Source: Streptomyces sp. adm13(2018)
Lineage (GTDB): Bacteria > Actinomycetota > Actinomycetes > Streptomycetales > Streptomycetaceae
DNA length: 51,495 nt
Assembly: GCF_008042145.1 (NCBI RefSeq)
Contig: NZ_RDBH01000129.1
Location: forward strand, 1,550,134 to 1,601,628
Direction of reading: 5' to 3'
Every line of letters starts with the position of its first letter. Position 1 is the stretch's first letter. Positions 1 to 51,495 of this stretch are shown in pieces. The translations under genes were made by a program, and so were the position numbers. Under the pieces are notes generated by a model. That model searched no databases. It was not told where the DNA came from and saw only the letters and a list, made by a program, of their open reading frames with translations.

Positions 1-106
1 GCCCCGCCGGCTCGGCAGCCCCCTCCCGTGCGTCCTCGCGCACGTCGTCGGTGGGTGCCCCGTCCTCGGGTGCCTCGGGCGCGGTCTCCCCGGAAGGCTC
101 GGTCAC
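1..106 (-). CDS. N-terminal fragment of an acidic protein, cut by the window edge
   Basis: A GTG codon at 106-104 overlaps the TGA stop of the aldo/keto reductase gene by four bases (GTGA). The frame then stays open to the window edge, about 35 codons. The visible peptide begins VTEPSGETAPEAPEDG and is rich in Glu, Asp, Ala and Pro, so it looks like a disordered acidic N-terminus. The overlap implies translational coupling and a shared transcript with the reductase. No domain is visible and I do not recognise the family. Confidence 0.6.
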   Translation of the reverse strand, partial: MTEPSGETAPEAPEDGAPTDDVREDAREGAAEPAG

Positions 107-1080
107 AAGGTGCTCCAGTCGTGATCCGGATAGCGGTGCACGGGCGCCGACACATCGTCCAGCGCCCGACAGATCTCGTCAGGAAGACTAAGGGTCTCCA
201 CCGACAACGCGGCCGCGAGCTGGCGCGCCGTGCGCGCGCCGACGATCGGCGCGGTCACCCCGGGCCGGTCGCGGACCCAGGCCAGCGCCACGTGCAGCGG
301 GGTCGTCGACAGGCCTTCCGCCGCAGTCGCGACCGCGTCCACGACCCTGCTCGCGGCGTCGTCCAGGTACGGCTCCACGAACGGCGCCATCCTCTCCGAG
401 GCCCCGCGCGAGTCGGACGGCGTCCCGCTCCGGTACTTGCCCGTCAGGACCCCGCGTCCCAGCGGGGAGGAGGGCAGCAGACCTATCCCGAGATCCTGCG
501 CGGCGGGCAGCACCTCCCGCTCCACGCCCCGCTGGAGCAGCGAGTACTCCAGCTGCGCCCCCGCGAGCCGGGTCCGGTCCCCGCCGAGCTGCCAGGTGCC
601 CGCCTTGGCGAGCTGCCAGCCGCAGAAGTTGGCCACGCCCGCGTAGCGCGCCCGCCCGCTGCGTACCGCGATGTCGAGGGCCTGGAGGGACTCCTCAAGG
701 GGGGTGTGCGGGTCGTAGGCGTGGAGCTGCCACAGGTCGACGTGGTCCGTGCCGAGCCGGGCGAGGGAGGCGTCGAGCGCGGCGAGCAGATGGCCGCGCG
801 AGCCGTCCGTGCGCCGGTCGGGGTCGGGGACGCTGCCCGCCTTGGTGGACAGGACCAGGTCCTGCCGGGACACCAGCCGCTCCATCAGGCGCCCGAGCAG
901 ATACTCCGCCTCGCCGCCGCCGTACACGTCGGCGGTGTCCACGAGCGTGCCGCCCGCGTCCCAGAACGACTTCAACTGCTCGGCGGCGTCGTGCTCGTCG
1001 GTGTCCCGGCCCCAGGTGAGGGTGCCGAGTCCGATGCGCGACACACGCAGGCCGGTACGTCCGAGATGCCTCTGCTCCAT
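103..1080 (-). CDS. Aldo/keto reductase
   Basis: The 325-residue protein is a typical NADPH-dependent aldo/keto reductase (TIM barrel) that reduces carbonyl compounds; the substrate is not predictable. It starts MEQRHLGRTGLRVSRIGLGT. The catalytic tetrad can be read as Asp48, Tyr53 (in DTADVYGGGEAEY), Lys80 (LSTKAG) and His120 (LWQLHAYDP). The C-terminal part carries the cofactor-binding region (APIVGARTARQL). An in-frame GTG lies 49 codons upstream, but family alignment begins at MEQRHLG. ATG 1080 has no Shine-Dalgarno sequence but has a TAATCT hexamer 7 nt before it, so the mRNA is probably leaderless. The stop overlaps the start of the next, window-truncated gene. Confidence 0.93.
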   Translation of the reverse strand: MEQRHLGRTGLRVSRIGLGTLTWGRDTDEHDAAEQLKSFWDAGGTLVDTADVYGGGEAEYLLGRLMERLVSRQDLVLSTKAGSVPDPDRRTDGSRGHLLAALDASLARLGTDHVDLWQLHAYDPHTPLEESLQALDIAVRSGRARYAGVANFCGWQLAKAGTWQLGGDRTRLAGAQLEYSLLQRGVEREVLPAAQDLGIGLLPSSPLGRGVLTGKYRSGTPSDSRGASERMAPFVEPYLDDAASRVVDAVATAAEGLSTTPLHVALAWVRDRPGVTAPIVGARTARQLAAALSVETLSLPDEICRALDDVSAPVHRYPDHDWSTL

Positions 1081-1087
1081 GGCCGCG

Positions 1088-1093
1088 AGATTA
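1088..1093 (-). promoter_or_regulatory. Candidate -10 of a leaderless aldo/keto reductase transcript
   Basis: On the minus strand TAATCT ends 7 nt before the A of ATG 1080, and no ribosome-binding site precedes the start. No clear -35 is visible. Confidence 0.4.
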
Positions 1094-1121
1094 CTGGCCG
1101 GGGCACCACGCGGAGAGAGCC

Positions 1122-1130
1122 TGTGGACAA
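1122..1130 (-). other. Consensus DnaA box
   Basis: TTGTCCACA on the minus strand matches the streptomycete DnaA-box consensus exactly. It lies in the divergent promoter region between the reductase and the LLM oxidoreductase. It is a single copy, so it is not an origin. Chance occurrence is possible. Confidence 0.4.
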
Positions 1131-1210
1131 CCACGTCCTGACGGCCGCCCAGGCCGCGCGCTAGAGTCCCGCCCACAAGGACGTTACCGATGGGTAAGGG
1201 GTGCGTGGAC

Positions 1211-2260
1211 ATGCGGCTCGGCATCAACCTCGGCTACTGGGGTGCGGGCATGGACGGCGACAACCTCGCCGTCGCTCAGGAGGCGGACCGCCTCGGCTAC
1301 GACGTCTGCTGGGCCGCCGAGGCCTACGGCTCCGACGCCCCCACCGTGCTCGCCTGGGTCGCGGCGAAGACGAAGCGGATCGACGTCGGCTCCGCGATCA
1401 TGCAGATCCCGGCCCGGCAGCCCGCCATGACGGCCATGACCGCCGCCACCCTCGACTCGCTCACCGGCGGCCGCTTCCGCCTCGGCCTCGGCGTCTCGGG
1501 ACCGCAGGTCTCCGAGGGCTGGTACGGCGTGAAGTTCGACAAGCCGCTCGCCCGCACCCGCGAGTACGTCGAGATCGTCCGCAAGGCGATGACCCGCGAG
1601 CGCCTCAGCTACGACGGCGAGCACTGGACCCTGCCGCTGCCCGGCGGCCCGGGCAAGCCCATCAAGCTCACGGTGCACCCGGAGCGCGAGCACATCCCGC
1701 TCTACATCGCGGCGATCGGCCCCAAGAACCTGGAACAGACCGGCGAGATCGCCGACGGCGCCCTGCTGATCTTCCCCTCCGCCGCGCACCTGGAGGAGAC
1801 CGCGCTCCGGCACATCCGCGCCGGACGCGAGAAGGCCGGCCTGACGATGGACGGCTTCGACGTCTGTCCCACCGTGCCGCTCGCCCTGGGCGACGACGTC
1901 GACGCCCTCGCCGACGTGTTCCGCCCGTACACCGCGCTGTACGTGGGCGGCATGGGCAGCCGCAAGCAGAACTTCTACAACCAGCTCGCGCAGCGCATGG
2001 GGTACGAGAAGGAGGCCGCCGAGATCCAGGACAAGTACCTGTCCGGCGACAAGGCGGGCGCGGCGGCGGCCGTGCCGCAGAGCCTGATCGACCAGACCTC
2101 GCTGCTCGGCCCCGTCGAGCGGATCGCCGAGCGGATGACGGCCTACGCGGAGGCCGGGGTCACCACCCTCACCCTCGCCCCGGCCGGTTTCACGCTCGAC
2201 GAGCGCCTCGCCGCCCTGCGGGCGGGTGTGGAGGCGGCGGAGCGGGCGGGCCTGGCGTAG
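1211..2260 (+). CDS. LLM-class F420-dependent oxidoreductase
   Basis: The 349-residue luciferase-like monooxygenase-fold protein starts MRLGINLGYWGAGMDGDNLA. It has the (beta/alpha)8 pattern of F420-dependent dehydrogenases and reductases, with LDSLTGGRFRLGLGVSGPQVSEGWYG and the later block HIPLYIAAIGPKNLEQTGEIADG. The GVSGPQVxEGWYG block resembles the Rv3520c-like subgroup as I recall it. A role in coenzyme F420 redox chemistry is inferred from family; the substrate is unknown. ATG 1211 is preferred over ATG 1190 and GTG 1205 because AAGGGG at 1196-1200 is then correctly spaced and the fold begins there. It is divergent from the aldo/keto reductase. Confidence 0.9.
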   Translation: MRLGINLGYWGAGMDGDNLAVAQEADRLGYDVCWAAEAYGSDAPTVLAWVAAKTKRIDVGSAIMQIPARQPAMTAMTAATLDSLTGGRFRLGLGVSGPQVSEGWYGVKFDKPLARTREYVEIVRKAMTRERLSYDGEHWTLPLPGGPGKPIKLTVHPEREHIPLYIAAIGPKNLEQTGEIADGALLIFPSAAHLEETALRHIRAGREKAGLTMDGFDVCPTVPLALGDDVDALADVFRPYTALYVGGMGSRKQNFYNQLAQRMGYEKEAAEIQDKYLSGDKAGAAAAVPQSLIDQTSLLGPVERIAERMTAYAEAGVTTLTLAPAGFTLDERLAALRAGVEAAERAGLA

Positions 2261-2293
2261 CGGTTCCCCGTCGCCGGGGACCGTAGGTTCCGC

Positions 2294-2332
2294 GGCCGTG
2301 GTGGGGGCTCGGGGGTCTTCCCCGCCACGGCC
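2294..2332. terminator. Hairpin after the LLM oxidoreductase
   Basis: GGCCGTGG-T-GGGG (2294-2306) pairs with CCCC-G-CCACGGCC (2320-2332), interrupted by one mismatch. A smaller hairpin at 2262-2282 (GGTTCCCC/GGGGACC) precedes it. No T-run follows, as is common in streptomycetes. Confidence 0.6.
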
Positions 2333-2495
2333 GTCACGCTGCACAACGGCTCCGCGGGGCCCGCGGTTACGCCCTCGGGGCTCACTCTTTCGGCCGAGTC
2401 GCCCGGCCCTCCTGTTGCCCCGCGCGGCGGAGCGCATTTGACTCGGTGTCCCGGGGGCCGGACGGAGTGCGGACTTGCGCACGGAGGTGGCGGCG

Positions 2496-3281
2496 ATGCT
2501 CACGGCCAAGGGCCTGTTCCAGGAAATCATCGACAACGACGAGTCCTTCCGGCTCTTCTGCTCGATCGCGGCGAGCGGCGAGACCCAGGGCGGCTGGGAG
2601 AACGGCCGGATCGCGGCGCTCGTCGCCCCCGGGATGCGGGACCTCGCCCCCAAGATCATCCGGCACGGCGCGGACGAGGACAAGCACGGCCGGATCTTCA
2701 ACGCACTGATGAAGAAGCGCGGCCTCGAACCCGTCCCGGTGCCGCCCGACACCGACTACACGATGCTGCTCGAACAGCGCGGCATCGGCCTCGCGCACGA
2801 CAAGCTCCGCCGCGACGAGCCGCTCAGCGAGGAGGACGTCATCGTCTACCTCGCCCACAGCCGGGTCACCGAGCAGCGGGCCGCCGACCAGATGGACATG
2901 CTCGTCACGTACTTCGGGAGCCATCCCGAACTCGGCAAGGCCATCCACATGATCGACAACGACGAGGCGAACCACCTCGCCTACTGCCACGAGGAACTGC
3001 TGCGCCTCGCGCGCGCGGGGCACGGCCGGCTCATCCAGCGGACCCTGCGCGAGTCGGCCCTGGTCGAGATCGGGGTCTACCGCGACGTCAGCCTCGCCGT
3101 GATGGGGCACATGGGCCGGATCCTGGGCTGGCCCCGGCCCAAGGCCGCCGTCCTCGCCGCGGGCATCCGCGGGATGCACGCCTGGGAGCGGGCGGCGGGC
3201 TGGCACCGGATGGTCGGCCTGAAGACGCCCGAGCGACTCGACGCCCTGGGCGGGCCCGCGAGCCCCGCGCCCGCCTTCTGA
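2496..3281 (+). CDS. Ferritin-like di-iron protein
   Basis: The 261-residue, mostly helical protein has the two ExxH motifs of the ferritin-like/di-iron carboxylate fold: E61-D-K-H64 (GADEDKHGRIF) and E157-A-N-H160 (DNDEANHLAYCHEE). Glu126 (RVTEQRAADQ) and an N-terminal Glu (E29 or E36) could complete a two-iron site. This suggests an oxygen-activating or redox enzyme; the substrate is unknown. Start ATG 2496 is set by GGAGGT at 2483-2488, which has ideal spacing; a TTG at 2475 would overlap that ribosome-binding site. It lies downstream of an F420-type oxidoreductase and convergent with corA, separated by a strong hairpin. Confidence 0.85.
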   Translation: MLTAKGLFQEIIDNDESFRLFCSIAASGETQGGWENGRIAALVAPGMRDLAPKIIRHGADEDKHGRIFNALMKKRGLEPVPVPPDTDYTMLLEQRGIGLAHDKLRRDEPLSEEDVIVYLAHSRVTEQRAADQMDMLVTYFGSHPELGKAIHMIDNDEANHLAYCHEELLRLARAGHGRLIQRTLRESALVEIGVYRDVSLAVMGHMGRILGWPRPKAAVLAAGIRGMHAWERAAGWHRMVGLKTPERLDALGGPASPAPAF

Positions 3282-3306
3282 CCGCGCCCGCCTTCCGAAC
3301 GTGTCC

Positions 3307-3330
3307 GGGGCCCGCCGCGAGGCGGGCCCC
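3307..3330. terminator. Bidirectional terminator between the ferritin-like gene and corA
   Basis: A perfect 10-bp stem GGGGCCCGCC/GGCGGGCCCC with a GCGA loop lies between two convergent genes. Confidence 0.85.
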
Positions 3331-3336
3331 GGCCGC

Positions 3337-4320
3337 TCACAACCAGCCGCGCCGCTTGAACAGCCGGTACAGCGCCGCCTCGATGCCCACCATCACGACG
3401 ATCACCACCGGGTACGACGCCGTCCAGTGCAGCTCCGGCATGTGATCGAAGTTCATGCCGTAGATCCCCGCGACCATCGTGGGCACCGCGGCCATGGCCG
3501 CCCACGCCGAGATCTTCCGCATGTCGTCGTTCTGCCGCACCCCCATCTGCGCGAGATGGGCCGACAGCACGTCGGACAGGAGCCGGTCGAGCCCCTCCAC
3601 CTGCTCGTTGGAGCGCATCAGATGGTCGTTGACGTCCCGGAAGAAGGGCTGCGACTGCTCGTTGACGAACGGCACCGAACCGCCCGTGAGCCGGGCCATC
3701 GGCCCGGAGAGCGGCCCCGCGGCCCGGCGGAACTCCAGGACCTGCCGCTTCGCCGTGTAGATCCGCTCCGCCGTGTTCGAGGGATTGCCGCCGGTGGGGG
3801 CGAACACGTCCGCCTCCAGCTCCTCCAGGTCCACCTGGAGCTCGCCCGCCACGTCGAGGTAGTGGTCCACGACCGCGTCGCTCACCGCGTACAGCACCGC
3901 CGTCGGACCGTGCTTCAGGACCTCCTGGTCGGCCTCCAGCCGCTTGCGCACCTGCGCCAGCGGGGCGCCCTCGCCGTGCCGGACGGTCACCACGAAGGAG
4001 TCGCCCATGAACACCATCAGCTCGCCCGAGGAGACCCGGTCGCTCTCCGGCTCGTAGACGACCGGCTTGAGCACCACGAACAGCGAGTCGTCGTAGACCT
4101 CCAGCTTGGGCCGCTGATGGGCCTTGAGGGCGTCCTCGACGGCCAGCGGATGGAGGGCGAACTCCGAGGCCACGTGCTCGAACTCCGCCTCCGTCGGCTC
4201 GTGGAGACCCACCCACAGGAAGGCGTCCCCCGTGGCCCGCGCCTCGTCGAGCGCGTCGGAGAGGTCGGCGGGGCCGTCCGTACGGCGTCCGTCCCGATAG
4301 ATGGCTGAATCCACGATCAC
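3337..4320 (-). CDS. corA: CorA-family magnesium/cobalt transporter
   Basis: The 327-residue protein has a long N-terminal cytoplasmic domain followed by two C-terminal membrane helices. The diagnostic pore motif GMN is at residues 288-290 (IYGMNFDHMPEL) at the end of the first helix. The second helix (YPVVIVVMVGIEAALYRLF) leads into a basic cytoplasmic tail (KRRGWL). It should form a pentameric Mg2+ channel in the cytoplasmic membrane. The start is GTG 4320, with GAGGGAG about 10 nt upstream; a second GTG two codons in (4314) is possible. It is divergent from the phosphomutase gene. Confidence 0.95.
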   Translation of the reverse strand: MIVDSAIYRDGRRTDGPADLSDALDEARATGDAFLWVGLHEPTEAEFEHVASEFALHPLAVEDALKAHQRPKLEVYDDSLFVVLKPVVYEPESDRVSSGELMVFMGDSFVVTVRHGEGAPLAQVRKRLEADQEVLKHGPTAVLYAVSDAVVDHYLDVAGELQVDLEELEADVFAPTGGNPSNTAERIYTAKRQVLEFRRAAGPLSGPMARLTGGSVPFVNEQSQPFFRDVNDHLMRSNEQVEGLDRLLSDVLSAHLAQMGVRQNDDMRKISAWAAMAAVPTMVAGIYGMNFDHMPELHWTASYPVVIVVMVGIEAALYRLFKRRGWL

Positions 4321-4409
4321 GCGCCGTATTCTCCCTCGAACGAGCTCACGACGCACCCATGCCCCTCCCGCTCCCTCCCACACCCCGCCGGTCCTGTCCC
4401 GGCACCGCT

Positions 4410-4415
4410 TAGGCT
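4410..4415 (+). promoter_or_regulatory. Candidate -10 of a leaderless phosphomutase transcript
   Basis: TAGGCT ends 7 nt before ATG 4423, and there is no Shine-Dalgarno sequence in front of the start. Confidence 0.45.
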
Positions 4416-4422
4416 GGCCGCC

Positions 4423-5112
4423 ATGGCCACGCTGATCCTCGTCCGGCACGGACGCTCCACCGCTAACACCTCCGGGGTCCTCGCCGGGCGCACCCCCGGG
4501 ATCTCCCTCGACGAGCGGGGCACCGCGCAGGCCGCCGCGCTCCCCGGGCGGCTCGCGGACGTGCCGCTCGCCGCCGTCGTCTCCAGCCCCCTCCAGCGCT
4601 GCCGGGAGACCGTACGGCCCCTCCTGGACGCCCGCCCGGACCTCCCGCTGCACGTCGAGGACCGGATCAACGAGTGCGACTACGGCGACTGGTCGGGCCG
4701 GAAGCTGGCCGAGCTCAACGACGAACCCCTGATGGAGGTCGTCCAGGCGCACGCCTCCGCCGCGGCCTTCCCCGGCGGCGAGTCCATGCGCGCGATGCAG
4801 GCCCGCGCCGTCGACGCGGTCCACGACTGGAACGCGCGGATCGAGGCCGAGCACGGCGAGGACGCCGCCTACGTCATGTGCTCGCACGGGGACATCGTCA
4901 AGTCGGTGGTGGCGGACGCCCTCGGCCTCCACCTCGACCTCTTCCAGCGCCTGCACGTCGACCCCTGCTCGGTCACCGTCATCCGCTACACGCGCCTGCG
5001 CCCCTTCCTCGTCCGCCTCGGCGACACCGGCGACTTCGCGGGCTTCGCCCCGCGCGAGCACCCGGACACCAGGGGGACCGCCGAGGTCGGTGGTGGTGCG
5101 GGCGCACCGTGA
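4423..5112 (+). CDS. Histidine-phosphatase-fold probable phosphomutase (MSMEG_4193 type)
   Basis: The 229-residue protein has the RHG signature at residues 8-10 (LILVRHGRSTAN), Arg59 (SPLQRCRET), Glu84 (NECDYGDWSG) and a second catalytic His155 (VMCSHGDIVK). The full active site is therefore present, with His9 forming the phospho-histidine. It is the first member of an actinobacterial gene trio (phosphomutase, DUF3090, PI-kinase-like protein) that follows directly here in the same orientation. That context led curators to suggest a phosphomutase rather than a simple phosphatase; the substrate is unknown. ATG 4423 lacks a ribosome-binding site and has a -10-like hexamer 7 nt upstream, so it is probably leaderless. 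Confidence 0.9.
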   Translation: MATLILVRHGRSTANTSGVLAGRTPGISLDERGTAQAAALPGRLADVPLAAVVSSPLQRCRETVRPLLDARPDLPLHVEDRINECDYGDWSGRKLAELNDEPLMEVVQAHASAAAFPGGESMRAMQARAVDAVHDWNARIEAEHGEDAAYVMCSHGDIVKSVVADALGLHLDLFQRLHVDPCSVTVIRYTRLRPFLVRLGDTGDFAGFAPREHPDTRGTAEVGGGAGAP

Positions 5113-5180
5113 TCGCTTCGCGCAGTAGGGTGGACGCGCCGCCGTAGTACGACTGTCGAGACGCAAGGGAGCCGGGAAAC

Positions 5181-5771
5181 GTGTCCCGTCAGGTGTTCCT
5201 CTACGACCCACCGGAGCGTTTCGTGGCCGGTACGGTCGGGCTGCCTGGCCGCCGTACGTTCTTCCTCCAGGCGTCCGCCGCCGGCCGGGTCACCAGCGTG
5301 GCCCTGGAGAAGACCCAGGTCGCCGCGCTCGCTGAGCGGATGGATGAACTCCTCGACGAGGTCGTCCGCCGCACCGGGGGCAACGCCCCGGTCCCCGCCG
5401 TCGCGCCCGCCGAGGTGGCCGACACCGCCCCCCTCGACGTACCCGTCGACGAGGAGTTCCGGGTCGGCACCATGGCGCTCGCCTGGGACGGCGAGGAGCA
5501 GCGCATGATCGTCGAGGCGCAGGCGCTCGTCGAGCTCGACGCGGACTCCGAGGAGGACCTCGCCGAGGCCGAGGAGCGGCTGCTCCAGGACGAGGAGAAC
5601 GGCCCGCCGATGCTCCGGGTCCGGCTCAGCGGCGCCCAGGCCCGTGCCTTCGCCAAGCGGGCCCTGGACGTGGTCAACGCCGGCCGCCCGCCCTGCCCGC
5701 TGTGCAGCCTGCCCCTCGACCCCGAGGGCCACGTCTGCCCGCGCCAGAACGGATACCGCCGCGGAGCATGA
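5181..5771 (+). CDS. DUF3090-family protein with C-terminal zinc-ribbon tail
   Basis: The 196-residue cytoplasmic protein starts with GTG 5181 behind AAGGGAG and reads MSRQVFLYDPPERFVAGTVG. The N-terminal two thirds are a compact beta-rich domain with an acidic helix (DSEEDLAEAEERLLQDEE). The tail CPLCSLPLDPEGHVCPRQNGY has the Cys-x2-Cys...His-x-Cys arrangement of a zinc knuckle. It is the second member of the phosphomutase/DUF3090/kinase trio. Its TGA overlaps the ATG of the kinase (ATGA at 5768-5771), implying coupled translation and possibly a complex. The biochemical function is unknown. Confidence 0.88.
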   Translation: MSRQVFLYDPPERFVAGTVGLPGRRTFFLQASAAGRVTSVALEKTQVAALAERMDELLDEVVRRTGGNAPVPAVAPAEVADTAPLDVPVDEEFRVGTMALAWDGEEQRMIVEAQALVELDADSEEDLAEAEERLLQDEENGPPMLRVRLSGAQARAFAKRALDVVNAGRPPCPLCSLPLDPEGHVCPRQNGYRRGA

Positions 5772-6574
5772 GCAGCAGCCCCCCGAGCCCGCCGGACACC
5801 GAGCTGCTCGCCCGCGGTGAGCTGACCGTACGCGGCAGGGTCCGCGAGGCCTCCAACGCCGTCCTGTACTGCTCCGTCGTCCACGAGGGCAGGGAGGCGG
5901 CCTGCGTGTACAAGCCGGTCGCGGGCGAGGCGCCGCTGTGGGACTTCCCCGACGGCACCCTGGCCCAGCGCGAGGTCGCCGCGTACGAGATCTCCGAGGC
6001 GACCGGCTGGGGCCTGGTCCCGCCGACCGTGCTCCGCGACGGGCCGTACGGGGAGGGCATGGTCCAGCTGTGGATCGAGGCCGACCCCGGCGCGCGCCTG
6101 CTCGCCCTGACCGAGGGCGACGAGGCCGAAGAAGGCTGGAAGGCCGTCGGGCTCGCCCAGGTGGACGAGGACCGCACCGCGCTGCTCGTCCACGCGGACA
6201 CCCCCGAACTGCGGCGGCTGGCCGTTCTGGACGCCGTCATCAACAACGCCGACCGGAAGGGCGGGCACCTGCTGCCGGCCCCCGGGGGCCACCTGTACGG
6301 CATCGACCACGGGGTCACCTTCCACGTCGACGACAAGCTGCGCACCCTGCTGTGGGGCTGGGCGGGCGAGAAGCTGCCCGAGGAGGCGACCGGGGTCCTC
6401 GACGTCCTCGACCGCTCGCTGGCCCCCGGGGAGCCTCTCGCCACCCGTCTGGCGGAACTGCTCACCGAGGCCGAGGTGACGGCCGTACGCGGGCGCGTGG
6501 CGGCGCTGCGGAGCTCGGGACGGCATCCGGAGCCCTCGGGGCAGTGGCCGTCGATCCCGTGGCCGCCGGTCTGA
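5768..6574 (+). CDS. HipA/PI-kinase-like putative kinase (SCO1664 family)
   Basis: The 268-residue protein shows the core of the PI3/4-kinase and HipA-like kinase fold. There is a candidate ATP lysine K49 ([10 protein letters not shown]) and a glutamate in [12 protein letters not shown]. The catalytic loop [16 protein letters not shown] holds Asp155, Asn160, Asp162 and His167, and GIDHG supplies the metal-binding Asp180 (DFG equivalent). All expected catalytic residues are present, so an active small-molecule or protein kinase is plausible. It is the third member of the actinobacterial trio and is translationally coupled to DUF3090 (4-nt overlap). mshC follows after 160 nt. The substrate is unknown; function is inferred from motifs only. 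Confidence 0.85.
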
Positions 6575-6579
6575 CCGGA

Positions 6580-6593
6580 CCGAAACGTTTCGG
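6580..6593. promoter_or_regulatory. 14-bp perfect palindrome downstream of the kinase gene
   Basis: CCGAAACGTTTCGG starts 5 nt after the kinase stop codon and 142 nt before mshC. The core CGAAACGTTTCG resembles operators of LacI-type regulators. It is too short and lacks a loop for a terminator. Confidence 0.4.
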
Positions 6594-6603
6594 CCATCCC
6601 GGG

Positions 6604-6648
6604 GATGCACCCTTCCCGGGGGTATGCACCCCTGGGGGGTATACACGC
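6604..6648. repeat. Three imperfect direct repeats upstream of mshC
   Basis: GATGCACCC (6604-6612), GTATGCACCCC (6622-6632) and GTATACACGC (6639-6648) are spaced about 17-19 bp apart, each preceded by a G-run. They lie about 90-130 bp upstream of mshC and could be a multi-site operator. Confidence 0.35.
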
Positions 6649-6722
6649 ACGCCTCCGACCCGCAAGAGCGCCTAATAGGTCAAGATCCCGGATCCGGTTC
6701 GTATCCGGAACACCTGTCCGGT

Positions 6723-6728
6723 TACGCT
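6723..6728 (+). promoter_or_regulatory. Candidate -10 for leaderless mshC
   Basis: TACGCT ends 6 nt before ATG 6735, with no Shine-Dalgarno sequence between them. Confidence 0.35.
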
Positions 6729-6734
6729 CGGGTC

Positions 6735-7964
6735 ATGCATGCCTGGCCCGCTTCTGAGGTCCCCGCCCTTCCCGGCAAGGGCCGCGACCTCCGGATCCAC
6801 GACACCGCGACCGGCGGACGAGTCACCCTCGCCCCCGGCCCCGTCGCCCGTATCTACGTCTGCGGCATCACGCCGTACGACGCGACCCACATGGGTCACG
6901 CGGCGACCTACAACGCGTTCGACCTCGTTCAGCGCGTGTGGCTCGACACCAAGCGGCAGGTGCACTACGTCCAGAACGTCACGGACGTGGACGACCCGCT
7001 CCTGGAGCGCGCGATCCGCGACGGCGTCGACTGGATCGGCCTCGCCGAGCGGGAGACCGCCCTGTTCCGCGAGGACATGACCGCCCTGCGGATGCTGCCC
7101 CCGCAGCACTACATCGGCGCCGTCGAGGCCATACCCGGCATCGTCCCGCTGGTCGAGCGCCTCCGGGACTCCGGGGCCGCCTACGAGCTCGAAGGGGACG
7201 TCTACTTCTCCGTCGACGCCGACCCGCACTTCGGGCAGGTCTCGCACTACACCACCGAGCTGATGCGCCATCTCTCCGCCGAGCGCGGCGGGGACCCGGA
7301 CCGCCCGGGCAAGAAGAACCCGCTCGACCCGATGCTCTGGATGGCCGCCCGCGAGGGCGAGCCGAGCTGGGACGGCGCCAGCCTCGGCGCCGGCCGCCCC
7401 GGCTGGCACATCGAGTGCGTCGCCATCGCGCTCGACCACCTCGGCATGGGCTTCGACGTGCAGGGCGGCGGCTCCGACCTGATCTTCCCCCACCACGAGA
7501 TGGGCGCCTCCCACGCCCAGGCCCTCACCGGCGAGTTCCCCATGGCGAAGGCGTACGTCCACGCCGGCATGGTCGGCCTCGACGGCGAGAAGATGTCGAA
7601 GTCCCGGGGCAACCTGGTCTTCGTCTCCAAGCTCCGCCGCGACGGCGTCGACCCGGCCGCCATCCGGCTCGCGCTGCTCTCGCACCGCTACCGCGACGAC
7701 TGGGAGTGGACCGACCAGGTCCTCCAGGACGCCGTGGAGCGGCTCGACCGCTGGCGGGCCGCCGTGTCGCGCCCCGACGGCCCGTCCGCCGACGCGCTCG
7801 TCGAGGAGCTCCGCGACGCCCTGTCCGACGACCTCGACACCCCCACCGCGCTCGCCGCGGTCGACCGCTGGGCCGCGCTCCAGACGGACGGGGGCGGCAC
7901 GGACGACTCCGCGCCCGGACTCGTCTCCCGCGCCGTCGACGCGCTGCTGGGTGTGGCGCTGTAG
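6735..7964 (+). CDS. mshC: MshC, cysteine:1D-myo-inosityl glucosamine ligase (mycothiol biosynthesis)
   Basis: The 409-residue protein is a CysRS paralogue that ATP-dependently joins cysteine to GlcN-Ins, the third step of mycothiol synthesis. Visible class-I synthetase motifs are the HIGH equivalent THMGH ([15 protein letters not shown]) and the KMSKS loop ([12 protein letters not shown]). The zinc ligand Cys of YVCGITPYD and the ECVAIA and [11 protein letters not shown] segments are also present. It lacks the C-terminal anticodon-binding extension of true CysRS (about 460 residues), which separates the two. ATG 6735 ([18 protein letters not shown]) matches the usual MshC N-terminus; an in-frame ATG at 6624 would add residues unlike any family member. 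It lies next to the phosphomutase/kinase trio. Confidence 0.96.
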
Positions 7965-7999
7965 CGGGCGCGACCGCACGACTCCCTTTCGGGCAGCCG

Positions 8000-8034
8000 C
8001 CGCCCCCGGACTTCTCGCCGAAGTCCGGGGGCGG
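8000..8034. terminator. mshC terminator
   Basis: A perfect 15-bp stem CCGCCCCCGGACTTC/GAAGTCCGGGGGCGG with a 5-nt loop (TCGCC) lies 36 nt after the mshC stop. Confidence 0.85.
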
Positions 8035-8099
8035 TTGCGTGTGCCCTGACGAGGGGTCCGGTCCGCGGCGGACGGTCCATCAGGGCGCCTGGTACGACG

Positions 8100-8133
8100 A
8101 CGGGAGGGGCGCCCCGCAGGGCACCCCTCCCGT
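8100..8133. terminator. Terminator facing the PAC2 gene
   Basis: The outer stem ACGGGAGGGG/CCCCTCCCGT and inner stem GCCC/GGGC (CGCA loop) lie 28 nt beyond the stop of the minus-strand PAC2 gene. Confidence 0.75.
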
Positions 8134-8160
8134 TCCGTTCCGTCGCTTCCGGCAGGGACT

Positions 8161-9339
8161 CTAGGCGCCGGTGCCGCCCTCGGGGCGACCGTCCGCCTCG
8201 GAGTCGCTGTCGGTCTCCTGGCCCGCGTCCGCGTCCGCTTCCGCGTCCGTGCTCGCGCTCCCGCCCGGGTCTGCGCCCGGCTCGGGGCTCGTCTCCGGAG
8301 CGTCCTCGGCGGCGCTCTCCGATGCCGCCGGAGCGTCCGGCCTCTCCGTAGCCTCGGCTTCGGCGGCCTCCGCGCCCGGGATCGCCTCGGGGCCCGGCTG
8401 CTCGGGCTTCGGAGGGCGCGTGCGGCCGGCGCCGGTGTCCCGCAGGAACGGCGTGTCGCCGCCCTCCATCGCCACCCCGGGGCCACCCGGCCCCGTGCCC
8501 GGCTCACGACGCCGCAGGTACCGCTCGAACTCGCGGGCGATCGCCTCGCCCGAGGCCTCCGGCAACTCCGCGGTGTCCCGGGCCTCCTCGAGCGTCTGCA
8601 CGTACTCGGCGACCTCGCTGTCCTCCGCGGCCAGCTGGTCCACCCCGACCTGCCAGGCCCGCGCGTCCTCGGGCAGCTCGCCCAGCGGGATGCGCAGCCC
8701 GATCAGGTCCTCCAGACGGTTGAGGAGGGCCAGGGTCGCCTTCGGGTTCGGCGGCTGCGACACGTAGTGCGGCACCGCCGCCCACAGGCTGACCGCCGGC
8801 ACGCCCGCGTGGGTGCACGCCTCCTGGAGGATGCCCACGATGCCCGTCGGACCCTCGTACCGGGTCTCCTCCAGGTCCATCGTGCGCGCCAGGTCCGGGT
8901 CGGAGGTCACACCGCTGACCGGGACCGGCCGGGTGTGCGGGGTGTCCCCGAGCAGCGCGCCCAGGATCACGACCATCTCCACACCCAGCTCGTGGGCGAA
9001 GGCGAGGATCTCGTTGCAGAAGGAGCGCCAGCGCATCGACGGCTCGATCCCGCGCACGAGCACCAGGTCCCGGGGTTTCTCGCCGCCGACCCGGACCACG
9101 GAGAGCCGGGTCGTCGGCCAGGTGATCTTCCGGACGCCGTTGTCCAGGAAGACGGTGGGCCGGTTGACCTGGAAGTCGTAGTAGTCCTCGGCGTCGAGCG
9201 CCGCGAACACCTCGCCCTTCCATTCCCGGTCGAGATGGGCGACCGCGGTGGAGGCGGCGTCGCCGGCGTCGTTCCAGCCTTCGAACGCGGCCACCATGAC
9301 CGGGTCGATCAGCTCGGGTACCCCCTCGAGCTCGATCAC
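8161..9339 (-). CDS. parJ: PAC2-family protein, ParJ-like
   Basis: The 392-residue protein has an N-terminal PAC2 domain (about residues 1-270, beginning VIELEGVPELIDPVMVAAFEGWNDAGDAAS). A long low-complexity tail follows, rich in Ala, Glu, Asp and Pro. PAC2 proteins are related to proteasome-assembly chaperone 2. In Streptomyces coelicolor the homologue next to mshC (ParJ, SCO1662) modulates ParA polymerisation during sporulation septation. The assignment rests on family and synteny from memory. GTG 9339 is the start because AAAAGGAGG lies 6 nt upstream; an in-frame GTG 13 codons earlier would bury this ribosome-binding site. The tail is the least conserved part and probably disordered. Confidence 0.85.
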   Translation of the reverse strand: MIELEGVPELIDPVMVAAFEGWNDAGDAASTAVAHLDREWKGEVFAALDAEDYYDFQVNRPTVFLDNGVRKITWPTTRLSVVRVGGEKPRDLVLVRGIEPSMRWRSFCNEILAFAHELGVEMVVILGALLGDTPHTRPVPVSGVTSDPDLARTMDLEETRYEGPTGIVGILQEACTHAGVPAVSLWAAVPHYVSQPPNPKATLALLNRLEDLIGLRIPLGELPEDARAWQVGVDQLAAEDSEVAEYVQTLEEARDTAELPEASGEAIAREFERYLRRREPGTGPGGPGVAMEGGDTPFLRDTGAGRTRPPKPEQPGPEAIPGAEAAEAEATERPDAPAASESAAEDAPETSPEPGADPGGSASTDAEADADAGQETDSDSEADGRPEGGTGA

Positions 9340-9377
9340 CCAGCGCCTCCTTTTCGAAGTTCCTGTCGTACGGACCA

Positions 9378-9383
9378 ACCTTA
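9378..9383 (-). promoter_or_regulatory. Candidate -10 for the PAC2 gene
   Basis: TAAGGT on the minus strand lies about 38 nt before GTG 9339. The -35 is unclear. The 141-nt gap to the upstream LLM gene holds nothing else recognisable. Confidence 0.3.
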
Positions 9384-9480
9384 CGGCTTTCTCCAGGTCC
9401 GTCCGCAGCCCCGGGACATCCCCGAAAACCCGTGCGGCCTTGATCGACTACCCAGGAACCCGCCTCCGCACACGGCGGTC

Positions 9481-10542
9481 TCACTCCTCCCAGAGCGTGC
9501 TCGGCGCCTCCCTCCGGACCACCGGGGCGATCTCCTCGGCGAACCGCTGGAGCGTCTCGATCTGCTCGGCCGTCGACTGCCCGAAGGTGTCGACGGTGAC
9601 GGACTGCAGGTCGTGCCCGTAGTGGGCGTGGTAGCCGAGGATCTTGTCGATGATCTGCTGCGGCGAGCCGATCAGCTGGGGGCCGTCCGCGACGGCGTCC
9701 TCGATCGTGCGGAACGGGGTGTTGTAGCCGGCCTTCCCCTCCAGGTGCGGCCGGAAGCTCTGCCGCACCTTCGCCTCGTAGAGGTCCTTGTGACGGGTGA
9801 TCGCCTCCTGGGTGGTGTCGGCGATGAGCAGGCCGCCGGAGCCGGCCGCCACGCGCGCGTGCGCCGGGTCGTGCCCGTACTCCTCGAACTTCTCCCGGTA
9901 GTGGGCGATGAGCCGGGCGTAGGCCTCACGGGGCTGGATGGCGTTGGCGGTGAAGAGCGGGTCGCCGTGCTTCGCGGCGAGTTCGGGGGAGTTGAGGCTG
10001 GTGGCCGAGCCGTGCCAGATCCGGGGCGGTCCGGCGTACGGGCGGGGCACGGTGGTGACGTTCTTCAGGGGCGGCCGGAACTCGCCCTCCCAGTCGACGC
10101 CCTCCTCCGTCCAGAGCCGGCGGAGCAGCTCGTACTTCTCCTTCTGGAGGTCCCACTGGCGCTCCTCGTCCAGACCGAAGAGGTCGAAGTGGCCGGCCTC
10201 CGCGCCCTTGCCGACGACGAGTTCGAGGCGGCCGCGGGAGAGCTGGTCCAGGGTGGCGTAGTCCTCGGCGACCCGGACCGGGTCGAGGATCGCGACGACG
10301 GTGACGCCGGTGAGCAGCCGGATCCGGGTGGTGCGGGCGGCGAGCGCGGCGAGCAGCACGGTCGGGGCGGAGGAGAGGAACGGGCCGGCGTGCCGCTCGC
10401 CGACGGCGTATGCGTCGAAGCCGAGCCGTTCGGCGGTCTCGCCGAGCGTGACGACCTGCTCCAACCGATCGGCGGCGGAAAGGAGTTCGCCGGTGAGCGG
10501 GTGCGGGGAGTGGTGGACGATCGAGAGCACCTGGAATTTCAT
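9481..10542 (-). CDS. LLM-class flavin-dependent oxidoreductase
   Basis: The 353-residue luciferase-like monooxygenase begins MKFQVLSIVHHSPHPLTGEL. It has GFDAYAVGERHAGPFLSSAPTVLLAALAARTTRIRLLTGVTVVAILDP-type segments typical of FMN-dependent LLM proteins, then RLELVVGKGAEAGHFDLFG. The C-terminal block IGSPQQIIDKILGYHAHYGHD is also characteristic. The substrate is unknown. ATG 10542 is preferred over GTG 10551 because homology begins at MKFQ; neither has a strong ribosome-binding site. It follows glpD in the same orientation, separated by a terminator, so it is probably transcribed independently. Confidence 0.9.
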   Translation of the reverse strand: MKFQVLSIVHHSPHPLTGELLSAADRLEQVVTLGETAERLGFDAYAVGERHAGPFLSSAPTVLLAALAARTTRIRLLTGVTVVAILDPVRVAEDYATLDQLSRGRLELVVGKGAEAGHFDLFGLDEERQWDLQKEKYELLRRLWTEEGVDWEGEFRPPLKNVTTVPRPYAGPPRIWHGSATSLNSPELAAKHGDPLFTANAIQPREAYARLIAHYREKFEEYGHDPAHARVAAGSGGLLIADTTQEAITRHKDLYEAKVRQSFRPHLEGKAGYNTPFRTIEDAVADGPQLIGSPQQIIDKILGYHAHYGHDLQSVTVDTFGQSTAEQIETLQRFAEEIAPVVRREAPSTLWEE

Positions 10543-10600
10543 GCGATCCACTCTGCGCGCCGAGTGTTGCGGCGGTGTGGACGGCGTGTGGCACGCCGCG

Positions 10601-10630
10601 GGGGCGGTCCCTCCGAGGAGGAACCGCCCC
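10601..10630. terminator. Terminator of the glycerol operon
   Basis: GGGGCGGT pairs with ACCGCCCC, and the stem continues with CCTCC/GGAGG after one mismatch. It lies just beyond the glpD stop. Confidence 0.75.
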
Positions 10631-10657
10631 TGGGCGTACCGGAGTCGGGTCCCGGTG

Positions 10658-12262
10658 CTACTTGCCGAGCATCTTGTCGACGTCGGCGCGGATCTCGTCC
10701 GTGGCGAGGCCGCGGATGGTCAGCGTCGTGCGGCGGCGCAGTACGTCGTCCGCGGTCTCGGCCCACTCGTGGTCGCGGGCGTAGGCGACCTGCGCCCAGA
10801 TCTCCGGGGCGTCCGGGTGTATGCGGCGGGCCAGCTCCGGGTTCTCGTTCGCCATGCGGGCGATGTCGAAGGAGAGCGAGCCGTAGTGCGTCGCCAGGTG
10901 CTTGGCGGTGTCGGCGGCCATCCGCGGGCCGGGCGCCGGGCCGTCGACGAGCAGCCGGTGGGCGACCGCGTTCGGGTTGGCGATGCCGGGCAGCGGCAGC
11001 CGCTTGGGGAGCGTGGACACGGACTCGTAGTCCTCGCCGAGCGGGTGGCCGGGGAGCTGCTCCAGCTTCTTCATCACCGTACGGCCGATGTGGCGGAAGG
11101 TGGTCCACTTGCCGCCGGCCACCGACAGCATGCCGCCGCGGCCCTCGGTGACGACCGTCTCGCGCTTGGCCTTCGAGGTGTCGCCGGGGCCGCCCGGGAG
11201 CACCCGCAGGCCGGCGAAGGCGTAGGTGATGAGGTCCCGCGACAGCTGCTGGTCGCGGATGGAGAAGGCGGCCTCGTCCAGGATCTGGGCGGTGTCCTTC
11301 TCGGTGACCTCGACCTGGCCGGGGTCGCCCTCGTACTCCTCGTCGGTGGTGCCGAGGAGCAGCATGTCCTCCCAGGGGAGGGCGAAGGTGATGCGGTACT
11401 TGTCGATCGGGGTCGCCAGCGCGGCCTTCCACGGCGAGGTCCGCTTGAGGACCAGGTGCGCGCCCTTGGAGAGGCGGATGGAGGGCGCCGCGTTGGGGTC
11501 CTCCATGCGGCGCAGGTGGTCGACCCAGGGGCCGGTCGCGTTGAGCACGAGACGGGCGGTGACGCCGAACTCGTCGCCGCTGGTGCGGTCCTTGAGCTCG
11601 GCGCCGGTGACCCGGCCGCGGGTGAAGCGGAGCCCGGTGACCTCGGCGTGGTTGAGGACGGTGGCGCCGGCGTCGACCGCCGCGCGGACCGTCATCAGCG
11701 CCATCCGGGCGTCGTTCATCTGGTCGTCGCCGTAGACGGCCACGGCCTTGAGGTTGTCGGTGCGCAGCTCGGGTACGTCCTGCGCGGCCTTGGCGGGGGA
11801 GAGCAGGTGCCCGACTCCGTCGCCGAAGGCCGAGAGGGCGCTGTAGGCGAAGACGCCGGCGCCGAGCTTGGCCGCGCCGTGCGGTCCGCCCTTGTAGACG
11901 GGCAGGTAGAAGGTGAGGGGGTTGGCGAGGTGCGGTGCCACCTGGCGGGAGACCGCACGTCGCTCGAAGTGGTTCTCCGCGACCAGCTTGACCGCGCCGG
12001 TCTGCAGATAGCGCAGACCGCCGTGGAGCAGCTTGGAGGAGGCGGAGGAGGTGGCGCCGGCGAAGTCGCCGGCGTCCACCAGGGCCACCCGCAGGCCCGA
12101 CTGCGCGGCGTGCCAGGCGGTGGAGATGCCCAGGATGCCGCCGCCGATCACCAGGAGGTCGTACGTCGCCTTGGAAAGCCGGTCCCGGGTCTCGGCGCGG
12201 CTCGGGAGGGAGCCGGACGCCGGGTGCGTCCCAAGGGCAGGGACGCTCTGCAGGGTGGTCAT
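10658..12262 (-). CDS. glpD: Glycerol-3-phosphate dehydrogenase, FAD-dependent
   Basis: The 534-residue enzyme oxidises sn-glycerol-3-phosphate to dihydroxyacetone phosphate and passes electrons to the quinone pool. The FAD-binding Rossmann motif VIGGGILGISTAWHAAQSGL lies near residues 37-56. The GlpD signature SSKLLHGGLRYLQ follows. The C-terminal domain contains the conserved LPKRLPLPG and DHEWAETADDVLRRRTTL regions. ATG 12262 has GAGGAG about 10 nt upstream, inside the end of glpK, whose stop is only 6 nt away. It is the last gene of the glpF-glpK-glpD operon. Confidence 0.96.
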   Translation of the reverse strand: MTTLQSVPALGTHPASGSLPSRAETRDRLSKATYDLLVIGGGILGISTAWHAAQSGLRVALVDAGDFAGATSSASSKLLHGGLRYLQTGAVKLVAENHFERRAVSRQVAPHLANPLTFYLPVYKGGPHGAAKLGAGVFAYSALSAFGDGVGHLLSPAKAAQDVPELRTDNLKAVAVYGDDQMNDARMALMTVRAAVDAGATVLNHAEVTGLRFTRGRVTGAELKDRTSGDEFGVTARLVLNATGPWVDHLRRMEDPNAAPSIRLSKGAHLVLKRTSPWKAALATPIDKYRITFALPWEDMLLLGTTDEEYEGDPGQVEVTEKDTAQILDEAAFSIRDQQLSRDLITYAFAGLRVLPGGPGDTSKAKRETVVTEGRGGMLSVAGGKWTTFRHIGRTVMKKLEQLPGHPLGEDYESVSTLPKRLPLPGIANPNAVAHRLLVDGPAPGPRMAADTAKHLATHYGSLSFDIARMANENPELARRIHPDAPEIWAQVAYARDHEWAETADDVLRRRTTLTIRGLATDEIRADVDKMLGK

Positions 12263-12268
12263 GTCGAT

Positions 12269-13795
12269 CTACTCCTCGTCCTCGATCCAGCCCATGGTCC
12301 GCTCCACGGCCTTGAGCCAGCTCTTGTACTCGCTGTCGCGCCTGTCGGCGTCCATGCGAGGGGTCCATTCCGCCGCGCGGCGCCAGTTGGCGCGCAGGGC
12401 GTCGGTGTCCGGCCAGAAGCCGACGGCCAGGCCGGCGGCATAGGCGGCACCGAGGCAGGTGGTCTCGGCGACCATGGGGCGCACGACGGGCGCGTCCAGG
12501 AAGTCCGAGAGGGTCTGCATCAGCAGGTTGTTGGAGGTCATGCCGCCGTCGACCTTGAGCGCGGTCAGCTCGACGCCGGAGTCCTTCGTCATGGCGTCGG
12601 TGATCTCGCGGGTCTGCCAGGCGGTGGCCTCCAGGACGGCGCGGGCGATGTGCGCCTTGGTGACGTACCGGGTGAGGCCGGCGATCACACCGCGGGCGTC
12701 GGAGCGCCAGTACGGGGCGAACAGGCCGGAGAAGGCCGGCACGAAGTAGGCGCCGCCGTTGTCCTCGACCGAGGACGCGAGGGTCTCGATCTCGGCGGCG
12801 GACTTGATGAGGCCCATCTGGTCGCGCATCCACTGCACCAGCGAACCGGTGACGGCGATCGAGCCCTCCAGGGCGTAGACCGGCTTCTCGTCGCCGATCT
12901 GGTAGCCGACCGTGGTCAGCAGGCCGCTGTAGGAGTTGATGATCTTGTCACCGGTGTTCATCAGCATGAAGGTGCCGGTGCCGTACGTGGACTTGGCCTC
13001 GCCCTCGGCGAAGCAGGTCTGGCCGAAGAGGGCGGCCTGCTGGTCGCCGAGGGCCGAGGCGACCGGGACGCCGGCGAGGGCGCCGTCCTTGACGTGTCCG
13101 TAGACCTCGGCGGAGGAGCGGATCTCGGGGAGGACGTTGAGGGGGACCCCCATGGACTCCGCGATCTTCTCGTCCCAGGCCAGGGTGTGCAGGTTCATCA
13201 GCATGGTGCGCGAGGCGTTGGTGACGTCGGTGACGTGGACGCCGCCGTCGGTGCCGCCCGTGAGGTTCCAGATGACCCACGAGTCCATGGTGCCGAAGAG
13301 GATGTCGCCGGCCTCGGCGCGCTCGCGCAGGCCCTCGACGTTGTCGAGCATCCAGCGGATCTTGGGGCCGGCGAAGTAGCTCGCGAGCGGCAGGCCGGTC
13401 TCGCGGCGGAAGCGGTCCTGGCCGACGTTCCGGCCGAGCTCCTTGCAGAGGCCGTCGGTGCGGGTGTCCTGCCAGACGAGGGCGTTGTGGACGGGCTCGC
13501 CGGTGTTCTTGTCCCAGAGCAGGGTGGTCTCGCGCTGGTTGGTGATGCCGATGGCCTTGACGTCGGCGGCGGCGATGCCGCCCTTCGTCAGGGCGCCGGC
13601 GACGACCTCCTGGACGTTGGTCCAGATCTCGGCGGCGTCGTGCTCGACCCAGCCCGGCTTCGGGAAGATCTGCTCGTGCTCCTTCTGGTCGACCGAGACG
13701 ATCCGGCCGTCCTTGTCGAAGACGATGCAGCGGGAGGAGGTGGTGCCCTGGTCGATGGCCGCGATGAAGGGGCCGGAGGTGTGGGCGTCGGTCAC
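12269..13795 (-). CDS. glpK: Glycerol kinase
   Basis: The 508-residue FGGY-family kinase phosphorylates glycerol with ATP. The N-terminal phosphate-1 motif [43 protein letters not shown], the central [13 protein letters not shown] region (here [14 protein letters not shown]) and the C-terminal [18 protein letters not shown] are all present. Length is normal. GTG 13795 is preceded by CAGGAGC at correct spacing. It sits between glpF (35 nt upstream) and glpD (6 nt downstream) in the GylR-controlled operon. Confidence 0.97.
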
Positions 13796-13830
13796 GGTGT
13801 GCTCCTGGGGAAGTCTGGAGGAAGGACGGC

Positions 13831-14589
13831 TCAGGCGAACGCGATGTTGTAGATACCCGCGGCGATGGCTCCACCGATCAGCGGACCGGCCACCGGGATC
13901 CAGGCATAGCTCCAGTCGGAGCCGCCCTTGTGCTTCAGCGGGAGCAGGGCGTGCACGATGCGCGGACCGAGGTCGCGGGCCGGGTTGATCGCGTAGCCGG
14001 TCGGGCCGCCGAGCGAGAGGCCGATGGAGACCACGACGAACGCGGTGATCAGGGCGCCTATGACGCCGAGGCCCTTGCCGCTGTCGTTGAGGCCCTGGGT
14101 GAGCACGGCCAGGACGAGCACGACGGTGCCGATGATCTCGGTGGCCAGGTTCTGCCAGGTGTTCCGGATCTCGGGGCCGGTGGAGAAGATGCCGAGCACC
14201 GGGCCGGGACCCTCGATCGGCTTCTCGCCCGAGGCCTCGGGGTCGGCGAGGTGGGCCTGGAACTGTCCGTAGTAGGCCACCCAGACCAGCGCCGCGCCGA
14301 TCATGGCGCCGAGCATCTGGCCGGCGATGTAGACGGGGACGTCGCCCCAGGCGCCGTCCTTGATCGCGATGCCGACCGTGACGGCGGGGTTCAGATGGGC
14401 GCCCGAGAGGGAAGCCGTCATGTAGACGGCCGTCATGACGGCGAAGCCCCACCCGAAGGTGATCGCGAGCCAGCCCGCGTTGCGGGCCTTGGAGCCCTTG
14501 AGCGTGACGGCGGCGCACACACCGCCGCCGAGCAGAATCAGAACGGCGGTACCGATGGTCTCGCCGAGGAAGATGTCGGAGCTGGACAC
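13831..14589 (-). CDS. glpF: Glycerol uptake facilitator (aquaglyceroporin)
   Basis: The 252-residue MIP-family channel has six predicted membrane helices. Both half-helix NPA motifs are present: HLNPAVTV and [11 protein letters not shown]. The Asp/Arg after the second NPA is typical of glycerol-conducting members. It lets glycerol diffuse across the membrane for capture by GlpK. GTG 14589 has AAAGGAG 6-7 nt upstream. It is the first gene of the glycerol operon; the 267-nt gap to gylR holds a candidate GylR site. Confidence 0.96.
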
Positions 14590-14716
14590 CCGCGACTCCT
14601 TTGTCCTTCGTCCAGGGGAACGGCGGACTCCGGGTCCCTCCGGAGCTCCGCACCCTCGTGTGAGGGCTGTTTCCGGCCCTTGGCACTGCGACACTCTAAC
14701 GCGTATTGCCGTCAAG

Positions 14717-14729
14717 TGTTCGACAATGC
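14717..14729. promoter_or_regulatory. Candidate GylR operator upstream of glpF
   Basis: TGTTCGACAATGC occurs here and, identically, just upstream of gylR (15647-15659), the two places where an autoregulated glycerol repressor should bind. It is about 130 nt upstream of glpF. Confidence 0.55.
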
Positions 14730-14856
14730 CGACCGATGAACGGAAGTTTTGCTCCGGGGTCAACAGCGCGTCAAGGCCCCGGGACACGAAAAACCCGCCG
14801 ATGACGGGATCGTTACCGGCGGGTTCACTCAGGGTCGGGGGCGCGGTGGCGCAGGG

Positions 14857-15621
14857 TCAGAACCGCCTGGCCCCCAGGTCCCGGGAGACCGCGCGGGCGC
14901 AGTCCCGGACCGCCGCGACCAGCTCGGGCCGCAGCTCCCCGGCCGGGCACAGCCGCTCCACCGCGCCCGTCACCGCCACCGCGCCCACCGGCATCCGCCG
15001 CCGGTCGTGGATCGGCGCCGCCACCGAGGCGATCCCGTCCCACGTCTCCTCCACGTCCGCCGCCCAGCCGCGCGCCCGCGTCATGTCGAGCAGCGACTCG
15101 AAGTCGCCGAGCGCCGTGGTCGTCCGGGGCGTGAACGCCTCCCGCTCGACCTCCAGGACCTCGCTGTGCGCCACCGGGTCGTAGGCGGAGAGGACCTTGC
15201 CCAGCGCCGTGGAGTGCAGCGGCTGCATGGCCCCCACCTCCAGGACCTGCCGGCTGTCGTCCGGTCGGAAGACGTGGTGCACGATCAGCACGCCCCGCTG
15301 GTGCAGCACCCCCAGGTGCACGCTCTCGCCGCTGGACCGGGCCAGGTCGTCCGTCCAGACCAGCGCCCGCGCGCGCAGCTCGTGCACGTCCAGGTAGCTG
15401 TTGCCGAGCCGGAGCAGCTCCGCGCCGAGCTGGTAGCGCCCCGAGGCGGCGTCCTGCTCCACGAAGCCCTCCGCCTGGAGCGTGCGCAGGATCCCGTGGG
15501 CGGTCCCCTTGGCGAGTCCCAGTGAGGACGCGATGTCGGACAGGCCCAGCCGGCGCTCGCCGCCCGCGAGCAGTCGCAGCATGGCCGCCGCCCGTTCAAG
15601 CGACTGGATGTTCTTCGCCAT
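14857..15621 (-). CDS. gylR: IclR-family glycerol operon regulator GylR
   Basis: The 254-residue protein has an N-terminal winged helix-turn-helix (about residues 8-65: SLERAAAMLRLLAGGERRLGLSDIASSLGLAKGTAHGILRTL). A C-terminal IclR effector domain follows, with GAMQPLHSTALGKVLSAYDP and GIASVAAPIHDRRRMPVGAVAVTG. Its position directly upstream of glpF-glpK-glpD and its family match GylR of S. coelicolor, a glycerol-inducible, autoregulated repressor. ATG 15621 is preceded by GAGAAGGG. A perfect TGTTC/GAACA inverted repeat lies 26 nt upstream. Confidence 0.93.
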   Translation of the reverse strand: MAKNIQSLERAAAMLRLLAGGERRLGLSDIASSLGLAKGTAHGILRTLQAEGFVEQDAASGRYQLGAELLRLGNSYLDVHELRARALVWTDDLARSSGESVHLGVLHQRGVLIVHHVFRPDDSRQVLEVGAMQPLHSTALGKVLSAYDPVAHSEVLEVEREAFTPRTTTALGDFESLLDMTRARGWAADVEETWDGIASVAAPIHDRRRMPVGAVAVTGAVERLCPAGELRPELVAAVRDCARAVSRDLGARRF

Positions 15622-15646
15622 CGCCCGGCCCTTCTCCCTCTCACGC

Positions 15647-15665
15647 TGTTCGACAATGCTGAACA
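15647..15665. promoter_or_regulatory. Candidate GylR operator upstream of gylR
   Basis: TGTTC (15647-15651) and GAACA (15661-15665) form a perfect inverted repeat around a 9-nt spacer. The first 13 bases are identical to the site upstream of glpF. Its position just before the start fits autoregulation. Confidence 0.6.
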
Positions 15666-15807
15666 CTATCGGTCGATGCCGACCTTGGGTGACACATGAC
15701 AGTGTCGGCCAAGAACGGTCGGAACCGGGAGTCCCCGCACACAGGATGCCGTCCGCCCCGCGAGACGCCGTGTCCACCCCGACCGGCACGCGGTTACGCT
15801 GGCCCCG

Positions 15808-15845
15808 TGCACCCTCCACCGAAGGTGCAAAGCCGACAGCCGTCG
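15808..15845 (+). promoter_or_regulatory. Structured leader in front of metH
   Basis: TGCACC (15808-15813) can pair with GGTGCA (15824-15829), or CACC-GAA-GGTG can form a tighter alternative hairpin within it. A CGAC-AGCC-GTCG hairpin (15834-15845) follows, ending 5 nt before the AGGGAG ribosome-binding site at 15852-15857. No B12 box or other known riboswitch consensus is recognised. Confidence 0.3.
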
Positions 15846-15864
15846 CATCCCAGGGAGCTCATCC

Positions 15865-18800
15865 ATGGCCTCGTTGCCGACCCCTTCCGCAGACAGCCGG
15901 AACCGCGCCGCAGCCCTCCGCGAGGCACTCGCCAGCCGAGTCGTCGTCGCCGACGGCGCCATGGGCACCATGCTCCAGGCACAGGACCCCAGCCTCGAGG
16001 ACTTCGAGAACCTCGAAGGCTGCAACGAGATCCTGAACCTCACCAGGCCCGACATCGTCCGCTCGGTCCACCAGGAGTACTTCGCCGTCGGCGTCGACTG
16101 CGTCGAGACCAACACCTTCGGCGCCAACCACGCCGCCCTGGCCGAGTACGACATCCCCGAGCGCGTCCACGAGCTCTCCGAGGCCGGCGCCCGCATCGCC
16201 CGCGAGGTCGCCGACGAGTTCACCGCCTCCACCGGGCGCCAGCGCTGGGTCCTCGGCTCCATCGGCCCCGGAACCAAGCTCCCCACCCTCGGCCACGCCC
16301 CCTACACCCTGCTGCGCGACGCCTACCAGCAGAACGCCGAGGGCCTCCTCGCCGGCGGCTCCGACGCCCTGCTCGTCGAGACCACCCAGGACCTCCTCCA
16401 GACCAAGGCGTCCGTCATCGGCGCCCGCCGCGCCCTCGAAGCCCTCGGCGCCGACGTGCCGCTCATCGTCTCCGTCACCGTCGAGACCACCGGCACCATG
16501 CTCCTCGGCTCCGAGATCGGGGCCGCGCTGACGGCCCTGGAGCCGCTCGGCATCGACATGATCGGTCTGAACTGCGCCACCGGCCCCGCCGAGATGAGCG
16601 AGCACCTCCGCTACCTCGCCCGCCACTCGCGTATCCCGCTCTCCGTCATGCCCAACGCCGGCCTGCCCGTCCTCACCTCGGACGGCGCCCACTACCCGCT
16701 CAGCCCCGCCGAGCTCGCCGACGCCCAGGAGACCTTCGTCCGCGAGTACGGCCTCTCCCTGATCGGCGGCTGCTGCGGCACGACCCCCGAGCACCTCCGC
16801 CAGGTCGTCGAGCGCGTCCGCGACCTCACCCCCGGCACGCGCGACCCGCGCCCCGAGCCGGGCGCCGCCTCGCTCTACCAGACCGTGCCGTTCCGCCAGG
16901 ACACCGCGTACATGGCGATCGGCGAGCGCACCAACGCCAACGGCTCCAAGAAGTTCCGCGAGGCCATGCTGGAGGCCCGCTGGGACGACTGCGTCGAGAT
17001 GGCCCGCGACCAGATCCGCGAGGGCGCGCACATGCTCGACCTCTGCGTCGACTACGTGGGCCGCGACGGCGTCGCCGACATGGAGGAGCTCGCCGGCCGC
17101 TTCGCCACCGCCTCCACCCTGCCGATCGTCCTCGACTCCACCGAGGTGGAGGTGATCCGGGCCGGTCTGGAGAAGCTCGGCGGCCGCGCCGTGATCAACT
17201 CCGTCAACTACGAGGACGGCGACGGCCCCGACTCCCGCTTCGCCAAGGTCACCCGGCTGGCCCAGGAGCACGGCGCCGCGCTCATCGCCCTCACCATCGA
17301 CGAGGAGGGCCAGGCCCGTAGCGTCGAGCACAAGGTCGCCATCGCCGAGCGGCTCATCGACGACCTCACGGGCAACTGGGGCATCCACGAGTCGGACATC
17401 CTCATCGACACCCTGACCTTCACCATCTGTACCGGTCAGGAGGAGTCCCGCAAGGACGGGATCGCCACCATCGAGGCGATCCGCGAGCTGAAGCGCCGCC
17501 ACCCGGACGTGCAGACCACCCTGGGCCTGTCCAACATCTCCTTCGGCCTGAACCCGGCCGCGCGCATCCTGCTCAACTCGGTCTTCCTCGACGAGTGCGT
17601 CAAGGCCGGCCTGGACTCGGCGATCGTGCACGCCTCCAAGATCCTGCCGATCGCCCGGTTCGACGCCGAGCAGGTCGAGACCGCCCTCGACCTGATCTAC
17701 GACCGCCGCCGCCCCCAGCAGGGCGACGAACCCGCCTACGACCCGCTCCAGAAGCTGATGGCCCTCTTCGAGGGCGTCAACACCAAGTCGCTCAAGGCCG
17801 GCAAGACCGAGGAGCTCCTCGCCCTGCCGCTGGACGAGCGCCTGAAGCGGCGGATCATCGACGGCGAGAAGAACGGCCTGGAGGCGGACCTCGACGAGGC
17901 ACTGACCGTCCGGCCGGCCCTGGAGATCGTCAACGAGATCCTGCTCGACGGCATGAAGACCGTCGGCGAGCTGTTCGGTTCCGGTCAGATGCAGCTGCCG
18001 TTCGTGCTCCAGTCCGCCGAGGTCATGAAGACCGCGGTGGCCCATCTGGAGCCGCACATGGAGAAGTCGGACGCGGACGGCAAGGGCACGATCGTCCTGG
18101 CCACCGTCCGCGGCGACGTGCACGACATCGGCAAGAACCTCGTCGACATCATCCTGTCCAACAACGGCTACAACGTCGTCAACATCGGCATCAAGCAGCC
18201 GGTCTCCGCGATCCTGGAGGCCGCCGAGGAGCACTCCGCCGACGTCATCGGCATGTCCGGCCTCCTGGTGAAGTCCACCGTGATCATGAAGGAGAACCTG
18301 GAGGAGCTCAACCAGCGCGAGCTGGCCGCCAAGTACCCCGTGATCCTCGGCGGCGCCGCCCTCACCCGCGCCTACGTCGAGCAGGACCTCCACGAGATCT
18401 ACCAGGGCGAGGTCCGCTACGCCCGCGACGCCTTCGAGGGCCTGCGCCTCATGGACGCCCTCGTCGCCGTCAAGCGCGGCGTCCCCGGCGCCAAGCTCCC
18501 CGAGCTCAAGCAGCGCCGCGTCGCCAAGCGGGACACTCCCGTCGTCCAGGTGGAGGAGCCGGAGGAGCCCGGCGGCCGCTCCGACGTCGCCGTCGACAAC
18601 CCCGTCCCCACCCCGCCGTTCTGGGGCACCCGCGTCGTCAAGGGCATCCCGCTCAAGGACTACGCCTCCTGGCTCGACGAGGGCGCGCTCTTCAAGGGGC
18701 AGTGGGGCCTCAAGCAGGCCCGCGCCGGCGGCGCCACGTACGAGGAGCTCGTCGAGAGCGAGGGCCGCCCGCGGCTGCGCGGCCTGCTCGACCGGCTGCA

Positions 18801-19395
18801 CACCGAGAACCTGCTGGAGGCGGCCGTGGTCTACGGCTACTTCCCCTGCGTCTCCAAGGGCGACGACCTGATCATCCTGGACGACGACGGCAACGAGCGG
18901 ACCCGCTTCACCTTCCCCCGCCAGCGCCGCGGCCGCCGCCTCTGCCTCGCGGACTTCTTCCGCCCCGAGGAGTCCGGCGAGACCGACGTGGTCGGCCTCC
19001 AGGTCGTCACCGTCGGCTCGAAGATCGGCGAGGCCACCGCCAAGCTGTTCGCGTCCGACTCCTACCGCGAGTACCTGGAGCTGCACGGGCTCTCCGTCCA
19101 GCTGGCCGAGGCCATGGCCGAGTACTGGCACGCCCGCGTCCGCGCCGAGCTCGGCTTCGGCGGCGAGGACCCCGCCGCGGTCGAGGACATGTTCGACCTC
19201 AAGTACCGCGGCGCGCGCTTCTCCCTCGGCTACGGCGCCTGCCCCGACCTGGAGGACCGCGCGAAGATCGCGGAGCTGCTGCGTCCGGAGCGGATCGGCG
19301 TCCACCTCTCCGAGGAGTTCCAGCTCCACCCCGAGCAGTCCACCGACGCCATCGTGATCCACCACCCGGAGGCGAAGTACTTCAACGCTCGGTGA
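15865..19395 (+). CDS. metH: Cobalamin-dependent methionine synthase
   Basis: The 1176-residue modular enzyme transfers the methyl group of 5-methyltetrahydrofolate to homocysteine through cobalamin. Domain order is: homocysteine-binding zinc domain (about 15-320, with LNCATGP and the Cys pair GGCCGTTP near 301-308); pterin-binding domain (about 335-610, ERTNANGSKKFREAM, INSVNYEDGDG); cobalamin cap and binding domain (about 640-890, with the cobalt-ligating DVHDIGKN starting at 751); and C-terminal AdoMet activation domain (to about 1176). Length and order are normal. ATG 15865 follows AGGGAG. It is divergent from gylR and followed by a HAD phosphatase. Confidence 0.97.
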   Translation: MASLPTPSADSRNRAAALREALASRVVVADGAMGTMLQAQDPSLEDFENLEGCNEILNLTRPDIVRSVHQEYFAVGVDCVETNTFGANHAALAEYDIPERVHELSEAGARIAREVADEFTASTGRQRWVLGSIGPGTKLPTLGHAPYTLLRDAYQQNAEGLLAGGSDALLVETTQDLLQTKASVIGARRALEALGADVPLIVSVTVETTGTMLLGSEIGAALTALEPLGIDMIGLNCATGPAEMSEHLRYLARHSRIPLSVMPNAGLPVLTSDGAHYPLSPAELADAQETFVREYGLSLIGGCCGTTPEHLRQVVERVRDLTPGTRDPRPEPGAASLYQTVPFRQDTAYMAIGERTNANGSKKFREAMLEARWDDCVEMARDQIREGAHMLDLCVDYVGRDGVADMEELAGRFATASTLPIVLDSTEVEVIRAGLEKLGGRAVINSVNYEDGDGPDSRFAKVTRLAQEHGAALIALTIDEEGQARSVEHKVAIAERLIDDLTGNWGIHESDILIDTLTFTICTGQEESRKDGIATIEAIRELKRRHPDVQTTLGLSNISFGLNPAARILLNSVFLDECVKAGLDSAIVHASKILPIARFDAEQVETALDLIYDRRRPQQGDEPAYDPLQKLMALFEGVNTKSLKAGKTEELLALPLDERLKRRIIDGEKNGLEADLDEALTVRPALEIVNEILLDGMKTVGELFGSGQMQLPFVLQSAEVMKTAVAHLEPHMEKSDADGKGTIVLATVRGDVHDIGKNLVDIILSNNGYNVVNIGIKQPVSAILEAAEEHSADVIGMSGLLVKSTVIMKENLEELNQRELAAKYPVILGGAALTRAYVEQDLHEIYQGEVRYARDAFEGLRLMDALVAVKRGVPGAKLPELKQRRVAKRDTPVVQVEEPEEPGGRSDVAVDNPVPTPPFWGTRVVKGIPLKDYASWLDEGALFKGQWGLKQARAGGATYEELVESEGRPRLRGLLDRLHTENLLEAAVVYGYFPCVSKGDDLIILDDDGNERTRFTFPRQRRGRRLCLADFFRPEESGETDVVGLQVVTVGSKIGEATAKLFASDSYREYLELHGLSVQLAEAMAEYWHARVRAELGFGGEDPAAVEDMFDLKYRGARFSLGYGACPDLEDRAKIAELLRPERIGVHLSEEFQLHPEQSTDAIVIHHPEAKYFNAR

Positions 19396-19464
19396 CCGGG
19401 CCGGACCCCGTCCGCAAATCCGCGCTCTTTCGGTGATCCGGACGTACACTTGTCGGTCCAGTGC

Positions 19465-19504
19465 AGGCCGGTCCTCCTCCCCGTACGGGGTCGAGGGCCG
19501 GCCT
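19465..19504. terminator. Hairpin between metH and the HAD gene
   Basis: AGGCCGG-T-CCTC pairs with GAGG-G-CCGGCCT, and the loop contains the palindrome CCCCGTACGGGG. TTCTCGT follows. It could terminate metH or attenuate the next gene. Confidence 0.6.
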
Positions 19505-19531
19505 TCTCGTCCCTCCATGGAGGTGTGCCGG

Positions 19532-20230
19532 ATGACCAGTACGGTCCCCGCGTCCCTGATCCGTACGAACGGAAGCTCCGCCCTCCAGGCGGTCTTCCTC
19601 GACATGGACGGGACCCTCGTCGACACGGAGGGCTTCTGGTGGGACGCGGAGGTCGAGGCCTTCGCCGACCTCGGACACCGGCTGGACGAGGCATGGCGGG
19701 ACGTCGTCGTCGGCGGCCCCATGACGCGCAGCGCGGGCTACCTCATCGAGTCCACCGGCGCCGACATCACCCTCGCCGAGCTGACCGTCCTGCTGAACGA
19801 GAAGTTCGAGCAGCGCATCGCGCGCGGCGTGCCCCTCATGCCCGGCGCCGACCGGCTGCTCGCCGAGCTGGCCCGGCACTCCATCCCGACCGCGCTGGTC
19901 TCCGCCTCGCACCGGCGGATCATCGACCGGGTCCTCCACTCCCTGGGCCCCGAGCGCTTCGCCCTCACCGTCGCCGGCGACGAGGTCGTCCGCACCAAGC
20001 CGCACCCGGATCCCTATCTGGCGGCCGCGAGAGGCGTCGGGGCCGATCCCGCGCTGTGCGCCGTCGTCGAGGACACCGCGACGGGTGTGGCGGCCGCCGA
20101 GGCGGCCGGCTGCCGGGTCGTCGCCGTCCCCTCGGTCGCCCCCATCGCGCCCTCCCCGGGCCGGGTCGTGGTGCGCTCCCTCGAAGAGGTCGACGTGCCC
20201 TTCCTCCGCACATTGATCACCGGAATCTGA
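19532..20230 (+). CDS. HAD-family phosphatase/phosphoglucomutase-like hydrolase
   Basis: The 232-residue HAD protein carries motif I DMDGTLVDTE (nucleophile and acid Asp), motif II Ser in ALVSASHRR, a motif III Lys (RTKPHPDPYLAAA) and motif IV acidic residues (VVEDTATGVAAAEAAG). The helical cap between motifs I and II places it with beta-phosphoglucomutase-like phosphatases. The substrate is unknown. ATG 19532 is chosen because GGAGGTG (19519-19525) has correct spacing; an ATG 15 nt earlier would overlap it. It lies 136 nt after metH in the same direction, beyond a hairpin. Confidence 0.9.
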   Translation: MTSTVPASLIRTNGSSALQAVFLDMDGTLVDTEGFWWDAEVEAFADLGHRLDEAWRDVVVGGPMTRSAGYLIESTGADITLAELTVLLNEKFEQRIARGVPLMPGADRLLAELARHSIPTALVSASHRRIIDRVLHSLGPERFALTVAGDEVVRTKPHPDPYLAAARGVGADPALCAVVEDTATGVAAAEAAGCRVVAVPSVAPIAPSPGRVVVRSLEEVDVPFLRTLITGI

Positions 20231-20752
20231 GCTCTCTCTGAGCTTTCCCGGGCGGAATGGCATTTCGCCCGGGGAGACACCTCCGGGGTGCACCCCCGGG
20301 ACACCCGTGGTGCACCCGGGGAACGCCCCGGCAAAACGATCAGGCCATTCGCCGAAAAGGCCCCCGCGTGACCTTGCTCACGCAGAGTGCCGGACGGCGG
20401 GTGGCCTTGCTGCGTCCCGGGTCCGATTGGGGAGGGTTTCGGCGCCCCCATGTGTCCTGGTTCGATCGGTGCCGTCCGCATCATCCGACGCATGACTATC
20501 GAAGCGACCGCATTCATGATCACTGTGCGATTACCCCCACGGCTGCCCGTGGTCAGGCAATAGGGACCCCGCCCACTAATCTTTCGCGAGTACTTCGCCG
20601 CATATCCCGCGTGCCCCGGCGCACACCCAAGTCGCCGTGAACACAGGACCGATCGCAACACCCGGCCCGATCGCTCCCGCCCCGACCGGGCGGCCGGCGG
20701 CGGAGTTCCACTGACCGCTGTATCCCAGTGCCGGATGAGGAGATCGTCCCTG
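20231..20752. other. 522-bp non-coding region upstream of the solute-binding protein genes
   Basis: The region begins with a terminator (20247-20273). A G/C-rich block follows with the palindrome GGGGTGCACCCC near 20285 and a second GGTGCACC about 25 bp later. A small hairpin CCACGG-CTGC-CCGTGG lies at 20537-20552. A 23-codon ORF (20492-20563) containing a TTA codon is open but has no ribosome-binding site. No convincing promoter or known RNA is identified. Base composition is less G/C-biased than the flanking genes around 20480-20600, as expected for regulatory DNA. Confidence 0.6.
20247..20273. terminator. Terminator after the HAD gene
   Basis: A perfect 8-bp stem CCCGGGCG/CGCCCGGG extends inward through AAT/ATT after a G-T mismatch. 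Confidence 0.75.
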
Positions 20753-22342
20753 ATGAACCGCAAGACCCTGGTGCTGCCGGCCGTGGCCGGACTGCTCGCC
20801 CCCCTGCTCGCCGCCTGCGGCGGTGCCGAGAAGGGCGGAGCGATCGTCGTCGGCACCACGGACCAGTTCATCGCCACCGCGGACGCCCCCGCGCCGCTGG
20901 ACCCCGCCTTCGCCTACGACACCGGCGCGTGGAACATCCTGCGGCAGACCGTCCAGACCCTGATGCACGTGCCCCGCGACAGCGGCGAGCCCGTCCCCGA
21001 GGCGGCCCAGACCTGCGGTTTCTCCGACAAGGCCAGCGAGAGCTACCGCTGCAAGCTCCGCGCCGGACTCACCTTCGCCGACGGCACCCCGATCACCGCC
21101 GAGGACGTCAAGTTCTCCATCGGGCGCGTCCTGAAGATCAAGTCGGACAACGGCACCGCCGCCCTCCTCTCGAACATCGACACCATCGAGACCAAGGGCG
21201 CCGACGAGGTCGTCTTCCACCTGAAGACCCCGGACGCCACCTTCCCGTACAAGCTCTCCACCCCGGTCGCCGGCATCCTCAGCAAGGACAAGTACGAGGC
21301 CGGCAAGCTCCGCGACGGCTTCGACGTCGACGGCTCGGGCCCGTACACCATGAAGGCCGAGCTGGACGGCGACAGGGCCACCCGCTTCGTCTTCACCAAG
21401 AACCCCGCCTACAAGGGCGACATCACCCTCCGCAACGACCAGGTCGAACTGCGCGCCTACGCCGACGCCGGCACCATGGGCCGGGCCCTGGAGAGCGACG
21501 ACATCGACATGATGGCCCGCTCCCTGTCCCGCAAGCAGGTCAAGGACCTCACCGAGACGCCCAAGGACGGCATCGAGGTCGTCGAGGTCCCCGGCCTGGA
21601 GATCCGCTACCTCGGCTTCAACACCAAGGCCCCCGCCGTCCAGGAGAAGGCCGTCCGCCAGGCCATGGCCGCCGTCGTCGACCGCGGCGCCCTCGTCAAC
21701 CGGGTCTACGGCACCACCGCCGAGCCGCTCTACTCGCTGATCCCCTCCAGCATCACCGGCCACGCCACCCCCTTCTTCGACACCTACGGCGAGCCCGACC
21801 AGGACCGCGCCGCCAAGCTCCTCAAGGACGCCGGCGTCAAGACCCCGGTCAAGCTGACCCTGAACTACACCACCGACCACTACGGCGCCGAGACCGCCGA
21901 GGAGTTCGACGCCCTCAAGAAGCAGCTCGTCGGCAGCGAGCTCTTCGACGTCACCCTCGAGGGCGCCGAGTGGTCGACCTTCCGCACCGCCCAGAAGCGC
22001 GGCGACTACGCCGTCTACGGACTCGGCTGGTTCCCGGACTATCCGGACCCGGACAACTACATCGCGCCGTTCCTCGACAGCGACAACTTCCTCAACACGC
22101 CGTACGTCAACAAGGTCGTCCGCGACCAGCTCATCCCGAGCTCGCGCCGCCAGGCCGACCGCACCGCCGCGGGCCCCGTCTTCAACAAGATCCAGAAGAT
22201 CGTCGCCGAGGACGTCCCCGTGCTGCCCCTCTGGCAGGGCAAGCAGTACGTCGCCGCCCGCGACGACCTCAACGGAGTCGAGTACGCGCTCAACACGTCC
22301 TCCGACCTCCTGCTCTGGGAACTGGGCCGCGGCACCGCCTGA
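20753..22342 (+). CDS. ABC-transporter family 5 substrate-binding lipoprotein (first copy)
   Basis: The 529-residue extracellular peptide/nickel-type (DppA/OppA, family 5) solute-binding protein has a lipoprotein signal peptide, LLAPLLAACGG, with lipobox Cys22. The mature part shows RAGLTFADGTPITAEDVKFSIGRVL and FNTKAPAVQEKAVRQAMAAVVDR, both typical of the family, and ends near LPLWQGKQYVAARDDL. ATG 20753 is chosen with GAGGAG upstream (20737-20742); an ATG at 20735 would overlap the ribosome-binding site. A paralogous gene follows after 139 nt. No permease or ATPase gene is nearby, so transport partners must be elsewhere. The ligand is probably a peptide but is not predictable. Confidence 0.92.
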   Translation: MNRKTLVLPAVAGLLAPLLAACGGAEKGGAIVVGTTDQFIATADAPAPLDPAFAYDTGAWNILRQTVQTLMHVPRDSGEPVPEAAQTCGFSDKASESYRCKLRAGLTFADGTPITAEDVKFSIGRVLKIKSDNGTAALLSNIDTIETKGADEVVFHLKTPDATFPYKLSTPVAGILSKDKYEAGKLRDGFDVDGSGPYTMKAELDGDRATRFVFTKNPAYKGDITLRNDQVELRAYADAGTMGRALESDDIDMMARSLSRKQVKDLTETPKDGIEVVEVPGLEIRYLGFNTKAPAVQEKAVRQAMAAVVDRGALVNRVYGTTAEPLYSLIPSSITGHATPFFDTYGEPDQDRAAKLLKDAGVKTPVKLTLNYTTDHYGAETAEEFDALKKQLVGSELFDVTLEGAEWSTFRTAQKRGDYAVYGLGWFPDYPDPDNYIAPFLDSDNFLNTPYVNKVVRDQLIPSSRRQADRTAAGPVFNKIQKIVAEDVPVLPLWQGKQYVAARDDLNGVEYALNTSSDLLLWELGRGTA

Positions 22343-22379
22343 CGGCCCCCTCGGACCAGCCCCTTCGCGGTACCCCCCC

Positions 22380-22404
22380 GGGGCCTGCCCGCCGGACAGG
22401 CCCC
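22380..22404. terminator. Hairpin between the two solute-binding protein genes
   Basis: A perfect 8-bp stem GGGGCCTG/CAGGCCCC with a 9-nt loop lies 38 nt after the first gene. It could lower read-through into the second copy. Confidence 0.55.
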
Positions 22405-22481
22405 ACCCGTCGACTGGATCGGTTACACCGGCCGCGCACCCGCGCGCGACCGGCCTGACAAGAGATCACGAGGCACGTTCT

Positions 22482-24062
22482 GTGAAGACGCACAACAAGT
22501 GGCTGACGGCCCCCCTCGCCGCCGGTCTGTCCGCCGCGCTCCTCAGCGGCTGCGGCACCGAGCAGGGCGGCCCGGGCGCCTCCGGCGGCGGCGTACGCGT
22601 CGGCATGTCCGACGAGATCCACACCACCGACCCGGCCGCCGGCTACGACCCCGGCTCCTGGCTGCTGTTCAACAACGTCTTCCAGTCCCTCATGGCCTTC
22701 CCCAAGGGCGGCTCCGAGCCCGAGCCCGAAGCCGCCGACAAGTGCGGCTTCGACACCGGCAGCACCGTCTACCGCTGCACCCTCCGCGACGGCCTCACCT
22801 TCTCCAACGGCAACAAGCTCACCTCGGAGGACGTCAAGTTCTCCTTCGAGCGCGCCCTCCGGATCGCCGACCCCTCGGGCCCCGCCCCGCTGCTCTCCAC
22901 CCTCAAGAGCATCGAGACCCCCGACGAGAAGACCGTCGTCTTCCGCCTCAAGGTCCCCGACGCCACCTTCCCCAGCAAGATCGCCTCCGGCGCCGGCTCC
23001 ATCGTCGACCACCGCGAGTACCCCGCCGACGCCCTGCGCACCGACGGCAAGGCCACCGGCTCCGGCCCCTACAAGCTGGACTCCTTCAGCACCACCGAGG
23101 CCACCTTCTCCGCCAACCCCGGCTACCGGGGCACCGCCGAGCGCAAGAGCGACGCCCTCACCCTCAAGCTCTACGGCGGCGACCGCTCCGCCCTCGCCAA
23201 GGCCCTCACCGACGGGGACATAGACGTCGCCTACCGAGGCCTCTCCGCCGAGGACATCTCCGCCCTGGAGACCTCCGAGACCACGGACGACAAGGGCATC
23301 GAGATCGTCCAGGGCAGCAGCGCCGAGGTCCAGCACCTCGTCTTCAACATGAAGGACCCGGTCGCCGGCAAGCTCGGCGTCCGCAAGGCCATCGCCCACC
23401 TCGTCAACCGCGAGGCCCTCGTCGAGGACATCTACAAGTCGACGGCCACCCCGCTGTACTCGATCGTCCCCGCCGGCATCGCCGGCCACAACACCGCCTT
23501 CTACGACACCTACGGCGCCCCCGACCCGGCCAAGGCCAAGAAGGCCCTGCGCGCCGCCGGCATCACCGAGAAGGTCAAGCTCACCCTCTGGTCCACGCCC
23601 AGCCGCTACGGCCCCTCCACCGACGAGGAGCTCAAGGCGATCGCCGGCCAGCTCAACGCCAGCGGCCTCTTCGACGCCGACGTCAAGTCCGTCGCCTTCG
23701 AGCAGTACGAGAAGGACATCGCCGCCGGCAAGTACGGCGTCTACGTCAAGGGCTGGGTCCCCGACTACCCCGACGCCGACAACTTCACCACCCCCTTCTT
23801 CGGCGAGGGCAACGTCCTCGGCAACCACTACGAGAACGCCACCATCACCGGCAGCCTCCTCCCCAAGACCGCCGCCGCCGCGGACCGCTCCGCCACCGCC
23901 GACGAGTACGGCAGGCTCCAGGACCTCGTCGCCGAGCAGCTGCCCCTCCTGCCCCTCTGGCAGGGCAAGCAGTACGCCGTCGCCCGCCAGGACGTCACCG
24001 GCCTCGAATGGACCCTCGACGCCTCGACGGTCTTCCGCTTCTGGGAGATCCGCAAGGGCTGA
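22482..24062 (+). CDS. ABC-transporter family 5 substrate-binding lipoprotein (second copy)
   Basis: The 526-residue protein is a paralogue of the upstream gene; they share EDVKFSFERALRI, PDYPDADNF, LPLWQGKQYAVAR and other blocks. The signal peptide has the lipobox LLSGC with Cys24. The start is GTG 22482 with GAGG 8 nt upstream. The tandem arrangement suggests duplication followed by ligand divergence. No permease or ATPase gene accompanies it. It is convergent with a response-regulator gene across a strong terminator. Confidence 0.92.
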   Translation: MKTHNKWLTAPLAAGLSAALLSGCGTEQGGPGASGGGVRVGMSDEIHTTDPAAGYDPGSWLLFNNVFQSLMAFPKGGSEPEPEAADKCGFDTGSTVYRCTLRDGLTFSNGNKLTSEDVKFSFERALRIADPSGPAPLLSTLKSIETPDEKTVVFRLKVPDATFPSKIASGAGSIVDHREYPADALRTDGKATGSGPYKLDSFSTTEATFSANPGYRGTAERKSDALTLKLYGGDRSALAKALTDGDIDVAYRGLSAEDISALETSETTDDKGIEIVQGSSAEVQHLVFNMKDPVAGKLGVRKAIAHLVNREALVEDIYKSTATPLYSIVPAGIAGHNTAFYDTYGAPDPAKAKKALRAAGITEKVKLTLWSTPSRYGPSTDEELKAIAGQLNASGLFDADVKSVAFEQYEKDIAAGKYGVYVKGWVPDYPDADNFTTPFFGEGNVLGNHYENATITGSLLPKTAAAADRSATADEYGRLQDLVAEQLPLLPLWQGKQYAVARQDVTGLEWTLDASTVFRFWEIRKG

Positions 24063-24080
24063 CCCGCCCGCAGACGACGA

Positions 24081-24117
24081 GAGGGGCCCGGCGCGCACCC
24101 CGCGCACCGGGCCCCTC
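24081..24117. terminator. Bidirectional terminator
   Basis: A perfect 11-bp stem GAGGGGCCCGG/CCGGGCCCCTC lies between the second solute-binding protein gene and the convergent response regulator. Confidence 0.85.
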
Positions 24118-24161
24118 CCCGTTCACCGCCGGGACGACCACCCGGTCGCCCCCGGCCGGAC

Positions 24162-24839
24162 CTACTGCCCGTTGGCCCCTGGCCGCACCAGACCGCTCTC
24201 GTACGCGTACACCGCGGCCTGCACCCGGTCCCGCAGCCCCAGCTTCGTCAGCACATGCCCCACGTGCGTCTTCACCGTCGTCTCGCTGACGAACAGATCC
24301 GCCGCGATCTCCGCGTTCGACAGGCCCCGCGCCACCAGCTTCAGCACCTCGACCTCACGGTCCGTCAGCGTGGTCAGCGTGTCCGGCATCTGCTCCTCGC
24401 CCGTCGGCAGGTGCGCCGAGTACTTGTCGAGCAGCCGGCGGGTGATCGACGGCGCCAGCATCGCCTCACCGGCCGCCACCACCCGGATCGCCTGCACCAG
24501 CTCGTTCGCCGGGGCGTCCTTCAGCAGGAAGCCGCTCGCCCCCGCCCGCAGCGCCTCCACCACGTACTCGTCGAGGTCGAAGGTCGTCAGCACCAGCACC
24601 TTCGCCGGACCGTCCCGGCCCGGACCCGTGATCTGCCGGGTCGCCTCCACCCCGTCCATCCGCGGCATCCGGATGTCCATCAGCACCACGTCCGGCTGCA
24701 GCGCCCGCACCTGGTCCTGCGCCTGGAGACCGTCCCCGGCCTCACCCACCACCGCGATGTCCTGCTCCGCCTCCAGAATCATCCGGAAGCCGGTGCGCAG
24801 CAGCGGCTGATCGTCGACCAACAGGACGCGGATCGTCAC
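24162..24839 (-). CDS. NarL/FixJ-family response regulator (orphan)
   Basis: The 225-residue protein has a receiver domain with acidic pair Asp9/Asp10 (LLVDDQPLLR), phosphoacceptor Asp55 (VVLMDIRMPRMDG), Thr of LTTFDLDEY and Lys of FLLKDAP. A LuxR-type helix-turn-helix follows (LTDREVEVLKLVARGLSNAEIAADLFVSETTVKTH). The phosphorylation site is intact, yet no histidine kinase gene lies nearby. GTG 24839 has GAAGGAG 5-6 nt upstream. It starts 42 nt after the RecB-like nuclease gene on the same strand, so the two may be co-transcribed. Targets are unknown. Confidence 0.93.
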   Translation of the reverse strand: MTIRVLLVDDQPLLRTGFRMILEAEQDIAVVGEAGDGLQAQDQVRALQPDVVLMDIRMPRMDGVEATRQITGPGRDGPAKVLVLTTFDLDEYVVEALRAGASGFLLKDAPANELVQAIRVVAAGEAMLAPSITRRLLDKYSAHLPTGEEQMPDTLTTLTDREVEVLKLVARGLSNAEIAADLFVSETTVKTHVGHVLTKLGLRDRVQAAVYAYESGLVRPGANGQ

Positions 24840-24881
24840 AGGGGCTCCTTCACGGTGCCGAACTCACGAGGGGGACCGGCG

Positions 24882-25784
24882 CTAGGGCGCCGGCGGGGCC
24901 AGGTCCATTCTGCCCTGCCCCGACTCGCCCGAGTCCGGCGGGCGCACCGAAACGATCTTCAACGGATAGACCGGGGGAGTCCCCCCGAACTCCGGACAGA
25001 CCGCCTGGTGGTCGCACCAGCCGCACAGCTTCGTCGGCCGCGGACGCCAGTCCCCGGTCTCCGTCGCCAGCCGGATCGCGTCCCACAGCGCGAGCAGCCG
25101 CCGCTCCACCCGCAGCAGGTCCGCCTCCACCGGGTCGTACGTCAGCACCTCCCCGCTGCCCAGGTACACCAGCTGCAACCGCCGCGGGATCACCCGCCGC
25201 AGCCGCCACACCACCAGCGCGTAGAACGTCATCTGGAACAGCGCGCCGTCCCGGTACTCCGGCCGCGGCGCCTTCCCCGTCTTGTAGTCCACGATCCGCA
25301 CGTCGCCCGACGGCGCCACGTCGATCCGGTCGATCACCCCGCGCAGCCGCAGCCCCGAATCCAGCTCCGTCTCCACGAACAGCTCCCGCTCGGCCGGCTC
25401 CAGCCGCGTCGGGTCCTCCAGCGTGAACCAGCGCTCGACGAGCCGCTCCGCCTCGCCCAGCCAGCCCGCCAGCCGCTCGCCCTCCGGATCCTCCGCGAAC
25501 AGGTCGCCCAGCTCCGGCTTCGACTCCAGCAGCCGGTCCCACTGACCCGGCACCATCGCCCGGGCCCGCGGCGCCGTCCGATCCGCCGCCGGGTCGTCGA
25601 AGAGCCGCTCGAGCACCGCGTGCACCAGCGTGCCCCGGGTCGCCGCCGGACTCGGCTTCTCCGGCAGCCGGTCGATCACCCGGAACCGGTACAGCAGCGG
25701 ACACTGCATGAAATCGCTCGCCCGCGACGGCGACAACGACATGGGCGCCCGCGCCTCCGCCGGCGCCTGCTCGCTCGTACTCAT
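24882..25784 (-). CDS. RecB-like PD-(D/E)XK nuclease with predicted iron-sulfur cluster
   Basis: The 300-residue single-domain nuclease has His55 (TLVHAVLE), Asp155 (GVIDRIDV), Asp166 and Lys168 (RIVDYKTGK): the complete PD-(D/E)XK site of RecB/Cas4-type exonucleases. Cys28 (FMQCPLLYRF) with Cys254, Cys257 and Cys263 (LCGWCDHQAVCPE) has the AddB/Cas4 spacing for a [4Fe-4S] clamp. It is the homologue of the RecB-family gene (Rv2119) that neighbours trmI in mycobacteria. The role is presumably DNA processing or repair. ATG 25784 lacks a ribosome-binding site; TAGGGT ends 7 nt upstream, so it is probably leaderless. It is divergent from the site-2 protease gene. Confidence 0.9.
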   Translation of the reverse strand: MSTSEQAPAEARAPMSLSPSRASDFMQCPLLYRFRVIDRLPEKPSPAATRGTLVHAVLERLFDDPAADRTAPRARAMVPGQWDRLLESKPELGDLFAEDPEGERLAGWLGEAERLVERWFTLEDPTRLEPAERELFVETELDSGLRLRGVIDRIDVAPSGDVRIVDYKTGKAPRPEYRDGALFQMTFYALVVWRLRRVIPRRLQLVYLGSGEVLTYDPVEADLLRVERRLLALWDAIRLATETGDWRPRPTKLCGWCDHQAVCPEFGGTPPVYPLKIVSVRPPDSGESGQGRMDLAPPAP

Positions 25785-25791
25785 GACGTAG

Positions 25792-25797
25792 ACCCTA
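25792..25797 (-). promoter_or_regulatory. Candidate -10 of the leaderless nuclease gene
   Basis: TAGGGT on the minus strand ends exactly 7 nt before ATG 25784. Confidence 0.45.
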
Positions 25798-25908
25798 CGA
25801 CCCGCCACCGACAGCGAGCGGAATACCATCGACCTGGGACCCGGTCGCACTGCATGATCGAACCGTGACGCACCGACGCCGGGTCACCCCCCGCGACGAG
25901 AGGAACCC

Positions 25909-27099
25909 GTGAACCACGACGAGCCCAAGCCGCAGCGGACCGAGGATCCCGGCGGCGGGATCCTCATGGGACGACCCTTCGGCGTGCCCGTCTACGTCGC
26001 CCCCAGCTGGTTCCTCGTCGCCGCCCTCATCACCTGGGTCTTCGGCGACCAGATCGAACGCGTGCTGCCCGAACTCGGCGCGGCCCGCTACCTCGTCTCC
26101 CTCTTCTTCGCCGTCGCCTTCTACGCCTCCGTACTCGTCCACGAACTGGCCCACACCATCGCCGCGCTCCGCTTCAAGCTCCCGGTGCGCCGCATCCAGC
26201 TCCAGTTCTTCGGCGGCGTCTCCGAGATCGAGAAGGAGACCGAGACCCCCGGCCGCGAGTTCGTCCTCGCCTTCGTCGGCCCCCTGCTCTCCCTCGTCCT
26301 CGCCGGCGTGTTCTACCTCTCCCTGTACGCCGTCGAGCCCGGCACCGTCCCCGGCGTCCTCCTCGCCGGCCTGATGATCTCCAACCTCATCGTCGCGATC
26401 TTCAACCTGCTCCCCGGCCTCCCGCTCGACGGCGGCCGGATGCTCCGCGCCGTCGTCTGGAAGATCACCGGCAAGCCCATGAGCGGCACCATCGCCGCCG
26501 CCTGGGTCGGCCGCGCCCTCGCCGTCCTCGTCCTCGTCGGACTGCCCCTGCTCACCCGTACCGGTCTCCTGGGCAACTCCACCGACGACATCAGCGGCCT
26601 CAACACCGTCACCGACGCCCTGCTCGCCGCGATCCTCGCCGCCATCATCTGGACCGGCGCCGGCAACAGCCTCCGCATGGCCAGGCTCCGCGAGCACCTC
26701 CCCGAGCTCCGCGCCCGCAGCCTCACCCGCCGCGCCATCCCCGTCGAACCCGCCACCCCGCTCTCCGAGGCCCTCCGCCGCGCCAACGCCGCCGGCGCCC
26801 GCGCCCTCGTCGCCGTCGACCCCGACGGCGAGCCCACCGGCATCGTCCGCGAGGCCGCCATCGCCGCCGTCCCCGAGCACCGCCGCCCCTGGGTCGCCGT
26901 CAGCACCCTCGTCCAGGACCTCACCGACGGCATGCGCGTCCCCGCCGAACTCACCGGCCAGCCCCTCCTCGACCACCTCCGCGCCAGCCCCGCCACCGAG
27001 TACCTCGTCGTCGAGGAGACCGGCGCCATCTACGGCGTCCTCTCCACCACCGACGTCGAACGGGCCTTCGTCCGGGCCATGGCACGACCCTCGTCGTAG
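25909..27099 (+). CDS. Site-2 protease family zinc metalloprotease with CBS domains
   Basis: The 396-residue M50 intramembrane protease has the zinc motif HELAH at 78-82 (SVLVHELAHTIAA) and the third ligand region NLLPGLPLDGGRML with Asp174, within about six membrane helices (residues 32-250). A C-terminal cytoplasmic region with CBS-type repeats follows (about 270-390: VEPATPLSEALRRANAAGARALVAVD and EYLVVEETGAIYGVLSTTDVERAF). This architecture (S2P-M50 with CBS) cleaves membrane-embedded substrates, often anti-sigma factors; CBS pairs may sense adenine nucleotides. The substrate is unknown. GTG 25909 follows GAGAGGA. The stop is 18 nt before trmI. Confidence 0.93.
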   Translation: MNHDEPKPQRTEDPGGGILMGRPFGVPVYVAPSWFLVAALITWVFGDQIERVLPELGAARYLVSLFFAVAFYASVLVHELAHTIAALRFKLPVRRIQLQFFGGVSEIEKETETPGREFVLAFVGPLLSLVLAGVFYLSLYAVEPGTVPGVLLAGLMISNLIVAIFNLLPGLPLDGGRMLRAVVWKITGKPMSGTIAAAWVGRALAVLVLVGLPLLTRTGLLGNSTDDISGLNTVTDALLAAILAAIIWTGAGNSLRMARLREHLPELRARSLTRRAIPVEPATPLSEALRRANAAGARALVAVDPDGEPTGIVREAAIAAVPEHRRPWVAVSTLVQDLTDGMRVPAELTGQPLLDHLRASPATEYLVVEETGAIYGVLSTTDVERAFVRAMARPSS

Positions 27100-27105
27100 T
27101 CCTTG

Positions 27106-27111
27106 TACTCT
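27106..27111 (+). promoter_or_regulatory. Candidate -10 of leaderless trmI
   Basis: TACTCT ends 6 nt before ATG 27118, with no ribosome-binding site between. It lies just after the protease stop codon. Confidence 0.4.
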
Positions 27112-27117
27112 GGTCAC

Positions 27118-28005
27118 ATGTCCGAACCGACCGGTGCCGCCCGCCGACGCGGGCCCTTCAAGGTCGGGGACCAGGTTCAGCTGACCGACCCCAAGGGCCG
27201 TCACTACACGTTCACGCTCGAAGAGGGAAAGAACTTCCACACCCACAAGGGTTCTTTCCCGCACGACGAACTGATCGGCGCCCCCGAGGGCAGCGTTGTC
27301 CGCACCACCGGAAACGTCGCCTACCTCGCGCTGCGCCCCCTGCTCCCCGACTACGTCCTGTCCATGCCCCGCGGCGCCGCCGTGGTCTACCCCAAGGACG
27401 CGGGGCAGATCCTGGCCTTCGCCGACATCTTCCCCGGCGCCCGCGTCGTGGAAGCGGGAGTGGGCTCGGGCTCGCTGAGCAGCTTCCTCCTGCGCGCCAT
27501 CGGGGACAGCGGCATGCTGCACTCCTACGAGCGCCGCGAGGACTTCGCCGAGATCGCGAAGGGCAACGTCGAGCGCTACTTCGGCGGACCCCACCCCGCG
27601 TGGCAGCTGACCGTCGGCGACCTCCAGGACAACCTCTCCGACACCGACGTCGACCGCGTCATCCTGGACATGCTCGCCCCCTGGGAGTGCCTGGAGGCCG
27701 TCTCCAAGGCCCTCGTCCCCGGCGGCATCCTCTGCTGCTACGTGGCGACCACCACCCAGCTCGCCCGCACCGTGGAGTCCATCCGCGAGTTCGGCTGCTA
27801 CGCCGAGCCGCAGCCCTGGGAGTCCATGATCCGCAACTGGCACGTCGAGGGCCTCGCCGTCCGCCCCGACCACCGCATGATCGGACACACCGGCTTCCTC
27901 GTCACCGCCCGCCGCCTCGCGGACGGCGTCGAGCCCCCGATGCGCCGCCGCCGCCCCGCCAAGGGCGCCTACGGCGAGGACTACGAAGGCCCCAACAAGG
28001 GCTGA
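27118..28005 (+). CDS. trmI: tRNA (adenine58-N1)-methyltransferase TrmI
   Basis: The 295-residue class-I SAM methyltransferase forms m1A58 in the T-loop of tRNA. An N-terminal beta domain (MSEPTGAARRRGPFKVGDQV) leads into SAM motif I VVEAGVGSGSLSSFLLRAIG (about 110-130). Then come HSYERREDFAEIAKGN, the aspartate of VDRVILDMLAPWECLE, and a C-terminal basic tail. It is the orthologue of Rv2118c, which likewise lies beside the RecB-like gene and the proteasome ATPase gene in mycobacteria. ATG 27118 is chosen over an ATG 15 nt upstream because the -10-like TACTCT precedes it and homologues start there. Confidence 0.95.
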   Translation: MSEPTGAARRRGPFKVGDQVQLTDPKGRHYTFTLEEGKNFHTHKGSFPHDELIGAPEGSVVRTTGNVAYLALRPLLPDYVLSMPRGAAVVYPKDAGQILAFADIFPGARVVEAGVGSGSLSSFLLRAIGDSGMLHSYERREDFAEIAKGNVERYFGGPHPAWQLTVGDLQDNLSDTDVDRVILDMLAPWECLEAVSKALVPGGILCCYVATTTQLARTVESIREFGCYAEPQPWESMIRNWHVEGLAVRPDHRMIGHTGFLVTARRLADGVEPPMRRRRPAKGAYGEDYEGPNKG

Positions 28006-28023
28006 CGTCCCGACACCCACGGC

Positions 28024-28071
28024 ACGCCGCCGCCGAGTTCCCCGCCCGCCGGGAGAACTCGGCGGCGGCGT
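28024..28071. terminator. trmI terminator
   Basis: A perfect 17-bp stem ACGCCGCCGCCGAGTTC/GAACTCGGCGGCGGCGT starts 18 nt after the trmI stop. Confidence 0.9.
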
Positions 28072-28325
28072 CCTCATGTTCGACGGCCCCCGGCAGCCGG
28101 GCGGGCCGACCCCGACGGTTCCGTCCCCCTGTGACGTGTGGCACGATGCCGGAAACCCTCCGCACCACCCCTCAGGAGACGTCTCGCGTGCAGCCCTCCG
28201 CCGCTCCGGACCTCGCGGACCTCGCACACACCCACGCCCGGCCGGGCCACTGGCTGGCCACCGCCACCGCGACCGCCGCGGTCGTCGCCCTCGCGGGCCT
28301 GTTCCAGCCCGGCCCCGCCACCGCC

Positions 28326-28426
28326 ACCGCGCCCCAGGCCGCCGATCTTCTCGTAGTCGACGTCCGGGACCTCTTCCAGAACGAGCTCTTCGACCTCGCT
28401 CTTGGGGACCGCGCCCCAGGCCGCCG
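28326..28426 (+). repeat. 19-bp direct repeats flanking the arc-derived insertion
   Basis: ACCGCGCCCCAGGCCGCCG occurs at 28326-28344 and again at 28408-28426, an offset of 82 bp. The copies bracket the inverted arc segment and overlap its ends. Confidence 0.95.
28333..28410 (-). repeat. 78-bp inverted copy of arc 30017-30094
   Basis: Read on the minus strand, this stretch is identical base for base to arc 30017-30094. It encodes [14 protein letters not shown] followed by [12 protein letters not shown]. It is the donor-derived part of the insertion that disrupts the secreted-protein gene. Confidence 0.95.
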
Positions 28427-28819
28427 GCGTCACGTACCCGCTGGACTGCGGGGGAGCGCCCCACAAGGTCGCCGCCCGCGCCTCCGGGGACCTCGACGGG
28501 GACGGGAAGCCGGAGACCGTTGCGGTCGTGCACTGCGAAGCGGGCTCCGGCACACCCCCGAGCGGCGTCTACGTCCTCACCCGGGGCCGGCAGCCCGGCG
28601 CACCCGCGCGCGTGGTCGCCACCCTCGTGGCACCCGAGGACCTGAAGACCGTCACCGGGTTCTCCGTACGCGACGGAGCGGTGCGGGCCACCCTGCTCGG
28701 CTACTCGTCCCCCGACGTCCCCAGCTGCTGCCCCGACGAGAAGGAGCAGGTCAGCTGGTACTGGAAGGGCGGCTCCTTCGTCCGCACCGGTCAGGCCGAG
28801 GCGCGCAGCGCCTGACCCG

Positions 28820-29131
28820 TCACTCGGCGTCGGGGCCGTACACCTCGACCCGGTCCGCGACCCGGCGCACATGGATGCAGTCGCCCGGGCACTCCTTCGC
28901 GGAGTCCACCACGTCCTGGAGCAGCGTCAGCGGGACCGGCGTCGTCGCGCCGACCTCCTGGAGCAGCTCGTCGTCCTCGCTCTTCACATAAGCGAGCCCG
29001 TCGATGTCCAGCTCGAAGACCTCGGGAGCGTACTGCGCGCAGATACCGTCCCCGGTGCACAGGTCCTGGTCGATCCAGACCTCCAGCGCCTCCTCGGCAC
29101 CCGTGGACGGAGCCTCGTGCTGCACGGTCAT
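28820..29131 (-). CDS. Ferredoxin, 3Fe-4S type
   Basis: The 103-residue small ferredoxin shows DLCTGDGICAQYAPEVFEL and AKECPGDCIHVRR: Cys-x5-Cys and a later Cys-Pro, the pattern of single-cluster [3Fe-4S] ferredoxins that serve P450s and similar oxygenases. An additional Cys three residues after the last ligand (CPGDC) leaves a 4Fe variant possible. A 15-residue acidic N-terminal extension precedes the domain. ATG 29131 is preceded by GGGAG at short spacing; a longer in-frame form to 29272 is not supported. It is divergent from arc, sharing a 250-bp promoter region with a 20-bp palindrome. Confidence 0.9.
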   Translation of the reverse strand: MTVQHEAPSTGAEEALEVWIDQDLCTGDGICAQYAPEVFELDIDGLAYVKSEDDELLQEVGATTPVPLTLLQDVVDSAKECPGDCIHVRRVADRVEVYGPDAE

Positions 29132-29246
29132 ATCTCCCGCCGTTTCTGCTTCTGCTGCTTCTCGCGGACAAGTCGGGCCGCCTCCGAAGGGTGTTGGCCC
29201 CATACGACGATACAACCGCCCGCTTTCAACCAGCGCAGGGTGGGTA

Positions 29247-29266
29247 TTCCCCTGTCGACAGGGGAA
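29247..29266. promoter_or_regulatory. 20-bp perfect palindrome between ferredoxin and arc
   Basis: TTCCCCTGTCGACAGGGGAA is self-complementary over all 20 bases with no loop. It lies 115 bp from the ferredoxin start and 115 bp from the arc start. It suits a dimeric regulator acting on both divergent promoters. No second copy was noticed in the window. Confidence 0.6.
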
Positions 29267-29315
29267 GCGCAAGGGTGAAGATCGGACACACCTCGGAGTC
29301 TTTTTGATCTAGGGG

Positions 29316-29343
29316 TTTCAATCACCACCCACGCAGGTAGGGT
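29316..29343 (+). promoter_or_regulatory. Candidate arc promoter
   Basis: TTTCAA (29316-29321), a 16-bp spacer and TAGGGT (29338-29343) lie about 40 nt before GTG 29382. The same layout appears before pafA. Confidence 0.45.
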
Positions 29344-29381
29344 CAGGAAGCGTCCAGCTCCCCTTGGAGGAGGTGAGGACC

Positions 29382-31148
29382 GTGGCAGCCCACGACGACG
29401 ACATCAACCGCGGCATCCGGCCGGGGCGAGGGTCTGAGGACCCCGCCGGTCAGGTTGCCTATCTCGAGCAGGAAATCGCCGTCCTGCGCCGCAAGCTCGC
29501 CGACTCTCCGCGACACACGAGGATTCTCGAAGAGCGGATTGTTGAGCTGCAGACCAGCCTGGCCGGTGTGTCCGCGCAGAACGAAAGACTGGCGAACACG
29601 CTCCGTGAGGCCCGCGACCAGATCGTGGCCCTCAAGGAGGAGGTCGACCGGCTCGCACAGCCGCCGGCCGGCTTCGGTGTCTTCCTGCAGGCGAACGAGG
29701 ACGGCACGTGCGACATCTTCACCGGGGGCCGCAAGCTCCGGGTGAACGTCAGCCCGAGCATCGAGCTCGAAGAGCTCAAGCGCGGCCAGGAAGTCATGCT
29801 CAACGAAGCGCTCAACGTGGTCGAGGCCATGGAGTTCGAGCGCGCCGGGGACATCGTCACCCTCAAGGAGATCCTCGAGGACGGCGAGCGGGCCCTGGTG
29901 GTCGGGCACACCGACGAGGAGCGGGTGGTGAGGCTCGCCGAGCCTCTGCTGGACGTCACCATCCGCCCCGGCGACGCCCTGCTGCTCGACTCCCGCTCCG
30001 GCTACGTGTACGAGGTGGTCCCCAAGAGCGAGGTCGAAGAGCTCGTTCTGGAAGAGGTCCCGGACGTCGACTACGAGAAGATCGGCGGCCTGGGCAACCA
30101 GATCGAGCTGATCAGGGACGCGGTCGAGCTTCCGTACCTCCACCCGGACCTCTTCAAGGAGCACGAACTCCGCCCGCCCAAGGGAATCCTGCTCTACGGC
30201 CCGCCCGGCTGCGGCAAGACGCTGATCGCGAAGGCCGTGGCCAACTCCCTGGCCAAGAAGGTCGCCGAGGTGACCGGCCAGCCCGCGGGGAAGTCCTACT
30301 TCCTCAACATCAAGGGCCCCGAGCTCCTCAACAAGTACGTCGGCGAGACCGAGCGGCACATCCGCCTCGTCTTCCAGCGTGCCCGGGAGAAGGCGAGCGA
30401 GGGCACCCCCGTCATCGTCTTCTTCGACGAGATGGAATCCCTCTTCCGCACCCGCGGATCCGGTGTCAGCTCGGACGTGGAGAACACCATCGTCCCCCAG
30501 CTGCTCGCCGAGATCGACGGTGTGGAGGGCCTGGAGAACGTCATCGTCATCGGCGCCTCCAACCGCGAGGACATGATCGACCCCGCGATCCTGCGGCCCG
30601 GCCGGCTCGACGTCAAGATCAAGATCGAGCGTCCGGACGCCGAGGCGGCGAAGGACATCTTCGCGAAGTACCTCACCGCCACCCTGCCGCTGCACACGGA
30701 CGACATCTCCGAGCACAGCGGATCCAAGGCGGCGGCCGCCCACGGAATGATCCAGTCCGTCGTCGAGCAGATGTACGCCGAATCCGAGGAGAACCGCTTC
30801 CTCGAAGTGACGTACGCCAACGGCGACAAGGAAGTCCTCTACTTCAAGGACTTCAACTCCGGAGCGATGATCCAGAACATCGTGGACCGGGCCAAGAAGA
30901 TGGCCATCAAGGCCTTCCTCGACCACAACCAGAAGGGCATCCGGGTCTCCCACCTCCTCCAGGCGTGCGTGGACGAGTTCAAGGAGAACGAGGACCTGCC
31001 CAACACCACCAACCCCGACGACTGGGCCCGGATCTCCGGAAAGAAGGGCGAGCGGATCGTGTTCATCCGCACCCTCGTCACCGGAAAGCAGGGCGCGGAC
31101 ACCGGACGCTCCATCGACACGGTGGCCAATACCGGTCAGTACCTCTAG
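29382..31148 (+). CDS. arc: Proteasome-associated AAA ATPase Arc/Mpa
   Basis: The 588-residue hexameric unfoldase captures pupylated proteins and feeds them into the PrcBA core. Order: N-terminal coiled coil (about 24-95) that binds Pup; two OB-fold segments (about 96-212); linker (213-238); AAA domain with Walker A GPPGCGKT at 273-280, Walker B VIVFFDE at 344-350 and the [18 protein letters not shown] block. The C-terminus is GQYL, the penultimate-Tyr tail that docks in the 20S pockets. GTG 29382 is preceded by GGAGGAGGT. It begins the arc-dop-pup-prcBA cluster. The linker-coding part (30017-30094) is duplicated in inverted form upstream. Confidence 0.98.
30017..30094 (+). repeat. Donor segment of the 78-bp inverted duplication
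   Basis: This in-frame part of arc (residues 213-238) is the reverse complement of 28333-28410, identical over 78 bases. Being inside an intact conserved gene, it is the original copy. Confidence 0.95.
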
Positions 31149-31157
31149 AAACGCCCC

Positions 31158-31194
31158 CGGCTGCGGATGTCCGGAAACCGGGCATCCGCAGCCG
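31158..31194. terminator. Hairpin between arc and dop
   Basis: A perfect 12-bp stem CGGCTGCGGATG/CATCCGCAGCCG lies 10 nt after the arc stop. The loop contains CCGG-AAA-CCGG, so the stem can extend. It is a terminator or partial attenuator. Confidence 0.8.
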
Positions 31195-31270
31195 TCGCAT
31201 TCCATCCAGCATTTCCCCCGGCACCGCAGGGAAATACGCAATCGATCTCCCCACCAGCGCGGAGCCGCTC

Positions 31271-31276
31271 TAGGCT
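31271..31276 (+). promoter_or_regulatory. Candidate -10 for dop
   Basis: TAGGCT lies about 54 nt before ATG 31330, after the arc terminator. The -35 is unclear. Confidence 0.35.
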
Positions 31277-31329
31277 CTTCGGTAACGCCGAGTCGCGCAC
31301 TGTGAGCGACGCCGGGCAAGGAGGGCCGC

Positions 31330-32841
31330 ATGACCGTACGGCGAGTAATGGGCATCGAGACGGAGTACGGGATCTCCGTCCCGGGACACCCGAACGCCAA
31401 TGCCATGCTCACCTCGTCCCAGATCGTCAACGCCTACGCGGCGGCGATGCACCGGGCGCGCCGCGCCCGCTGGGACTTCGAGGAGGAGAACCCGCTGCGG
31501 GACGCCCGCGGCTTCGACCTCGCCCGCGAGGTCGCCGACTCCAGCCAGCTCACCGACGAGGACATCGGCCTCGCCAACGTGATCCTCACCAACGGGGCCC
31601 GCCTCTACGTGGACCACGCCCACCCCGAGTACAGCTCGCCCGAGATCACCAATCCGCGCGACGCCGTCCTCTGGGACAAGGCCGGCGAGCGGATCATGGC
31701 GGAGGCGGCCGTGCGCGCCGCCCAGCTCCCCGGGGCCCAGCCGATCCACCTCTACAAGAACAACACCGACAACAAGGGCGCCTCCTACGGCACGCACGAG
31801 AACTACCTGATGAAGCGGGAGACCCCCTTCTCGGACATTGTGCGCCACCTGACTCCCTTCTTCGTCTCACGCCAGGTCGTGACCGGCGCGGGACGGGTCG
31901 GCATCGGCCAGGACGGCCGGGAGCACGGCTTCCAGATCAGCCAGCGCGCCGACTACTTCGAGGTCGAGGTCGGCCTGGAGACCACCCTCAAGCGGCCCAT
32001 CATCAACACCCGCGACGAACCGCACGCGGACGCGGAGCGGTACCGCCGGCTGCACGTGATCATCGGCGACGCCAACCTCTCCGAGATCTCCACCTACCTC
32101 AAGCTCGGCACCACGGCCCTGGTCCTCTCGATGATCGAGGACGGTTTCATCACCGTGGACCTCGCCCTCGACCAGCCCGTACGGACCCTCCACCAGGTCT
32201 CGCACGACCCGACCCTCCAGTACCTGGTCTCGCTCCGCAGCGGCCGGACCCTGACCGCGGTCCAGCTCCAGATGGAGTACTTCGAGCTGGCCAGGAAGTA
32301 CGTGGAGGAGCGGTACGGCGCGGACGCCGACGAGCAGACCAAGGACGTCCTGGTCCGCTGGGAGGACACGCTCAACCGGCTCGAGAACAACCCCATGAGC
32401 CTGGCCGGCGAGCTCGACTGGATCGCCAAGCGGGAGCTCATGGAGGGCTACCGGCGGCGGGACGACCTGGACTGGGACGCCGCCCGGCTGCACCTCGTGG
32501 ACCTCCAGTACGCGGACGTACGCCCCGAGAAGGGCCTCTACAACCGTCTGGTGGCCCGCGGACGCATGAAGCGGCTCCTGGACGAGACCGAGGTGACGCG
32601 CGCGCAGACGGCGCCCCCGGAGGACACCAGGGCCTACTTCCGGGGCCGCTGTCTGGAGCAGTACGCCGACGACGTCGCCGCGGCCTCCTGGGACTCGGTG
32701 ATCTTCGACCTGCCCGGCCGCGACTCGCTCCAGCGCGTCCCGACCATGGAGCCGCTGCGGGGCACCAAGGCCCATGTGCAGTCGCTCCTGGACCGGTGCA
32801 GGACCGCCGAGGAACTGGTGCGAGTGCTGTCCGGCGGCTGA
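31330..32841 (+). CDS. dop: Depupylase/deamidase of Pup (Dop)
   Basis: The 503-residue glutamine-synthetase-like enzyme removes Pup from lysines, and in species with Pup-Gln also deamidates it. The ATP/Mg site begins at MGIETEYG (7-14). The Dop-specific insertion (about 38-80, [20 protein letters not shown]) separates it from PafA. The catalytic Asp95 ([16 protein letters not shown]) and [37 protein letters not shown] are conserved. ATG 31330 follows AAGGAGG. Since this Pup already ends in Glu, depupylation is the expected main role. Confidence 0.97.
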
Positions 32842-32941
32842 TCGGAGGCCCTCCGGGGGCCTGAAATGCCCCGTACTGGGAATCATGGAAACAGTGCCCG
32901 GGCGTTGTCGAAACTGCGGGGCCGAAACAGGACCCGCCCTA

Positions 32942-32947
32942 TAGGGT
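32942..32947 (+). promoter_or_regulatory. Candidate -10 for pup
   Basis: TAGGGT (in TATAGGGT) lies 52 nt before ATG 33000. A short AGGCCC/GGGCCT hairpin at 32846-32862 separates it from dop. Confidence 0.4.
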
Positions 32948-32999
32948 CTGATCTTGTACGGACTCAACCGAGCGGGCCGATTCGAGCGGGGTGAGGGAT

Positions 33000-33212
33000 A
33001 TGGCGACCAAGGACAGCGGCGGCGGACAGCAGAAGGCGACGCGTTCCACGGAGGAGGTCGAGGAGACCACCACGGAGGCGAGCTCCGACCTCCAGGAGCG
33101 TCAGGAGAAGCTGAGCGAGGACGTGGACTCCGTCCTGGACGAGATCGACGACGTCCTGGAGGAGAACGCCGAGGACTTCGTCCGGTCGTTCGTGCAGAAG
33201 GGCGGCGAGTAG
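33000..33212 (+). CDS. pup: Prokaryotic ubiquitin-like protein Pup
   Basis: The 70-residue, intrinsically disordered tag starts [20 protein letters not shown]. Its central helix-forming segment (about 33-58) binds the Arc coiled coil. The C-terminus is [11 protein letters not shown]. The last residue is Glu, not Gln, so Pup is ready for PafA ligation without deamidation. ATG 33000 is preferred over GTG 32991 by family length; GGTGAGG precedes it. It lies between dop and prcBA, with a strong hairpin on the downstream side. Confidence 0.97.
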
Positions 33213-33235
33213 CCGCACAGCGCGTCTGTCGTCCC

Positions 33236-33275
33236 CGTCCCCGGAGCCCCGGCGAAAGCCGCGGGCCCGGGGACG
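33236..33275. terminator. Intercistronic hairpin with GAAA tetraloop between pup and prcB
   Basis: CGTCCCCGG (33236-33244) pairs with CCGGGGACG (33267-33275). GCCC/GGGC and CGGC-GAAA-GCCG continue the stem with one bulge. It could terminate or stabilise the abundant pup message before prcBA. Confidence 0.75.
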
Positions 33276-33289
33276 GATGACAAGCGGTG

Positions 33290-33308
33290 GCACGGGTAAG
33301 GTCCGTGC
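33290..33308 (+). promoter_or_regulatory. Candidate prcBA -10 inside an inverted repeat
   Basis: TAAGGT (33297-33302) is framed by GCACGG (33290-33295) and CCGTGC (33303-33308), about 70 nt before GTG 33373. A regulator bound here would cover the -10. Confidence 0.35.
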
Positions 33309-33372
33309 ACAGCAAGCAAGATCGGCCGGCGCTTCCCACGGCGGGCCGATTCTCCCACCCGGAAGGAATCGC

Positions 33373-34212
33373 GTGGAAGCCAACCCTCGTAGCACCGGGC
33401 GTCTGCCGGCGGCCTTCCTGACGCCGGGCTCGTCCTCCTTCATCGACTTCCTGGCGGACCACTCGCCGGATCGGCTGCCGGGCGGGCGCAAGCTCCCCGA
33501 AGGGGTCGTCGAGGCCCCGCACGGGACGACCATCGTGGCGGCCACGTTCCCCGGCGGGGTCGTGCTCGCCGGTGACCGACGGGCCACCATGGGCAACATG
33601 ATCGCGCAGCGGGACATCGAGAAGGTCTTTCCCGCCGACGAGTACTCCGCCGTGGGCATCGCCGGTACCGCCGGCCTCGCCGTGGAGATGGTCAAGCTCT
33701 TCCAGCTGGAGCTGGAGCACTTCGAGAAGGTGGAGGGCGTCACGCTCTCCCTGGAGGGCAAGGCCAACCGCCTCTCCACCATGATCCGGGGCAACCTCGG
33801 CATGGCCATGCAGGGACTGGCCGTCGTGCCGCTCTTCGCGGGCTGGGACGAGGGCAAGGAGAAGGGCCGGATCTTCTCCTACGACGTCACCGGCGGCCGC
33901 TCCGAGGAGCACGGGTTCGCCGCCACCGGCTCCGGCTCGATCTTCGCGCGCGGCGCGATGAAGAAGCTCTACCGGCCCGACCTGACCGAGCAGCAGGCCA
34001 CCACGCTGGTCGTGCAGGCGCTCTACGACGCGGCGGACGACGACTCCGCGACCGGTGGTCCGGACATGGCACGCCGGATCTTCCCGATCGTCACGGTCAT
34101 CACGGACGAGGGCTACCGCAGGCTCACGGAGGAGGAGTCCTCCGCGCTGGCCCGGTCGGTCACCGAGCGGCGGCTGGAGCAGCCCGACGGGCCCCGCGCC
34201 GCCCTGCTCTGA
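33373..34212 (+). CDS. prcB: 20S proteasome beta subunit
   Basis: The 279-residue precursor has a propeptide of 51 residues ending EAPHG and the mature chain starting at the nucleophile Thr52 ([21 protein letters not shown]). The catalytic Lys ([21 protein letters not shown]) and the [10 protein letters not shown] region are conserved. Beta subunits form the inner two heptameric rings. GTG 33373 ([23 protein letters not shown]) follows GGAAGGA and matches the usual streptomycete N-terminus. prcA follows after 44 nt. Confidence 0.97.
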
Positions 34213-34256
34213 TCACTCGTCGCCCCTGAAGCCCAGAAGAAAGGGACGGACCGCCG

Positions 34257-35009
34257 GTGTCCACTCCGTTCTACGTCTCACCCCAGCAGGCCATGGCCGA
34301 CCGGGCGGAGTACGCCCGCAAGGGCATCGCCCGAGGCCGCAGCCTCGTCGTCCTCCAGTACACCGACGGGATCGTCTTCGTCGGTGAGAACCCGTCCCGC
34401 GCGCTGCACAAGTTCAGCGAGATCTACGACCGGATCGGCTTCGCCGCCGCCGGCAAGTACAACGAGTACGAGAACCTCCGCATCGGCGGCGTGCGCTACG
34501 CCGACCTGCGGGGCTACACCTACGACCGGGACGACGTCACCGCGCGCGGCCTGGCCAACGTCTACGCCCAGACGCTGGGCACCATCTTCTCCAGCGCGGG
34601 GGAGAAGCCGTACGAGGTGGAGCTGGTCGTCGCCGAGGTCGGCACCGAGCCCTCGGGCGACCAGATCTACCGGCTGCCGCACGACGGCTCGATCGTGGAC
34701 GAGCACGGCTCGGTCGCGGTCGGCGGCAACGCCGAGCAGATCAGCTCCTTCCTGGACCAGCGGCACCGGGACGGCATGTCCCTGGCCGAGGCCCTGAGGC
34801 TGGCCGTGCAGGCCCTCTCGCGCGACACCAACGGCACCGAGCGGGAGATCCCCGCGGAGCGCCTGGAGGTGGCCGTCCTGGACCGCACACGGCCGCAGCA
34901 GCGCAAGTTCAAGCGGATCGTCGGCAGGCAGCTGTCGCGCCTCCTGGAGGCCGACGACGCCGCGGTGACGAAGACCGACGAGCCGTCGGACGAGGCGCCC
35001 GAGGAGTAG
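34257..35009 (+). CDS. prcA: 20S proteasome alpha subunit
   Basis: The 250-residue non-catalytic subunit begins [23 protein letters not shown], the gate-forming N-terminus and H0 helix. The [23 protein letters not shown] and [30 protein letters not shown] segments follow. The acidic C-terminal tail ([10 protein letters not shown]) is typical. Alpha rings cap the beta rings and provide pockets for the Arc GQYL tail. GTG 34257 has AAAGGGA upstream at slightly long spacing. It is co-transcribed with prcB and closed by a terminator. Confidence 0.97.
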
Positions 35010-35025
35010 TCGCCGACAACCGGAG

Positions 35026-35057
35026 GGGCCCCGGTCCGCAGATGCGAACCGGGGCCC
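35026..35057. terminator. prcBA terminator
   Basis: A perfect 10-bp stem GGGCCCCGGT/ACCGGGGCCC followed by TTGG lies 17 nt after prcA. Confidence 0.85.
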
Positions 35058-35130
35058 TTGGCGTGTCCGGCCGTCCGGGGTGTGCGGTGCTCCGGTGTGC
35101 CCGGCCGCTCCGGTGGTGTCCGGGCGCGGT

Positions 35131-36150
35131 TCAGGAGGCCGGTGCGGGGCCCGAGGAGCCTCGGGCGACCAGGGAGACGGGCAGGGTGTCCGGGCCCGGC
35201 GTGCCGCCCGCCAGGACGGCGAGGAGCGCCTCCATGCCCCGCCGGCCGAACTCCTCGGCGGGCAGCCGGACCGTGGTGAGCTCCGGCTCCACCACCGTCG
35301 CCAGCGCCATGTCGTCGAAACCGGTGACCGACAGGTCCTCCGGGACCCGCAGACCGAGTCCCCGGGCCGCCTTGCAGACGCCGACCGCGAGGATGTCGTC
35401 GTCGCAGACCACCGCCGTCGGCCGGGGCCCCGGCGCGGCGAGCGCCCGGCGCGCCGCCTCCCATGCGTCCGCGACGTTCAGCGGCGCGCGCACGGTGCGC
35501 ACCTCCGCCCCGCTCAGGGCGTGGGCGAGCGTGGCGGCCCGCACGTCGAAGGTCCAGGACGGGGCCGCGGACGCCAGGTGCAGGAAGCGGCGGTGGCCCA
35601 GGCCGAGCAGGTGCCCGGTCACCCGGCGCATGCCGTCGGCGACGTCGAGGTTCACATGGGCGGCGGCGCCCGCCTCGGCCGGGTCGCTGTCGAGCATGAC
35701 GAGCGGCAGGTCGCTGCCCCGGAAGGCCTCCAGGGCGCCGGCGGCCATCGAGGAGGCGATGACGCCGTCCAGGGCGGCCTGCGCCGAGGCGAACGGGTCC
35801 CGCGCGGGCCCCAGGCCGTCGGGGGAGGGGTAGAGCACGACGCCGAAGCCGTGCCGGGACGCCGCCGCCGCGGCACCCGTGTAGACGTGCGCGAAGAACT
35901 CGTTGGTGAGGGCCGGGACGACGAGCATGGCGGTCCGGGTGCGGCCGAGGCGCAGATTGCGGGCGGCGAGGTTGGGCCGGTAGCCGAGCTCCCTGGCCGC
36001 CCCGCGGACCGACTCCGCGGTGCGTTCGGACACACGTCCGCGCCACTTGTCGCCCAGGACGAGGGAGACGGTGGCCTGGGAGACGCCCGCGATCCGAGCG
36101 ACGTCCCGGCTGGTCGGGCGGCTGCCGCCGAGCGGCTCCGGGGTCTGCAC
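35131..36150 (-). CDS. LacI-family transcriptional regulator
   Basis: The 339-residue protein has an N-terminal LacI helix-turn-helix (about 13-60: TSRDVARIAGVSQATVSLVLGD, hinge LAARNLRLGRTRT). A periplasmic-binding-type effector domain follows, with FAHVYTGAAAAASRHGFGVVLY and LSVTGFDDMALATVVEPELTTVRLP. GTG 36150 has GGAGG 7 nt upstream. It is divergent from an MFS transporter gene that it probably controls, with candidate operators in the 134-bp gap. The effector is unknown. The pair sits inside the proteasome locus between prcA and pafA. Confidence 0.93.
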   Translation of the reverse strand: MQTPEPLGGSRPTSRDVARIAGVSQATVSLVLGDKWRGRVSERTAESVRGAARELGYRPNLAARNLRLGRTRTAMLVVPALTNEFFAHVYTGAAAAASRHGFGVVLYPSPDGLGPARDPFASAQAALDGVIASSMAAGALEAFRGSDLPLVMLDSDPAEAGAAAHVNLDVADGMRRVTGHLLGLGHRRFLHLASAAPSWTFDVRAATLAHALSGAEVRTVRAPLNVADAWEAARRALAAPGPRPTAVVCDDDILAVGVCKAARGLGLRVPEDLSVTGFDDMALATVVEPELTTVRLPAEEFGRRGMEALLAVLAGGTPGPDTLPVSLVARGSSGPAPAS

Positions 36151-36222
36151 ACAAGCCTCCGCGTAGGGCGGTCCGCGGACCGCTCACTGGCCGCGGGGTG
36201 GACCCGCGCGCTGCCGACATGG

Positions 36223-36258
36223 TACGTATGACCTCGGAAGTTATACGTAAAACCTCGG
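36223..36258. promoter_or_regulatory. Tandem operator-like repeats between lacI-type gene and MFS gene
   Basis: TACGTATGACCTCGG (36223-36237) and TACGTAAAACCTCGG (36244-36258) are direct repeats offset by 21 bp, two helical turns. Within them TACGTAT (36223-36229) and ATACGTA (36243-36249) also form an inverted repeat. Confidence 0.6.
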
Positions 36259-36284
36259 CAGGGTCCGAGGCGAGGGGAGACCAC

Positions 36285-37565
36285 ATGGCCACCGAAGCCC
36301 CGGCGCGAGGCGGCTATCTCGACATACTCCGGGCGCCGCACGCGGCCCGGCTCCTCGCCGGCACCCTCGTCGGGCGCCTGCCCAACGGCGTCGGCCCCAT
36401 CGCGCTCACCCTGTACGTCCGCGACCAGGGCGGCAGCTACACCCTCGCCGGCGGTCTCATCGCCGCCTACGGGGTCGCCACGGCCATCGGCCAGCCCCTC
36501 CTCGGCCGCGCCGTCGACCTCAAGGGCCAGCCCCGCGTCCAGCTGCCCGCCGCCGTCGTCTCCGCCCTCGGCATGGTCCTGCTGGCCCTCGCCGGCATCG
36601 GCCACCTCGGCCTCGCCTACGTGGCCGTCGTCGTCGCCGGGCTCTTCACCCCGCCCCTGGAGGGCGGACTGCGGGCCCTCTGGCCCAGCGTCCTCGGCCG
36701 TGAGGACCGGGTCCACCGCGCGTACGCCATGGACGCCGTCGCGCAGGAGGTCATGTTCACCGTCGGCCCGCTGCTGCTGACCCTCCTGGTCTCCCTCTGG
36801 TCGCCCGCCGCCGCCCTGCTCACCGTCAACCTCCTGGGCGTCCTCGGCGCCCTCGCCGTCGTCCTCTCCGCGCCCTCCCGGGCCTGGCGCTCCGCGCCCC
36901 GGGAGGCCCACTGGCTCGGCGCCCTGCGCTCCCCGGGCCTCCTCGCCCTCCTCGGGTCGTTCTTCTTCGTCGGCCTCGCCCTCGGCTCCATCACCGTCGC
37001 CGCCGTCGCCTACGCCGACGACCGGGGCACCCCGTCCGTCTACGGCTGGCTGATGGCCGCCCTGGGCCTCGGCGCGCTCCTCGGCGGCGTCACCTACGGC
37101 GCCCGCGAGTGGTCCGGGGCCCCCGAGCGGCGGCTCCGCGTCCTGGTGCTGCTCCTCGCCGTCTGCTACCTGCCGCTGGTGCTGACCCCCGGCCCGGTCG
37201 CGATGGCCTGCCTCGCGGCCCTCGCGGGCGTCTTCCTGGCCCCCGTGCTCGCCTGCGCCTTCATCGTGGTGGACCGGCACGCTCCGCGCGGCACGGTCAC
37301 CGAGGCCTTCTCCTGGCTCGTCACCACCTTCGGCGTCGGCTCGGCCCTCGGCTCCGCCGTGGCGGGCCCCGCCGTCGAACTCGCCGGGACGGTCGCCGGA
37401 TTCGCCGTCGCCGGCGCGGGCGGCCTGGTGGCCCTCCTGGTCCTGCTCGCCACCGGGCGCGTCCTGCACGTGCCCACGGCCCCCGTGGCCCCCGCGGCCG
37501 AGCCGCGACACGCCGTCGGCACGGGCGCCCCCACCGCCGTACACACGGAAAAGAACACGCACTGA
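36285..37565 (+). CDS. Major facilitator superfamily transporter
   Basis: The 426-residue membrane protein has about twelve hydrophobic helices. It has the motif-A-like loop GRAVDLKGQPR between the second and third helices. A central loop (APSRAWRSAPREAHWLGAL) separates the halves and the C-terminus is hydrophilic. It is probably a proton-coupled exporter; the substrate is unknown. ATG 36285 (MATEAPARGGYLDILRAPHAAR) follows GAGGGGA. It is divergent from the LacI-type regulator and ends 69 nt before pafA. Confidence 0.92.
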   Translation: MATEAPARGGYLDILRAPHAARLLAGTLVGRLPNGVGPIALTLYVRDQGGSYTLAGGLIAAYGVATAIGQPLLGRAVDLKGQPRVQLPAAVVSALGMVLLALAGIGHLGLAYVAVVVAGLFTPPLEGGLRALWPSVLGREDRVHRAYAMDAVAQEVMFTVGPLLLTLLVSLWSPAAALLTVNLLGVLGALAVVLSAPSRAWRSAPREAHWLGALRSPGLLALLGSFFFVGLALGSITVAAVAYADDRGTPSVYGWLMAALGLGALLGGVTYGAREWSGAPERRLRVLVLLLAVCYLPLVLTPGPVAMACLAALAGVFLAPVLACAFIVVDRHAPRGTVTEAFSWLVTTFGVGSALGSAVAGPAVELAGTVAGFAVAGAGGLVALLVLLATGRVLHVPTAPVAPAAEPRHAVGTGAPTAVHTEKNTH

Positions 37566-37600
37566 TCGGAAAATGATCGAAACGGGGACGCCCAACCCGG

Positions 37601-37628
37601 TTTCAGCACAGGCCGTCAGGCGTAATGT
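37601..37628 (+). promoter_or_regulatory. Candidate leaderless promoter of pafA
   Basis: TTTCAG (37601-37606), a 16-bp spacer and TAATGT (37623-37628) end 6 nt before ATG 37635. No ribosome-binding site is present. Confidence 0.5.
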
Positions 37629-37634
37629 TCAGTC

Positions 37635-38996
37635 ATGGACCGCCGCATTTTCGGGCTGGAGAACGAGTACGGCGTCACGTGCACGTTCAGGGGACAGCGC
37701 CGACTGTCTCCTGACGAAGTGGCGCGCTACCTCTTCCGCCGTGTCGTGTCATGGGGCCGCAGCAGCAATGTCTTCCTGCGGAACGGCGCCCGCCTGTACC
37801 TGGACGTGGGATCGCATCCGGAATACGCCACACCGGAATGCGACAACGTGACCGAACTGGTCACCCACGACAAGGCCGGCGAGCGCATTCTCGAGGGCCT
37901 GCTCGTCGACGCCGAACGCCGCCTGCACGAGGAGGGAATCGCGGGCGACGTCTACCTCTTCAAGAACAACACCGACTCGGCCGGAAACTCCTACGGCTGC
38001 CACGAGAACTATCTCGTCGCCCGCCACGGCGAGTTCTCCCGGCTGGCGGACATCCTCATTCCGTTCCTGGTCACCCGCCAGCTGATCTGCGGCGCGGGAA
38101 AGGTCCTCCAGACCCCGCGCGGCGCGGTGTTCTGCGTCTCCCAGCGTGCCGAGCACATCTGGGAGGGCGTCAGCTCCGCGACCACCCGCTCCCGCCCCAT
38201 CATCAACACCCGTGACGAGCCGCACGCCGACGCCGAGCGCTACCGCCGGCTCCACGTCATCGTCGGCGACTCGAACATGTCCGAGACGACCATGCTCCTC
38301 AAGGTCGGCGCCACCGACCTGGTGCTCCGCATGATCGAGGCCGGCACGGTGATGCGCGACCTGACCCTGGAGAACCCGATCCGGGCCATCCGCGAGGTCA
38401 GCCACGACATCACCGGCCAGCGCAAGGTCCGGCTCGCCAGCGGCCGTGAGGCCTCCGCCCTGGAGGTCCAGCGCGAGTACTACGAGAAGGCCGTCGACTT
38501 CGTCGACCGCCGGGGGATCCGGAACGGCACCGTGGCCCAGGTCCTGGAGCTGTGGGGCCGTACGCTCGACGCCATCGAGAGCGAGCGCCTCGACCGGATC
38601 GAGACCGAGATCGACTGGGTGATGAAGCACCGGCTCATCGAGCGCTACCGGGCCAAGCACAACATGACCATGTCGAACCCGAGGGTCGCGCAGATAGACC
38701 TCGCCTACCACGACATCCACCGCCGTCGTGGTCTCTACTACCTGCTGCAGAAGAACGGCCAGGCGGCCCGGATCTGCAACGACCTGAAGATCTTCGAGGG
38801 CAAGTCGGTGCCCCCGCAGACCACCAGGGCCCGCCTCCGCGGTGACTTCATCCGCCGCGCCCAGGAGCAGCGACGGGACTTCACCGTCGACTGGGTGCAC
38901 CTCAAGCTGAACGACCAGGCGCAGCGCACGGTGTTGTGCAAGGACCCGTTCCGCTCGGTCGACGACCGCGTCGAAAAGCTGATCGCCGGAATGTAG
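37635..38996 (+). CDS. pafA: Pup-protein ligase PafA
   Basis: The 453-residue glutamine-synthetase-like ligase phosphorylates the C-terminal Glu of Pup and forms the isopeptide bond to substrate lysines. The Mg/ATP site starts at [10 protein letters not shown] (Glu9). The catalytic Asp57 is in [37 protein letters not shown] and [27 protein letters not shown] are shared with Dop, but the Dop insertion is absent. The C-terminal domain ends [15 protein letters not shown] 37635 has no ribosome-binding site and an upstream -10 motif, so it is probably leaderless. It is separated from prcA by the LacI/MFS pair. Confidence 0.98.
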
Positions 38997-39015
38997 GACG
39001 GTCGGATCGGCGCTG

Positions 39016-39044
39016 GGGCCCCGCACGTTTGGCGTGCGGGGCCC
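39016..39044. terminator. pafA terminator
   Basis: A perfect 12-bp stem GGGCCCCGCACG/CGTGCGGGGCCC with loop TTTGG lies 19 nt after pafA. Confidence 0.9.
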
Positions 39045-39066
39045 TCGACGTGGCAGAGGGGTCCCC

Positions 39067-39072
39067 TAGAGT
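39067..39072 (+). promoter_or_regulatory. Candidate -10 for the FKBP lipoprotein gene
   Basis: TAGAGT lies after the pafA terminator and 40 nt before GTG 39113. Confidence 0.35.
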
Positions 39073-39112
39073 GTCGGGACAACTACTGTGCCGTCTGAGA
39101 TCTGAGGAACAC

Positions 39113-40054
39113 GTGCGCCGACTTGCCGGCCTTCTCGTCGTGCCGCTGCTGCTGCTCTCCACAGCAGCCTGCGGCAGCGACGACAAGGGCTCCGATTCCG
39201 CTTCGATGACGAACGGGCTGCCCGCCATCACCGCGGGGGCCAAGTTCGGCGAGAAGCCGACCCTCGCCAAGGGCGAGGGCGACCCGCCCAAGGAACTCAA
39301 GGTCAACGTCATCAGCGAGGGCAAGGGCGCCGAGACGAAGAAGGGCGACGCCCTCTCGGTGAACTACCTGGGTCAGGCCTGGGACTCCACCACCCCCTTC
39401 GACAACAGCTTCGACCGCGGCCAGCCCTTCAGCGTCACGCTGGGGGAGGGCCAGGTCATCAAGGGCTGGGAGCAGGCCCTCGAAGGACAGAAGGTCGGCA
39501 GCCGCATCGAGGTCGGCATCCCGCCGGAGCTCGGCTACGGCGAGAAGGGCTCGCCCCCCAGCATCAAGCCCAACGCCACCCTCGTCTTCGTCGTGGACAT
39601 CCTGAAGGCCGTCACGATCCCCAAGTCCGCCACCGGCACCCCGGTCGCGCAGGACAACAAGGACCTGCCGAAGGTCGGGACGAACACCGACGGCAAGGCC
39701 CCCACGCTGACGATCCCCAAGGTCGACCCGCCGACCAAGCTCGTCTCGAACTACGTGCTCGAGGCCAAGGGCGAGGCCGTCAAGGCCACCGACACCGTCG
39801 TCGTGAACTACGTCGCCTCCCTGTGGAAGGACGGCAAGGTCTTCGACTCGACGTACACCACGGGCAAGCCCGCGAACTTCCCGCTCGCCAACCTCACGCT
39901 GAAGGGCCTCAAGGACGGCCTCGTCGGCAAGACGGTCGGCAGCCGCGTCCTCATCGTCGCCCCGCCGGCCGAGGCGTTCGGCGACAAGGAGCAGCAGGGC
40001 ATTCCCAAGAACTCCACCCTGGTGTTCGCCGTGGACATCCTGACGAAGGTGTAA
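39113..40054 (+). CDS. FKBP-type peptidyl-prolyl isomerase lipoprotein, two FKBP domains
   Basis: The 313-residue exported lipoprotein has signal VRRLAGLLVVPLLLLSTAACGSDD with lipobox Cys20. Two FKBP domains follow in tandem. The first (about 65-165) has VNYLGQAWDSTTPFDNSFDRGQPFSVTLGEGQVIKGWEQALEGQKVG. The second (about 205-313) has VVNYVASLWKDGKVFDSTYTTGKP. The first keeps more of the canonical binding-pocket residues (Phe, Trp in IKGWEQ). The second lacks the IxGW Trp, having LTLKGLKDGL, so it may be a binding rather than catalytic domain. GTG 39113 follows GAGGA. It should aid folding at the outer membrane face after secretion. A single-domain FKBP follows. Confidence 0.93.
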   Translation: MRRLAGLLVVPLLLLSTAACGSDDKGSDSASMTNGLPAITAGAKFGEKPTLAKGEGDPPKELKVNVISEGKGAETKKGDALSVNYLGQAWDSTTPFDNSFDRGQPFSVTLGEGQVIKGWEQALEGQKVGSRIEVGIPPELGYGEKGSPPSIKPNATLVFVVDILKAVTIPKSATGTPVAQDNKDLPKVGTNTDGKAPTLTIPKVDPPTKLVSNYVLEAKGEAVKATDTVVVNYVASLWKDGKVFDSTYTTGKPANFPLANLTLKGLKDGLVGKTVGSRVLIVAPPAEAFGDKEQQGIPKNSTLVFAVDILTKV

Positions 40055-40097
40055 GACTGTCCCGATCACGCAGTTCATCAGCATGAGGAGCAGTTCA

Positions 40098-40478
40098 GTG
40101 AGCATCGAGAAGCCCGAGATCGACTTCCCGGGTGGCGAGCCGCCGAAGGACCTGGAGATCAAGGACATCTGGGAGGGCGACGGCGAACTCGCCGAAGCCG
40201 GTGACTTCGTGAAGGTCCACTACGTCGGTGTGTCCTTCGACTCCGGCGAGGAGTTCGACGCCTCCTGGAACCGCGGCGTCCCGCTCGACTTCAACCTCGG
40301 CGCCGGCCAGGTCATCCAGGGCTGGGACAAGGGCGTGCAGGGCATGAAGGTCGGCGGTCGCCGTCAGCTGGTCATCCCCGCGCACCTCGCCTACGGCGAC
40401 CGCGGCGCGGGCGGCAAGATCGCCCCGGGCGAGACGCTGATCTTCGTCTGCGACCTCGTCGGCGTCACCAAGCGCTGA
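40098..40478 (+). CDS. Cytoplasmic FKBP-type peptidyl-prolyl isomerase
   Basis: The 126-residue single-domain FKBP starts VSIEKPEIDFPGGEPPKDLE. The full active-site pattern is present: VKVHYVGVSFDSGEEFDASWNRGVPLDFNLGAGQVIQGWDKGVQGMKVGGRRQLVIPAHLAYGDRG, including the Trp of QGWDKG, Tyr of HYVG and Phe of FNLG. It lacks a signal peptide, so it is cytoplasmic. GTG 40098 is preceded by GAGGAG; an ATG 15 nt earlier would overlap that site. It is 43 nt after the lipoprotein FKBP gene, probably in one operon, and is closed by a strong terminator. Confidence 0.95.
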   Translation: MSIEKPEIDFPGGEPPKDLEIKDIWEGDGELAEAGDFVKVHYVGVSFDSGEEFDASWNRGVPLDFNLGAGQVIQGWDKGVQGMKVGGRRQLVIPAHLAYGDRGAGGKIAPGETLIFVCDLVGVTKR

Positions 40479-40508
40479 CCCGCACCACCCCGACCGGTTC
40501 CGGTCGCA

Positions 40509-40544
40509 CCGAGGGCCCCCGCCATCCACGGCGGGGGCCCTCGG
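40509..40544. terminator. FKBP operon terminator
   Basis: A perfect 15-bp stem CCGAGGGCCCCCGCC/GGCGGGGGCCCTCGG with a 6-nt loop. Confidence 0.92.
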
Positions 40545-40715
40545 CCGTGCTCCGGGCACCGCCGGACCCCAGCGAGCCGGGGACCGGGCCCGCCGCAGCC
40601 AACCCGCCGCATCCCGTCCGCGGTCCGCCCTCCGGTCCCCGCTTTGGTCCCGACACCCCGGGGCGGTACGGTCGGACGTCCGAGAAGTGGAACGGCGAAG
40701 GGGTGCGGGGCGTCG

Positions 40716-41672
40716 ATGGCGATTGCCAAGTCCGAGCGGCTGATGAATCTCGCGCTGTGCCTGCTCGGGACACGCCGGCCGCTGAGCAAGCGGGAACTCC
40801 GCGGCTCCATCGAGGCCTACCTCGAAGCGAGCGGCGACGACGCCTTCAACCGCATGTTCGAGCGTGACAAGGACGACCTCCGCGAGCTCGGCCTCGTCAT
40901 CGAGACCGTCGAGAACCTGGAGGGCGAGACCGGCTACCTCGCCCGCCGCGACTCCAACCGGCTGCCCGCCATCACCCTGGACGCCGAGGAGGCCGCCGCG
41001 CTCGGCCTCGCCGCCAAGGTCTGGCAGCAGGCCCGCCTCGCCGGCGCGGCCAGCGGCGCCCTGCAGAAGCTCCGCGCCGCCGGCATGCCCGAGGCGGAGG
41101 ACTCGTACGACACCCAGCCCAGCGCCCTCGAACCGCGGATCCCCGTCCACGAGACCGCCTTCGAACCGCTCATGCTGGCCTGCCGCGACCGCAGGCCCGT
41201 CGCCTTCGACTACCGCAAGGCCAACGCCGCCCGCCCCGAGGCCCGCCAGGTCGAGCCCTGGACCCTCGAATGCTGGCGCGGCCACTGGTACCTGGCCGGC
41301 TGGGACCGCGACCGCGGCGCCGAGCGCGTCTTCCGGCTCTCCCGCATCACCGGCAAGGTCCGCTCCCGGGCCGGCGCCTTCACCGCGCCCGTGCCCGACG
41401 TCGTCACCGTCCGCGAGACCGTGGAGAGCTGGGCCGGCGAGACCGCCACCCGCTCCGCCCGGATCCGGCTGCGCACCGGCTGCGGCTACCCGCTGCGCGC
41501 CCGCGCCCAGTCCGTGACCGAGGGCACCGACGGCTGGGACGAGCTCGAGATCCCGTACGGGCACGGCCTCGACGCCTGGCTCGTCGAGTTCGGACCCGAC
41601 GTCGTCGTACTGGAACCGGCCGATCTGCGGGCCGACGTGGTGGACCGGCTGCGCGCCGTCGCCAAGGGCTGA
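40716..41672 (+). CDS. pafB: WYL-domain transcriptional regulator PafB
   Basis: The 318-residue protein has an N-terminal winged helix-turn-helix (about 5-60: SERLMNLALCLLGTRRPLSKRELRGSIEAYL and RMFERDKDDLRELG). A WYL sensor domain follows with the signature HWYLAGWDRDRGAERVFRLSRI, and a C-terminal WCX extension. PafB and PafC together activate the LexA/RecA-independent mycobacterial DNA-damage regulon. ATG 40716 (MAIAKSERLMN) has GGGG five nt upstream and matches homologues; an in-frame upstream ATG is not supported. pafC follows after 16 nt. Confidence 0.95.
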   Translation: MAIAKSERLMNLALCLLGTRRPLSKRELRGSIEAYLEASGDDAFNRMFERDKDDLRELGLVIETVENLEGETGYLARRDSNRLPAITLDAEEAAALGLAAKVWQQARLAGAASGALQKLRAAGMPEAEDSYDTQPSALEPRIPVHETAFEPLMLACRDRRPVAFDYRKANAARPEARQVEPWTLECWRGHWYLAGWDRDRGAERVFRLSRITGKVRSRAGAFTAPVPDVVTVRETVESWAGETATRSARIRLRTGCGYPLRARAQSVTEGTDGWDELEIPYGHGLDAWLVEFGPDVVVLEPADLRADVVDRLRAVAKG

Positions 41673-41688
41673 GGGGGAGACGTACCGC

Positions 41689-42642
41689 ATGGCTGCCAAC
41701 GCGATCGACCAGACGAGGCGGATGCTCTCGCTGGTCACCTATCTCCGTGAGCGCCCCGGCGCGCACGTCGCCGACGTCGCTCGCGCCTTCGGGATCACCG
41801 AGGACGAGCTGATCTCCGACCTGGACGTGCTGCCCATGTGCGGCACCAGCTTCCGCGGCGGGGACCTCCTCGACATCGACACCGACGGCGACCGGATCTG
41901 GTGGCACAACCCGGACGACGTCGCCGCGCCGCTGCGGCTCGCCGCCGACGAGGCCACCGCCCTCCTGGTCGCCGCCCGCGCCGTCGCCACCCTCCCCGGG
42001 CTCCGGGAGAGCGACCGCGAGGCGCTGCTGCGCGCCACGGCCAAGCTGGAGGCCGCGGCCGGCGAGGCCGCCGGGGCCAGCTCCCGGCTCTCCGTCACCT
42101 TCGAGTCCGAGGGCGGGGTCTTCGCCGAGGTCGACCGGGCGATCTCCGAGCGCCGTCGCCTCTGGGTCCGCTACTACTCGCCCGCCCGCGACGAGCTCAC
42201 CGAGCGCGAGGTCGACCCGATCCGGCTCTTCGCCGTCGGCCACACCTACATGGAGGCGTGGTGCCGGCTCTCCGAGGCGCGCCGCACCTTCCGGCTCGAC
42301 CGCGTGGCCGAGATCCGCATCCTCGACGAGCACGCCGCGCCGCCGGAGCTCGAACTGCGCGACCTCTCCGCCGGGCTGGTCCAGCCCTCCGCCGACGACC
42401 CCGAGGTGGTCGTCGAGGTCGGCCCCGGCGGGCGCTGGGTCGCCGAGTACTACCCGCACGACCGGGCCGAGGAGCTGCCGGACGGCGGACTGCGGATCAC
42501 CCTCCGCACCCCCGACCCGGCCTCGCTGCGCCGGCTCGGGCTGCGCCTGGGCAGCGACGGGCGGATCGCCGAGCCGCGGGAACTCGCCGACAACGCCAGG
42601 GCCGCGGCCGCCGCCGCGCTCGCCGCGTACGAGGACGCGTGA
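41689..42642 (+). CDS. pafC: WYL-domain transcriptional regulator PafC
   Basis: The 317-residue paralogue of PafB has an N-terminal winged helix-turn-helix (MAANAIDQTRRMLSLVTYLRERPGAHVADVARAFGITEDELISDL). Its WYL domain has the divergent signature LFAVGHTYMEAWCRLSEARRTFRLDRV (Tyr and Trp but not the strict W-Y-L triplet). A C-terminal WCX part follows. It forms a heterodimer with PafB in mycobacteria. ATG 41689 follows GGGGGAGA. It is in operon with pafB. The WYL domain is thought to sense single-stranded DNA or another nucleic-acid ligand. Confidence 0.95.
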   Translation: MAANAIDQTRRMLSLVTYLRERPGAHVADVARAFGITEDELISDLDVLPMCGTSFRGGDLLDIDTDGDRIWWHNPDDVAAPLRLAADEATALLVAARAVATLPGLRESDREALLRATAKLEAAAGEAAGASSRLSVTFESEGGVFAEVDRAISERRRLWVRYYSPARDELTEREVDPIRLFAVGHTYMEAWCRLSEARRTFRLDRVAEIRILDEHAAPPELELRDLSAGLVQPSADDPEVVVEVGPGGRWVAEYYPHDRAEELPDGGLRITLRTPDPASLRRLGLRLGSDGRIAEPRELADNARAAAAAALAAYEDA

Positions 42643-42679
42643 CGTTCCCCGCCCGGGGGACGCCGTGACAGACAGGGGG

Positions 42680-42696
42680 GCCGGCCGACGGCCGGC
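42680..42696. terminator. Short hairpin after pafC
   Basis: GCCGGCC-GAC-GGCCGGC forms a 7-bp perfect stem with a 3-nt loop, 37 nt after pafC. The rest of the 218-nt gap has only short CCGGTG repeats. Confidence 0.5.
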
Positions 42697-42860
42697 GGCG
42701 TGACGGGTGCGACGACCGGTGCGATCACCGGTGAGGTCGCCCGTGCGGGGACCGGGGTGGACGCCGGCCCGACACGCCGGAGCAGGAACGGACACCGGAG
42801 CCGAGCCTGCGGACGTACGTGCCGCGCTCCGCGCGCCGCGCGGGGTACGGGAGCAGAGAG

Positions 42861-43124
42861 ATGAGGGAAATGTCCGTGATGCACGATCTTACGGCGACGA
42901 TCGCCCCGGTCCTCTTCAAGGCCGCCTGCCCCGACTGCCGCTCCCGCTGCGAACTCTCCGCGAACGCCCTGCGCCTCGCCATCGGCGCCAGCCGCCGCAC
43001 CACCTTCTACTCCTTCACCTGCCCTGCGTGCGGCAGCGCCGTCCGCAAGCCCGCCGGCGAGCGCATCGTGGAACTCCTCACCGGCGGCGGCGTCCGGACC
43101 CTGCGGCTCCACACCACCGTCTGA
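42861..43124 (+). CDS. Small zinc-ribbon protein of unknown function
   Basis: The 87-residue protein has two Cys pairs (AACPDCRSRCEL and FTCPACGSAV) separated by about 30 residues, an apparent zinc ribbon. The C-terminal part KPAGERIVELLTGGGVRTLRL looks like a short helix-strand. ATG 42861 is supported by GGGAG 6 nt upstream; ATG 42870 and ATG 42879 are alternatives, the last giving MHDLTATIAP. It lies between pafC and tatA with a small membrane protein. The zinc site is read from cysteine spacing only; no function is known to me. Confidence 0.75.
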   Translation: MREMSVMHDLTATIAPVLFKAACPDCRSRCELSANALRLAIGASRRTTFYSFTCPACGSAVRKPAGERIVELLTGGGVRTLRLHTTV

Positions 43125-43183
43125 TGTCCTCCACGCCACCGTCCGAGCCGCGCCCGGCCGTCCGGCGCGCCGCGGCCAGCGTC

Positions 43184-43189
43184 TAGGCT
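43184..43189 (+). promoter_or_regulatory. Candidate -10 of a leaderless small membrane protein gene
   Basis: TAGGCT ends 6 nt before ATG 43196, with no ribosome-binding site. Confidence 0.4.
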
Positions 43190-43195
43190 CTGCAC

Positions 43196-43393
43196 ATGTT
43201 CTGGCCCATGCTCGCCATCGCCCTCGGATTCCTCGGCATCGCCGTCCTCGGCGTCCTCGCCGTCAGGGTCTTCGTCGAGGTCCAGCGCCTCGGCCGTCAA
43301 GTGGCCCACACCACGGAACGGATCAACCGCGCCGCGGAAGACCTCGAAACGGCCGCCGTCGGTCTGGCCCGCACGGGCGACTCCCTGCGCTGA
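43196..43393 (+). CDS. Small single-span membrane protein
   Basis: The 65-residue protein has one hydrophobic helix (MFWPMLAIALGFLGIAVLGVLAV) followed by an amphipathic, probably coiled-coil segment (VEVQRLGRQVAHTTERINRAAEDLETAA). The pattern resembles DUF948-like membrane-anchored coiled coils. ATG 43196 probably starts a leaderless message. It lies just upstream of tatA. The function is unknown; coding is supported by codon bias and the clear membrane/coil layout. Confidence 0.7.
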   Translation: MFWPMLAIALGFLGIAVLGVLAVRVFVEVQRLGRQVAHTTERINRAAEDLETAAVGLARTGDSLR

Positions 43394-43464
43394 CCCGTGC
43401 CGTACCCTGCGTGACATGGCCCCGAACCGGGCACGTACGACGCAATCGGGAGTATGCAAGGGCA

Positions 43465-43495
43465 TTGCCCTGCGTTTACTCCTGCGGGTTACGAT
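43465..43495 (+). promoter_or_regulatory. Candidate tatA promoter
   Basis: TTGCCC (43465-43470) and TACGAT (43490-43495) are separated by 19 bp, about 85 nt before tatA. The -35 overlaps the palindrome GGGCATTGCCC. The spacing is slightly long. Confidence 0.35.
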
Positions 43496-43577
43496 CGCAG
43501 ACAGCGCGGTGGCCGGACGCATGTCCGACCCGCCGGGCACGCACTCCATGTCGCCTCGGTGAAGAAGGTAAACAGCT

Positions 43578-43874
43578 ATGGGTAGGCTCGGCCCCACCGA
43601 GATCATTCTCATCCTCGTCGTCATCATCCTGCTGTTCGGCGCCAAGAAGCTCCCGGACATGGCGCGCTCGCTCGGCAAGTCCGCCCGCATCCTCAAGAGC
43701 GAGGCCAAGGCGATGAAGTCGGACGACCAGCAGACCGCCCCCGCCGACCCGCCGCAGGCCGGGACCGGCACCGCCGCCGCCCCGGAACCCGCCCCGCGCA
43801 CCATCCAGGCCGCTCCCGGCGACGTGACCAGCGCGCGTCCCGTGACCGAGCCCTCGGACACCACCAAGCGCTGA
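43578..43874 (+). CDS. tatA: Sec-independent translocase subunit TatA
   Basis: The 98-residue protein has a short N-terminal membrane helix (LGPTEIILILVVIILL) and hinge FGAKKLPDMARSLGKSARILKSEAKAM. This FG-x-KKLP-x-hinge and amphipathic helix is diagnostic of TatA. A Pro/Ala-rich cytoplasmic tail follows. TatA oligomers form the pore for folded twin-arginine substrates. ATG 43578 has AAGAAGG 9 nt upstream. tatC follows after 60 nt; a tatB gene is not in the window. Confidence 0.96.
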   Translation: MGRLGPTEIILILVVIILLFGAKKLPDMARSLGKSARILKSEAKAMKSDDQQTAPADPPQAGTGTAAAPEPAPRTIQAAPGDVTSARPVTEPSDTTKR

Positions 43875-43934
43875 CCCGGTCCGCCGCGGCCGTCGCACCG
43901 GGCGGCGGCCTGCCGCATGAGATGAGGACGTGGG

Positions 43935-44882
43935 TTGCCCAAGTCTGCCCGCAAGCAGGACAAAGATCCCGAGGGCCGGATGCCCCTCGTGGAGCACCTG
44001 CGTGAACTCCGCAACCGACTGGCGAAGGGTCTCCTCGCCATCGTCGCGGTGACGATCGTCGCCCTCGTGTACAGCGAGGAGCTGCTGCAGTTCCTGGCCA
44101 AGTCGGTGCCCAAGTGTCCACCGGGCGTCAAGAGCAGCGGCGGCAACTGCGCCGAGGTCACCTTCACCACCCTGACGGCTCCGTTCAGCACGACGATCCA
44201 GATCTCGCTGACCGTCGGCCTCGTCGTCGCGAGCCCCGTGTGGCTCTACCAGCTGTGGGCGTTCATCGCGCCCGGACTGCACAAGAGCGAGAAGAAGTAC
44301 ACGTACGCCTTCGTCGGCGCGGCCGTACCGCTCTTCGCCGCCGGTGCCTACCTCGCGTACAAGATCCTCCCCATCAGCGTGAAGGTCCTCATCAGCCTCA
44401 CGCCCGCCGGGGCCCAGAACCTCCTCTCGCTCGCTGACGTCCTCGACTTCACTCTGCGCATGGTGCTCGTCTTCGGCCTCGCCTTCGAGCTGCCGCTCGT
44501 CCTGGTGATGCTCAACATGACCGGTGTCCTCACCGGCCGCCGCATGGCCGGCTGGTGGCGCGGCGTGATCATGGGCGTCTTCATCTTCGGCGCCGTCATC
44601 ACCCCGACCACCGACCCCGTCGGCATGATCGCCCTCGCGGGACCCGTCACCATCCTGTACTTCGGTGCCGTCGGCTTCTCCCTCCTCAACGACCGGCGAC
44701 GGCGGCGCGCCGACCCCGACGCCGAGCTCGACGACGACGAGGCCTCGGTGCTGGACCTCCACCCGGAGTCCGTCGGAACGATCGAGCCGGTCGGCGCCGC
44801 CCGGGCCCTGCCCGAGCAGGCCACCGGCGAACCCGGCGGCTCCGGCGTCCACCGCGCCCACGGGTACGACGACATCACCTGA
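43935..44882 (+). CDS. tatC: Sec-independent translocase subunit TatC
   Basis: The 315-residue protein begins PKSARKQDKDPEGRMPLVEHLRELRNRL after a TTG start. The N-terminal EHLRELRNRL motif binds the twin-arginine signal. About six membrane helices follow, with FTTLTAPFSTTIQISL, SPVWLYQLWAFIAPGLHKSEKKY and FELPLVLVMLNMTGVL, all TatC hallmarks. An acidic cytoplasmic tail follows the sixth helix. The start is TTG 43935, chosen because TGAGGA lies about 8 nt upstream and no better start exists. It is in operon with tatA and is closed by a very long hairpin. Confidence 0.96.
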   Translation: MPKSARKQDKDPEGRMPLVEHLRELRNRLAKGLLAIVAVTIVALVYSEELLQFLAKSVPKCPPGVKSSGGNCAEVTFTTLTAPFSTTIQISLTVGLVVASPVWLYQLWAFIAPGLHKSEKKYTYAFVGAAVPLFAAGAYLAYKILPISVKVLISLTPAGAQNLLSLADVLDFTLRMVLVFGLAFELPLVLVMLNMTGVLTGRRMAGWWRGVIMGVFIFGAVITPTTDPVGMIALAGPVTILYFGAVGFSLLNDRRRRRADPDAELDDDEASVLDLHPESVGTIEPVGAARALPEQATGEPGGSGVHRAHGYDDIT

Positions 44883-44925
44883 CCCGGCACCCGGAGCCGC
44901 ACACGTGCGGGCCCCCGGGCACCAT

Positions 44926-44977
44926 CCGGAACGCGAGGACCCCGCCGCCACCCCGCGGCGGGGTCCTCGCGTTCCGG
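44926..44977. terminator. tatAC terminator with 23-bp perfect stem
   Basis: The left arm 44926-44948 and right arm 44955-44977 are perfectly complementary around a 6-nt loop. It is the longest perfect hairpin noticed in the window. Confidence 0.95.
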
Positions 44978-45052
44978 CGCACCCGCCGGGGCCCGGAGCC
45001 CGGCCCTCCACATCCCCTCGATAAAGATCGCGTCACTGTCACAGGCGGCGGG

Positions 45053-45058
45053 TAGGCT
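45053..45058 (+). promoter_or_regulatory. Candidate -10 for the helicase gene
   Basis: TAGGCT ends 10 nt before ATG 45069, implying a 5-prime leader of only about 4 nt. Confidence 0.35.
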
Positions 45059-45068
45059 CGAGAACAAG

Positions 45069-47897
45069 ATGACAGAGGACCTCACACCTGCCCAGGCGTA
45101 CGCGGCCGCCCTCGCCCGCAACGCCGAGGCGGCCACCGCGCTGGCCCCCTTCCGCGAGATGTACGAGTTCGGTCTGGACCCCTTCCAGATCGAGGCATGC
45201 CGGGCCCTCGAAGCGGGCAAGGGCGTGCTCGTCGCCGCGCCCACGGGCTCCGGCAAGACCATCGTCGGCGAGTTCGCCGTCCACCTCGCCCTGAGCCAGG
45301 GCCGCAAGTGCTTCTACACGACCCCGATCAAGGCGCTGTCGAACCAGAAGTACGCCGACCTCGTCCGCCGCTACGGCAACGACAAGGTCGGCCTGCTCAC
45401 CGGCGACAACAGCGTCAACGGCGACGCGCCGATCGTGGTCATGACCACCGAAGTCCTCCGCAACATGCTCTACGCGGGATCCCAGGCCCTCTCCGGCCTC
45501 GGCTACGTGGTCATGGACGAGGTCCACTACCTCTCCGACCGCTTCCGCGGCGCCGTCTGGGAGGAAGTGATCATCCACCTCCCCGAATCGGTCACCCTCG
45601 TCTCACTCTCCGCGACCGTCTCCAACGCCGAGGAGTTCGGCGACTGGCTCGACACCGTCCGCGGCGACACCGAGGTCATCGTCTCCGAGAGCCGGCCCGT
45701 CCCCCTCTGGCAGCACGTCCTCGCCGGACGCCGGATGTACGACCTCTTCGAGGAGGAGACCGACCACGGCGGCCGCGGCGCCTCCCGCCGCGAGGTCAAC
45801 CCCGACCTCCAGCGCCTCGCCCGCACCGAGAACACGCGCACGTACAACCCGCGCGACCGGCGCCGCGGCAAGATGGTCCGCGAGGCCGACCGCGAGCGCG
45901 AGCGCCGCCAGCGCTCCCGCATCTGGACCCCCGGCCGCCCCGAGGTCATCGAGCGCCTCGACGCGGAAGGGCTCCTGCCCGCCATCACCTTCATCTTCAG
46001 CCGCGCCGGCTGCGAGGCCGCCGTCCAGCAGTGCCTCTACGCCGGACTCCGCCTCAACGACGACGAGGGACGCCGTCGCGTCCGCGAGATCGTCGAGGCG
46101 CGCACCGCCGCCATCCCCACCGAGGACCTCCACGTCCTCGGCTACTACGAATGGCTCGAAGCGCTGGAGCGCGGCATCGCCGCCCACCACGCCGGCATGC
46201 TCCCGACCTTCAAGGAGGTCGTCGAGGACCTCTTCGTCAAGGGCCTCGTCAAGGCCGTCTTCGCCACCGAGACGCTCGCCCTCGGCATCAACATGCCCGC
46301 GCGCACCGTCATCCTGGAGAAGCTCGTCAAGTGGAACGGCGAGCAGCACGCCGACATCACCCCCGGCGAGTACACCCAGCTCACCGGCCGCGCCGGCCGC
46401 CGCGGCATCGACGTCGAGGGCCACGCCGTCGTCCTCTGGCAGCGCGGCCTCGACCCCGACCACCTCGCCGGCCTCGCCGGCACGCGCACCTACCCGCTGC
46501 GCTCCAGCTTCAAGCCCTCGTACAACATGGCGGTCAACCTCGTCGAGGGCTTCGGCCGGCACCGCTCCCGCGAACTCCTCGAAACGTCCTTCGCCCAGTT
46601 CCAGGCGGACCGCTCCGTCGTCGGCATCTCCCGGCAGGTCCAGAAGAACGAGGAGGGCCTCGAAGGCTACCGGGAGGGCATGACCTGCCACCTCGGAGAC
46701 TTCGAGGAGTACGCGCGGCTCCGCCGCGACCTCAAGGACCGCGAGACCGAACTGGCCCGCCAGGGCGCCGCCCAGCGCCGCGCCCAGGCCGCCGGGTCCC
46801 TGGAGAAGCTCAAGCCCGGTGACGTCATCCACGTCCCCACCGGCAAGTTCGCCGGACTCGCCCTCGTCCTCGACCCGGGCATCCCCGCCGGCCGCACCAA
46901 CAACCACCGTGGCTTCGAGCACCACGACGGCCCCCGCCCCCTCGTCCTCACCGCCGAACGACAGGTCAAGAGGCTCGCCTCCATCGACTTCCCCGTCCCG
47001 GTCGAGGCCCTGGAGCGGATGAGGATCCCCAAGTCCTTCAACCCCCGCTCCCCGCAGTCCCGCCGCGACCTCGCCTCCGCCCTGCGCAGCAAGGCCGGAC
47101 ACATCAACCCCGAGCGCCACCACAAGCAGCGCTCCGCCGCCGCCGACGACCGCGAGATCGCCCGGCTGCGCACCGAGATCCGCGCCCATCCCTGCCACGG
47201 CTGCGACGAGCGCGAGGACCACGCCCGCTGGGCCGAGCGCTACCACCGCCTCCAGCGCGACACCCAGCAGCTGGAGCGGCGCATCGAGGGCCGCACCAAC
47301 ACCATCGCGCGCACCTTCGACCGGATCGTCGCGCTCCTCACCGAGCTCGACTACCTGCGCGGCAACGAGGTCACGGAGAACGGCAAGAGGCTCGCCCGGC
47401 TCTATGGCGAACTCGACCTGCTCGCCAGCGAATGCCTCCGCGACCGCGTCTGGGAGGGCCTGACCCCGGCCGAACTGGCCGCCTGCGTCTCTGCGCTGGT
47501 GTTCGAGGCGCGGCAGTCCGACGACGCGGTCGCGCCCAAGGTGCCCGCCGGAAACGCCAAGGCGGCGCTCGGCGAGATGGTGCGGATCTGGGGCCGCCTC
47601 GACGCCCTCGAAGAGGAATTCAAGATCAACCAGGCGGAGGGCGTCGGCCAGCGTGAACCCGACCTCGGGTTCGCCTGGGCCGCCTACCAGTGGGCCTCCG
47701 GCAAGAGCCTCGACGAGGTGCTGCGCGAGGCCGAGATGCCCGCCGGCGACTTCGTCCGCTGGTGCAAGCAGGTCATCGATGTCCTCGGACAGATCGCGGC
47801 GGCGGCGCCCAAGGAGAACAGCACCGTCGCCAAGAACGCCCGCAAGGCCGTCGACGCGCTGCTGCGCGGTGTCGTCGCCTACAGCTCGGTGGGCTGA
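45069..47897 (+). CDS. helY: Ski2-like DExH RNA helicase, HelY family
   Basis: The 942-residue superfamily 2 helicase has motif I APTGSGKT, Ia TTPIKALSNQKY, DEVH box VVMDEVHYL, SAT motif SLSATVSN, and motif VI QLTGRAGRRGID. The C-terminal half carries the rRNA-processing-arch-like region and a C-terminal helical domain (AELAACVSALVFEARQSDD, WASGKSLDEVL), as in HelY and Mtr4-type proteins. It probably unwinds RNA during processing or decay. ATG 45069 has almost no leader. As in mycobacteria, it follows tatAC downstream of pafBC. A long hairpin with T-run closes it. Confidence 0.95.
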   Translation: MTEDLTPAQAYAAALARNAEAATALAPFREMYEFGLDPFQIEACRALEAGKGVLVAAPTGSGKTIVGEFAVHLALSQGRKCFYTTPIKALSNQKYADLVRRYGNDKVGLLTGDNSVNGDAPIVVMTTEVLRNMLYAGSQALSGLGYVVMDEVHYLSDRFRGAVWEEVIIHLPESVTLVSLSATVSNAEEFGDWLDTVRGDTEVIVSESRPVPLWQHVLAGRRMYDLFEEETDHGGRGASRREVNPDLQRLARTENTRTYNPRDRRRGKMVREADRERERRQRSRIWTPGRPEVIERLDAEGLLPAITFIFSRAGCEAAVQQCLYAGLRLNDDEGRRRVREIVEARTAAIPTEDLHVLGYYEWLEALERGIAAHHAGMLPTFKEVVEDLFVKGLVKAVFATETLALGINMPARTVILEKLVKWNGEQHADITPGEYTQLTGRAGRRGIDVEGHAVVLWQRGLDPDHLAGLAGTRTYPLRSSFKPSYNMAVNLVEGFGRHRSRELLETSFAQFQADRSVVGISRQVQKNEEGLEGYREGMTCHLGDFEEYARLRRDLKDRETELARQGAAQRRAQAAGSLEKLKPGDVIHVPTGKFAGLALVLDPGIPAGRTNNHRGFEHHDGPRPLVLTAERQVKRLASIDFPVPVEALERMRIPKSFNPRSPQSRRDLASALRSKAGHINPERHHKQRSAAADDREIARLRTEIRAHPCHGCDEREDHARWAERYHRLQRDTQQLERRIEGRTNTIARTFDRIVALLTELDYLRGNEVTENGKRLARLYGELDLLASECLRDRVWEGLTPAELAACVSALVFEARQSDDAVAPKVPAGNAKAALGEMVRIWGRLDALEEEFKINQAEGVGQREPDLGFAWAAYQWASGKSLDEVLREAEMPAGDFVRWCKQVIDVLGQIAAAAPKENSTVAKNARKAVDALLRGVVAYSSVG

Positions 47898-47935
47898 CGA
47901 CACCGCTCCACTGAGGTCCCCGCTCCCTTCCTGTC

Positions 47936-47975
47936 GGCCGAGTGCCCGTGACCACCACGCCACGGGCACTCGGCC
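47936..47975. terminator. helY terminator
   Basis: A perfect 15-bp stem GGCCGAGTGCCCGTG/CACGGGCACTCGGCC followed by TTT. Two copies of a TTTCCGTGTC-type repeat come just after. Confidence 0.93.
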
Positions 47976-48079
47976 TTTCCGTGTCTTCGGGCTTTTCCGT
48001 GTCCTCGGGCCTTTTCGGGGCTCCGGGCGTTCGCGGCCTTCTTGTGTCCGATGGTCATATCGGGTTCGTCGAGGCCTCG

Positions 48080-48102
48080 TTGTCCACAGGCCGTCGTCCA
48101 CA
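48080..48102 (+). other. Two DnaA-box-like 9-mers upstream of the P450 gene
   Basis: TTGTCCACA (48080-48088) and TCGTCCACA (48094-48102) match the streptomycete DnaA-box consensus in the same orientation, 14 bp apart. They lie about 75-95 nt before ATG 48177. The rest of the 279-nt gap has no clear promoter. Confidence 0.4.
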
Positions 48103-48176
48103 GGGGTGGCGCACGCCCGGCCGTTCCGATTGCATGGACTCACAAGCAGGAAAGGCCAGTTGGGGAGGGGACGTTC

Positions 48177-49640
48177 ATGACCACGCAAGCCGGTCATTCG
48201 CATACGGGGGCGCAGGACGACGGGCGGTCGCCCGCCGGGAAGCACGGCGCGGAACAGCCGCCGGAGACACGGGCGGAGGCCCCACAAGAGCCACCGACCG
48301 CGGTTCCGGTTGTCGTCGACGGCCCCCGCGGCATCCCCCTCCTCGGCAGCCTGCCCGCCTTCGGGAAGAACCCCCTGGCCTTCTTCGAACAGCTCCGGGA
48401 CCGGGGTGACATCGTCCGCTGGCGCTTCGGCCGCAAGCCCTCCCTCTTCATCGCCCACCCCGACACCGTCGGCGAACTCCTCACCGAGGTCGAGCGGACC
48501 TTCGACCAGCCCGACCTCGGCATCGCCTTCCGCACCCTCCTCGGGAACGGCGTGATCGTCTCCAAGGGAGCGGACTGGCGCCGCAAGCGCTCCCTCGTGC
48601 AGCCCTCCGTGCGCCCGAAGCAGGTCCGCTCCTACGCGGCCACCATGTCCGAGTGCGCCGTGGCCCTCGCCGACCGCTGGACCGACGGGGAGCACATCGA
48701 CATCAAGAAGGAGATGGCCGCCCTCACCCAACTCGTCGCCGTCCGCACCATCTTCGGCGTCGACACCGCGGCCGACGCCGACGCCATCGGGCAGGCCATG
48801 GACGTCGCACAGAAGGAGATCGGCGCCGAGTTCAGCGGCATCGGCGCGGTCCTGCCCGACTGGCTGCCCACCCCCGGACGCGCCCGCATCAAGCGCGCCA
48901 CCGCCGTCATCGACGCCGAGGTCGCCCGCGTCGTCTCCCGCCACCGTGACGGCGACACCGAGCGCCCCGACCTCCTGAGCCGCCTGCTCGCCGCCCGCGA
49001 CGAGACCGGGGCGCCCCTCTCCGACGAGGAGATCCGCGACGAGACCGTCACCCTCTACATCGGCGGTCACGAGACCACGAGTTCCACGCTCGTCTGGGCC
49101 TGGTACCTGCTCTCCCGCAACCCGCGGGTCCGTGACACCCTCACCGAGGAACTCGACCGGGTCCTCGCCGACCACGAACCCGGCCACGACGACTACGCCT
49201 CCCTCACCTACACCCAGGCGGTCATCAAGGAGACCCTCCGGCTCTACCCCACGATCTGGCTGATCACCGGCCTCGCGAAGGAGGGCGCCACCCTCGGCGG
49301 CGCCCCCGTCCCCGCCGGAACCCGCGTGTGGTCGAGCCAGTGGGCCACCCATCGCGACCCCCGCTGGTACGGCGACGCGGAGGCCTTCCGCCCCGAGCGC
49401 TGGATCGAACAGGACGGCCGGCCCGCCGACGACATACCCGAGTACGCCTGGTTCCCCTTCGGCGGCGGCCCCCGCGTCTGCCTCGGCACCCGGTTCGCCC
49501 TCGTCGAGGCGGTCCTGATCCTCGCGGTCCTGGCCCGCCGTTACGACGTGGACGTCACCACCGAGGAGGTCCTGCCGGTCCCCAGTCTCACGCTCCAGCC
49601 GGACCGCGACGTCCTGGCGACGGTACGGGCGCGGGGCTGA
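48177..49640 (+). CDS. Cytochrome P450
   Basis: The 487-residue heme monooxygenase has a Pro/Ala/Glu-rich N-terminal extension of about 40 residues before PRGIPLLGSLPAFGKNPLAFFEQL. The I-helix oxygen motif GGHETTSSTL, the K-helix ExxR (KETLRLYP) and the heme loop FGGGPRVCLG with its Cys ligand are all intact. It resembles bacterial P450s of the CYP170/CYP183-like terpenoid-oxidising type, but no terpene synthase or redox partner gene is adjacent; the ferredoxin is 19 kb away. ATG 48177 follows GGAGGGG. The substrate is unknown. Confidence 0.92.
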   Translation: MTTQAGHSHTGAQDDGRSPAGKHGAEQPPETRAEAPQEPPTAVPVVVDGPRGIPLLGSLPAFGKNPLAFFEQLRDRGDIVRWRFGRKPSLFIAHPDTVGELLTEVERTFDQPDLGIAFRTLLGNGVIVSKGADWRRKRSLVQPSVRPKQVRSYAATMSECAVALADRWTDGEHIDIKKEMAALTQLVAVRTIFGVDTAADADAIGQAMDVAQKEIGAEFSGIGAVLPDWLPTPGRARIKRATAVIDAEVARVVSRHRDGDTERPDLLSRLLAARDETGAPLSDEEIRDETVTLYIGGHETTSSTLVWAWYLLSRNPRVRDTLTEELDRVLADHEPGHDDYASLTYTQAVIKETLRLYPTIWLITGLAKEGATLGGAPVPAGTRVWSSQWATHRDPRWYGDAEAFRPERWIEQDGRPADDIPEYAWFPFGGGPRVCLGTRFALVEAVLILAVLARRYDVDVTTEEVLPVPSLTLQPDRDVLATVRARG

Positions 49641-49680
49641 CCGCGGGGGCCGCGAGGGGCACCGCTGGGGAGGCCGGCCT

Positions 49681-49715
49681 CGGCCGGTCCGGGGGCGCCG
49701 CCCACGGACCGGCCG
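49681..49715. terminator. Convergent terminator after the P450 gene
   Basis: A perfect 11-bp stem CGGCCGGTCCG/CGGACCGGCCG with a 13-nt loop. Confidence 0.85.
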
Positions 49716-49767
49716 ACGGTGGGCGGCCTCCGTGCCGGCAGACACCGGTCGGCGAGCCGCCCGCCGG

Positions 49768-50727
49768 TCAACGCAGGGCGGGTTCGGGCCGGCGGGACTC
49801 GGGGCTCCGGCCCCTGAGCGAGAGGGTCGCGGACGCCGCGGTCAGCAGGACGATCGCCCCCGCGCCCGCCAGGGTCGCGCCGTCCGGTGCGAGCAGGGCC
49901 TGACCGCGCAGGGCCTGCCAGGTGAGGAGGACGAATGTCGCCGTGTACGCGGCGGCGGCCGTCAAGGTGAGCCGGAGGCGCACACGTTCGTCCCCGAGGC
50001 GGATGAAGCGCGGTGCGAGGGCGGCGAGGACGAGCAGGAGCAGCGGCAGCAACTGGAGTGCGTGCATGCCGAAGAAGTGCGGGATGCGCAGGTCGCCGCC
50101 GTCGCTCGCCCAGCCGGTCACCGGCATCGACGGGCCCCCGTCCGGTACGCCGACGGCGTGGGCGCCCACGATCGGCGGCTCGTCGACCGCCAGTTGCTCC
50201 GGGGTCGGACTGACCATCAGGAAGCCCACCGCGGCGCCCGCCAGGGCGATCAGCGAGGACAGTCGGACGGCCCAGGCCATGGCACGGTCGAGGATTCGGG
50301 CGCGCAGCAGGAGGACGGCGATCGCCAGCGCGCCCAGCCAGAGTACGAGGACGGTGGCGCCCATGAGTTGGAAGACGGTGTTGTCGAAGGGCGTCGCCTG
50401 GTTGAAGTGACTCCGCTCGCCGCGGATCACCTGGAGGGTGATGAGCACCATCTCGGCGGCGCCTGCGGCGGCGACCACGATGCCGGCCCACCAGCCGACC
50501 CGGCGGCCCCGGGGGAGCATGGACAGCATCCAGGCGAGCGAGAGCGCGTACGCGACGAACGAGACGGAGAACTTGAACGGCTTGGTCCAGATCGGGACGC
50601 CGACCAGGATGCGGTCGTCGAGGGCGATGCCGACGGCGGCGACCAGAGCGAGTGCGCCCATGGAGGCGGCGAACCAGACCAGTGGCCGGTGGAGCCGTAC
50701 CGGTGCGGCGGTGGGCGATAAGGACAT
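49768..50727 (-). CDS. Multi-span membrane protein with an N-terminal TTA codon
   Basis: The 319-residue protein has about eight hydrophobic helices, including LVWFAASMGALALVAAVGIAL, MGATVLVLWLGALAIAVLLL and MHALQLLPLLLLVLAALAP. An extracytoplasmic loop is rich in Pro/Gly/Asp (TPEQLAVDEPPIVGAHAVG). The family is not recognised; there is no obvious transporter or enzyme motif. ATG 50727 follows GGGGGGA. Codon 3 is TTA (Leu), rare in streptomycetes, so translation probably depends on the bldA tRNA and is developmentally timed. It is divergent from a MerR regulator that probably controls it, with a nested palindrome between them. Confidence 0.82.
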   Translation of the reverse strand: MSLSPTAAPVRLHRPLVWFAASMGALALVAAVGIALDDRILVGVPIWTKPFKFSVSFVAYALSLAWMLSMLPRGRRVGWWAGIVVAAAGAAEMVLITLQVIRGERSHFNQATPFDNTVFQLMGATVLVLWLGALAIAVLLLRARILDRAMAWAVRLSSLIALAGAAVGFLMVSPTPEQLAVDEPPIVGAHAVGVPDGGPSMPVTGWASDGGDLRIPHFFGMHALQLLPLLLLVLAALAPRFIRLGDERVRLRLTLTAAAAYTATFVLLTWQALRGQALLAPDGATLAGAGAIVLLTAASATLSLRGRSPESRRPEPALR

Positions 50728-50752
50728 ACGTATCCCCCCGTGGGAAAGTATG

Positions 50753-50790
50753 GATAGTGGCACTAGCCGCTATCTGATAGCGCCACTATC
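50753..50790. promoter_or_regulatory. Nested palindrome between the membrane protein and merR genes
   Basis: The outer arms GATAGTGGC (50753-50761) and GCCACTATC (50782-50790) are perfect. Inside, GCTATC-T-GATAGC (50769-50781) is a second perfect palindrome. It sits 26 nt upstream of one start and 56 nt upstream of the other, as expected for a MerR operator controlling both promoters. Confidence 0.65.
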
Positions 50791-50845
50791 TATGATTGGG
50801 AGTCGGTCGGCAAGACCGAGGCGGCATCAGAAAGGTGAACGCGCT

Positions 50846-51478
50846 TTGCGCATCGGAGAGTTGAGTCGCAGGACCGGGGTGTCCATCCCGACGATCAAGT
50901 TCTACGTACGGGAGGGACTGCTGCCGGCCGGGGAACTGACGAGCCCCAACCAGGCCTCGTACGGAGAGACGCATGTGCAGCGCCTCCGCCTGATCCGGGC
51001 GCTCCTCGATGTGGGCGGGCTGTCGGTGGCGGCGATCCGCGAGGTGATCGTCGCGGTCGACGACCCCGACCGCTCGGTGCACATGATGCTGGGCACGGTG
51101 GCCTCGGGCCTGGTGCCGCGCTACGACCACGAGGCGCACGCCGGGATCGAGGAGGCGCGGAAGCGGGTCGCCGCGCTGATCGCGGCCCGCGGCTGGCGGG
51201 TCGACCCCGGCAACCCGGCCTCGGAGGCGCTCGCCGTAGCCCTGGCGGCCGTCGACGAGGTCGGGCACGGCTCGTTCGTGCAGGTCCTGGACACCTACGC
51301 GGACGCGGCGGAGCGGGTGGCGCGGGCCGACCTGGACTACGTGGCGGGCAACGTGGCGCGCGAGGAACTGGTGGAGAGCGTGGTCGTCGGCACGGTCATA
51401 GGCGACGCGATCTTCTCCGCGCTGCGGCGGATGGTCCACACGGACACCTCGGACCGCATGTTCGGAGAGGCGACCTAG
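50846..51478 (+). CDS. MerR-family transcriptional regulator
   Basis: The 210-residue protein has an N-terminal MerR winged helix (LRIGELSRRTGVSIPTIKFYVREGLLPAGELTSPNQASYGETHVQRLRLIRAL), a linker coiled coil and a C-terminal helical domain of unknown ligand. No metal-type Cys cluster is seen, so an organic effector is more likely. The start is TTG 50846: AAAGGTG lies about 8 nt upstream and homology begins at RIGELSRRTGV. No in-frame ATG or GTG is near. It is divergent from the TTA-containing membrane protein, with a nested palindrome between. The stop is 17 nt from the window end. Confidence 0.9.
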   Translation: MRIGELSRRTGVSIPTIKFYVREGLLPAGELTSPNQASYGETHVQRLRLIRALLDVGGLSVAAIREVIVAVDDPDRSVHMMLGTVASGLVPRYDHEAHAGIEEARKRVAALIAARGWRVDPGNPASEALAVALAAVDEVGHGSFVQVLDTYADAAERVARADLDYVAGNVAREELVESVVVGTVIGDAIFSALRRMVHTDTSDRMFGEAT

Positions 51479-51495
51479 GGGGTCCTTGCCGGCGG

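Follow-up and report, generated by a model that had tools for sequence, protein, structure and literature searches.

Which reaction is served by three genes that stay together in genomes of two bacterial phyla, Streptomyces-like ones among them, and for which no assigned function was found? The question is raised by a locus in 51,495 nucleotides of DNA of Streptomyces sp. adm13(2018), the whole stretch analysed here and referred to as the window. The locus encodes a histidine phosphatase (TIGR03848), a DUF3090 protein (TIGR03847) and a SCO1664-family kinase (TIGR03843), followed by mshC. By gene order Mycobacterium carries the trio as well, its M. tuberculosis counterpart being Rv2135c-Rv2134c-Rv2133c. 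In the open-licence literature searched, neither a biochemical function for DUF3090 or SCO1664 nor a report of kinase activity was found.

The three-gene locus

The first gene (4423..5112, + strand) encodes a histidine-phosphatase-fold enzyme of 229 amino acids belonging to TIGR03848, the MSMEG_4193 family (321.8 bits, cut-off 203.85; PF00300 E 2.9e-49). It is followed by a gene with a GTG start (5181..5771, + strand) for a 196-amino-acid DUF3090 protein, which passes TIGR03847 (259.5 vs 117.25 bits) as well as PF11290 (229.1 vs 27). The third gene (5768..6574, + strand, ATG at 5768) encodes a SCO1664-family kinase-like protein of 268 amino acids (TIGR03843, 362 vs 172.4 bits). Its ATG (5768-5770) and the TGA of the DUF3090 gene (5769-5771) have the ATGA at 5768..5771 (+ strand) in common, and the predicted 4-nt overlap was thus read directly in the sequence. 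The mycothiol ligase gene mshC (6735..7964, + strand; TIGR03447 681.2 bits, cut-off 485.1) begins 160 nt downstream of the kinase gene and is regarded as a neighbour outside the module. The original prediction of a trio with intact active-site motifs, situated next to mshC, was confirmed in all these features, with NCBIfam scores well above the cut-offs. The window proteins exceed every curated cut-off of the TIGR03848/TIGR03847/TIGR03843 set, show the gene order of their relatives and depart from the known set in nothing. That the set is conserved was already known; its supposed confinement to Actinobacteria did not hold, since it also occurs in Chloroflexota.

Gene order and co-occurrence

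The arrangement is not accidental: of 61 loci compared (the window and 60 others that were fetched), 58 have all three genes in the order of the window and on one strand. The exceptions are L080, a copy with phosphatase and kinase only, and L089 and L090, where the contig ends before the kinase. Measured from the upstream stop to the beginning of the downstream profile match, the spacing is at most 60 nt between phosphatase and DUF3090 in 100/115 loci and between DUF3090 and kinase in 104/130. In a single drawn sample of 149 Actinomycetota genomes, on which the whole-genome tallies are based, the 64 genomes with the kinase are precisely those with DUF3090.

A contig scan with a divergent query yielded 585 loci. 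The best 80 cannot serve as a census; the full trio is found in 55 of them, DUF3090 and kinase in 17, phosphatase and kinase in 4 and the kinase alone in 4. The kinase is present in 80/80 by construction, because the loci were located via this gene. In two of the 17 (L111 and L167) the upstream sequence is too short to reveal a phosphatase gene. DUF3090 was undetectable in 4 of 24 genomes examined, and in Kocuria and two Citricoccus genomes the kinase keeps its phosphatase neighbour although no DUF3090 was found anywhere in the genome. The phosphatase gene is separable from the kinase in Chloroflexota. The kinase thus occurs with either partner alone. The 46 Chloroflexota genomes were counted by record title, the phylum being presumed for some. 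They were selected as kinase holders without a trio-less baseline, many of them being MAGs for which completeness is unknown.

Two alignment sets were used. The first contains 60 kinase rows (L056 being a fragment), 61 DUF3090 rows and 62 phosphatase rows, the window having been entered twice; the second, taken from the best 80 of 585 loci, contains 80, 73 and 57 rows, with the window entered once in the kinase alignment. The L094 kinase (split frame) and the L166 DUF3090 (over-long) were dropped.

The kinase-like protein

Kinase residues K49, E69, D162 and D180 are invariant in 60/60 rows of the first set and 80/80 rows of the second (best 80 of 585 loci), and the same holds for R163, K164 and H167. 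The catalytic loop NNADRKGGH comprises residues 159-167 (6242..6268, + strand), and the metal-binding loop GIDHG, equivalent to DFG and containing D180, residues 178-182 (6299..6313, + strand). The protein ends in a conserved tail, PWPPV plus stop (6557..6574, + strand), of which P264-W265-P266 is found in 60/60 rows of the first set and, in the second (best 80 of 585 loci), in 78/80, 75/80 and 78/80 rows, respectively. K49, E69, D162 and D180 correspond to the residue set of PF00454 (PI3/PI4 kinase), i.e. Lys, Glu, catalytic Asp and DFG-type Asp, and the loops align to those of PI4K2. The window kinase itself scores below the PF00454 gathering cut-off (18.2 vs 27.1 bits), while 73 of 80 alignment members (best 80 of 585 loci) match this family at E<=0.01, the best at 1.7e-11, and 14 of the 80 match HipA_2 at E<=0.01. 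Single-sequence searches against solved structures returned nothing useful.

An AF2 model of the kinase (pLDDT 85.7) gave fold Z scores of 18.8 to PI4KII-beta, 15.3 to Fam20, 14.0 to CtkA and 10.6 to HipA. With intact catalytic residues and a predicted fold of the PI4KII/Fam20/HipA type, the earlier description of a kinase-like protein stands. New here is the prediction that it resembles type II PI4-kinases and Fam20, along with a His167 specific to the family and a PWP tail that hardly varies. The type II PI4-kinases PI4K2A/B are the top fold match (223 residues aligned at 3.7 A with Z 18.8 and 20% identity), and a whole-sequence profile match has an E of 8e-6, with only 0.022 for the top single stretch. 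The D-R catalytic loop and the subsequent ID(H/N) loop correspond between the families. However, the catalytic-loop Asn of the PI4-kinases (DRGNDN) is His167 in all 60/60 and 80/80 rows, so metal binding or chemistry could differ. Other members of the kinase-like fold perform AMPylation or glutamylation. The window kinase also lacks the palmitoylation cysteine cluster and has two isolated cysteines, which argues for a soluble substrate.

The likeness to Fam20 is nearly as good (Z 13.4-15.3 over 213-222 residues; whole-sequence profile to FAM20A E 7.5e-5). Fam20 proteins are secreted and act as protein or xylose kinases, whereas the window protein is encoded in an operon and consists of a kinase domain of cytoplasmic type with nothing added. 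The fold is shared by HipA and CtkA, but the SCO1664 family has a housekeeping distribution, and no HipB-like DNA-binding antitoxin gene was found beside the kinase, the adjoining genes being those for DUF3090, histidine phosphatase and mshC. A role of the PWP tail as docking site for DUF3090 was considered and is weakened, because the phosphatase-kinase copy L080 retains the tail, although the other copy in that genome has DUF3090. If active, the kinase would represent a large and nearly unstudied bacterial family of PI4KII/Fam20-like kinases, for which K49, D162, H167, D180 and the PWP tail are candidate residues.

The histidine phosphatase

Phosphatase residues R8, H9, R59, E84 and H155 are conserved, R8 and H9 in 62/62 and 57/57 rows of the two sets, while residue 10 is G or A. 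The predicted RHG phospho-acceptor motif (residues 8-10; 4444..4452, + strand) and His155 are present in the window protein, but RHG is not family-wide, RHA being found in 24/62 and 20/57 rows. Secondary family matches are to alpha-ribazole phosphatase and phosphoserine phosphatase. The enzyme had been described as a mutase or phosphatase. The second name is the better one, because the relative Rv2135c of M. tuberculosis is a weak acid phosphatase that lacks phosphoglycerate mutase activity (PMC3866925). An orthologue-level phosphatase was not found in 12 of 20 Chloroflexota genomes that have no adjacent phosphatase gene (best match <=118.4 bits), so that the enzyme is not obligatory in this phylum unless incomplete assemblies hide it.

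The DUF3090 protein

The AF2 model of the DUF3090 protein (pLDDT 88.7) shows a two-repeat alpha/beta fold, and its internal repeat score exceeds all 60 column shuffles. VIA-align placed it on PUR-alpha repeats I-II with Z 9.3 (113 residues, 3.2 A), the next non-PUR row scoring 6.5. PUR repeats are beta4-alpha units, two of which make one domain (PMC2954813). The DUF3090 model, with its two-repeat topology, may thus resemble the PUR/Whirly nucleic-acid-binding fold. We treat this prediction as a lead only: Z 9.3 is only somewhat above background, because the aligner's note gives Z 7-8 as usual for models that Foldseek does not match clearly. Foldseek alone returned no PUR chain among the first 50 hits and no match below E 0.24, and HHalign gave a probability of only 3% when the two halves were compared as profiles. 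The likeness also lacks a sequence-profile match: for 72 DUF3090 members the 25 families listed out of 39 include no PUR or Whirly family, and none came up in the PDB profile search. A viral fold library gave no match below E 0.001.

Compared to PUR-alpha/Whirly, DUF3090 adds a C-terminal zinc knuckle, C172-x2-C175...H184-x-C186 (5694..5738, + strand), each residue of which is kept in all but one or two of the 61 rows in the first set. In the second set (best 80 of 585 loci) the knuckle is complete in 59/73 rows, and it is cleanly deleted in L112, L125 and L146. The idea that it forms the core of DUF3090 was rejected, because it is incomplete in 14/73 rows. R25, E43 and K44 are candidate residues of DUF3090.

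Proposed function and alternatives

A phosphate cycle, as put forward in the original prediction, is plausible because a kinase-like protein and a phosphatase are both encoded, the phosphatase part being firmer than the mutase part. Our preferred reading, to which we give somewhat less than even chances, is that the trio forms a cytoplasmic module for reversible phosphorylation of a soluble substrate. The SCO1664 protein would be its hub, a small ATP-dependent kinase that phosphorylates a hydroxyl group and belongs, within the protein-kinase-like fold, to the PI4KII/Fam20/HipA branch; a protein or a small molecule would be a likelier substrate than a membrane lipid. DUF3090 would be its dedicated partner, possibly in a complex, and might bind or present the substrate or be the substrate itself, and the histidine phosphatase would take the phosphate off again. 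A general switch of this kind is probable since the set stays together in bacteria with and without mycothiol. Points against the module are the variation of neighbours beyond the trio, the presence of His167 in place of Asn, the genomes in which phosphatase or DUF3090 is missing, and the reported finding of Rv2135c with membrane fractions (PMC3866925).

The adjacency to mshC had suggested a connection to thiol or inositol metabolism. SCO1664-mshC linkage was already published (Chandra & Chater, PMC4255298), and the trio adjoins mshC in 12 of the 13 sampled Actinomycetota genomes with mshC above the cut-off, this adjacency having been observed in the class Actinomycetes. Yet 51/64 trio genomes are without such an mshC, 36/64 lack even an mshC-like protein of 390 bits, and mshC above the cut-off was found in 0/46 kinase-holding Chloroflexota genomes, or 0/49 counting Rokubacteria. 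As judged by mshC, the trio thus occurs in many genomes without mycothiol; this distribution contradicts mycothiol as general function, and a trio that makes, regulates or uses mycothiol is very improbable. It is also conceivable, although rather unlikely, that the substrate of the kinase is inositol, one of its phosphates or phosphatidylinositol, that the phosphatase reverses the phosphorylation, and that mshC is co-located through shared inositol chemistry. Type II PI4-kinases are the closest solved folds, and inositol-1-phosphate synthase was detected in 61/64 trio genomes vs 44/85 trio-less Actinomycetota genomes and in 33/46 Chloroflexota genomes with the kinase. The synthase is thus common, not universal, among kinase holders: it went undetected in 3/64 Actinomycetota genomes (96-97% completeness) and in 13/46 of Chloroflexota, and it is also frequent without the trio, the enrichment being confounded by clade. 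The Fam20 match and the missing membrane-anchoring cysteine cluster weigh against this reading as well. Clade also accounts for the co-occurrence with the Pup-proteasome. A PafA/Dop match was found in 64/64 Actinomycetota trio genomes (62 above the PafA cut-off) and in 4/85 trio-less ones, but the WhiB control shows the same pattern (64/64 and 5/85). Furthermore, PafA is unmatched in 45/49 kinase-holding Chloroflexota and Rokubacteria, three (all Rokubacteria MAGs) lying above the cut-off and one being weaker; the link was therefore rejected. These distributions make mycothiol and the proteasome less promising places to look for the function.

Two further readings assign the substrate differently. 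If DUF3090 were a PUR/Whirly-like binder of RNA or single-stranded DNA, it could present nucleic acid to a kinase that writes, and a phosphatase that erases, phosphates on RNA or RNA-bound protein across Actinomycetota and Chloroflexota. The PUR-alpha alignment and the internal repeat fit this, and reversible RNA phosphorylation by ArkI/KptA, with a kinase at first annotated as protein kinase, offers a precedent (PMC9095486). Transposon insertions in the BCG orthologue of Rv2134c give rifampicin-sensitive mutants (PMC11329110), and RecO or RarA/MgsA genes adjoin the trio in two lineages. That adjacency may be chance, and with the Foldseek, HHalign and profile results against it this reading is improbable. 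Salvage or repair of a small sugar-like or vitamin-like metabolite by the kinase, with the phosphatase as a separate co-transcribed housekeeping enzyme, is about as doubtful as the inositol reading; it agrees with the secondary matches of the phosphatase and with its separability in Chloroflexota, but leaves the strict kinase-DUF3090 pairing (64/64) unexplained.

Neighbouring genes and mobility

Clustering of the genes around the 61 loci and the best 80 of 585 loci, with Pfam names assigned to chosen cluster representatives only, revealed lineage-specific neighbours: mshC, RecO, homoserine dehydrogenase and RarA/MgsA, and further DUF6183, Ppx/GppA and enolase, and PII and GlnD. A conserved extra partner gene was rejected, as these neighbours vary by lineage and point to no substrate. 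A mobile or defence role was also rejected: padloc gave no match for the trio, and among 50,697 phage records a single one, without annotation and of faecal origin, contains a kinase relative. Among 72,556 plasmid records there are two with a kinase relative, and one of the two has a length of 11.9 Mb.

Gene layout and distribution of the trio

The trio is already known as a conserved, uncharacterised gene set, as the original prediction had it, and its three families are curated. In the window its three genes lie on the + strand, each matching its curated family well above the cut-off, and encode a histidine phosphatase (TIGR03848, 4423-5112), a DUF3090 protein (TIGR03847, 5181-5771) and a kinase-like protein of the SCO1664 family (TIGR03843, 5768-6574). 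The ATGA overlap and the RHG, His155, C-x2-C...H-x-C, NNADRKGGH and GIDHG features predicted from the sequence were all present. The host genome (Actinomycetota) is 7.9 Mb, same-genus relatives measuring 7.9-9.7 Mb. Spacing, taken from the upstream stop to the beginning of the downstream profile match, was at most 60 nt in 100/115 phosphatase-DUF3090 pairs and 104/130 DUF3090-kinase pairs among the loci listed. The next gene is mshC (6735-7964). Between the kinase stop and mshC lies a perfect 14-bp palindrome, CCGAAACGTTTCGG (6580-6593), which we take to resemble a LacI-type operator; its 10-bp core was absent from the same-genus loci L005, L006 and L011. A PAC2-family (proteasome-assembly-chaperone-like) gene lies downstream of mshC (8161-9129, - strand).

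In one drawn set of 149 Actinomycetota genomes the kinase was found in 64 and DUF3090 in the identical 64, with TIGR03848 above cut-off in 51. A phosphatase gene precedes DUF3090 or the kinase in 60/60 fetched loci and in the window. A GTDB contig scan, not a census since the best 80 of 585 kinase matches were kept as named loci, included by title 46 Chloroflexota and 3 Rokubacteria loci; among these best 80, 55 held the full trio, 17 DUF3090 and kinase, 4 phosphatase and kinase, and 4 the kinase alone. Among the listed genomes without a complete adjacent trio, DUF3090 was still detected in 20/24 and not found in four (Kocuria, two Citricoccus, one Chloroflexota). Twenty of these 24 are Chloroflexota, of which 8 carried a phosphatase of at least 175 bits elsewhere in the genome and 12 had none above 118.4 bits. 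The C. glutamicum control matched the kinase and not DUF3090. These DUF3090-less and phosphatase-less genomes indicate that the kinase occurs with DUF3090 alone or with the phosphatase alone.

Genome G008 holds, besides a full trio, a second phosphatase-kinase copy without DUF3090 (L080, G008:C17:145000-162000), and this two-gene form was also seen in Arthrobacter, Kocuria and Citricoccus (L109, L129, L143, L152). RecO lies 3' of the kinase in one lineage (L049, L051-L055, L091, L093; Nitriliruptoria-titled where named) and RarA/MgsA 5' of the phosphatase in Chloroflexota (L102, L106, L110, L126, L128). Several kb or less from the trio, PII genes were found in L062, L063, L066, L069 and L076-L079, and GlnD-type uridylyltransferase genes in L069 and L076-L079.

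Predicted structure and conservation

The HipA/PI-kinase-like character proposed for the third protein is borne out by its predicted fold. A profile search of solved structures gave whole-sequence E values of 8e-6 (PI4K2B), 7.5e-5 (FAM20A), 0.001 (PI4K2A) and 0.033 (FAM20C), single-stretch matches being weaker (best E 0.022). With the AlphaFold2 model (pLDDT 85.7, pTM 0.86), Foldseek matched PI4KII at E 7.4e-8 and a query-length TM of 0.54. VIA-align ranked PI4KII first, at Z 18.8 over 223 residues (3.7 A), followed by Fam20 (Z 15.3, 218 residues, 3.5 A), CtkA (Z 14.0) and HipA (Z 10.6). K49, E69, D162, R163, K164, H167 and D180 were invariant in 60/60 and 80/80 kinase rows, and the C-terminal P264-W265-P266 in 60/60 and in 78/80, 75/80 and 78/80, the first set counting the window twice. 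PI4KII, in contrast, has Asn at the position corresponding to H167. Residues 113-142, poorly modelled, are located in an insert of the window and L085 among 13 rows compared.

The DUF3090 model (pLDDT 88.7, pTM 0.81) is predicted to form a beta4-alpha unit followed by a second unit with three listed strands and a helix. Comparison of the profiles of the two halves scored 22.1 against 60 column shuffles (mean 10.1, maximum 19.1); unfiltered, it scored 15.7 (P 0.0047, probability 3%). The top VIA-align matches were five PUR-alpha rows (Z 8.8-9.3, 109-114 residues, 3.2-3.8 A), followed by a row at Z 6.5 and Whirly and guide-RNA-binding chains at 5.2-5.5. Because Foldseek gave no significant match with this model, and the aligner's own guidance puts the usual background of models of this kind at Z 7-8, the PUR-like fold is a lead only. 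G20, G23, R25, F27, E43, K44, Q46 and R169 are invariant or nearly so, and the zinc knuckle is intact in 59/73 second-set rows. DUF3090 has been tabulated, in the text available, as a putative metal-binding protein in at least 85% of its lineage's genomes (PMC9425974); none of the papers found, as far as their accessible text goes, assigns it a function.

Possible functions

Our preferred reading, held at a little below even confidence, is that the trio forms a soluble reversible-phosphorylation module. An RNA-linked version, which would rest on the PUR/Whirly lead for DUF3090, seems improbable. A mycothiol role was suggested by the neighbouring mshC, and SCO1664 has been described as 'invariably closely linked' to mycothiol genes by Chandra and Chater (accessible text of PMC4255298). 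In the drawn set, mshC above cut-off was found in 13/149 Actinomycetota genomes, every one trio-bearing, and adjoins the trio by coordinates in 12/13 (on a different contig in G008). Sub-cut-off mshC-like proteins scored 390-446 bits in 15 further trio genomes and 318-345 bits in 3 more. However, 36/64 trio genomes lack any mshC-like protein of at least 390 bits, and mshC exceeded the cut-off in 0/49 Chloroflexota and Rokubacteria kinase genomes from the best 80 of 585, several of them with a lower-scoring mshC-like match (346-404 bits). This is the distribution that the original prediction had named as counting against the proposed connection, and the mycothiol link does not generalise. MshC-like cysteinyl-ligase proteins of ~346-446 bits, possibly divergent MshC or a related ligase, lie away from the trio in genomes G129, G016, G124, G099 and 11 other trio genomes, and likewise in scan genomes (G172, G191, G169 and others).

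A link to the Pup-proteasome system was considered and rejected. PafA/Dop was matched in 64/64 trio genomes (62 above cut-off) versus 4/85 others, but the clade-marker control WhiB gave a like pattern in Actinomycetota (64/64 versus 5/85), so that the PafA/Dop match is no evidence for such a link. Outside the phylum, PafA was above cut-off in 3/49 scan genomes from the best 80 of 585, all Rokubacteria-titled, with one weaker match. Inositol-1-phosphate synthase, present in 61/64 trio genomes versus 44/85 others and in 36/49 scan genomes from the best 80 of 585 (Chloroflexota 33/46, Rokubacteria 3/3), is enriched with the trio, but clade-confounded and not obligatory. The window itself carries a PafA Pup-ligase gene above cut-off (37641-38993, + strand) and a PafA-like gene below it (31573-32793, + strand), probably Dop.

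From gene order, MSMEG_4192 and Rv2134c are presumably DUF3090 genes. Insertions in the BCG Rv2134c orthologue were depleted by rifampicin at 8 ng/ml (log2 -1.42; excerpt of PMC11329110), and MSMEG_4192 insertions were over-represented under dibucaine (1.49, P 0.045; excerpt of PMC10127668). According to the accessible text of PMC3866925, Rv2135c, the M. tuberculosis relative of the window phosphatase, is a tetramer and a weak acid phosphatase (0.23 umol/min/mg on pNPP, Km 10.6 mM) without phosphoglycerate mutase activity. MSMEG_4192 also appears in the ClpC1 co-immunoprecipitation table of a study listing 370 proteins (excerpt of PMC10433963).
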